A DNA stretch of 32,522 nucleotides from an uncultured Nocardioidaceae bacterium. GTDB lineage: Bacteria > Actinomycetota > Actinomycetes > Propionibacteriales > Nocardioidaceae. Below, piece after piece: positions 1-32,522 of the stretch. The translations under genes and the position numbers were made by a program. Where the stretch lies: NCBI GenBank assembly GCA_902805855.1, contig CADCUJ010000049.1, forward strand, positions 1 through 32,522, read 5' to 3'. The number at the start of each line of letters is the position of its first letter. The first letter of the stretch is position 1. The notes beneath the pieces were generated by a model. That model did not search any database. It was given only the letters and a program-made list of their open reading frames with translations, and was not told where the DNA came from.

Positions 1-761
1 AGACGATCATCGCCGGCATGGGGGAGCTCCACTTGGAGATCCTCGTCGACCGGATGCGGCGTGAGTTCCGCGTCGAGGCGACCGTCGGCAAGCCGCAGGT
101 CGCCTACCGCGAGACGATCCGGAACAAGGTCGCGAACCACAGCTACACCCACAAGAAGCAGACCGGTGGGTCGGGCCAGTTCGCGAAGGTGATCGTCAGC
201 CTCGAGCCGAACATCGACCCCGAGACCGGCACCGGAGCGGGCTACGAGTTCCTCAACAACGTCACCGGTGGCCGGGTGCCGCGGGAGTACATCCCGTCGG
301 TCGACCAGGGCGCGCAGGAGGCCATGGAGTTCGGCGTGCTCGCCGGCTACCCGATGGTCGACGTGAAGTACGCGCTCGAGGACGGCGGCTACCACGAGGT
401 CGACTCCTCCGAGCTGGCGTTCAAGCTCGCCAGCATCCAGGCCTTCAAAGAGGCCGCGCGGATGGCGAGGCCGGTCCTGCTCGAGCCGATGTTCAAGGTC
501 GAGGTCACGACGCCGGAGAGCTTCCTCGGCGACGTGATCGGCGACATCAACTCCCGGCGCGGTCAGGTGCAGTCGATGTTCGAGCGCTCCGGCGATCGGG
601 TGGTCGAGGCTCTGGTGCCCCTCTCGGAGATGTTCGGGTACGTTGGGGACCTCAGGTCCAAGACCTCGGGTCAGGCGTCGTACTCGATGGAGTTCGACTC
701 GTACGCCGAGGTTCCCGGGAACGTCGCGGACGAGATCGTCAAGAAGGTGCGTGGCGAGTAG
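1..761 (+). CDS. fusA: Elongation factor G, C-terminal part (5' truncated by window edge)
   Basis: EF-G is the GTPase that moves tRNAs and mRNA after peptide transfer and helps split ribosomes during recycling. Only about the last 252 codons are present. The frame is open from base 3 and reads [14 protein letters not shown], the domain III motif, followed by domain IV ([17 protein letters not shown]) and domain V ([24 protein letters not shown]). The GTPase domain lies outside the window. The internal ATG at 18 is not a real start. The gene ends at TAG 759-761, 81 nt before tuf, as usual in the str operon (rpsL-rpsG-fusA-tuf). Identification is secure. Confidence 0.97.
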
Positions 762-842
762 CCTGTCGGCTGCCTTTGCACTGCGCCAGCGCGTTTCACA
801 GCAACACTTGAGTCAGAAAAACCACAACAGGAGGAGCCCACC

Positions 843-2036
<1,194 letters not shown>

Positions 2037-2048
2037 GCCGATGACAGG

Positions 2049-2082
2049 AGGGCCCCCTGAGCTACCAGGCTCGGGGGGCCCT
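2049..2082 (+). terminator. Intrinsic hairpin terminator after tuf
   Basis: The arms 2049-2062 and 2069-2082 pair over 14 bp with one G-U pair and a 6-nt loop (TACCAG). The stem is almost all G-C. The tract behind it (GCTGCGTTCTCGG) is only weakly T-rich, which is common for actinobacterial terminators. It begins 12 nt after the tuf stop, so it probably ends the str operon and separates it from trmB. Confidence 0.85.
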
Positions 2083-2115
2083 GCTGCGTTCTCGGACCAG
2101 GAGGAGGTCGCTCGC

Positions 2116-2850
2116 GTGAGCGCGCAGAGAGCTCGGCCGGCGCGGCCGCACACCGCGCTCACCGACGACGGCCGCCGCGTCCGCGAGGTGCTCACCTACT
2201 CCCGGCGCGGCGCCCGGATGTCGGACCGGCAGGCGCAGACCTGGGTCCGACGGCACCAGGAGTGGTGGATCCCGGACGATCGCTTCGACTGGCCCGGCTT
2301 CGACGTGGGCGACCACTTCGGTCGGGAGGCCCCGCTGATCGTGGAGATCGGCTCGGGAATCGGCGAGGCCACGGCCGCGCTGGCCGCCGCCCGGCCGTCG
2401 TACAACGTCCTCGCCTTCGAGGTGTGGCGTCCCGGGATCGCGGAGACCTTTCTGCGGCTGGAGGCGTCCGGCGTGCAGAACGTCCGCGTGGCCAGTGTGG
2501 ACGCGGTCTGGGCAATGGAGCACCTGCTGCCCGAGGACAGCCTGAGCGAGCTGTGGACGTTCTTCCCCGACCCGTGGCCGAAGCAGCGGCACCGTCGCCG
2601 TCGGCTGGTGCAGCCGGGCTTCGCCGGCGTCGCAGCGAGCCGGTTGCGGGTCGGCGGTTGCTGGCGGCTGGCCACCGACTGGCCCGAGTACGCCGAGCAG
2701 ATGCGGCGGGTGCTCGACGCCGAGCCGCTGCTGCACAACCTGCACCGGTCCGTGGCGCCGCGCTGGACCGAGCGCCCGCTCACCCGGTTCGAGCGTCGCG
2801 GGGTGCGCGCCGGCCGGCCGATCGTCGACCTGGCCTACTGCCGGCAGTGA
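2116..2850 (+). CDS. trmB: tRNA (guanine-N7-)-methyltransferase
   Basis: TrmB methylates N7 of G46 in the tRNA variable loop using S-adenosylmethionine. The 244-aa product has the SAM-binding motif VEIGSGIGEAT, the family signature FPDPWPKQRHRRRRL, then TDWPEYAEQM and the C-terminal RPLTRFERRG. The frame is open upstream into tuf, but GTG 2116 is chosen because it follows GGAGGAGG (about 2101-2107) and lies after the tuf terminator. An upstream ATG at 2041 would place coding sequence across that hairpin and has no ribosome site. The first 30 or so residues are basic and look disordered. The position between tuf and rpsJ is not part of the classical str/S10 arrangement. Confidence 0.93.
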   Translation: MSAQRARPARPHTALTDDGRRVREVLTYSRRGARMSDRQAQTWVRRHQEWWIPDDRFDWPGFDVGDHFGREAPLIVEIGSGIGEATAALAAARPSYNVLAFEVWRPGIAETFLRLEASGVQNVRVASVDAVWAMEHLLPEDSLSELWTFFPDPWPKQRHRRRRLVQPGFAGVAASRLRVGGCWRLATDWPEYAEQMRRVLDAEPLLHNLHRSVAPRWTERPLTRFERRGVRAGRPIVDLAYCRQ

Positions 2851-2892
2851 CAGGTTGTTGGGCCGGGGTGCGGTCCGGTCCGGCCGCCCGAT

Positions 2893-2922
2893 TTGATCTG
2901 CCCCGTAGGCGTCTGACAAGAT
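2893..2922 (+). promoter_or_regulatory. Candidate promoter of the S10 operon
   Basis: TTGATC at 2893-2898 and CAAGAT at 2917-2922 are separated by 18 nt, about 230 nt before rpsJ. It is the best sigma70/HrdB-like pair in the trmB-rpsJ gap. The -10 is a 4/6 match, so the exact transcription start is uncertain. Confidence 0.5.
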
Positions 2923-3153
2923 AGTTCGGTTGCTCCGGCGGGATCGCCGGGGTGGGCCCGTCCCTGTGATGCAGGGGGCGTCCAGAGCGTCCGGGTCGCA
3001 CCGCACCAGGAGATCCCACTGCCCGACATCCGTCGGGCCATCCGACAAGACCCTACGAGAATATTCGCGGTCTCGTGACGTGCCGAACGGCGCGACACGC
3101 CCGACCTCGGGGGTCGGCCACAGTACGACGAGTAGAAGGACGAAGCGAGCGCT
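2923..3153 (+). promoter_or_regulatory. Structured 5' leader of the S10 operon
   Basis: The trmB-rpsJ gap is 303 bp and holds no convincing gene. Downstream of the candidate promoter it carries consecutive small GC stems: 2935-2940 with 2945-2950 (GGAT loop, extendable by wobble pairs), 2962-2966 with 2972-2976, 3021-3027 with 3032-3038 (7 bp, ATCC loop) and 3101-3106 with 3112-3117. A purine-rich AGAAGGA at 3134-3140 serves rpsJ. Long S10 leaders are sites of autogenous control in enterobacteria (L4). Whether this one is regulatory is inference. Confidence 0.45.
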
Positions 3154-3462
3154 ATGGCGGGACAGAAGATCCGCATCCGGCTCAAGGCCTACGACCACGA
3201 GGTGATCGACTCCTCGGCGCGCAAGATCGTGGACACGGTCACCCGCACGGGCGCGAACGTCGCCGGCCCGGTGCCGCTGCCGACGGAGAAGAACGTCTTC
3301 TGCGTCATCCGCTCGCCGCACAAGTACAAGGACAGCCGCGAGCACTTCGAGATGCGCACCCACAAGCGACTGATCGACATCATCGACCCCACGCCGAAGA
3401 CCGTTGACTCGCTGATGCGGCTCGACCTGCCTGCCGGCGTCGACATCGAGATCAAGCTCTGA
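3154..3462 (+). CDS. rpsJ: 30S ribosomal protein S10
   Basis: S10 sits in the head of the 30S subunit and doubles as NusE in antitermination complexes. The 102-aa product has the typical start [18 protein letters not shown], the loop motif [32 protein letters not shown] and the end [12 protein letters not shown], so it is full length. It is the first gene of the S10 operon, preceded by a long leader, and lies 13 nt ahead of rplC. ATG 3154 is the only start giving the conserved N-terminus. Confidence 0.98.
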
Positions 3463-3475
3463 GGGCCGACACGAC

Positions 3476-4144
3476 ATGAGCACACTTGAACGCAACGTCC
3501 GCGGGCTGCTGGGCACCAAGCTCGGCATGACCCAGACCTGGGACGAGAACAACCGCGTGGTGCCGGTGACCGTGATCGCGGCCGGCACCAACGTGGTCAC
3601 CCAGGTCCGCCGGCCCGAGACAGACGGCTACAACGCCGTTCAGCTCGGCTTCGGCGAGGTCGACGGCCGCAAGGTGACCAAGCCGCGCGCCGGGCACTTC
3701 GAGAAGGCCGGCGTCACGCCGCGCCGCCATCTGCTGGAGATCCGCACCGCGGACGCCGCGTCGTACTCCGTGGGCCAGGAGCTCAGCCCGGACGTGTTCT
3801 CGTCCGGCGACAAGGTAGACGTCAGCGGGACCACCAAGGGCAAGGGCTTCGCCGGTGTGATGAAGCGTCACGGCTTCCACGGGCTGCGCGCCTCTCACGG
3901 TGTGCACCGCAAGCACCGTTCCCCCGGATCGATCGGCGGTTGCGCCACCCCGGGCCGGGTGTTCAAGGGCACCCGAATGGGCGGGCGCATGGGCGGCGAC
4001 GTGGTGACGACGCAGAGCGTCTCGATCCACTCGGTGGACACTGAAAAGGGTCTGATCATGCTCCGGGGCGCCGTCCCCGGCCCCAAGGGCGGGGTGGTCG
4101 TCATCCGCTCCGCTGTGAAGCACACCATCGCAGAGGAGGCCTGA
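3476..4144 (+). CDS. rplC: 50S ribosomal protein L3
   Basis: L3 binds near the 3' end of 23S rRNA and is one of the first proteins in 50S assembly. At 222 aa it has the normal length. Diagnostic stretches are [15 protein letters not shown] near the N-terminus and the long central loop that reaches the peptidyl-transferase centre ([33 protein letters not shown]). GAGGG just after the rpsJ stop can serve as its ribosome site. It ends 2 nt before the rplD ATG, so the two are likely translationally coupled. Confidence 0.97.
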
Positions 4145-4146
4145 TC

Positions 4147-4758
4147 ATGTCCGCGAAGACGGTGCAGGTCGACCTGCCTGGCGAGATCTTCGACGTGGAG
4201 GTCAACATCCCGCTGATCCACCAGGTGGTCGTCGCCCAACAGGCAGCGGCCCGACAGGGCTCGCACGACACCCTCGGCCGCGGTGAGGTCCGCGGCGGCG
4301 GCGCCAAGCCGTACCGGCAGAAGGGCACCGGCCGCGCCCGCCAGGGCTCGATCCGGTCGCCACAGTTCTCCGGCGGTGGCATCGTGCACGGCCCCACGCC
4401 GCGCAGCTATGCCCAGCGGACCCCCAAGAAGATGAAGGCCGCCGCCCTGCGCGGCGCCCTCTCGGACCGGGCCCGTGCGGGACGCATCCACGTCGTGGAA
4501 GACCTCGTGACCGGTGACCGGCCCTCGACCAAGTCGGCGCTGGCCGCCATCTCGGGGCTCAGTGACCAGGGCTCGCGCTCCCGGACGCTGGTGGTGCTCG
4601 AGCGAGGCGACGACCTGACCTGGCTGTCGCTGCGCAACGTGGACACCGTGCACCTGCTCGCCGTGGACCAGATCAACACCTACGACGTGCTGGTCTCCGA
4701 CGACCTGGTGTTCACCAAGGGCGCGTACGACACCTTCATCCAGGAGGCGACGAAGTGA
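4147..4758 (+). CDS. rplD: 50S ribosomal protein L4
   Basis: L4 is an early 50S assembly protein whose long loop lines the peptide exit tunnel. In enterobacteria it also represses the S10 operon. The 203-aa product shows the tunnel-loop signature [29 protein letters not shown] and the following [22 protein letters not shown]. The start ATG 4147 follows AGAGGAGG at 4132-4139. Its stop overlaps the rplW start by 4 nt (GTGA), indicating coupled translation. No sign of truncation. Confidence 0.97.
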
Positions 4759-5057
4759 GCACCTTCCACAAGGACCACCGCGACGTGCTGATCGCTCCCG
4801 TCGTGAGCGAGAAGAGCTACGGCCTGCTGGACGCGAACAAGTACACCTTCCTGGTGCACCCCGGTGCCAACAAGACCGAGATCAAGATCGCGGTCGAGAA
4901 GGTGTTCAACGTCAAGGTCACCTCGGTCAACACCCTGAACCGCCCGGGCAAGACCCGCCGGACGCGCTTCGGGATGGGCAAGCGACCCGACACCAAGCGG
5001 GCGGTTGTCAGCCTGGCCGAGGGACAGCGGATCGACATCTTCGGCTCGGTCGGCTGA
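4755..5057 (+). CDS. rplW: 50S ribosomal protein L23
   Basis: L23 lies at the tunnel exit and is the docking site for signal recognition particle and trigger factor. The 100-aa product has [21 protein letters not shown] near the start, then [21 protein letters not shown] and [24 protein letters not shown]. It starts at GTG 4755, overlapping the rplD stop by 4 nt, behind a perfect AGGAGG at 4742-4747. A 53-nt gap follows before rplB. Confidence 0.97.
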
Positions 5058-5110
5058 CCGGCGGAGCAGATCCAGAGACCCAGGACACAAGCAGAGGACG
5101 CAGAGCAGAC

Positions 5111-5944
5111 ATGGCCATTCGCAAGTACAAGCCGACCACGCCGGGCCGGCGCGGCTCGTCGGTCGCCGACTTCGTCGAGGTGACCCGGACGACCCCTGAG
5201 AAGTCGCTGGTGCGTCCCCTGCCGAAGAAGGGCGGGCGCAACAACCAGGGCCGGATCACCACCAGGCACCAAGGTGGTGGGCACAAGCGCGCCTACCGCG
5301 TCGTCGACTTCCGCCGCTACGACAAGGACGGCGTGCCTGCCAAGGTCGCCCACATCGAGTACGACCCGAACCGCACCGCACGGCTTGCCTTGCTGCACTA
5401 CGCCGACGGCGAGAAGCGCTACATCATCGCTCCGCAGGGCATGCGCCAGGGCGCCGCGGTGGAGGCCGGTGCCCGCGCCGACATCAAGCCGGGCAACAAC
5501 CTGCCGCTGCGCAACATCCCGGTGGGCACCACGGTGCACTGCATCGAGCTGCGGCCCGGTGGTGGCGCCAAGATCGCGCGCTCTGCCGGCAACTCCGCGC
5601 AGCTCGTGGCCAAGGAAGGCAGCCGGGCACAGTTGCGGATGCCGTCCGGGGAGATGCGGTACGTCGACGTCCGGTGCCGCGCGACGGTCGGTGAGGTCGG
5701 CAACGCCGAGCAGTCGAACATCAACTGGGGCAAGGCGGGGCGGATGCGTTGGAAGGGCAAGCGTCCTACCGTCCGCGGCGTCGTGATGAACCCGGTCGAC
5801 CACCCGCACGGTGGTGGTGAGGGCAAGACCTCAGGTGGCCGGCACCCAGTCACCCCGTGGGGCAAGCCCGAGGGCCGCACCCGTAAGAACAAGGCGTCCG
5901 ACGCCCTGATCGTCCGCCGCCGCAAGTCCGGCAAGCGTCGCTGA
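5111..5944 (+). CDS. rplB: 50S ribosomal protein L2
   Basis: L2 is among the most conserved 50S proteins; it bridges the subunits and supports the peptidyl-transferase centre. The 277-aa product is full length. It begins [14 protein letters not shown] and contains [22 protein letters not shown], the beta-barrel region and the catalytic-region motif [23 protein letters not shown], whose His is conserved near the active site. It ends in a basic tail (RRRKSGKRR). It is followed 31 nt later by rpsS. Confidence 0.98.
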
Positions 5945-5975
5945 GCCGCGGACAGCTCGAACCGGAGGTAGAGGA

Positions 5976-6257
5976 ATGCCACGCAGCCTGAAGAAGGGTC
6001 CCTTCGTGGACGACCACCTGCTCAAGAAGGTGGACGGACAGAACGAGAAGGGTACGCACAACGTGATCAAGACATGGTCGCGCCGGTCGATGATCGTGCC
6101 GGCCATGATCGGCCACACGATCGCGGTGCACGACGGACGCAAGCACGTCCCGGTGTTCGTGACCGACTCCATGGTCGGACACAAGCTGGGCGAGTTCGCG
6201 CCGACCCGCACCTACCGCGGGCACGTCAGGGATGACCGGAAGGCCCGCCGTCGCTGA
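5976..6257 (+). CDS. rpsS: 30S ribosomal protein S19
   Basis: S19 forms part of the 30S head and contacts the A-site finger and S13. The 93-aa product is of standard length, with [18 protein letters not shown] at the N-terminus, then [51 protein letters not shown] split over the core. ATG 5976 is preceded by GGAGG at 5964-5968. It ends 45 nt ahead of rplV. Confidence 0.98.
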
Positions 6258-6302
6258 CGCGGTGGCTGACCTGGACGACAGAGATTCGAGAGAGCCGAGA
6301 AG

Positions 6303-6767
6303 ATGAGCGTTATGGAGCGTAGGCGGATGAGTGCCCGCCGCGAGAGCCTGCTGGGCGAGCAGCCCGGCGCCTTCGCGAGCGCGCGCTTCGTCCGGGTGAG
6401 CCCGATGAAGGCCCGCCGCGTGGTCGACATGATCCGTGGCCGCGGGGTCGACGACGCGCTCGCGCTGCTGCAGTTCGCGCCGCAGGCGGCCAGCGAGGTC
6501 GTCTACAAGGTGCTGGAGAGCGCTGTGGCCAACGCCGAGGGCACCGAGGACCTGGACCGCGGCACCCTGGTGGTCACCAGGGCCATGGTCGACGAGGGGC
6601 CGACGATGAAGCGCTGGCGTCCCCGGGCGCAGGGCCGGGCTTCGCGGATCAACAAGCGCACCAGCCACATCACCCTGGTGCTGCAGCCCGCGGCCGGCGG
6701 CGACTCCGGGAACACCGGTGCCGCCGATGGAGCCAAGGGCTCGAACAGGAAGGGACGGAAGGCCTGA
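6303..6767 (+). CDS. rplV: 50S ribosomal protein L22
   Basis: L22 sends a beta-hairpin into the exit tunnel, next to the macrolide pocket. The 154-aa product is longer than the usual 110-130 aa. The core starts at about residue 24 ([22 protein letters not shown]) and includes [29 protein letters not shown], the tunnel hairpin. There is a basic N-terminal extension and a Gly/Asn-rich C-terminal tail of about 24 aa. ATG 6303 is taken as the start. In-frame ATGs at 6312 and 6327 are possible, since none has a strong ribosome site. The stop overlaps the rpsC start by 1 nt. Confidence 0.95.
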
Positions 6768-7636
6768 TGGGTCAGAAAATCCACCCGAACGGTTTCCGAC
6801 TCGGGATCTCCACCGACCACCGCAGCCGTTGGTACGCCGACAAGCTGTACAAGTCCTACGTCGGTGAGGACGTCGCGATCCGCAAGCTGCTTTCCAAGGG
6901 CATGGAGCGCGCCGGGATCTCCAAGGTGGAGATCGAGCGCACCCGCGACCGGGTCCGGGTGGACATCCACACCGCACGCCCCGGCATCGTGATCGGGCGT
7001 CGTGGCGCCGAGGCCGACCGGATCCGCGGTGAGCTGGAGAAGCTGACCGGCAAGCAGGTGCAGCTGAACATCCTGGAGGTGAAGAGCCCCGAGATCGACG
7101 CGCAGCTCGTCGCCCAGGGTGTCGCGGAGCAGCTGTCGGGGCGCGTCGCATTCCGGCGCGCCATGCGCAAGGCGATCCAGACCACGATGCGCAGTGGCGC
7201 CAAGGGCATTCGGGTCCAGTGCGGCGGCCGTCTCGGAGGCGCGGAGATGTCTCGGTCCGAGTTCTACCGTGAGGGCCGGGTGCCGCTGCACACGCTCCGC
7301 GCGGACATCGACTACGGCTTCTACGAGGCCCGGACCACCTTCGGCCGGATCGGCGTGAAGGTCTGGATCTACAAGGGCGAGGTCGCCGGCACCCGCGCCG
7401 AGCGTGAGGCCCAGGCCGCTGCCCGAGCGGCTGCCCCGGGACGGGGACGGCCTTCCAGGGGCGGCGACCGGCCGCCGCGCGGAGGCGACCGGCCCTCGCG
7501 CAGCACCCGGTCGGACCGGTCCCGGGAGCCGGTGGGAGCCCGCGCGCCACAGGCCGAGGCTCCCGCCCCGACCGCTGCGCCCGAGGCGGCGCAGTCCACG
7601 ACCACTTCGAAACCGACATCCGATGGGGAGGGCTGA
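6767..7636 (+). CDS. rpsC: 30S ribosomal protein S3
   Basis: S3 lines the mRNA entry channel and contributes to mRNA helicase activity. The 289-aa product has the N-terminal signature [13 protein letters not shown] and a KH domain with [18 protein letters not shown] (the GRRG loop). The C-terminal domain follows ([23 protein letters not shown], then YKGEVAG). After residue about 210 there is a long disordered tail of roughly 80 aa. It carries Arg/Gly repeats of the type [14 protein letters not shown] followed by Ala/Pro/Thr-rich sequence. Tails here are common in actinobacteria but vary greatly. The start overlaps the rplV stop (TGATG). Confidence 0.97.
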
Positions 7637-7641
7637 GCAGC

Positions 7642-8061
7642 ATGCTGATGCCCCGCAGGGTCAAGCACCGCAAGCAGCACCACCCCCGGCGCACGGGCGC
7701 GGCGAAGGGTGGCATCCACGTTACGTTCGGTGACTACGGCATCCAGGCACTGGAGCCGTCGTACCTGACCAACCGGCAGATCGAGTCGGCGCGTATCGCG
7801 ATGACCCGCCACATCAAGCGTGGCGGCAAGGTGTGGATCAACGTCTACCCGGACCGTCCGCTGACCAAGAAGCCCGCCGAGACCAGGATGGGCTCCGGCA
7901 AGGGTTCACCGGAGTGGTGGATCGCCAACGTCAAGCCCGGACGCGTCATGTTCGAGCTGTCCGGTGTCCCCGAGGACGTCGCGCGCGAGGCCATGCGCCG
8001 GGCGATGCACAAGCTCCCGATGAAGTGCCGCTTCGTCAGCCGAGAGGCCGGTGAGCTCTGA
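7642..8061 (+). CDS. rplP: 50S ribosomal protein L16
   Basis: L16 organises the A-site side of the 50S subunit and joins late in assembly. At 139 aa it has the standard length. It starts [19 protein letters not shown] and contains [24 protein letters not shown], the basic [13 protein letters not shown] loop and the C-terminal [19 protein letters not shown], split over the fold. GGGGAGGG at about 7624-7631 serves as ribosome site and overlaps the end of rpsC. The stop overlaps the rpmC start by 1 nt. Confidence 0.98.
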
Positions 8062-8294
8062 TGCCCACCACGGCCTACGAGCTGGACTCGATGACCAACG
8101 TCGACCTGGAGCAGCGGCTGCGTGAGGCGAAGGAGGAGCTGTTCAACCTTCGCTTCCAGGCAGCCACCGGCCAGCTCGAGAGCCATGGCCGGCTGCGGAC
8201 CGTCAAGCGCGACATCGCACGCATCTACACCGTGGTCCGCGAGCGCGAGCTGGGGATCAGGTCGGCTCCGGGCGAGGAGGACGGTTCCGCATGA
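8061..8294 (+). CDS. rpmC: 50S ribosomal protein L29
   Basis: L29 is a small helical-hairpin protein beside L23 at the tunnel exit. The 77-aa product shows the two-helix pattern: [31 protein letters not shown] followed by [21 protein letters not shown] short acidic tail (APGEEDGSA) is extra. Its start shares one base with the rplP stop (TGATG) and its stop overlaps the rpsQ start (ATGA), so the three are likely coupled. Confidence 0.97.
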
Positions 8295-8581
8295 GCGAGA
8301 AGAACGAGGAACAGGCAATGAGCCAGCAGGGGCGTAGCTACCGCAAGACCCGGGAGGGTCTGGTGGTCAGCGACAAGATGGACAAGACCGTGGTCGTCTC
8401 CGTCGAGGACCGCGTCAAGCACGCGCTGTACGGCAAGGTCCTGCGGCGCACCGAGAAGCTGAAGGCACACGACGAGCAGAACCAGTGCGGCGTCGGCGAC
8501 CGCGTCGCGATCATGGAGACCCGGCCGCTGTCGGCGACCAAGCGCTGGCGCATCGTCGAAGTGCTCGAGAAAGCCAAGTAG
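8291..8581 (+). CDS. rpsQ: 30S ribosomal protein S17
   Basis: S17 is an OB-fold primary binder of 16S rRNA needed early in 30S assembly. The 96-aa product has the family core [27 protein letters not shown], then [26 protein letters not shown] and [21 protein letters not shown] 8291 overlaps the rpmC stop. A second in-frame ATG at 8318 would remove nine polar residues and is a possible alternative. It ends 8 nt before rplN. Confidence 0.97.
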
Positions 8582-8589
8582 GAGAACCG

Positions 8590-8961
8590 ATGATCCAGCA
8601 GGAGTCGCGACTCAAGGTCGCCGACAACACCGGTGCGAAGCAGATCCTCTGCATCCGGGTGCTCGGCGGCTCGGGGCGACGCTACGCCGGCATCGGCGAC
8701 GTGATCGTCGCCACCGTCAAGGACGCCATCCCCGGTGCAGGAGTCAAGAAGGGCGACGTGGTCAAGGCGGTGATCGTGCGAACGGTCAAGGAGCGTCGTC
8801 GCGCCGACGGGTCCTACATCCGCTTCGACGAGAACGCCGCCGTGATCCTGCGCGCCGACGGCGGTGAGCCGCGCGGGACGCGCATCTTCGGCCCGGTCGG
8901 TCGCGAGCTGCGCGAGAAGCGCTTCATGCGGATCATCTCGCTCGCCCCGGAGGTGCTGTAG
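8590..8961 (+). CDS. rplN: 50S ribosomal protein L14
   Basis: L14 binds 23S rRNA at the subunit interface and is the landing site of RsfS. The product from ATG 8590 is 123 aa, the normal size. It begins [20 protein letters not shown] and contains [38 protein letters not shown] and the C-terminal [20 protein letters not shown]. The frame is open further upstream inside rpsQ, but ATG 8590 gives the conserved N-terminus and follows TAGGAGA at 8579-8585. This gene opens the classical spc operon. I see no separate promoter in the 8-nt gap. Confidence 0.98.
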
Positions 8962-8963
8962 CC

Positions 8964-9392
8964 ATGACCACGCGTCGCAACAAGCGAACCAAGAACATGT
9001 CCATCAAGAAGGGCGACATCGTCCGCGTCATCGCCGGCACCGACAAGGGTGCCGAGGGACGGGTCATCGCCGTGCAGGCCGACAACGACCGGGTGATCGT
9101 CGAAGGCGTCAACCGTGTCAAGCGGCACACCAAGGTCGTCAACCAGGGCGGAAGGGCCGGCACCACCGGGGGAATCGTCACCCAGGAGGCGGCCGTGCAC
9201 GTGTCCAACGTGATGCTCCTCGTCGACCCCCCGAAGAAGGACGGTGGAGACGGCAAGGGTGAGGCCAAGGGCAAGGTGACCACGCGCCTGGGCTTCCGTC
9301 GCGACGAGGTGACCAAGCGTCGCCCGGACGGCTCCACCTACACCGCCCATCGCAGCGTCCGCGTCTCCCGCAAGTCCGGTGAGGAGGTCTGA
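8964..9392 (+). CDS. rplX: 50S ribosomal protein L24
   Basis: L24 initiates 50S assembly and lies near the tunnel exit. The KOW motif is clear: [23 protein letters not shown], then [14 protein letters not shown] and [17 protein letters not shown]. At 142 aa it is longer than the usual 103-110 aa. It has a basic leader of about 11 aa before MSIKKGD and an extended, charged C-terminus that includes a Lys/Gly/Asp-rich stretch. ATG 8964 is preferred over ATG 8997 because GGAGG lies about 10 nt upstream, inside the end of rplN. The stop overlaps the rplE start by 1 nt. Confidence 0.95.
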
Positions 9393-9991
9393 TGACGACC
9401 ACGACGAACGACACCCAGGAGCCGACCACCTCGGCTGCGCCTTCGAGTCCGCCGAGGCTGAAGGAGCGGTACCGCGAGCAGGTGCTGCCCGCGCTGCGCG
9501 AGCAGTTCGAGTACACCAACGTCATGCAGGTGCCGGGGCTGACCAAGATCGTGGTCAACATGGGCGTCGGTGAGGCGGCCCGGGACTCCAAGCTGATCGA
9601 GGGCGCCGTCCGCGACCTGACCGCGATCACCGGACAGAAGCCGCAGGTGACCCGGGCCCGGAAGTCGATCGCCCAGTTCAAGCTGCGCGAAGGCATGCCC
9701 ATCGGTGCGCACGTGACGTTGCGCGGCGACCGGATGTGGGAGTTCCTCGACCGGCTGCTGTCCCTCGCGCTGCCTCGGATCCGGGACTTCCGAGGTCTCT
9801 CGGCGAGGCAGTTCGACGGCCGCGGCAACTACACGTTCGGCCTGACCGAGCAGGTCATGTTCCACGAGATCGACCAGGACCGGGTGGACCGTTCGCGGGG
9901 GATGGACATCACGGTCGTGACAACCGCAACGAACGACGACGAGGGTCGCGCGCTGCTCCGCCAGCTCGGCTTCCCCTTCGCAGAGAGATAG
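9392..9991 (+). CDS. rplE: 50S ribosomal protein L5
   Basis: L5 binds 5S rRNA and contacts the P-site tRNA elbow and the 30S head. The 199-aa product has [20 protein letters not shown], then [20 protein letters not shown], the 5S-binding region [20 protein letters not shown] and the C-terminal [18 protein letters not shown]. The first 20 or so residues are Thr/Pro-rich and additional to the core. The stop TAG is 5 nt before rpsN. Confidence 0.98.
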
Positions 9992-9996
9992 AGGCC

Positions 9997-10182
9997 ATGG
10001 CCAAGACAGCGCTGATCGTCAAGGCATCGCGCAAGCCGAAGTACAAGGTGCGCGGGTACACCCGCTGCCAGCGGTGCGGCCGCCCGAAGGCAGTGTTCCG
10101 CAAGTTCGGCCTGTGCCGGATCTGTCTGAGGGAGATGGCCCACCGCGGCGAGCTCCCCGGCATCACCAAGAGCAGCTGGTAA
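9997..10182 (+). CDS. rpsN: 30S ribosomal protein S14, zinc-binding type (type Z)
   Basis: S14 completes the 30S head near S3 and S10. The 61-aa product is the short, zinc-binding form. Four cysteines at residues 24, 27, 40 and 43 (CQRC and CRIC) form the zinc ribbon. The sequence begins [20 protein letters not shown] and ends GITKSSW. The longer zinc-free S14 paralogue that many actinobacteria carry elsewhere is not in this window. ATG 9997 lies 5 nt after the rplE stop. Confidence 0.98.
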
Positions 10183-10249
10183 CCAACACAACAGCGCCGA
10201 AGGTCGACCCCACGGGGCCGAAACCGCGGTGGGAGAGGGCCCCACGGCC
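10183..10249 (+). promoter_or_regulatory. rpsN-rpsH spacer with competing stems over the rpsH ribosome site
   Basis: This 67-nt gap is large for the spc cluster. GTGGG at 10229-10233, next to the purine-rich rpsH ribosome site GGGAGAGGG (10231-10239), can pair with CCCAC at 10209-10213 or with CCCAC at 10241-10245. GGGGCC at 10214-10219 can pair with GGCCCC at 10238-10243. These pairings exclude one another. A regulatory role (for example S8 feedback, known in enterobacteria at a different site) is inference only. Confidence 0.3.
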
Positions 10250-10681
10250 ATGACGATGACTGACCCGATCGCAGACATGCTCACCCGTCTGCGCAACGCC
10301 AACCAGGCGTACCACGAATCGGTGTCGATGCCTCACAGCAACCTCAAGGCAGGCGTCGCCGAGATCCTCCAGCAGGAGGGCTACATCACGTCCTGGAGCG
10401 TCGAGGAACCGCACGCCCAGGGCACTGGCAGCGATGGGGCGGCAACGGTCGGCAAGACGCTGACCCTGACGCTCAAGTACGGACAGCACCGGGAGCGCTC
10501 CATCGCCGGTGTCCGCCGGATCAGCAAGCCGGGACTACGCGTGTACGCCAAGGCCACCGGTCTGCCCAAGGTGCTCGGCGGCCTCGGAGTGGCGATCATC
10601 TCCACCAGCCACGGGCTGCTGACCGACCGACAGGCCAACAAGAAGGGCGTAGGCGGGGAAGTCCTCGCCTACGTCTGGTGA
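10250..10681 (+). CDS. rpsH: 30S ribosomal protein S8
   Basis: S8 is a primary 16S rRNA binder in the 30S platform; in E. coli it represses the spc operon. The 143-aa product starts [22 protein letters not shown] and ends in the family motif [27 protein letters not shown]. It is slightly longer than the usual 130-135 aa because of extra residues in the middle ([17 protein letters not shown]). ATG 10250 matches the family start. A GTG at 10229 in the same frame is less likely. Confidence 0.97.
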
Positions 10682-10705
10682 CGAAGGACCGAGAGGAGAA
10701 TCAGC

Positions 10706-11248
10706 ATGTCGCGCATCGGCAAGCTCCCGATCACGGTCCCGTCCGGCGTTGACGTCGCGCTCGACGACAGCGTGGTGACCGTCAAGGGTCCCAAGGGGAC
10801 CCTGACACACACCGTCCCCGCGCCGATCACGGTCGCCCGCAGTGACGACGGTGCGGTGGAGGTGGCCCGTCCCAACGACGAGCGGCTGAGCAAGTCCCTG
10901 CACGGCCTGACGCGCAGCCTGATCGCCAACATGGTGACCGGCGTGACTGACGGGTACGAGAAGCAGCTGGAGATCGTGGGCGTGGGCTACCGCGTCCTCT
11001 CCCGGGGACCGACACAGCTGGAGTTCCAGCTCGGTTACTCGCACCCGATCACCTTCACCGCTCCAGAAGGCATCACGTTCACCGTCGACGGCCCGACGCG
11101 GCTGGGCGTGCAGGGAATCGACAAGCAGCTGGTCGGCGAGGTCGCCGCGAACATCCGCAAGCTGCGCAGGCCGGAGCCCTATAAGGGCAAGGGCGTCCGC
11201 TACGCCGGCGAGCAGATTCGCCGCAAGGTCGGGAAGGCTGGTAAGTGA
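10706..11248 (+). CDS. rplF: 50S ribosomal protein L6
   Basis: L6 lies beside the sarcin-ricin loop, where translation factors dock. The 180-aa product is full length. It shows [16 protein letters not shown], the repeated two-domain fold, and the C-terminal rRNA-binding motif [24 protein letters not shown] 10706 follows AGGAG at 10694-10698. It ends 1 nt before the rplR ATG. Confidence 0.98.
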
Positions 11249-11249
11249 C

Positions 11250-11633
11250 ATGGCTATCGCACTCAGGGCGGGAAAGCACACCAGCGACCGGAGCGCCTCG
11301 CGGCTGCGTCGCCAGATCCGTGGCCGCAAGAAGGCGTCCGGGACCGCGGAGCGGCCCCGGCTGGTGGTCACCAGGTCCGCCAAGCACATCAGCGTGCAGG
11401 TGGTCGACGACCTGGTCGGCAAGACGCTGGTCTCTGCGAGCACGATGGAGAACGACCTGCGCTCGTTCGACGGTGACAAGTCCGCGAAGGCGAAGCGGGT
11501 CGGCGAGCTGGTGGCCGAGCGGGCCAAGGCCGCCGGTGTCGAGGGAGTCGTCTTCGACCGAGCCGGCAACAAGTACCACGGGCGGGTGGCCGCGCTGGCC
11601 GACGGTGCCCGTTCAGGCGGACTCGCGTTCTAG
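11250..11633 (+). CDS. rplR: 50S ribosomal protein L18
   Basis: L18 binds 5S rRNA with L5 in the central protuberance. The 127-aa product has the basic N-terminus ([18 protein letters not shown]), then [20 protein letters not shown] and the C-terminal [20 protein letters not shown]. The start ATG 11250 is one base after the rplF stop, with GGGAAGG at 11231-11237. A 51-nt gap to rpsE follows, with no evident signal apart from the rpsE ribosome site. Confidence 0.97.
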
Positions 11634-11684
11634 CAACGCGCGGGCAACCAAGACTCTGCAAGAGAACGAGAAGAGGTAACTCGA

Positions 11685-12287
11685 ATGAGCGGACCCCAGC
11701 GCCGCAGTGGCGGTGCAGGTGGCGAGCGGCAGTCAGATCGCCGTAGCCGCGACAACCGCGGACAGGCGGACAAGACGGCCTACATCGAGCGAGTCGTCGC
11801 GATCAACCGCGTCGCCAAGGTCGTCAAGGGCGGGCGTCGCTTCAGCTTCACCGCCCTGGTGATCGTCGGCGACGGCGACGGCATGGTCGGAGTCGGCTAC
11901 GGAAAGGCCAAGGAGGTGCCCGCGGCGATCGCCAAGGGAGTCGAGGAGGCGAAGAAGCACTTCTTCAAGGTTCCTCGGATCCAGGGCACCATCCCGCACC
12001 CGGTCCAGGGGGAGAAGGCTGCCGGCGTCGTACTGCTGCGCCCGGCCGCCCCAGGTACCGGTGTCATCGCCGGCGGCCCGGTGCGCGCCGTGCTGGAGTG
12101 CGCCGGGATCCACGACGTGCTGAGCAAGTCACTCGGCTCGTCGAACCAGATCAACATCGTGCACGCGACCGTGACGGCTCTGCAGTCGCTGGAGGAGCCG
12201 GAGGCGGTGGCCGCGCGCCGCGGCCTGTCCGTCGAGGACGTGGCTCCCAGCGCGCTGCTCAAGGCCCGGGCCGAGGTGAGCTCGTGA
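11685..12287 (+). CDS. rpsE: 30S ribosomal protein S5
   Basis: S5 guards decoding fidelity and the mRNA entry channel. The 200-aa product has a polar N-terminal extension of about 30 aa. The core follows: [19 protein letters not shown], the helical RNA-binding segment [21 protein letters not shown], and [22 protein letters not shown] with the C-terminal lobe. AGAGG at 11672-11676 precedes ATG 11685. Its stop overlaps the rpmD start by 1 nt. Confidence 0.98.
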
Positions 12288-12469
12288 TGGCGCGCCTCAA
12301 GGTTGCCCAGCAGCGCTCCACCATCGGTTGCAAGAAGAACCAGCGAGACACCCTGCGCACGCTCGGGCTGAAGCGGATCGGCGACGTCGTCCTCAAGGAG
12401 GATCGGCCCGAGATCCGCGGCATGCTGCACACGGTCAGACACCTGATCGTCGTCGAGGAGGTCGACTGA
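12287..12469 (+). CDS. rpmD: 50S ribosomal protein L30
   Basis: L30 is a small 50S protein found in the spc operon of many bacteria. The 60-aa product reads [20 protein letters not shown], then [29 protein letters not shown], which is the whole family fold. ATG 12287 shares its A with the rpsE stop TGA (TGATG), and the frame ends 1 nt before rplO. The length matches the family exactly. Confidence 0.97.
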
Positions 12470-12470
12470 C

Positions 12471-12911
12471 ATGACGCTCAAGCTGCATCATCTGCGTCCG
12501 GCTCCGGGCGCGAAGACCCCGAAGACCAGGGTCGGCCGAGGCGAGGCCTCGAAGGGCAAGAGCGCCGGCCGAGGCACGAAGGGCTCGAAGGCGCGCAACC
12601 AGATGCCGGCGAGCTTCGAGGGTGGCCAGATGCCCATCCACATGCGGCTGCCCAAGCTCAAGGGCTTCAAGAACCCCTTCAAGGAGGAGTTCCAGGTCGT
12701 CAACCTGGACCGCCTGGGCGCGCTCTTCCCGGAGGGCGGCGAGGTCGGCGTGGACGACCTGGTGGCCAAGGGAGCCGTGCGCAGCGGGCTCCCGGTGAAG
12801 GTGCTCGGATCCGGCGACATCGGCGTCCCGGTCCAGGTCAGCGCACACGCATTCTCGGCTTCGGCGCGGGAGAAGATCGTCGCGGCGGGTGGTAGCACCA
12901 CCCAGCTCTGA
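12471..12911 (+). CDS. rplO: 50S ribosomal protein L15
   Basis: L15 is a late 50S assembly protein that spans the large subunit. The 146-aa product has the basic N-terminal arm ([21 protein letters not shown]), the motif [20 protein letters not shown] and the globular C-terminus ([23 protein letters not shown]). It starts 1 nt after the rpmD stop. A hairpin and an 118-nt gap separate it from secY. Confidence 0.98.
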
Positions 12912-12927
12912 CCCTCAGGAGGCCCAG

Positions 12928-12953
12928 CGGCCCCGGTGTTCGCGCCGGGGTCG
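12928..12953 (+). terminator. UUCG-capped hairpin between rplO and secY (attenuator or terminator candidate)
   Basis: The arms 12928-12938 and 12943-12953 form an 11-bp stem with two G-U pairs, closed by the very stable TTCG tetraloop at 12939-12942. It starts 17 nt after the rplO stop. No T-tract follows, so it may attenuate transcription or protect an RNA end rather than terminate fully. A TAGGCT box at 12970-12975 could be the -10 of a secY promoter, but no good -35 is present. Confidence 0.5.
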
Positions 12954-13029
12954 GCGTGCGGGCCCCTGTTAGGCTTCCCGGGTCCCGCTGCTCGTAGCCG
13001 GACCGCCGCATGTGACGAAAGAGGACCTG

Positions 13030-14328
13030 GTGCTAGGCGCATTCGCCAACGCGTTCCGGACGCCCGACCTGCGCAAGAAGCTGCTGTTCGTGCTGTTGAT
13101 CATCGTGATCTTCCGGCTGGGATCGCAGATGCCGACGCCCGGGGTGCACGTGGCGAACGTGCAGGCGTGCTTCCAGCAGATCGAGAACGACGGGCTCTAC
13201 GGCCTGATCAACCTGTTCTCCGGCGGTGCGCTGCTCCAGTTGACGGTCTTCGCGCTCGGGATCATGCCCTACATCACCGCGAGCATCATCTTGCAGCTGC
13301 TGGTCGTGGTGATCCCACGGCTGGAGGCCCTGAAGAAGGAGGGGCAGGCCGGGCAGACCAAGATCACCCAGTACACCCGGTACCTCACCCTGGGCCTGGC
13401 GATCCTGCAGGCGACCGGCATCACCGCCCTGGCCCGCAACCGCCAGCTCCTCCAGGGCTGTGAGCTTCCGCTGCTGCACGACGAGGACAGCCTGTTGACC
13501 ATGGTGGTGATGGTGGTCACGATGACCGCCGGCACCGCGGTGATCATGTGGCTGGGCGAGCTGATCACCGACCGCGGCATCGGCAACGGCATGTCGATCC
13601 TGATCTTCACCCAGGTGGTGGCGACCTTCCCGTCCTCGCTGTGGGGGGTGCGCACCACCAACGGCTGGTGGATCTTCGGCATCGTGATCGTGGTCGGCCT
13701 GGTCCTGGTCGCCGCGGTAATTTTCATCGAGCAGGCGCAACGGCGGATACCGGTGCAGTACGCCCGCAGGATGGTGGGCCGGCGCATGTTCGGCGGCTCG
13801 TCGACGTACATCCCCCTGAAGGTGAACCAGGCCGGCATCATCCCGGTCATCTTCGCCTCCAGCCTGCTCTACCTGCCGGCGCTGGCGCTGCAGTTCAACC
13901 AGCGCGGTGACTCCTGGTGGGTCACCTTCTTGAACACGTACTTCGTCCAGGGTGACCACCCGCTCTACATGGCGGTCTACTTCGCGCTGATCATCTTCTT
14001 CACCTACTTCTACGTCGCCATCACCTTCAACCCGACCGAGGTGGCCGACAACATGAAGAAGTACGGCGGGTTCATCCCCGGCATCCGGGCGGGCAAGCCG
14101 ACCGAGGAGTACCTGTCCTACGTCCTGTCCCGGATCACAGCGCCTGGAGCGCTGTACCTGGGGCTGATCTCCCTGGTCCCGCTGATCGCCTTCGTGCTGA
14201 TCAACGCGAACCAGAACTTCCCGTTCGGCGGCACCAGCATCCTGATCATGGTGGGTGTCGCGCTGGACACGGTGAAGCAGATCGAGAGCCAGCTCCAGCA
14301 GCGCAACTACGAGGGGTTCCTGCGCTGA
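13030..14328 (+). CDS. secY: Preprotein translocase subunit SecY
   Basis: SecY is the ten-helix membrane channel through which proteins are exported or inserted. The 432-aa product begins VLGAFANAFRTPDLRKKLLF, has the plug and helix 2 region MPYITASIILQLL (residues about 79-91), the cytoplasmic loop with QYTRYLTL and the C-terminal GTSILIMVGVALDTVKQIESQL. GTG 13030 is chosen over GTG 13012 because AAAGAGGA lies just upstream of it and the protein then starts at the family position. Its stop overlaps the adk start by 1 nt. Confidence 0.97.
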   Translation: MLGAFANAFRTPDLRKKLLFVLLIIVIFRLGSQMPTPGVHVANVQACFQQIENDGLYGLINLFSGGALLQLTVFALGIMPYITASIILQLLVVVIPRLEALKKEGQAGQTKITQYTRYLTLGLAILQATGITALARNRQLLQGCELPLLHDEDSLLTMVVMVVTMTAGTAVIMWLGELITDRGIGNGMSILIFTQVVATFPSSLWGVRTTNGWWIFGIVIVVGLVLVAAVIFIEQAQRRIPVQYARRMVGRRMFGGSSTYIPLKVNQAGIIPVIFASSLLYLPALALQFNQRGDSWWVTFLNTYFVQGDHPLYMAVYFALIIFFTYFYVAITFNPTEVADNMKKYGGFIPGIRAGKPTEEYLSYVLSRITAPGALYLGLISLVPLIAFVLINANQNFPFGGTSILIMVGVALDTVKQIESQLQQRNYEGFLR

Positions 14329-14912
14329 TGCGGATCATCTTGATGGGGCCGCCGGGTGCCGGCAAGGGGACGCAGGCCAAGATAATCGCCGATCGGCTCT
14401 CGGTGCCGGCGATCTCGACCGGTGACATCTTTCGGGCCAATGTCGCGGAGCAGACTCCGCTCGGCCTGAAGGCGAAGAGCTTCATGGATGTCGGCGACTA
14501 CGTGCCGGACGACATCACCAACGGGATGGTCCGCGAGCGCATCGCCGAGGACGACGCGGCCGACGGCTTTCTCCTCGACGGCTACCCGAGGACCGTGGCA
14601 CAGGTCGAGGTGCTCGACGACGCTCTGGCCGCGGCCGGCCGGTCCCTGGACGCTGTCATCGTCCTCACCGTGAGCGACGAGGAGCTGGTCCAGCGGCTGC
14701 TGAAGCGTGCCGACGTCGAGGGCCGCGGAGACGACACCGAGGAAGTGCTCCGGCACCGCCAAGACGTCTTCCACGAGCAGACCGAGCCGCTGATCTCGGT
14801 CTACGAGGATCGCGGGGTGCTGATGCGCGTCGACGGCATCGGCACCGTCGAGGAGGTCTCTGCCCGGGTGTTCGCCGAGCTCGACCGGGTGCGGGGAGAG
14901 CGCGCCCGCTGA
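14328..14912 (+). CDS. adk: Adenylate kinase
   Basis: Adk interconverts ATP + AMP and 2 ADP in the cytoplasm. The 194-aa product has the P-loop GPPGAGKGTQ (residues 7-16), the AMP-binding segment AISTGDIFR, and DGFLLDGYPRTVAQ. The LID is the short form without the four-Cys zinc site. The C-terminal part carries HRQDVFHEQTEPLI. Location after secY is classical. It is followed by a 25-nt gap to map. Confidence 0.97.
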   Translation: MRIILMGPPGAGKGTQAKIIADRLSVPAISTGDIFRANVAEQTPLGLKAKSFMDVGDYVPDDITNGMVRERIAEDDAADGFLLDGYPRTVAQVEVLDDALAAAGRSLDAVIVLTVSDEELVQRLLKRADVEGRGDDTEEVLRHRQDVFHEQTEPLISVYEDRGVLMRVDGIGTVEEVSARVFAELDRVRGERAR

Positions 14913-14937
14913 GGCGCGCTCGTCGACGGTAGGGCCG

Positions 14938-15753
14938 GTGTTCCGCGAGCGCGGTGTCGAGATCAAGACGGCGGCGCAGATCGAGAAGATGCGGGCCGCT
15001 GGGCTGGTCGTCGGCGAGACGCTCGACCTGCTCGCGCGGACGGTACGCCCCGGTGCGACCACCCGGGACCTCGACCGGGTCGCCGAGGACAACATCCGCT
15101 CCTCAGGTGCCACTCCGTCCTTCAAGGGCTACCACGGCTTCCCCGGCTCGATCTGCGTGTCGGTCAACGACGAGGTCGTGCATGGCATCCCCGGTGACCG
15201 GGTGATCGCCGACGGCGACGTCGTCTCGATCGACTGTGGGGCGATCGTCGACGGCTGGCACGGCGATGCCGCCCTCACCGTCGCCGTGGGCCAGGTGCCG
15301 CCGGAGGCCAAGGAGCTGATCGCGGTCACCGAGCAGGCGTTGTGGCGCGGCCTGGCGGCTGCCACGCTCGGCGGCCGGGTCACCGACATCTCGCACGCCG
15401 TCGAGTCCTACATCCGCTCACAGGGCAGCTACGGAATCCTCGAGGACTACGTCGGCCACGGCATCGGGTCGGCGATGCACCAGCCGCCGAACGTCCCGAA
15501 CCACGGCCGCCCCGGCAAGGGACCCAAGCTGGTGGAGGGACTCGCACTGGCGGTCGAGCCGATGGTGGTCGCGGGCAGCCCGGAGAGCCGGATGCTCGCG
15601 GACGACTGGACGGTGGTCACCGCGGACGGCTCGCTCGCTGCGCACTTCGAGCACACGTTCACCCTGACCGCCGACGGAGCCTGGGTGCTGACCGCACTGG
15701 ACGGTGGCGAGGCGAGGCTCACCGAGCTCGGCGTGCCCTTCGGCGGGTCCTGA
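14938..15753 (+). CDS. map: Methionine aminopeptidase, type I
   Basis: MetAP removes the initiator methionine from new proteins. At 271 aa it has the type I size without an added N-terminal SH3-binding domain. The five metal ligands are visible: D99 (SIDCGA), D110 (WHGDAAL), H174 (GHGIG), E207 (AVEPM) and E238 (HFEHT). H82 (VVHGIPG) is the conserved substrate-binding His. The start is GTG 14938; its upstream sequence (GGTAGGG) is a weak ribosome site. It completes the usual secY-adk-map series. Confidence 0.95.
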   Translation: MFRERGVEIKTAAQIEKMRAAGLVVGETLDLLARTVRPGATTRDLDRVAEDNIRSSGATPSFKGYHGFPGSICVSVNDEVVHGIPGDRVIADGDVVSIDCGAIVDGWHGDAALTVAVGQVPPEAKELIAVTEQALWRGLAAATLGGRVTDISHAVESYIRSQGSYGILEDYVGHGIGSAMHQPPNVPNHGRPGKGPKLVEGLALAVEPMVVAGSPESRMLADDWTVVTADGSLAAHFEHTFTLTADGAWVLTALDGGEARLTELGVPFGGS

Positions 15754-15813
15754 CCCAGGTCACCAGGAGCTCTCCGCAAAAGTCCACCAGGGACTCGGTG
15801 TCCGGACCGCGGC

Positions 15814-15819
15814 TACGGT
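15814..15819 (+). promoter_or_regulatory. -10 box for a leaderless hydrolase transcript
   Basis: TACGGT (TAnnnT) lies exactly 7 nt before GTG 15827, and there is no ribosome site. This spacing would place the transcription start on the start codon. No strong -35 is seen. Confidence 0.45.
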
Positions 15820-15826
15820 GTCCGGC

Positions 15827-16516
15827 GTGTGCCACTTCGTGCTGATCCCGAGCCCGTTCCTCGGCCCGGCCGTCTGGGAGCCGGTGGCCGACCGGCTGCG
15901 CCGGCCCGGGCAACCCGTCACCGTGCTCGACTGCGCGGCCGCTAAATCCCCGGCCGACATCCTCGAGACCCTCCAGCAGCAGATGCCCGCTGGGGACGAC
16001 CTCGTGCTGGTGCCGCACAGCAACGCGGGGCTGTACGTCGCGTCGCTCGGCGCCGAACGTCCGGTTCGCGGTGTGGTCTTCGTGGACGCCGGCCTTCCCT
16101 CGGATGCGCCCACGACGCCCACTGCGCCGGCGGAGCTCCGGCAGGCTCTTGCCGCCATGGCCGGAGAGGACTCCGTGCTTCCCCCGTGGACCAGCTGGTG
16201 GGCCGCCGACGAGGTCGCGCAGCTCTTCCCGGACCCGGCTACCCGGACCGCCGTCGAGCGGCAGCAGCCGCGGCTGCCGCTTTCCTACCTCGACTCGCAG
16301 GTCCCGACCCCCGTCCAGTGGCGAACGATGCCGGCGGCCTACCTCGCCTTCGGGGACACCTATGCGCCGGAGCGGGCCACTGCCGAGCAGCGAGCCTGGC
16401 CGGTCGAGACCCTGCCCGGCCGGCACCTCCACCAGCTGGTGGACCCCGGTGCCGTCACCGAGGCGATCCTGCGCCTTCGCCGCCGGCTGCCCCGCATAGC
16501 CGCCTCGGCGGATTAG
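15827..16516 (+). CDS. Alpha/beta-fold hydrolase of unknown substrate
   Basis: The 229-aa product looks like an alpha/beta hydrolase. It has an N-terminal strand and oxyanion region (FVLIPSPFLGPAVWEPVADRL), a nucleophile elbow reading PHSNAG with Ser65 (in place of the usual GxSxG), a strand VVFVDAGLPSD, and probable acid D177 (AFGDTYAPE) and base H200 or H202 (GRHLHQLVDP). The frame is open upstream into map. GTG 15827 is chosen because a -10 box lies 7 nt upstream and it starts right at the first beta strand; GTG 15818 is an alternative. It sits between map and infA, where no hydrolase is expected. Substrate cannot be told from sequence. Confidence 0.75.
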   Translation: MCHFVLIPSPFLGPAVWEPVADRLRRPGQPVTVLDCAAAKSPADILETLQQQMPAGDDLVLVPHSNAGLYVASLGAERPVRGVVFVDAGLPSDAPTTPTAPAELRQALAAMAGEDSVLPPWTSWWAADEVAQLFPDPATRTAVERQQPRLPLSYLDSQVPTPVQWRTMPAAYLAFGDTYAPERATAEQRAWPVETLPGRHLHQLVDPGAVTEAILRLRRRLPRIAASAD

Positions 16517-16536
16517 CGCCGCGGGGTGGCTTGACG

Positions 16537-16542
16537 TAGACT
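16537..16542 (+). promoter_or_regulatory. Candidate -10 box of the infA/alpha operon promoter
   Basis: TAGACT (TAnnnT) lies 20 nt after the hydrolase stop and is preceded directly by TTGACG. The latter would be a good -35 if a -10 lay 17 nt further on, but none does. A start near 16549 would give infA a leader of about 163 nt. The stem 16551-16556 with 16562-16567 (GGCCCA/TGGGCC) would form at the very 5' end of the transcript. Confidence 0.5.
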
Positions 16543-16549
16543 GGTGTGT

Positions 16550-16711
16550 CGGCCCACCACCTGGGCCTGTTTCGTGGCGCCCCGCGGCTGCCCGGCCAAT
16601 GACCTGCGGTGCAAACCTTCGGTGCTCGGTCGTGCCTGGGAGGTGGTGCCGAGAGCAGACCGGGGCAGACCGGGTCGAACAAGCGCTGACCATCGACAGA
16701 TTGTGGAGGAC
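16550..16711 (+). promoter_or_regulatory. Long GC-rich infA leader
   Basis: About 160 nt with no convincing gene. It contains the terminal GGCCCA/TGGGCC stem (16551-16567) and several GC-rich inverted segments. GGAGGA at 16705-16710 is the infA ribosome site, placed unusually close (1-2 nt) to the ATG. I see no known riboswitch pattern. Confidence 0.3.
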
Positions 16712-16933
16712 ATGCCGAAGAAGGAAGGCGTGATCGAGATCGAGGGGACGGTTGTGGAAGCTCTCCCGAACGCGATGTTCCGGGTCGAGCTCAGCAACGG
16801 CCACAAGGTCCTCGCCCACATCAGCGGCAAGATGCGTCAGCACTACATCCGAATCCTTCCCGAGGACCGAGTCGTCGTCGAGCTCTCGCCGTACGACCTG
16901 ACCCGCGGGCGAATCGTCTATCGCTACAAGTAA
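16712..16933 (+). CDS. infA: Translation initiation factor IF-1
   Basis: IF-1 blocks the A site during initiation and assists IF-2 and IF-3. The 73-aa product is one OB fold: [21 protein letters not shown], then [31 protein letters not shown] and [14 protein letters not shown] split over the barrel. ATG 16712 gives exactly the family N-terminus, although the frame is open upstream. It heads the alpha cluster, with rpmJ 19 nt downstream. Confidence 0.98.
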
Positions 16934-16952
16934 CCAAGAGAGCCGCCAAACC

Positions 16953-17066
16953 ATGAAGGTCAACCCGAGCGTCAAGCCGATCTGTGACAAGTGCAAGGTG
17001 ATCCGTCGCCACGGACGCGTCATGGTGATCTGCGAGAACCCGCGGCACAAGCAGCGCCAGGGCTGA
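16953..17066 (+). CDS. rpmJ: 50S ribosomal protein L36 (zinc-binding)
   Basis: L36 is the smallest 50S protein and helps organise 23S rRNA late in assembly. The 37-aa product reads [20 protein letters not shown], then ends [17 protein letters not shown]. The zinc ligands C11, C14, C27 and H32 are all present, so this is the zinc-binding form. Length matches the family exactly. It lies between infA and rpsM as in most bacteria. Confidence 0.97.
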
Positions 17067-17232
17067 ACAGCACACAACTGAATACCTACAACGTGTTCGC
17101 TGAGTCCGTCGCAAGACGGGCGAACCACCCCCGGACAGAGGCCGGGGCCCGGATCTCGAGGCCGCAGACCAGCATCGAGAAGCGGGACGCGACACGACAC
17201 GAAACCTCTGAAGAACGAAGGGAACGCCTCTG
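17067..17232 (+). promoter_or_regulatory. Structured rpmJ-rpsM spacer (alpha operon leader)
   Basis: This 166-nt spacer holds no convincing gene. A stem at 17105-17110/17115-17120 is capped by a GCAA (GNRA) tetraloop at 17111-17114. A second stem pairs 17129-17134 with 17142-17147. TGAACA at 17064-17069 and TACAAC at 17087-17092, spaced 17 nt, form a weak promoter candidate. AAGGGAA near 17218-17224 is the rpsM ribosome site. In enterobacteria S4 represses the alpha operon at a pseudoknot just before rpsM; a similar role here is inference. Confidence 0.35.
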
Positions 17233-17607
17233 ATGGCACGCCTCGTCGGTGTCGACCTCCCGCGCGACAAGCGCGTCGAGGTCGCACTCACCTACATCTA
17301 CGGCATCGGCCGTACTCGCGCCCAGGCGCTGCTCTCCTCCACCGGGATCAACCCGGACATGCGGGTGCACCAGCTCGGCGATGACGAGCTGGTCCGACTC
17401 CGTGACGAGATCGAAGCCAGTCTGAAGACCGAGGGTGACCTGCGCCGCGAGGTGCAGGCCGACATCCGCCGCAAGATCGAGATCGGCAGCTACCAGGGCC
17501 GCCGCCACCGCCAGGGCCTCCCGGTCCGTGGCCAGCGCACCAAGACCAACGCGCGCAGTCGCAAGGGTCCCAAGCGCACCGTCGCCGGCAAGAAGAAGGC
17601 CAAGTAA
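17233..17607 (+). CDS. rpsM: 30S ribosomal protein S13
   Basis: S13 forms bridges between the 30S head and the 50S subunit and contacts P-site tRNA with its tail. The 124-aa product starts [20 protein letters not shown], continues with the helix-two-turn-helix [13 protein letters not shown] and the signature [20 protein letters not shown], and ends in the basic tRNA-contacting tail. It is 13 nt ahead of rpsK. Confidence 0.98.
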
Positions 17608-17620
17608 GAGGAGTACCTGA

Positions 17621-18025
17621 ATGCCCCCCAAGAGCCGTCAGGCCGGCGCCAAGAAGGTGCGCCGCAAGGAGAAGAAGAACATCGCTCAGGGCGAAGCCCA
17701 TATCAAGAGCACCTTCAACAACACCATCGTCACGATCACCGACCCGACCGGTGCGGTGATCGCGTGGGCATCAGCCGGCACCGTCGGCTTCAAGGGCTCG
17801 CGCAAGTCCACGCCGTTCGCCGCTCAGATGGCAGCAGAGGCAGCGGGTCGTCGTGCGATGGAGCACGGGATGAAGAAGATCGACGTCTTCGTCAAGGGTC
17901 CCGGCTCGGGACGTGAGACGGCGATCCGTTCGCTGGGTGCGATCGGCCTCGAGGTCGGCACCATCGCGGACGTCACGCCCACTCCGCACAACGGATGCCG
18001 GCCGCCCAAGCGCCGCCGCGTCTGA
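17621..18025 (+). CDS. rpsK: 30S ribosomal protein S11
   Basis: S11 lies in the 30S platform beside the E-site mRNA. The 134-aa product has a basic N-terminus ([20 protein letters not shown]), then [42 protein letters not shown] and the C-terminal [24 protein letters not shown] at 17608-17613 precedes ATG 17621. A 39-nt gap to rpsD follows. Confidence 0.98.
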
Positions 18026-18064
18026 TGCCGACGAGACTGCCCCGAGCGAACTAAGGAGTCCGAC

Positions 18065-18673
18065 ATGGCCCGTTACACCGGTCCGATGACCAAGAAGTCC
18101 CGCCGTCTCGGCGTCGACCTGGTCGGCGGTGACCAGGCATACGAGCGTCGCCCCTACCCCCCTGGCCAGCACGGCCGCGGCCGGATCAAGGAGAGCGAGT
18201 ACCTGCTCCAGCTCCGCGAGAAGCAGAAGGCCCGCCTCACCTATGGCGTTCTCGAGAAGCAGTTCCACCGCTACTACGCGGAGGCCAGCCGACGCGCCGT
18301 GAAGACCGGTGACAACCTGCTGCAGCTGCTCGAGTGCCGCCTGGACAACGTCGTCTACCGGGCCGGCTTCGCGCGCACCCGCCGTCACGCGCGACAGCTC
18401 GTCACCCACGGTCACTTCAAGGTCAACGGCAAGAAGGTCGACATCCCGTCTTTCCAGGTGACCGCCCATGACGTGATCGACGTGCGCGAGAAGTCGCTGG
18501 AGATGACGCCGTTCATCGTGGCTCGCGAGACTCACGGGGAGCGGATCGTCCCGGCGTGGATGGAGGCACTGCCGAACCGGATGCGCATCCTGGTGCATCA
18601 GGTCCCGGTCCGCCAGCAAATCGACATCCCGGTCCAAGAACAGCTCATCGTGGAGTTCTACTCGAAGAAGTAA
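18065..18673 (+). CDS. rpsD: 30S ribosomal protein S4
   Basis: S4 starts 30S assembly and acts in decoding fidelity. At 202 aa it has normal length. It begins ARYTGPMTKKSRRLGVDLVG and has the S4 RNA-binding domain RLDNVVYRAGFARTRRHARQ, then LVTHGHFKVNGKKVDIPSF. The zinc-binding Cys cluster of some S4 forms is absent (a C- type). AAGGAG at 18053-18058 is a clear ribosome site. It is followed by a 111-nt spacer before rpoA. Confidence 0.98.
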   Translation: MARYTGPMTKKSRRLGVDLVGGDQAYERRPYPPGQHGRGRIKESEYLLQLREKQKARLTYGVLEKQFHRYYAEASRRAVKTGDNLLQLLECRLDNVVYRAGFARTRRHARQLVTHGHFKVNGKKVDIPSFQVTAHDVIDVREKSLEMTPFIVARETHGERIVPAWMEALPNRMRILVHQVPVRQQIDIPVQEQLIVEFYSKK

Positions 18674-18784
18674 CCATGCGTGGGGCTCGTCCCCTCGCCA
18701 CCCCAGCCCGGTGGCCGCAGCAGCGCCATCGGGACCCGTCAGTTCGAGCCGTCATATAGCGGTCGGCTCGGAAAGGAAGACACA

Positions 18785-19798
18785 GTGCTCATCGCCCAAC
18801 GTCCCACCCTCTCCGAAGAGGCTGTCGGCGACTTCCGGTCACGATTCGTGATCGAGCCGTTGGAGCCCGGATTCGGCTACACGCTCGGCAACTCGCTGCG
18901 CCGCACCCTCCTGTCGTCGATCCCTGGCGCCTCGGTGACCAGCATCCGAATCGACAACGTGCTGCACGAGTTCTCGACCATCGAAGGCGTCAAGGAAGAC
19001 GTCACCGAGGTGATCCTCAACCTCAAGGACCTCGTCGTCTCCTCCGAGCAGGACGAGCCGGTCACCATGTACCTGCGCAAGCAGGGCCCGGGTGAGGTCA
19101 CCGCCGCGGACATCGCCCCGCCGGCCGGTGTCGAGGTGCACAACCCCGACCTGCGCATCGCCACCCTGAACGACAAAGGCAAGCTCGAGATGGAGCTCGT
19201 CGTCGAGCGGGGTCGCGGCTACGTCAGCTCGGTGCAGAACAAGGCCGGCGACGTGGAGATCGGCCGGATGCCGGTCGACTCGATCTACAGCCCCGTCCTG
19301 AAGGTCACCTACAAGGTCGAGGCCACCCGAGTCGAGCAGCGCACCGACTTCGACCGGCTGGTGATCGACGTGGAGACCAAGCAGTCGATCCGTCCGCGCG
19401 ACGCGATCGCCTCCGCAGGCAAGACGCTCGTGGAGCTGTTCGGGCTGGCACGCGAGCTGAACGTCGAGGCGGAAGGGATCGACATCGGCCCCTCGCCGGT
19501 CGACGAGCAGCTCGCCGCCGACTTGGCGCTTCCGGTCGAGGACCTGCAGTTCACCGTGCGTTCCTACAACTGCCTCAAGCGTGAGGGCATCCACACCGTG
19601 GGTGAGCTCATCTCGCGCTCGGAGCAGGACCTGCTCGACATCCGGAACTTCGGCGCCAAGTCGATCGACGAGGTCAAGGCCAAGCTGGCGGAGATGGGGC
19701 TGTCCCTCAAGGACAGCGCCCCCGGCTTCGACGCGGCAGCGGCCCTGGCGGCGTACGACGACGACGACGACAGCTTCGTCGAGGACGAACAGTACTGA
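18785..19798 (+). CDS. rpoA: DNA-directed RNA polymerase subunit alpha
   Basis: The alpha subunit dimer scaffolds RNA polymerase, and its C-terminal domain contacts UP elements and activators. The 337-aa product starts [20 protein letters not shown] and has the dimer motif [20 protein letters not shown]. The C-terminal domain (about 245-320) includes [18 protein letters not shown] and [20 protein letters not shown]. It ends in an acidic tail ([13 protein letters not shown]). GTG 18785 follows AAGGAAG at about 18773-18779. The preceding spacer (18674-18784) contains a small GGGG/CCCC stem at 18682-18694 and an AT-rich CATATAG near 18753, which may mark a weak internal promoter. Confidence 0.98.
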
Positions 19799-19893
19799 CC
19801 GGCCCGGTCCCGCCCAGGGCGAGCAGGCCCGACCACCTGAGAACAAACACCTATCCGGGTACCTGACACGGCTCGGAAGAGAAGAGAAGCACG

Positions 19894-20610
19894 ATGCCTA
19901 CCCCGAAGAAGGGTCCGCGCCTCGGCGGTGGTCCCGCGCACCAAAAGCACATCATCTCGAACCTGGCGACCAGCCTGTTCGAGCATGGTGCGATCACCAC
20001 CACCGAGGCGAAGGCACGAGTGCTGCGCCCGGTGGCCGAGCGGCTGATCACCAAGGCCAAGCGCGGTGACCTGCACGCCCGCCGCCAGGTGCTGACCACG
20101 ATCCGTGACAAGGGTGTCGTGCACGTCCTCTTCGAGGAGATCGCGCCTCGGTTCGCGGAGCGTCCCGGCGGCTACACGAGGATCACCAAGCTCGGCCCAC
20201 GCAAGGGCGACAACGCTCCGATGGCGGTGATCGAGCTCCTGACCGAGGAGTACACCCCGGGCGCTCGGCGCGCGCAGGACTCCCGCACCACAGAGCGCAC
20301 GCCAACCGAGCCGGCTGCACCGGCGCCCGCGGTGGAGCCGGCGGACGCCCCCACCATCGTCGCGTCCGAAGGGGCCGACGAGGAGGCCTTCGAAGAGACC
20401 GAGGGCGGGGTCACGGGCAAGTACCCCGGGTCGCACGCGCCGATGGAGACCGTGGACGACGCGCCGGAGGGCTACCCGGTCAAGGGCAACGAGGACTCGA
20501 TGAAGTACCACACTCCGGACGGGCAGTGGTACAACCAGACCGTTGCCGAGGTCTGGTTCGAGTCCGAGGAGGCCGCTGAGGCCGCTGGGTTCACCAAGGC
20601 CGGCGAGTAG
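19894..20610 (+). CDS. rplQ: 50S ribosomal protein L17 with C-terminal sunset-like domain
   Basis: L17 lies at the base of the 50S subunit near the tunnel exit. Residues 1-121 are a standard L17: [40 protein letters not shown], and [13 protein letters not shown]. The protein is 238 aa, roughly twice the usual 115-130 aa. Residues 122-176 are an Ala/Pro/Glu-rich linker. Residues 177-234 form a small conserved-looking domain with [23 protein letters not shown], and [20 protein letters not shown]. This resembles what I recall as the actinobacterial 'sunset' domain also seen in an ArfC-like protein; its role is unknown to me. The 95-nt gap after rpoA has no strong signal. truA follows 16 nt later. 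Confidence 0.95.
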
Positions 20611-20626
20611 TCCCTGCGGAGCCTGC

Positions 20627-21484
20627 GTGCGGCTGAGACTGGACCTGGCCTACGACGGCACGGACTTCCACGGGTGGGCGGCCCAGCCGGGTCTGCGCAC
20701 CGTGCAGGGAACGCTGGAGCCCGCCCTGGCTCAGGTCCTGCGAGTCGCGGATGTCAGCCTCACCTGTGCCGGGCGAACCGACAGCGGCGTGCATGCACGT
20801 GGACAGGTCGTCCACCTCGACGTCGAGCAGTCGAGGGTCGCGGAGTCGGCTGGCGGAGGTACGCAGCCGCCCACCGAGGTCCTGCTGCGGCGGCTGAACG
20901 GCGTCCTGCCCGCCGACGTGCGGATCCACGGCTGCTGTGAGGCGGCCGCCGGCTTCGACGCCAGGTTCTCCGCGCTCTGGCGCCGCTACGCCTACCGGTT
21001 CGCAGACACCCCCGCCGCGGTCGACCCGCTGATGCGGCAGCACGTGCAGCGCTGGCCGCGACGGCTCGACCTGACCGCCATGAACCAGGCGTCCGCGTCC
21101 CTGCTCGGCGAGCACGACTTCGCTGCCTTCTGCAGGAGGCGGCAGGGTGCCGGCACGGTGCGCACGCTGCTGGAGCTCACCTGGCACCGTGATGGCGACG
21201 GCCTCCTCACGGCCACGGTGCGCGCCGACGCGTTCTGCCACCACATGGTCCGCTCGGTGGTCGGCTGCCTGGTCGCCGTGGGCGAGGGTCGTCGTCCGGT
21301 GACCTGGGCCGGCGAGGTGCTGCGGCGCGCGCTGCGCGACCCGGCGGTGACCGTTGTGCCCGCGCTGGGACTCACGCTCGAGCAGGTGGCCTATCCACCG
21401 GATGCAGAGCTGGCAGCTCGGGCCGAGGCCTCTCGCCGTCCTCGGACGGCACCTGCGATGTCGACCGGTGCCGGTGATGGGTGA
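20627..21484 (+). CDS. truA: tRNA pseudouridine(38-40) synthase
   Basis: TruA makes pseudouridine at positions 38-40 of the tRNA anticodon arm. The 285-aa product starts MRLRLDLAYDGTDFHGWAAQ and has the catalytic motif CAGRTDSGVHARGQV with Asp52. It continues with the second domain (GEHDFAAFCRR, and FCHHMVRSVVGCLVAVG). GTG 20627 has GGAG at 20618-20621 and gives the family N-terminus. Location directly after rplQ is normal. The last 8 nt overlap the next gene. Confidence 0.95.
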   Translation: MRLRLDLAYDGTDFHGWAAQPGLRTVQGTLEPALAQVLRVADVSLTCAGRTDSGVHARGQVVHLDVEQSRVAESAGGGTQPPTEVLLRRLNGVLPADVRIHGCCEAAAGFDARFSALWRRYAYRFADTPAAVDPLMRQHVQRWPRRLDLTAMNQASASLLGEHDFAAFCRRRQGAGTVRTLLELTWHRDGDGLLTATVRADAFCHHMVRSVVGCLVAVGEGRRPVTWAGEVLRRALRDPAVTVVPALGLTLEQVAYPPDAELAARAEASRRPRTAPAMSTGAGDG

Positions 21485-22073
21485 GCACTACTTCTCCGCC
21501 GACCCCGCCGTGCCGTTCAAACGGCTTCCCGTGCGGGTGCGGATCTGGGACAAGGACCTGGTGCTGAGCTCCGGGACGGGGGTCTTCGCCCAGGGCCGGC
21601 TCGACCCGGGCACAGCGGTGCTGCTGCGAGAGGTCGCTCCACCCGATGGCGGCACGGTCCTGGACCTGGGCTGTGGCTACGGCGTGATCGGGCTCGCTAT
21701 CGCCTCGGTGGCACCGGCCTCCACGGTCTGGGGCGTCGACGTCAACGAGCGGGCGCTGGTGCTGGCGAACCAGAACGCGGTCGCGCTCGGGCTCGCCGAC
21801 CGGTTCCGGGCGGTGACCCCGGACGCCGTCGACGAGACCGTGCAGTTCGAGGAGATCTGGTCGAATCCGCCGATCCGGATCGGGAAGCCGGCGCTGCACA
21901 CGCTGCTCCGGACCTGGCTGGCGCGGCTCGCGCCGAACGGGCGCGCGGTGATGGTGGTCGGCAAGAACCTCGGCTCGGACTCGCTGCAGAGATGGCTGGA
22001 GGAGGAGGGCTACCCGACGACCCGCCTGGCGAGCGCCAAGGGCTTCCGGGTCCTCGAGACGAGGCGCAGCTGA
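21477..22073 (+). CDS. RsmC-like class I SAM-dependent methyltransferase
   Basis: The 198-aa product resembles the catalytic half of RsmC, which methylates 16S rRNA at G1207. It opens with GEHYFSADPAVPF, followed by SSGTGVFAQGRLDPGT, then SAM motif I VLDLGCGYGVIG (61-72), the acidic motif WGVDVNERAL and the catalytic NPPI (residues 130-133) in WSNPPIRIGKPALHTLL. The duplicated N-terminal domain of E. coli RsmC is absent, as in the short actinobacterial forms. ATG 21477 overlaps the truA stop by 8 nt, suggesting coupling of two RNA-modifying enzymes. The exact target is inferred from the family. Confidence 0.85.
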   Translation: MGEHYFSADPAVPFKRLPVRVRIWDKDLVLSSGTGVFAQGRLDPGTAVLLREVAPPDGGTVLDLGCGYGVIGLAIASVAPASTVWGVDVNERALVLANQNAVALGLADRFRAVTPDAVDETVQFEEIWSNPPIRIGKPALHTLLRTWLARLAPNGRAVMVVGKNLGSDSLQRWLEEEGYPTTRLASAKGFRVLETRRS

Positions 22074-22083
22074 TCCGAGGCCC

Positions 22084-23055
22084 TCACATCCCGTCCAGCT
22101 CGGCCAACAGCGACGACGGGTCCACCGAACCTGGCTCGGCGCCCTCACGGGCAAGCCGGGTCGCGGTCTGCTGCAGCATCAGGTTGGCCGGGGTCGGCGT
22201 TCCGTGAAGGCGGCCGAGGAGGACGATCTCCCCGTTGAGGTAGTCCGACTCGATGCTGCCGGTGGCCCGGCGCAGGCTCTGCCACGACGATCCGCCGCTG
22301 GCCGGGTGTCCTCCCGGCTGACGGCGCCGGAGGATGTCGCCACGACGCTCGCGGTCGGCCTCCTCGCTGACCACCGCGACATGGGCCGCCGAGAGGACCG
22401 CCTCACCCTCCGCACGGACCCGCCTGCTCAGCTCGTCGGTCCCCGACCCGGACCCGCAGCACGCCTGCACCGCGTTCGCCAGGTTCATGATCAGCTTGCG
22501 GTACTTCCACGCCATGACGTCCGGCCGCGGCTCCGACACGAAGCCTGCGGTCCGGAAGGCGTCGACGACCTCATCGGTGATGGCGTCGACGCCGTCCGGG
22601 AACCGGCCGGTGTCCAGAATTCCGGCGACCGGCGCGCAGTGAGCCTGCACGATGCCGGACTCCAGGTGCGCGGTCGGCATCATCACGCAGGTGCCCTGCA
22701 CCTGATCGAAATAGCGCAGCGCGGTCTGCTCGTTGGCGACGCCGTTCTGCACGCAGACCACGACCACGTCGGCGGGAGCAGACCCGACGAGGTCGTCGAG
22801 GGCAGCGGCGCTCTGGTGGCTCTTCACGGTGAGCAGTACGACGCACGGCTCTCGCCAGTCCACCTCGCTCGCGTCGCCGACCACGGGGACCGGCAGCCGC
22901 GTGGTGCCCTCCGGAGAGGCCAGGGTCAGTCCGTGGTCTCGGATCGCGCTCAGGTGCTCGCCCCTGGCGACCAACACCACATCGAGGCCGGCGTCGTACA
23001 TCCGCCCGCCGAGCACTCCGCCGACCGCGCCCGCGCCGTACACCACCCAACGCAC
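22084..23055 (-). CDS. Ketopantoate reductase family protein
   Basis: This family reduces 2-dehydropantoate to pantoate with NADPH in coenzyme A synthesis, though many members act on other substrates. The 323-aa product starts VRWVVYGAGAVGGVLGGRMY, with the Rossmann loop GAGAVGG (residues 7-13). It has LLTVKSHQS, VVCVQNGVANEQ, the conserved Lys region MAWKYRKLIMNLANAV and the C-terminal ESDYLNGEIVLLGR. GTG at 23053-23055 is chosen because the Rossmann strand begins there and a TACGGT box lies 7 nt upstream. It converges on the RsmC-like gene with only 10 nt between the stops. No other pantothenate genes are near, so panE is possible but unproven. Confidence 0.8.
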   Translation of the reverse strand: MRWVVYGAGAVGGVLGGRMYDAGLDVVLVARGEHLSAIRDHGLTLASPEGTTRLPVPVVGDASEVDWREPCVVLLTVKSHQSAAALDDLVGSAPADVVVVCVQNGVANEQTALRYFDQVQGTCVMMPTAHLESGIVQAHCAPVAGILDTGRFPDGVDAITDEVVDAFRTAGFVSEPRPDVMAWKYRKLIMNLANAVQACCGSGSGTDELSRRVRAEGEAVLSAAHVAVVSEEADRERRGDILRRRQPGGHPASGGSSWQSLRRATGSIESDYLNGEIVLLGRLHGTPTPANLMLQQTATRLAREGAEPGSVDPSSLLAELDGM

Positions 23056-23062
23056 GCCGACC

Positions 23063-23068
23063 ACCGTA
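23063..23068 (-). promoter_or_regulatory. -10 box for a leaderless ketopantoate-reductase-family transcript
   Basis: On the minus strand TACGGT is followed by exactly 7 nt and then the GTG start codon. This is the same box and spacing as before the hydrolase at 15827. No ribosome site is visible. Confidence 0.45.
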
Positions 23069-23093
23069 CGCCGACCGCGGTGCGCCGCGAGGC

Positions 23094-23123
23094 CTGACGC
23101 GGTCATTGCTCGTGGTGCATGAT
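23094..23123 (+). promoter_or_regulatory. Candidate ppdK promoter, leaderless
   Basis: CTGACG (23094-23099) and CATGAT (23118-23123) are spaced 18 nt. The -10 ends 6 nt before ATG 23130, which has no ribosome site, so the mRNA may begin at the start codon. Confidence 0.4.
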
Positions 23124-23129
23124 CTGGCC

Positions 23130-25850
23130 ATGACACCAGGCAGACCGGCGGCCACAGGGACATCGCGGCAGGGCACGAAGTACGTCTACGACTTCTCCGA
23201 AGGCGGCAGGGACCAGAAGGACCTGCTGGGCGGCAAGGGGGCGAACCTGGCCGAGATGACCAACCTGGGTCTGCCGGTCCCGCCGGGTTTCATCATCAGC
23301 ACCGAGGCCTGCCGGTCCTACCTGAAGGCCGGTCAGGAGCCCGAGGGACTGGCGCAGCAGGTGAGCGAGCACCTCGAGGCGCTGGAGAGCGCGATGGGCA
23401 AGAAGCTGGGCCAGCCCGACGACCCGCTACTGGTCTCGGTCCGTTCCGGTGCGAAGTTCTCGATGCCCGGCATGATGGAGACGGTCCTCAACGTCGGCCT
23501 CAACGACGACTCGGTCGCCGGTCTTGCCGCGATGGCCGGCGGCGACGAGCGGTTCGCCTTCGACTCGTATCGACGGCTGCTCGCGATGTTCGGTGCGACG
23601 GTGCTCGGCGTCGACGCAGCGCTCTTCCACGAGGCGATGGAGGACCTGAAGCGGGACCGTGGCACCGAGAACGACCTGGATCTCGGCGTCGACGACCTCC
23701 GGGAGCTGGTGGCGACGTACCAGCGGCTGATCCGCGACCGCACCGGCCGCGACTTCCCCCAGGAACCGCGCGAACAGCTCGACCTCGCCGTCCGCGCGGT
23801 CTTCGAGTCCTGGAACACCGAGCGTGCGGTGCTCTACCGGCGCCAGGAGCGCATCCCCGGCGACCTCGGCACGGCAGTCAGCGTCGTCTCCATGGTGTTC
23901 GGCAACGGTGGGATGGACTCGGGAACCGGGGTGGCGTTCACCCGCGACCCGGCATCTGGGGCGCAGGGGGTCTGGGGCGACTACCTGCAGAACGCGCAGG
24001 GGGAGGACGTCGTCGCCGGCATCCGCAACACCGTGCCGCTGGCTGACCTCGAGGACATCGACAAGAGCTCGTACGACGAGCTGATGCGGATCATGTCCAC
24101 CCTCGAGGAGCACTACCGGGACCTGTGTGACATCGAGTTCACCGTCGAGCGCGGCAAGCTGTGGATGCTCCAGACCCGCGTCGGAAAACGTACAGCGGAG
24201 GCCGCGTTCCGGATCGCCTGCCAGCTGGTCGACCAGGGCCTGATCGACATGGACGAGGCGGTCCGGCGGGTGAGCGGCGAGCAGCTCGCCCAGCTGATGT
24301 TCCCCCGCTTCGATGCCGACGCCGACCGCGAGCTGATCGCCAAGGGGATGAACGCCTCTCCCGGCGCCGCGGTCGGGAAGGCGGTCTTCGACTCCGGTAC
24401 GGCGGTCGAGTGGTCCGACCACGGGGACGACGTCATCTTGGTTCGGCGGGAGACGACCCCGGACGACCTATCGGGCATGGTGGCCGCGCGGGGGATCTTG
24501 ACCAGCCGAGGGGGGAAGACCTCGCACGCCGCGGTCGTCGCCCGGGGGATGGGCCGCACCTGCGTGTGCGGAGCCGAGTCCCTCGACGTGGACGTGAACG
24601 CGAAGCGGTTCCTCAGCCGTGACGGGGTGACCGTCAGCGAGGGAGACCTGATCTCCATCGACGGGACCACCGGCGAGGTCTTCGCCGGCGAGGTACCGGT
24701 CGTCGACTCGCTTGTGGTGCGCTACTTCGAGGGGGACCAGGACGCCGAGTCCGACGACCTCGTGGAGGCGGTGCAGCGGATCATGTCGCACGCCGACCGG
24801 ACCCGACGGCTGGAGGTGCGGGCGAACGCCGACACGCCTGCGGACGCCGCGCGCGGGAGGAGGTTCGGCGCGCGTGGCATCGGTCTGTGCCGCACCGAGC
24901 ACATGTTCCTCGGCGAGCGCAAGGCGCTCGTGGAGTCGCTCATCGTCGCCGAGAGCTCCGAGGAGCAGGAGAAGGCACTCGCCGACCTGCTTCCCATGCA
25001 GCGCACAGACTTCGTCGGCATCCTGGAGGAGATGGACGGGCTGCCGGTGACGATCCGGCTGATCGACCCGCCTCTGCACGAGTTCCTTCCCGACCTGACC
25101 GAGCTCTCGGTCGAGGTGGCCATCGAGGACGACCACGGGGAGCGCAGCCGTCGTCACCACCTGCTGCTCGACGCGGTGCAGCGCCTTCACGAGCAGAACC
25201 CGATGCTGGGCCTGCGCGGCGTGCGGCTGGGCATCGTGATTCCCGGGCTGTTCGCAATGCAGGCACGCGCGATCCTCGAGGCGACGGCGGAGCGACGCAG
25301 GGCAGGTGGCGATCCGCAGCCGGAGATCATGATCCCGCTGGTCGCGACCGTGCAGGAGCTGCAGCTCGTCAAGTCCGTCATCCTCGAAGTCGGCACGATG
25401 ATCGAGGACGAGCTCGAGGTGGACCTCGACTTCAAGGTCGGCACGATGATCGAGCTGCCGCGCGCGGTGATGGCCTCAGGTGAGATCGCCGAAGAGGCGG
25501 AGTTCTTCTCCTACGGAACCAACGACCTCACCCAGATGACCTGGGGCTTCTCCCGCGACGACGTCGAGGCGTCGTTCTTCAGCACCTACCTGGACAAGGG
25601 CATCTTCGGGGTCTCGCCGTTCGAGTCCCTGGACCGTGACGGGGTCGGCGCGCTGGTGCGCCACTCGGTCGAGAAGGGCCGCGCGTCCCGTCCGGACCTG
25701 CACCTGGGCATCTGCGGCGAGCACGGCGGCGACCCGGACTCGATCCACTTCTTCGACGAGGTCGGCCTGGACTACGTGTCCTGCTCGCCGTTCCGGGTCC
25801 CGGTCGCTCGGCTCGAGGCCGGCCGATCGGCACTGGGTGGTGTGGACTGA
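23130..25850 (+). CDS. ppdK: Pyruvate, phosphate dikinase
   Basis: PPDK converts pyruvate, ATP and phosphate to PEP, AMP and pyrophosphate, reversibly, linking glycolysis and gluconeogenesis. The 906-aa product has the N-terminal ATP-grasp domain (KYVYDFSEGGRDQKDLLGGK, GSGAKFSMPGMMET-like region, FGNGGMDSGTGVAFTRDPASG). The swivelling phosphohistidine domain has T464-S465-H466 in SRGGKTSHAAVV. The C-terminal TIM barrel shows RRFGARGIGLCRTEHMF, YGTNDLTQMTWGFSRDD and the catalytic Cys862 in GICGEHGGDP. The Thr next to the His is the usual regulatory phosphorylation site, but no PDRP regulator gene is in view. ATG 23130 is preferred over codon 23106 because of the -10 box. Confidence 0.95.
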   Translation: MTPGRPAATGTSRQGTKYVYDFSEGGRDQKDLLGGKGANLAEMTNLGLPVPPGFIISTEACRSYLKAGQEPEGLAQQVSEHLEALESAMGKKLGQPDDPLLVSVRSGAKFSMPGMMETVLNVGLNDDSVAGLAAMAGGDERFAFDSYRRLLAMFGATVLGVDAALFHEAMEDLKRDRGTENDLDLGVDDLRELVATYQRLIRDRTGRDFPQEPREQLDLAVRAVFESWNTERAVLYRRQERIPGDLGTAVSVVSMVFGNGGMDSGTGVAFTRDPASGAQGVWGDYLQNAQGEDVVAGIRNTVPLADLEDIDKSSYDELMRIMSTLEEHYRDLCDIEFTVERGKLWMLQTRVGKRTAEAAFRIACQLVDQGLIDMDEAVRRVSGEQLAQLMFPRFDADADRELIAKGMNASPGAAVGKAVFDSGTAVEWSDHGDDVILVRRETTPDDLSGMVAARGILTSRGGKTSHAAVVARGMGRTCVCGAESLDVDVNAKRFLSRDGVTVSEGDLISIDGTTGEVFAGEVPVVDSLVVRYFEGDQDAESDDLVEAVQRIMSHADRTRRLEVRANADTPADAARGRRFGARGIGLCRTEHMFLGERKALVESLIVAESSEEQEKALADLLPMQRTDFVGILEEMDGLPVTIRLIDPPLHEFLPDLTELSVEVAIEDDHGERSRRHHLLLDAVQRLHEQNPMLGLRGVRLGIVIPGLFAMQARAILEATAERRRAGGDPQPEIMIPLVATVQELQLVKSVILEVGTMIEDELEVDLDFKVGTMIELPRAVMASGEIAEEAEFFSYGTNDLTQMTWGFSRDDVEASFFSTYLDKGIFGVSPFESLDRDGVGALVRHSVEKGRASRPDLHLGICGEHGGDPDSIHFFDEVGLDYVSCSPFRVPVARLEAGRSALGGVD

Positions 25851-25885
25851 TCGTCGTACACCGAGGGTGGTGACTGGACCCCGAC

Positions 25886-26701
25886 CTAGCCGGATGCCGG
25901 GCCCGCCGGACGTACGTCGACCAGGGCGGCGATCTTGTCGATCCGGTGCTCAGGGTTCCCGAACCTGTCGGACCAGTAGTTGCCGTTGGCGTGGTCCTCA
26001 GGCGTCGCGCAGGTGGACAAGGTGAGCCAGGGCCGGACCGCCTTCCGCCCCGGCCTGCCGGGGACCTCGGCGGACTGGGCCGCCAGCGAGCGCGGCGACC
26101 GAAAAGACGTCCACCTGGTGCGGGTCACCCGGTAGGTGTAGGCGTGGCCACCGCTGCGCACGACGGCCACGTCCCCGGCGCGGAGCACCGGGAGGTCCGC
26201 GAACGGGGCCGAGTGCGAGGTGCGGTGACCGGTGACGATGAAGTTCCCGACGTCACCGGGCCCGACGCCCCCTCGCGGTCCGCGCGGTGATGCTGTCGGG
26301 CCGCGGTTCTGGATCCTCGTCCCTGCCGCGTCGTCGGGCGAGCCGCGGTACCGCAGCACCGGCACGTCGACGACGCCGATCGCCGGGATGCGGAGGAACG
26401 AGCGTCGGGGTTCGGGTCGCTTCGGTCGCTGAGCCCGGCCGGGTCGCTGCGACTGCACCGGTTCCGCTGCTGACTGCTCCCGAGTGCCCTTGGAGGCGCT
26501 CGGCTCAGCGGGGGGTCGCTGTGGGGGAGCAGGCAACGCACGCGAGGCCTCGCCGGCCGGCTCGTCCGGCTGCCGCGGGCCGGTCGCGTCCGCCATGGCC
26601 GAGCATCCGGCGAGCAACAGGGCACCGGCCAGCAGCGTGCACAGCCCGCCCACACGCGGACCGGCCTGCCCGGCGCGCCTGGAGTCTGCACCGCCGCACA
26701 T
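25886..26701 (-). CDS. Class D/E-like sortase with lipoprotein signal
   Basis: Sortases are extracytoplasmic cysteine transpeptidases that anchor or link surface proteins. In the 271-aa product the catalytic residues are H159 (VTGHRTSHSAPF), C231 (TLSTCATPEDH) and R253 (NPEHRIDKIA). The N-terminus has an arginine region, a hydrophobic stretch and a lipobox LAGC with Cys33 (ALLLAGCSAMADATG), so it may be a lipoprotein rather than a single-pass membrane protein. Residues about 40-100 form a Pro/Arg/Ser-rich spacer. TACAGT lies 6 nt before the ATG on its strand (26708-26713), so it may be leaderless. No LPxTG-type substrate is encoded nearby. It converges with ppdK across a 35-nt gap with no clear terminator. 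Confidence 0.88.
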   Translation of the reverse strand: MCGGADSRRAGQAGPRVGGLCTLLAGALLLAGCSAMADATGPRQPDEPAGEASRALPAPPQRPPAEPSASKGTREQSAAEPVQSQRPGRAQRPKRPEPRRSFLRIPAIGVVDVPVLRYRGSPDDAAGTRIQNRGPTASPRGPRGGVGPGDVGNFIVTGHRTSHSAPFADLPVLRAGDVAVVRSGGHAYTYRVTRTRWTSFRSPRSLAAQSAEVPGRPGRKAVRPWLTLSTCATPEDHANGNYWSDRFGNPEHRIDKIAALVDVRPAGPASG

Positions 26702-26707
26702 GCGCCC

Positions 26708-26713
26708 ACTGTA
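26708..26713 (-). promoter_or_regulatory. -10 box for a leaderless sortase transcript
   Basis: On the minus strand TACAGT is followed by 6 nt (GGGCGC) and then the ATG start of the sortase. There is no ribosome site and no good -35. Confidence 0.4.
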
Positions 26714-26783
26714 GGTCGCCTTGGCGTGGGGCCAGGCGAAACCCGGTCGCGGGCAGCCTGGCCGGCGGGCACAATCGATGCCC

Positions 26784-28466
26784 GTGGGCCACGTCGACGT
26801 CTCCGGAATCCGCTACGAGCTGCCCGACGGCAGGGTGCTGCTCGACGACGTCTCCTTCCGCGTCGGCGAGGGCGCCAAGGTCGCGTTGGTAGGTGCGAAC
26901 GGGGCCGGTAAGACCACGTTGCTCCGAATCATCACCGGTGACCTTGCCCCGCACTCCGGTGCAGTCACCCGCAGCGGCGGCCTCGGGGTGATGCGACAGA
27001 TGGTCACCCATGGCAACGAGGGGAGGACCGTTCACGACCTGCTGCTCTCGGTCTCCCCTCCCCGGGTCCGACAGGCCGCGGCCAAGGTCGACGAGTCCGA
27101 GCTCGCGATGATGGAGCACGACGACGTGACGACGCAGATGAAGTACGCCGAGGCGCTCGCGGAGTGGGGCGACGCCGGCGGCTACGACATCGAGGTCACC
27201 TTCGACGTCTGCTGCACCGCTGCCCTCGGGGTGCCGTTCGAGCGCGCCCGGTACCGCGAGCTCACCACGTTGTCCGGCGGTGAGCAGAAGCGGCTGGTGC
27301 TGGAGTTCCTGCTGCGCGGCCCGGACGAGGTGCTGCTGCTGGACGAGCCGGACAACTTCCTCGACGTGCCGGGCAAGACGTGGCTCGAGAACAGGATCAA
27401 CGAGTCACCGAAGACGATCCTGTTCGTCAGCCACGACCGTGAGCTGCTGAACAACACCGCGACCCGGGTCGTGACCGTGGAGCTGGGCGCGAGCGGCAAC
27501 ACGGTGTGGACGCACCCGGGCGGCTTCGCCGCCTACCACCAGGCGCGCCGCGACCGGTTCGCACGCTTCGAGGAGCTACGCCGCCGCTGGGACGAGGAGC
27601 ACGCCAAACTGCGCGCCCAGATGCTGATGTACAAGCAGAAGGCTGCCTACAACTCCGACATGGCCTCCCGCTACCAGGCCGCGCAGACCCGGCTGCGGAA
27701 GTTCGAGGAGGCGGGGCCACCGACGTCGCAGCCACGCGAGCAGCAGGTCAAGATGCGGCTCAAGGGTGGACGCACCGGCAAGCGCGCGGTCATCTGCGAG
27801 AGCCTGGAGCTGACCGGTCTGATGCGGCCCTTCGACCTCGAGGTCTGGTACGGCGAACGAGTCGCCGTGCTGGGTTCGAACGGGTCGGGCAAGTCGCACT
27901 TCCTGAGACTGCTCGCTGCCGGGGGTAGCGATCCCGACGTGGAGCACCGCCCGGTGGGCGACGCACCTGTCCGGCCAGTGACCCACACCGGGCGCGCCCG
28001 CCTCGGTGCCCGCGTGCGGCCCGGGTGGTTCGTCCAGACGCATGAGCATCCCGAGCTCGCGGGTCGCACGCTACTGGAGATCCTGCATCGCGGTGACGAG
28101 CACCGCGACGGCATGCCACGCGAGCCGGCCTCCCGTGCGCTGGATCGCTACGAGCTCGCGCATGCCGCCGAGCAACGGTTCGACTCGCTGTCCGGAGGTC
28201 AGCAGGCACGCTTCCAGATCCTCCTGCTCGAGCTGTCCGGCGCCACGCTGCTCCTGCTCGACGAGCCGACCGACAACTTGGACGTCGAGTCCGCCGAAGC
28301 GCTCGAGGCAGGGTTGGAGGCGTTCGAGGGGACCGTGCTGGCGGTCACCCACGACCGGTGGTTCGCCCGGGGGTTCGACCGCTTCCTGGTGTACGGCGCC
28401 GACGGGTCGGTGTACGAGTCCGACGGGCCGGTCTGGGACGAGGGACGGGTGCAGCGGGTCCGCTGA
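26784..28466 (+). CDS. ABC-F family ATP-binding protein
   Basis: ABC-F proteins bind the ribosomal E site; members relieve stalling or protect against ribosome-targeting antibiotics. The 560-aa product has two nucleotide-binding domains and no membrane segment. Domain 1 has Walker A GANGAGKT (37-44), signature LSGGEQKRL and Walker B LLLDEPDNFLD. Domain 2 has Walker A GSNGSGKS, signature LSGGQQARF and Walker B LLLLDEPTDNLD. Between them is a charged, helical linker (RRDRFARFEELRRRWDEEH, YKQKAAYNSDMASRYQAAQ), the P-site tRNA interaction motif region. GTG 26784 is chosen (a CACAAT box lies 8 nt upstream, suggesting a leaderless mRNA); ATG 26778 is possible. Resistance or housekeeping role cannot be decided. 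Confidence 0.92.
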   Translation: MGHVDVSGIRYELPDGRVLLDDVSFRVGEGAKVALVGANGAGKTTLLRIITGDLAPHSGAVTRSGGLGVMRQMVTHGNEGRTVHDLLLSVSPPRVRQAAAKVDESELAMMEHDDVTTQMKYAEALAEWGDAGGYDIEVTFDVCCTAALGVPFERARYRELTTLSGGEQKRLVLEFLLRGPDEVLLLDEPDNFLDVPGKTWLENRINESPKTILFVSHDRELLNNTATRVVTVELGASGNTVWTHPGGFAAYHQARRDRFARFEELRRRWDEEHAKLRAQMLMYKQKAAYNSDMASRYQAAQTRLRKFEEAGPPTSQPREQQVKMRLKGGRTGKRAVICESLELTGLMRPFDLEVWYGERVAVLGSNGSGKSHFLRLLAAGGSDPDVEHRPVGDAPVRPVTHTGRARLGARVRPGWFVQTHEHPELAGRTLLEILHRGDEHRDGMPREPASRALDRYELAHAAEQRFDSLSGGQQARFQILLLELSGATLLLLDEPTDNLDVESAEALEAGLEAFEGTVLAVTHDRWFARGFDRFLVYGADGSVYESDGPVWDEGRVQRVR

Positions 28467-28493
28467 CTGCTTCCCTGGCTCCCCTGGCGACCC

Positions 28494-29825
<1,332 letters not shown>

Positions 29826-29855
29826 GGGGGCTCCTCGCTGTCGTCTGGTGCGACA

Positions 29856-29861
29856 AACCTA
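29856..29861 (-). promoter_or_regulatory. Candidate gltA -10 box
   Basis: On the minus strand TAGGTT lies 30 nt before the gltA GTG, with TTCGCC 17 nt further upstream as a weak -35. This leaves a short leader holding the GAGGAG ribosome site. Confidence 0.5.
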
Positions 29862-29938
29862 TGCCCGAACCGATCAGGGGCGAAATGCAGGCCCACGTAG
29901 AGTGGTACCCGGCCGGTCCGGCCGCCGGTTTCCGCGTT

Positions 29939-29968
29939 TTGACCCTGGGGCGGGCCCGCCGGTATCCT
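29939..29968 (+). promoter_or_regulatory. rplM-rpsI-glmM promoter
   Basis: TTGACC (29939-29944) and TATCCT (29963-29968) are separated by 18 nt, the best promoter pair in the window. The transcription start should be near 29975, giving an rplM leader of about 80 nt. The spacer contains a perfect 12-bp palindrome, GGCGGGCCCGCC, at 29949-29960. Confidence 0.75.
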
Positions 29969-30056
29969 TGACGGTCGCGCCGCGGTGGGGCTACAGGTTG
30001 TGTCCCGCAGCCGGACCACCGCCCCAGCGAGATCCCGACGAGAAGGCAAGACATCC

Positions 30057-30500
30057 GTGCGTACGTACAGCCCGAAGCCCGCTGACATCCAGCGCGAGTG
30101 GCACGTCATCGACGCCGCAGACGTGGTGCTCGGACGCCTCGCCGTGCAGACCGCGACGCTGCTTCGCGGCAAGCACAAGCCGACGTTTGCCCCGCACGTC
30201 GACGGCGGCGACTTCGTGATCATCGTGAACGCGGCCAAGGTGGCGCTGTCCGGTGACAAGCGGGACACCAAGCTGGCCTACCGGCACTCCGGCTACCCCG
30301 GCGGTCTGTCGTCGACGCCCTTCGGCGTGCTCCTCGAGAAGGACCCGCGGCGGGCGATCGAGAAGGCGGTGTGGGGCATGCTGCCCAAGAACCGTCTCGG
30401 TCGGCAGATGCTGCGGAAGCTGAAGGTGTACGCCGGACCGGACCACCCGCACCAGGCCCAGAAGGCCAAGCCGTTCGAGATCACCCAGATCTCCCAGTGA
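30057..30500 (+). CDS. rplM: 50S ribosomal protein L13
   Basis: L13 is an early 50S assembly protein. The 147-aa product starts [20 protein letters not shown] and has [30 protein letters not shown], and the C-terminal [23 protein letters not shown] 30057 gives the exact family length and follows GAGAAGG at about 30040-30046; the frame is open upstream but not conserved. It forms an operon with rpsI (27-nt gap), as is nearly universal. In most actinobacteria this operon directly follows truA; here it is 8.5 kb away. Confidence 0.97.
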
Positions 30501-30527
30501 CGCACGACCGAGTAGCGAGGACCATCC

Positions 30528-31055
30528 GTGGCTGACACGAACACCACCCAGGACACGTCCGTGGACCCCACGCAGGCCGAGGAGACCTACCAGGCCGACG
30601 ATCAGGGGGTCGCCTACAGCTCCGAGAGCGCACCGTCGGCCGACGCGCCCGCACGGCCAGCCACGATCGCCCCGGCCGCAGCGACCGGGCGGCGCAAGGA
30701 GGCGGTGGCTCGGGTTCGACTCGTTCCCGGCTCGGGGGAGTGGACGGTCAACGGCCGCCCGCTCGACTCGTACTTCCCCAACAAGCTCCACCAGCAGGTC
30801 GTCAACGAGCCGTTCGTGACCACCGACCTGGTCGGCAGGTTCGACGTGGTCGCCCGCATCCACGGCGGTGGCATCACCGGACAGGCCGGCGCCCTGCGTC
30901 TCGGTGTCGCCCGGGCGTTGAACGCCGTCGACGTCGAGGCGAACCGTCCCTCGTTGAAGAAGGCTGGCCTGCTGACCCGGGACGCGAGAGCCATCGAGCG
31001 CAAGAAGGCTGGGCTGAAGAAGGCTCGCAAGGCGCCTCAGTTCAGCAAGCGCTGA
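30528..31055 (+). CDS. rpsI: 30S ribosomal protein S9
   Basis: S9 lies in the 30S head, and its C-terminal Lys-Arg tail touches the P-site tRNA anticodon loop. The 175-aa product has a standard core from about residue 54 ([52 protein letters not shown]). The core is preceded by an acidic, Thr/Glu/Asp-rich extension of about 50 aa, opposite in charge to the core. Such extensions are known in actinobacteria. GTG 30528 follows GAGG at 30517-30520. It is 15 nt ahead of glmM. Confidence 0.97.
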
Positions 31056-31070
31056 CCTCGTCCTCGTCCG

Positions 31071-32417
31071 ATGGGGCGCCTGTTCGGCACCGACGGGGTG
31101 CGAGGCCTGGCGAACGGCCAGCTGACCGCGGAGCTCGCGGTCGACCTTGCGGTCGCTGCGGCCCACGTCCTCGGTGAGGCCGGCGCTTTCGAAGGCCATC
31201 GTCCCGTTGCCGTCGTCGGGCGCGACACCCGCATCTCCGGACAGTTCCTCGAAGCGGCGGTCGTCTCCGGGCTGGCGTCTGCCGGTGTCGACGTACTGCT
31301 CCTCGGCGTCCTGCCCACACCGGGGGTTGCCTACCTGACCGGCGCGCTGAACGCCGACCTCGGTGTGATGCTCTCGGCCAGCCACAACCCGATGCCGGAC
31401 AACGGCATCAAGTTCCTCGCCCGCGGTGGCGTCAAGCTCGACGACGCCATCGAGATCGCCATCGAGCGGCGGCTGCGCGAGCCGTGGGACCGACCGACCG
31501 GCGCCGGTGTCGGACGGGTCCGGTCCTACGACGCCGCGACCGCCGACTACGCGGCGCACCTGGTCGGCACCCTGCAGGAGAACCTGAGCGGCCTGCGAGT
31601 CGTCCTGGACTGCGCTAACGGCGCCGCCTCGGTCGCCGGTCCGAAGGCGCTCGCCGATGCCGGAGCGGACGTGGTCGCGCTCTGCGCCACCCCGGACGGG
31701 CTGAACATCAACGACCGCTGCGGCTCCACTCACCTCGACCTGCTGCAGAAGGCGGTCGTCGAGCACAGTGCCGACCTCGGCTTCGCCCTGGACGGTGACG
31801 CAGACCGCTGTCTGGCGGTGGACCACGAGGGCAACGTCGTGGACGGAGACCAGATCCTGGCGATCCTCGCGCTGGGTATGCGCGATGCAGGCACGCTCAG
31901 GTCGAACACCGTGGTGGCGACGGTGATGAGCAACCTCGGTTTCGTGCAGGCGCTGCGCCGCGAGAACGTGGGCGTCCGGCAGACCAAGGTCGGCGACCGT
32001 TACGTGCTGGAGGCGATGAAGGCCGGCCACTACTCGCTCGGCGGCGAGCAGTCCGGACACGTGATCATGAGCGACCACGCCACCACCGGTGACGGGATCC
32101 TCACCGCCCTGCACGTCCTGTCCCGGATGTCGGTGCAGCAGTCGTCGTTGGCGGACCTCGCGGCCGTGATGACCCGACTGCCGCAGGTGCTGGTGAACGT
32201 GCCTGGGGTGGACAAGTCACGAGCGGACGAGGACCCCGTGCTCGCGGCTGCCGTCGCCGAGGCGGAGGCCGATCTCGGTGACTCCGGCCGGGTGCTGCTG
32301 CGTCCCTCCGGGACGGAGGCGCTGGTACGGGTCATGGTCGAGGCAGGATCGGCAGACCAGGCCCGGTCCGTGGCCGACCGCCTCGCCGAGGTGGTACGCC
32401 GCCAGCTCGCCCTCTGA
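31071..32417 (+). CDS. glmM: Phosphoglucosamine mutase
   Basis: GlmM converts glucosamine-6-phosphate to glucosamine-1-phosphate for UDP-GlcNAc and peptidoglycan synthesis. The 448-aa product is full length. It begins [18 protein letters not shown] and has the phosphoserine loop [15 protein letters not shown] with Ser104, the Mg-binding [12 protein letters not shown], the sugar-binding [19 protein letters not shown] and the phosphate-binding [12 protein letters not shown]. It is the third gene after rplM-rpsI. ATG 31071 gives the family N-terminus but has no recognisable ribosome site, so its translation may depend on coupling to rpsI. Confidence 0.97.
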
Positions 32418-32431
32418 CCCCGCTACCGCTC

Positions 32432-32522
32432 GTTGAGATGGGGCCCGTGCCGGTTGAGATGGGGCCCGTGCCGGTTGAGATGGGGCCCGTGCCGGTTGAG
32501 ATCGCCCTCGTGATCGTTGAGA
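32432..32522 (+). repeat. 21-bp tandem direct repeat array (cut by window edge)
   Basis: GTTGAG recurs at 32432, 32453, 32474, 32495 and 32516, an exact 21-nt period. The first three units are identical (GTTGAGATGGGG then CCCGTGCCG). The fourth keeps GTTGAGAT and diverges after it, and the fifth is cut off by the window edge. The array begins 14 nt after the glmM stop. The period equals seven codons, and both strands are open across it in some frame, but I cannot see a start, so coding is unproven. Each perfect unit contains the palindrome GGGCCC. Confidence 0.85.

Follow-up and report, generated by a model that had tools for sequence, protein, structure and literature searches.

A sunset domain on ribosomal protein L17 of a Nocardioidaceae bacterium, with probable remote kinship to the Ada zinc-binding domain

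Background

Extra folded domains are seldom taken on by ribosomal proteins. Curated NCBIfam models nevertheless describe sunset-domain variants of the ribosomal proteins L17 (NF051448), L4 (NF051449), L20 (NF051450) and S2 (NF051451), as well as of ArfC (NF051433). A search of the open-access literature retrieved no paper describing the sunset domain. The second system of relevance is the Ada zinc-binding domain (PF02805), which carries four cysteine zinc ligands, one of them being the methyl acceptor. Here, an L17 gene of an uncultured Nocardioidaceae bacterium is compared to both. It lies in a stretch of 32,522 nucleotides (contig CADCUJ010000049.1), the whole of which is called the window below.

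Architecture of the L17 gene

The rplQ reading frame at 19894-20610 (+) starts with ATG, encodes 238 aa and ends with TAG. Residues 21-115 match Pfam Ribosomal_L17 (PF01196) with 136 bits (cut-off 27), and the protein also exceeds the cut-off of TIGR00059 (131 bits vs 70), indicating a true bL17 core (residues 1-118, 19894-20247). This core is followed by a poorly conserved, Ala/Pro/Glu-rich linker (residues 119-179, 20248-20430), with disorder predicted for 121-170, and by an extended sunset domain (residues 180-238, 20431-20607), predicted to fold into three strands, one helix and a short final strand, of which our own profile covers 180-236. Within it, the NCBIfam sunset model NF051437 matches residues 196-237 (20479-20604) with 81 bits (cut-off 27). 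The full-length model NF051448 (50S_L17_sunset) aligns residues 1-237 to profile positions 1-229 with 341 bits (cut-off 280). Judged by these matches, the window L17 is a further member of a curated NCBIfam kind, and its form was already known.

A sequence-only reading of the window had proposed an L17 fused to a sunset domain, which the NF051448 and NF051437 scores bear out. The motif it quoted, GNxDSxxYHxPxxxxYxxTxAEVWF...AAGF, is present in the tail, and a profile search of the tail matches the sunset model, while Pfam holds no family for this part and matches the L17 core only. Its span of 20422-20597 was nearly right; the conserved unit starts around residue 180 (20431) and runs to near the end of the protein (residue 236-237). 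The size, given as twice the usual one, holds against E. coli-like L17. Within the window's order, most L17s without a sunset already exceed the E. coli form in length, their open frames measuring for the most part about 165-235 aa with some pre-start residues counted in.

Based on a full-length AlphaFold2 prediction, core and sunset are confidently modelled and the linker is not. The core has a pLDDT of at least 87 in every ten-residue block except the first (74). The linker drops to 40-54 per block at 121-170 and reaches 72 at 171-180, after which the sunset rises from 82 at 181-190 to 91-95 from residue 191 on. The isolated 69-residue sunset piece was predicted with a mean pLDDT of 83.

The window's genome, 97.9% complete, yielded one sunset. 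The rplD gene (L4) of the same operon, at 4168-4788 (+), has none, its NF051449 match being confined to the L4 part (profile 1-204 of 285). Rfam at gathering scores gave no match anywhere in the window.

Conservation of the domain and its linker

Conservation was measured on the 63 distinct members of a set of 77 L17-sunset genes in which the start was recognised and only one sunset is present. Over all 1953 pairs, the mean pairwise identity is 0.77 for the core, 0.38 for the linker and 0.71 for the domain (about 45 residues). Among close relatives (370 pairs with a core identity of at least 0.9), the domain, at 0.84, stays behind the core, at 0.95. The difference between domain and linker argues that the L17 tail is read in frame and is under selection. 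On these identities, the L17 sunset is a real, selected domain which, unlike the linker, is nearly as conserved as the core. Across 70 sequences from many hosts, K28, N30, S33, H37, T47 and E50 of the sunset piece are at least 90% constant.

Ratios of dN/dS (medians of 0.38 for the core, 0.91 for the linker and 0.50 for the domain) were discarded in favour of the identities, because so high a core value is not plausible for L17 and hints at saturation of the G+C-rich third codon positions.

Hosts of the sunset domain

Besides the proteins named by NCBIfam, the sunset was found on uL22, uS3, bS16, uS17, NusA, ATP synthase gamma, NuoE, NuoJ and GlgB. L17, L4 and S2 hosts were assigned by phmmer and the others by motif or model; the additional hosts other than NuoJ come from 79 loci in named genomes, kept of 535 confirmed, and from part of the matches in an inventory of 21 of these genomes. 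All nine match their ordinary family models together with parts of sunset models, and their model-match tables hold no sunset model named for them. By motif, uL22-sunset has 14 distinct instances and bS16-sunset five, two of each being model-checked. For uS3, uS17, NusA and GlgB, one each was seen by model match. ATP synthase gamma carries the domain in two genomes, NuoE in two and NuoJ in one (G391, of the window's family). A single Ilumatobacter genome has it on uL4, uL22, uS3 and NusA. Taken together, the ribosomal hosts amount to at least eight different proteins, seven observed here and L20 from NCBIfam.

Several individual hosts are of interest in their own right. In complex I, a C-terminal sunset is found on NuoE of Knoellia remsis (L354) and Knoellia sinensis (L387) and on NuoJ at L324 (G391). 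The F1 ATP synthase gamma of G479 (L399) and G471 (L401) has its sunset at the C-terminus. The C-terminus of this subunit lies in the rotor shaft, which makes this host an odd one. GlgB, the 1,4-alpha-glucan branching enzyme, with a C-terminal sunset in a Propionibacteriaceae MAG (L279), is the sole soluble metabolic enzyme among the identified hosts. Of the nine sunset domains in the genome of Knoellia sinensis (G485), three lie in a single membrane protein of ArfC type (L384), which also has the ArfC N-terminus.

As the sequence-only reading stated, the same domain occurs on an ArfC variant: NF051433 describes one, and the ArfC N-terminal model NF051455 is found on the triple-sunset protein. 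The window protein itself is not of this type. It reaches 70.4 bits against NF051433, below the cut-off of 100 and over linker and domain only, and NF051455, i.e. the N-terminal membrane segment of ArfC, is absent from its matches. The emphasis of the earlier reading on the tunnel exit finds no support, with uS2, uS3, bS16, uS17, NusA, ATP synthase gamma, NuoE, NuoJ and GlgB all among the hosts. A domain carried by proteins of both ribosomal subunits, by NusA, by subunits of complex I and ATP synthase and by membrane proteins is unlikely to act locally at the tunnel exit. Its suggestion of a common partner or ligand for ribosomal and envelope sunsets is possible.

In 247 of the 253 distinct instances at L001-L330, the sunset ends within 40 residues of the C-terminus; repeats were removed from this survey only if their last 80 residues were identical, and the ATP synthase and NuoE hosts were left out. 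The uS17 of L243 (2975-3652 (+)) goes against this usual placement, with its sunset at the N-terminus, and N-terminal or internal sunsets also occur at L397, L398 and L402, the last without a Pfam match. C-terminal placement is therefore not required. Sunset host assemblies are abundant and long-lived. Together with the mostly C-terminal position, this would fit a tail that marks assemblies for a protease, a storage factor or a hibernation factor, a role in turnover or dormancy that we hold highly improbable.

Another reading starts from the membrane hosts. A ribosomal sunset might directly meet a membrane sunset (ArfC-type, LGFP-type or DUF5324-like) and so tether ribosomes to the membrane. 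Both kinds do occur together in some genomes (G402, G370 and G412). Of the 72 Cys-poor instances on non-ribosomal proteins, Lys/Arg counts put the C-terminus inside in 30, including most LGFP-like ones (one checked as LGFP), but outside in 27, with nine ties and six proteins without a predicted membrane segment. Moreover, in family f5, the loci read from the 19 genomes listed include no L17, L4 or S2, and genomes with a single sunset exist, namely the window's, G026, G126, G219 and G279. Given such genomes, bridging of one host to a different one by contact of their sunsets is unlikely to be the general role, and in the window's genome a bridge of this kind has no second half. Direct tethering is therefore regarded as improbable.

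Beyond these hosts, exported-looking sunsets were observed on lipoprotein-like, membrane and SNase-type proteins of IMG/VR viral contigs (L181-L201); many have a Cys pair, and some SNase forms have none. The sunset also extends beyond actinobacteria, as the control genome of Bacillus subtilis contains a match that exceeds the cut-off. No match was found in phage records and two in plasmid records. In the plasmid collection, an annotated rplQ of Tsukamurella tyrosinosolvens (NZ_LR134464.1, 210485-210598) matches the sunset over 64% of the query; this record is perhaps a misfiled piece of chromosome.

Distribution and movement

In a survey of the class, 50 of 296 genomes carry a sunset, with 69 matches in total, 25 of which are on L17 (9), L4 (14) or S2 (2). 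Within the window's order (147 genomes), L17-sunset is found in 44 genomes, L4-sunset in 42 and S2-sunset in six; 83 have at least one of these, six have both L17 and L4, and none of the 147 carries L20-sunset. The L17 count includes G402, scored with neighbours, and G355, which has an in-frame stop. The L4 count is 46 over the cut-off minus G202, G409, G185 and G413, where only the L4 part matched, and takes in decayed copies and G321 (scored with neighbours). The families differ widely: L17-sunset is present in 33 of 38 genomes of f47 and in one of eight of f48, the 49 genomes of f2 carry the domain on L17 in six and on L4 in 19, and the 52 genomes of the window's own family (f1) carry it on L17 in four, L4 in 23 and S2 in six. 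The ribosomal fusion is hence not clade-wide, as had been thought conceivable, either in the order or in the family.

On a tree of rpoA and the L17 core, at least 12 changes of the L17 trait are needed, nine of them forced by well supported (starred) branches, gains and losses not being separated. The tree was made with a quick method, has many unresolved forks and contains 91 of 92 chosen rows, i.e. 31 of the 44 carriers and 60 of the 103 non-carriers; G402 was dropped because its rpoA is cut, and G355 (L077) is treated as a carrier. Even L17s with identical cores differ in the presence of the sunset. In one such pair (L094/L462), the two sequences can still be aligned on either side of the missing sunset, at the start and the last residues of the tail and in the DNA downstream; in another (L071/L421), the greater part of the tail is different. 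In G355 (L077 / L308), an in-frame TAA precedes an intact-looking sunset in the L17 gene, likely a recent loss. By reading, five L4 copies (L059, L063, L066, L068 and L069) miss most of the sunset motif. Absent and decayed copies, the stop in G355 and identical cores that differ indicate that the sunset is dispensable.

The similarity between copies points in two directions. G287, G393 and G405, all of the window's family, have L17, L4 and S2 sunsets that are each closest to those on the same host elsewhere. In G412 and G370, by contrast, L4 copies resemble the L17 sunset slightly more (0.85) than other L17 copies do (0.83 and 0.81). In this comparison, repeat fetches of the same gene (L131, L105, L296, L329, L305 and L328) were skipped and the next best copy was used. 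The L4 and L22 sunsets of an Acidimicrobiales genome share 91% of their DNA, as do the two copies of a tandem sunset in one L17; in a single Ilumatobacter genome, what uL22 and uS3 have in common includes a stretch of linker. Copying between L4 and L22 within the Acidimicrobiales genome appears likely from this DNA identity; at the protein level, S2 sunsets from elsewhere match its L22 sunset (at L213) as closely (0.91) as the L4 sunset of the same genome does. Long residence on one host and copying between hosts thus both seem to occur.

These observations lend weight to a reading in which the sunset is a passenger. It would cap a disordered tail with a stable, soluble and acidic unit, would spread by copying of 3' coding segments, and would be kept only for being harmless or for mildly aiding the solubility and spacing of crowded complexes, without a specific partner. 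The hosts are scattered across unrelated positions and machines, the domain is acidic, and it is frequently changed, absent or decayed. Nor was there support for L17 carriers being replaced by L4 carriers, in a weak test of nine independent pairs (median p 0.63) where L4, on average, went the same way as L17 in 2.5, the opposite way in 0.8 and showed no difference in 5.7. However, the identity of the domain compared to that of the linker and the six nearly constant residues go beyond what bulk solubility needs. We consider such a passenger a serious candidate, if a rather unlikely one.

Probable kinship with the Ada zinc-binding domain

Profile comparison points to the Ada domain by way of 12 Ada-like domains of the phylum. 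With hhalign, the sunset aligned to these with a probability of 92.2% (score 42.0) for a Cys-poor set and of 95.8% (score 49.8) for a Cys-pair set. These sets were split by the number of cysteines only and contain, after thinning, 80 of 269 and 18 of 27 sequences, the Cys-poor set including some exported forms. In 100 column shuffles per set, the score reached at most 9.0 and the probability at most 0.18% and 0.42%, and L17-core controls gave 0.03-0.04%. The Ada-like domains in turn align to full Ada at 99.0%, whereas the sunset sets do so directly only weakly (31.6% and 10.0%). Pfam PF02805 did not match the window protein at E-values up to 1, below its gathering cut-off, and the best relative tried (L200) reached 16.1 bits against a cut-off of 23. 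Three of the 12 Ada-like domains (L342, L348 and L352) read G(N/S).NS.V(Y/F)H.PSC...GY.PC..C. The window sunset reads GN.DS..YH.P...AGF..A, the cysteines being gone. As the motif G(N/S).NS.V(Y/F)H.P is common to these three Ada-like domains, the conserved sunset residues may be structural only.

The predicted fold may agree, if faintly. Among 22 chains compared to the predicted sunset, a Z of at least 2 was obtained for N-Ada entries alone (1u8b, 1zgw and 1wpk), the three values being 4.0, 3.5 and 3.1; the best alignment covers 55 residues at an rmsd of 3.4, and a Z of this size may reflect a common arrangement alone. Foldseek hits with the predicted sunset were weak (E 1.1 to 9.2).

The window domain contains no cysteine and therefore no zinc site of the Ada kind, and the same zero count holds for all 158 instances on ribosomal proteins, NusA, GlgB or NuoJ. 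On hosts that were not identified, 23 of 95 instances have at least two cysteines. A strict rule by which inside forms are Cys-free and exported forms carry a Cys pair was rejected, given the Cys-free SNase-type forms (L187, L189 and L198) and the 27 Cys-poor non-ribosomal instances scored with the C-terminus outside. Based on the profile alignments, the sunset does not belong to the Ada domain family itself but is probably a distant relative, by descent; we infer that this descent would have involved the loss of all zinc ligands.

Kinship with Ada might suggest nucleic acids as a ligand. In such a reading, the sunset would bind RNA or DNA, as N-Ada and perhaps the nuclease-linked exported forms do; around the ribosome and NusA, mRNA and nascent transcripts would be examples. 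The exported forms on SNase and GmrSD_C nucleases and the several RNA-binding hosts would agree with this, as do the profile kinship with Ada-like domains and the weak fold kinship with N-Ada. The charge does not: the mean net charge is -4.3 in the 158 sunsets on ribosomal proteins, NusA, GlgB or NuoJ and +6.4 in 23 Ada-type domains, which favours a protein over a nucleic-acid partner. Acidity and the respiratory hosts together make nucleic-acid binding less likely; NuoE, NuoJ, ATP synthase gamma and GlgB are all among the hosts, and the Cys-based zinc site is missing. We judge this role quite improbable.

Position on the ribosome and proposed role

Searching PDB sequences with the sunset alone (E up to 10) gave one match, residues 241-290 of 301 of ribosomal L4 in 8crx (chain e), which we take to be the C. 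acnes ribosome. The best-matching bL17 chains, presumably of mycobacterial and E. coli origin, match the window L17 over residues 1-171 at most. According to the article on the C. acnes ribosome (PMC10085706), the C-terminal extension of uL4 is 100 residues longer than in E. coli, solvent exposed, without density and likely disordered. The sunset is thus not docked there, at least.

We tentatively prefer, with a confidence somewhat short of even, the reading that the sunset on L17 is a tethered, acidic protein-binding module. The L17 core would sit in the 50S subunit as usual, with an acidic tether of roughly 50-60 residues holding the folded sunset in the solvent. Instead of docking at a fixed place on the ribosome, the sunset would work as a 'fishing rod', capturing a common cytosolic partner or other sunset-bearing assemblies. 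Such capture might localise, cluster or regulate the machine that bears the sunset. Which subunit carries it would matter little, selection acting on the machine having one, and perhaps only weakly or under some conditions.

A broader version extends this to all hosts. In this view, a zinc-free branch of Ada would serve Actinomycetota generally as an internal 'machine tag'. It would be passed in evolution, as a terminal cassette, among subunits of the ribosome, NusA, complex I and ATP synthase and membrane proteins, so that one cytosolic receptor could gather or regulate these assemblies together. In this general form, the proposal is unlikely.

What is new here is the probable kinship to Ada without zinc ligands, the extra hosts, the order-wide distribution with its changes on the tree and the conservation of the L17 domain compared to its linker. 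The same domain sits on at least eight ribosomal proteins plus other large machines. If there is one receptor, this would point to an unrecognised mode of organising ribosomes and respiratory complexes in actinobacteria, for which the kinship to Ada offers a concrete structural starting point; if there is none, it would be a clean case of a near-neutral tail domain spreading across essential genes.

Comparison with known systems

The closest described system is the L17 variant of NF051448, which has the same full architecture as the window L17; no difference was found, and the model description names no function. With the variants of L4, L20, S2 and ArfC (NF051449, NF051450, NF051451 and NF051433), the window L17 shares the domain, the host proteins being different. 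The bL17 proteins of solved ribosomes share the L17 core and in some chains have a longer tail, but the match of the best L17 chains stops short of the sunset. Exported sunset proteins (SNase and GmrSD_C, and by eye lipoprotein- or SLH-like), judged to be exported from their signal or membrane segments, carry a related domain, with Cys-poor and Cys-pair sets aligning at a probability of 99.4% in hhalign; the window form has no cysteine. Finally, in the alignment with the Ada domain (PF02805), YH.P of the sunset lies on YC.P.C and the F.....A..AG(F/Y) segment is shared, while the sunset of the window is Cys-free and acidic.
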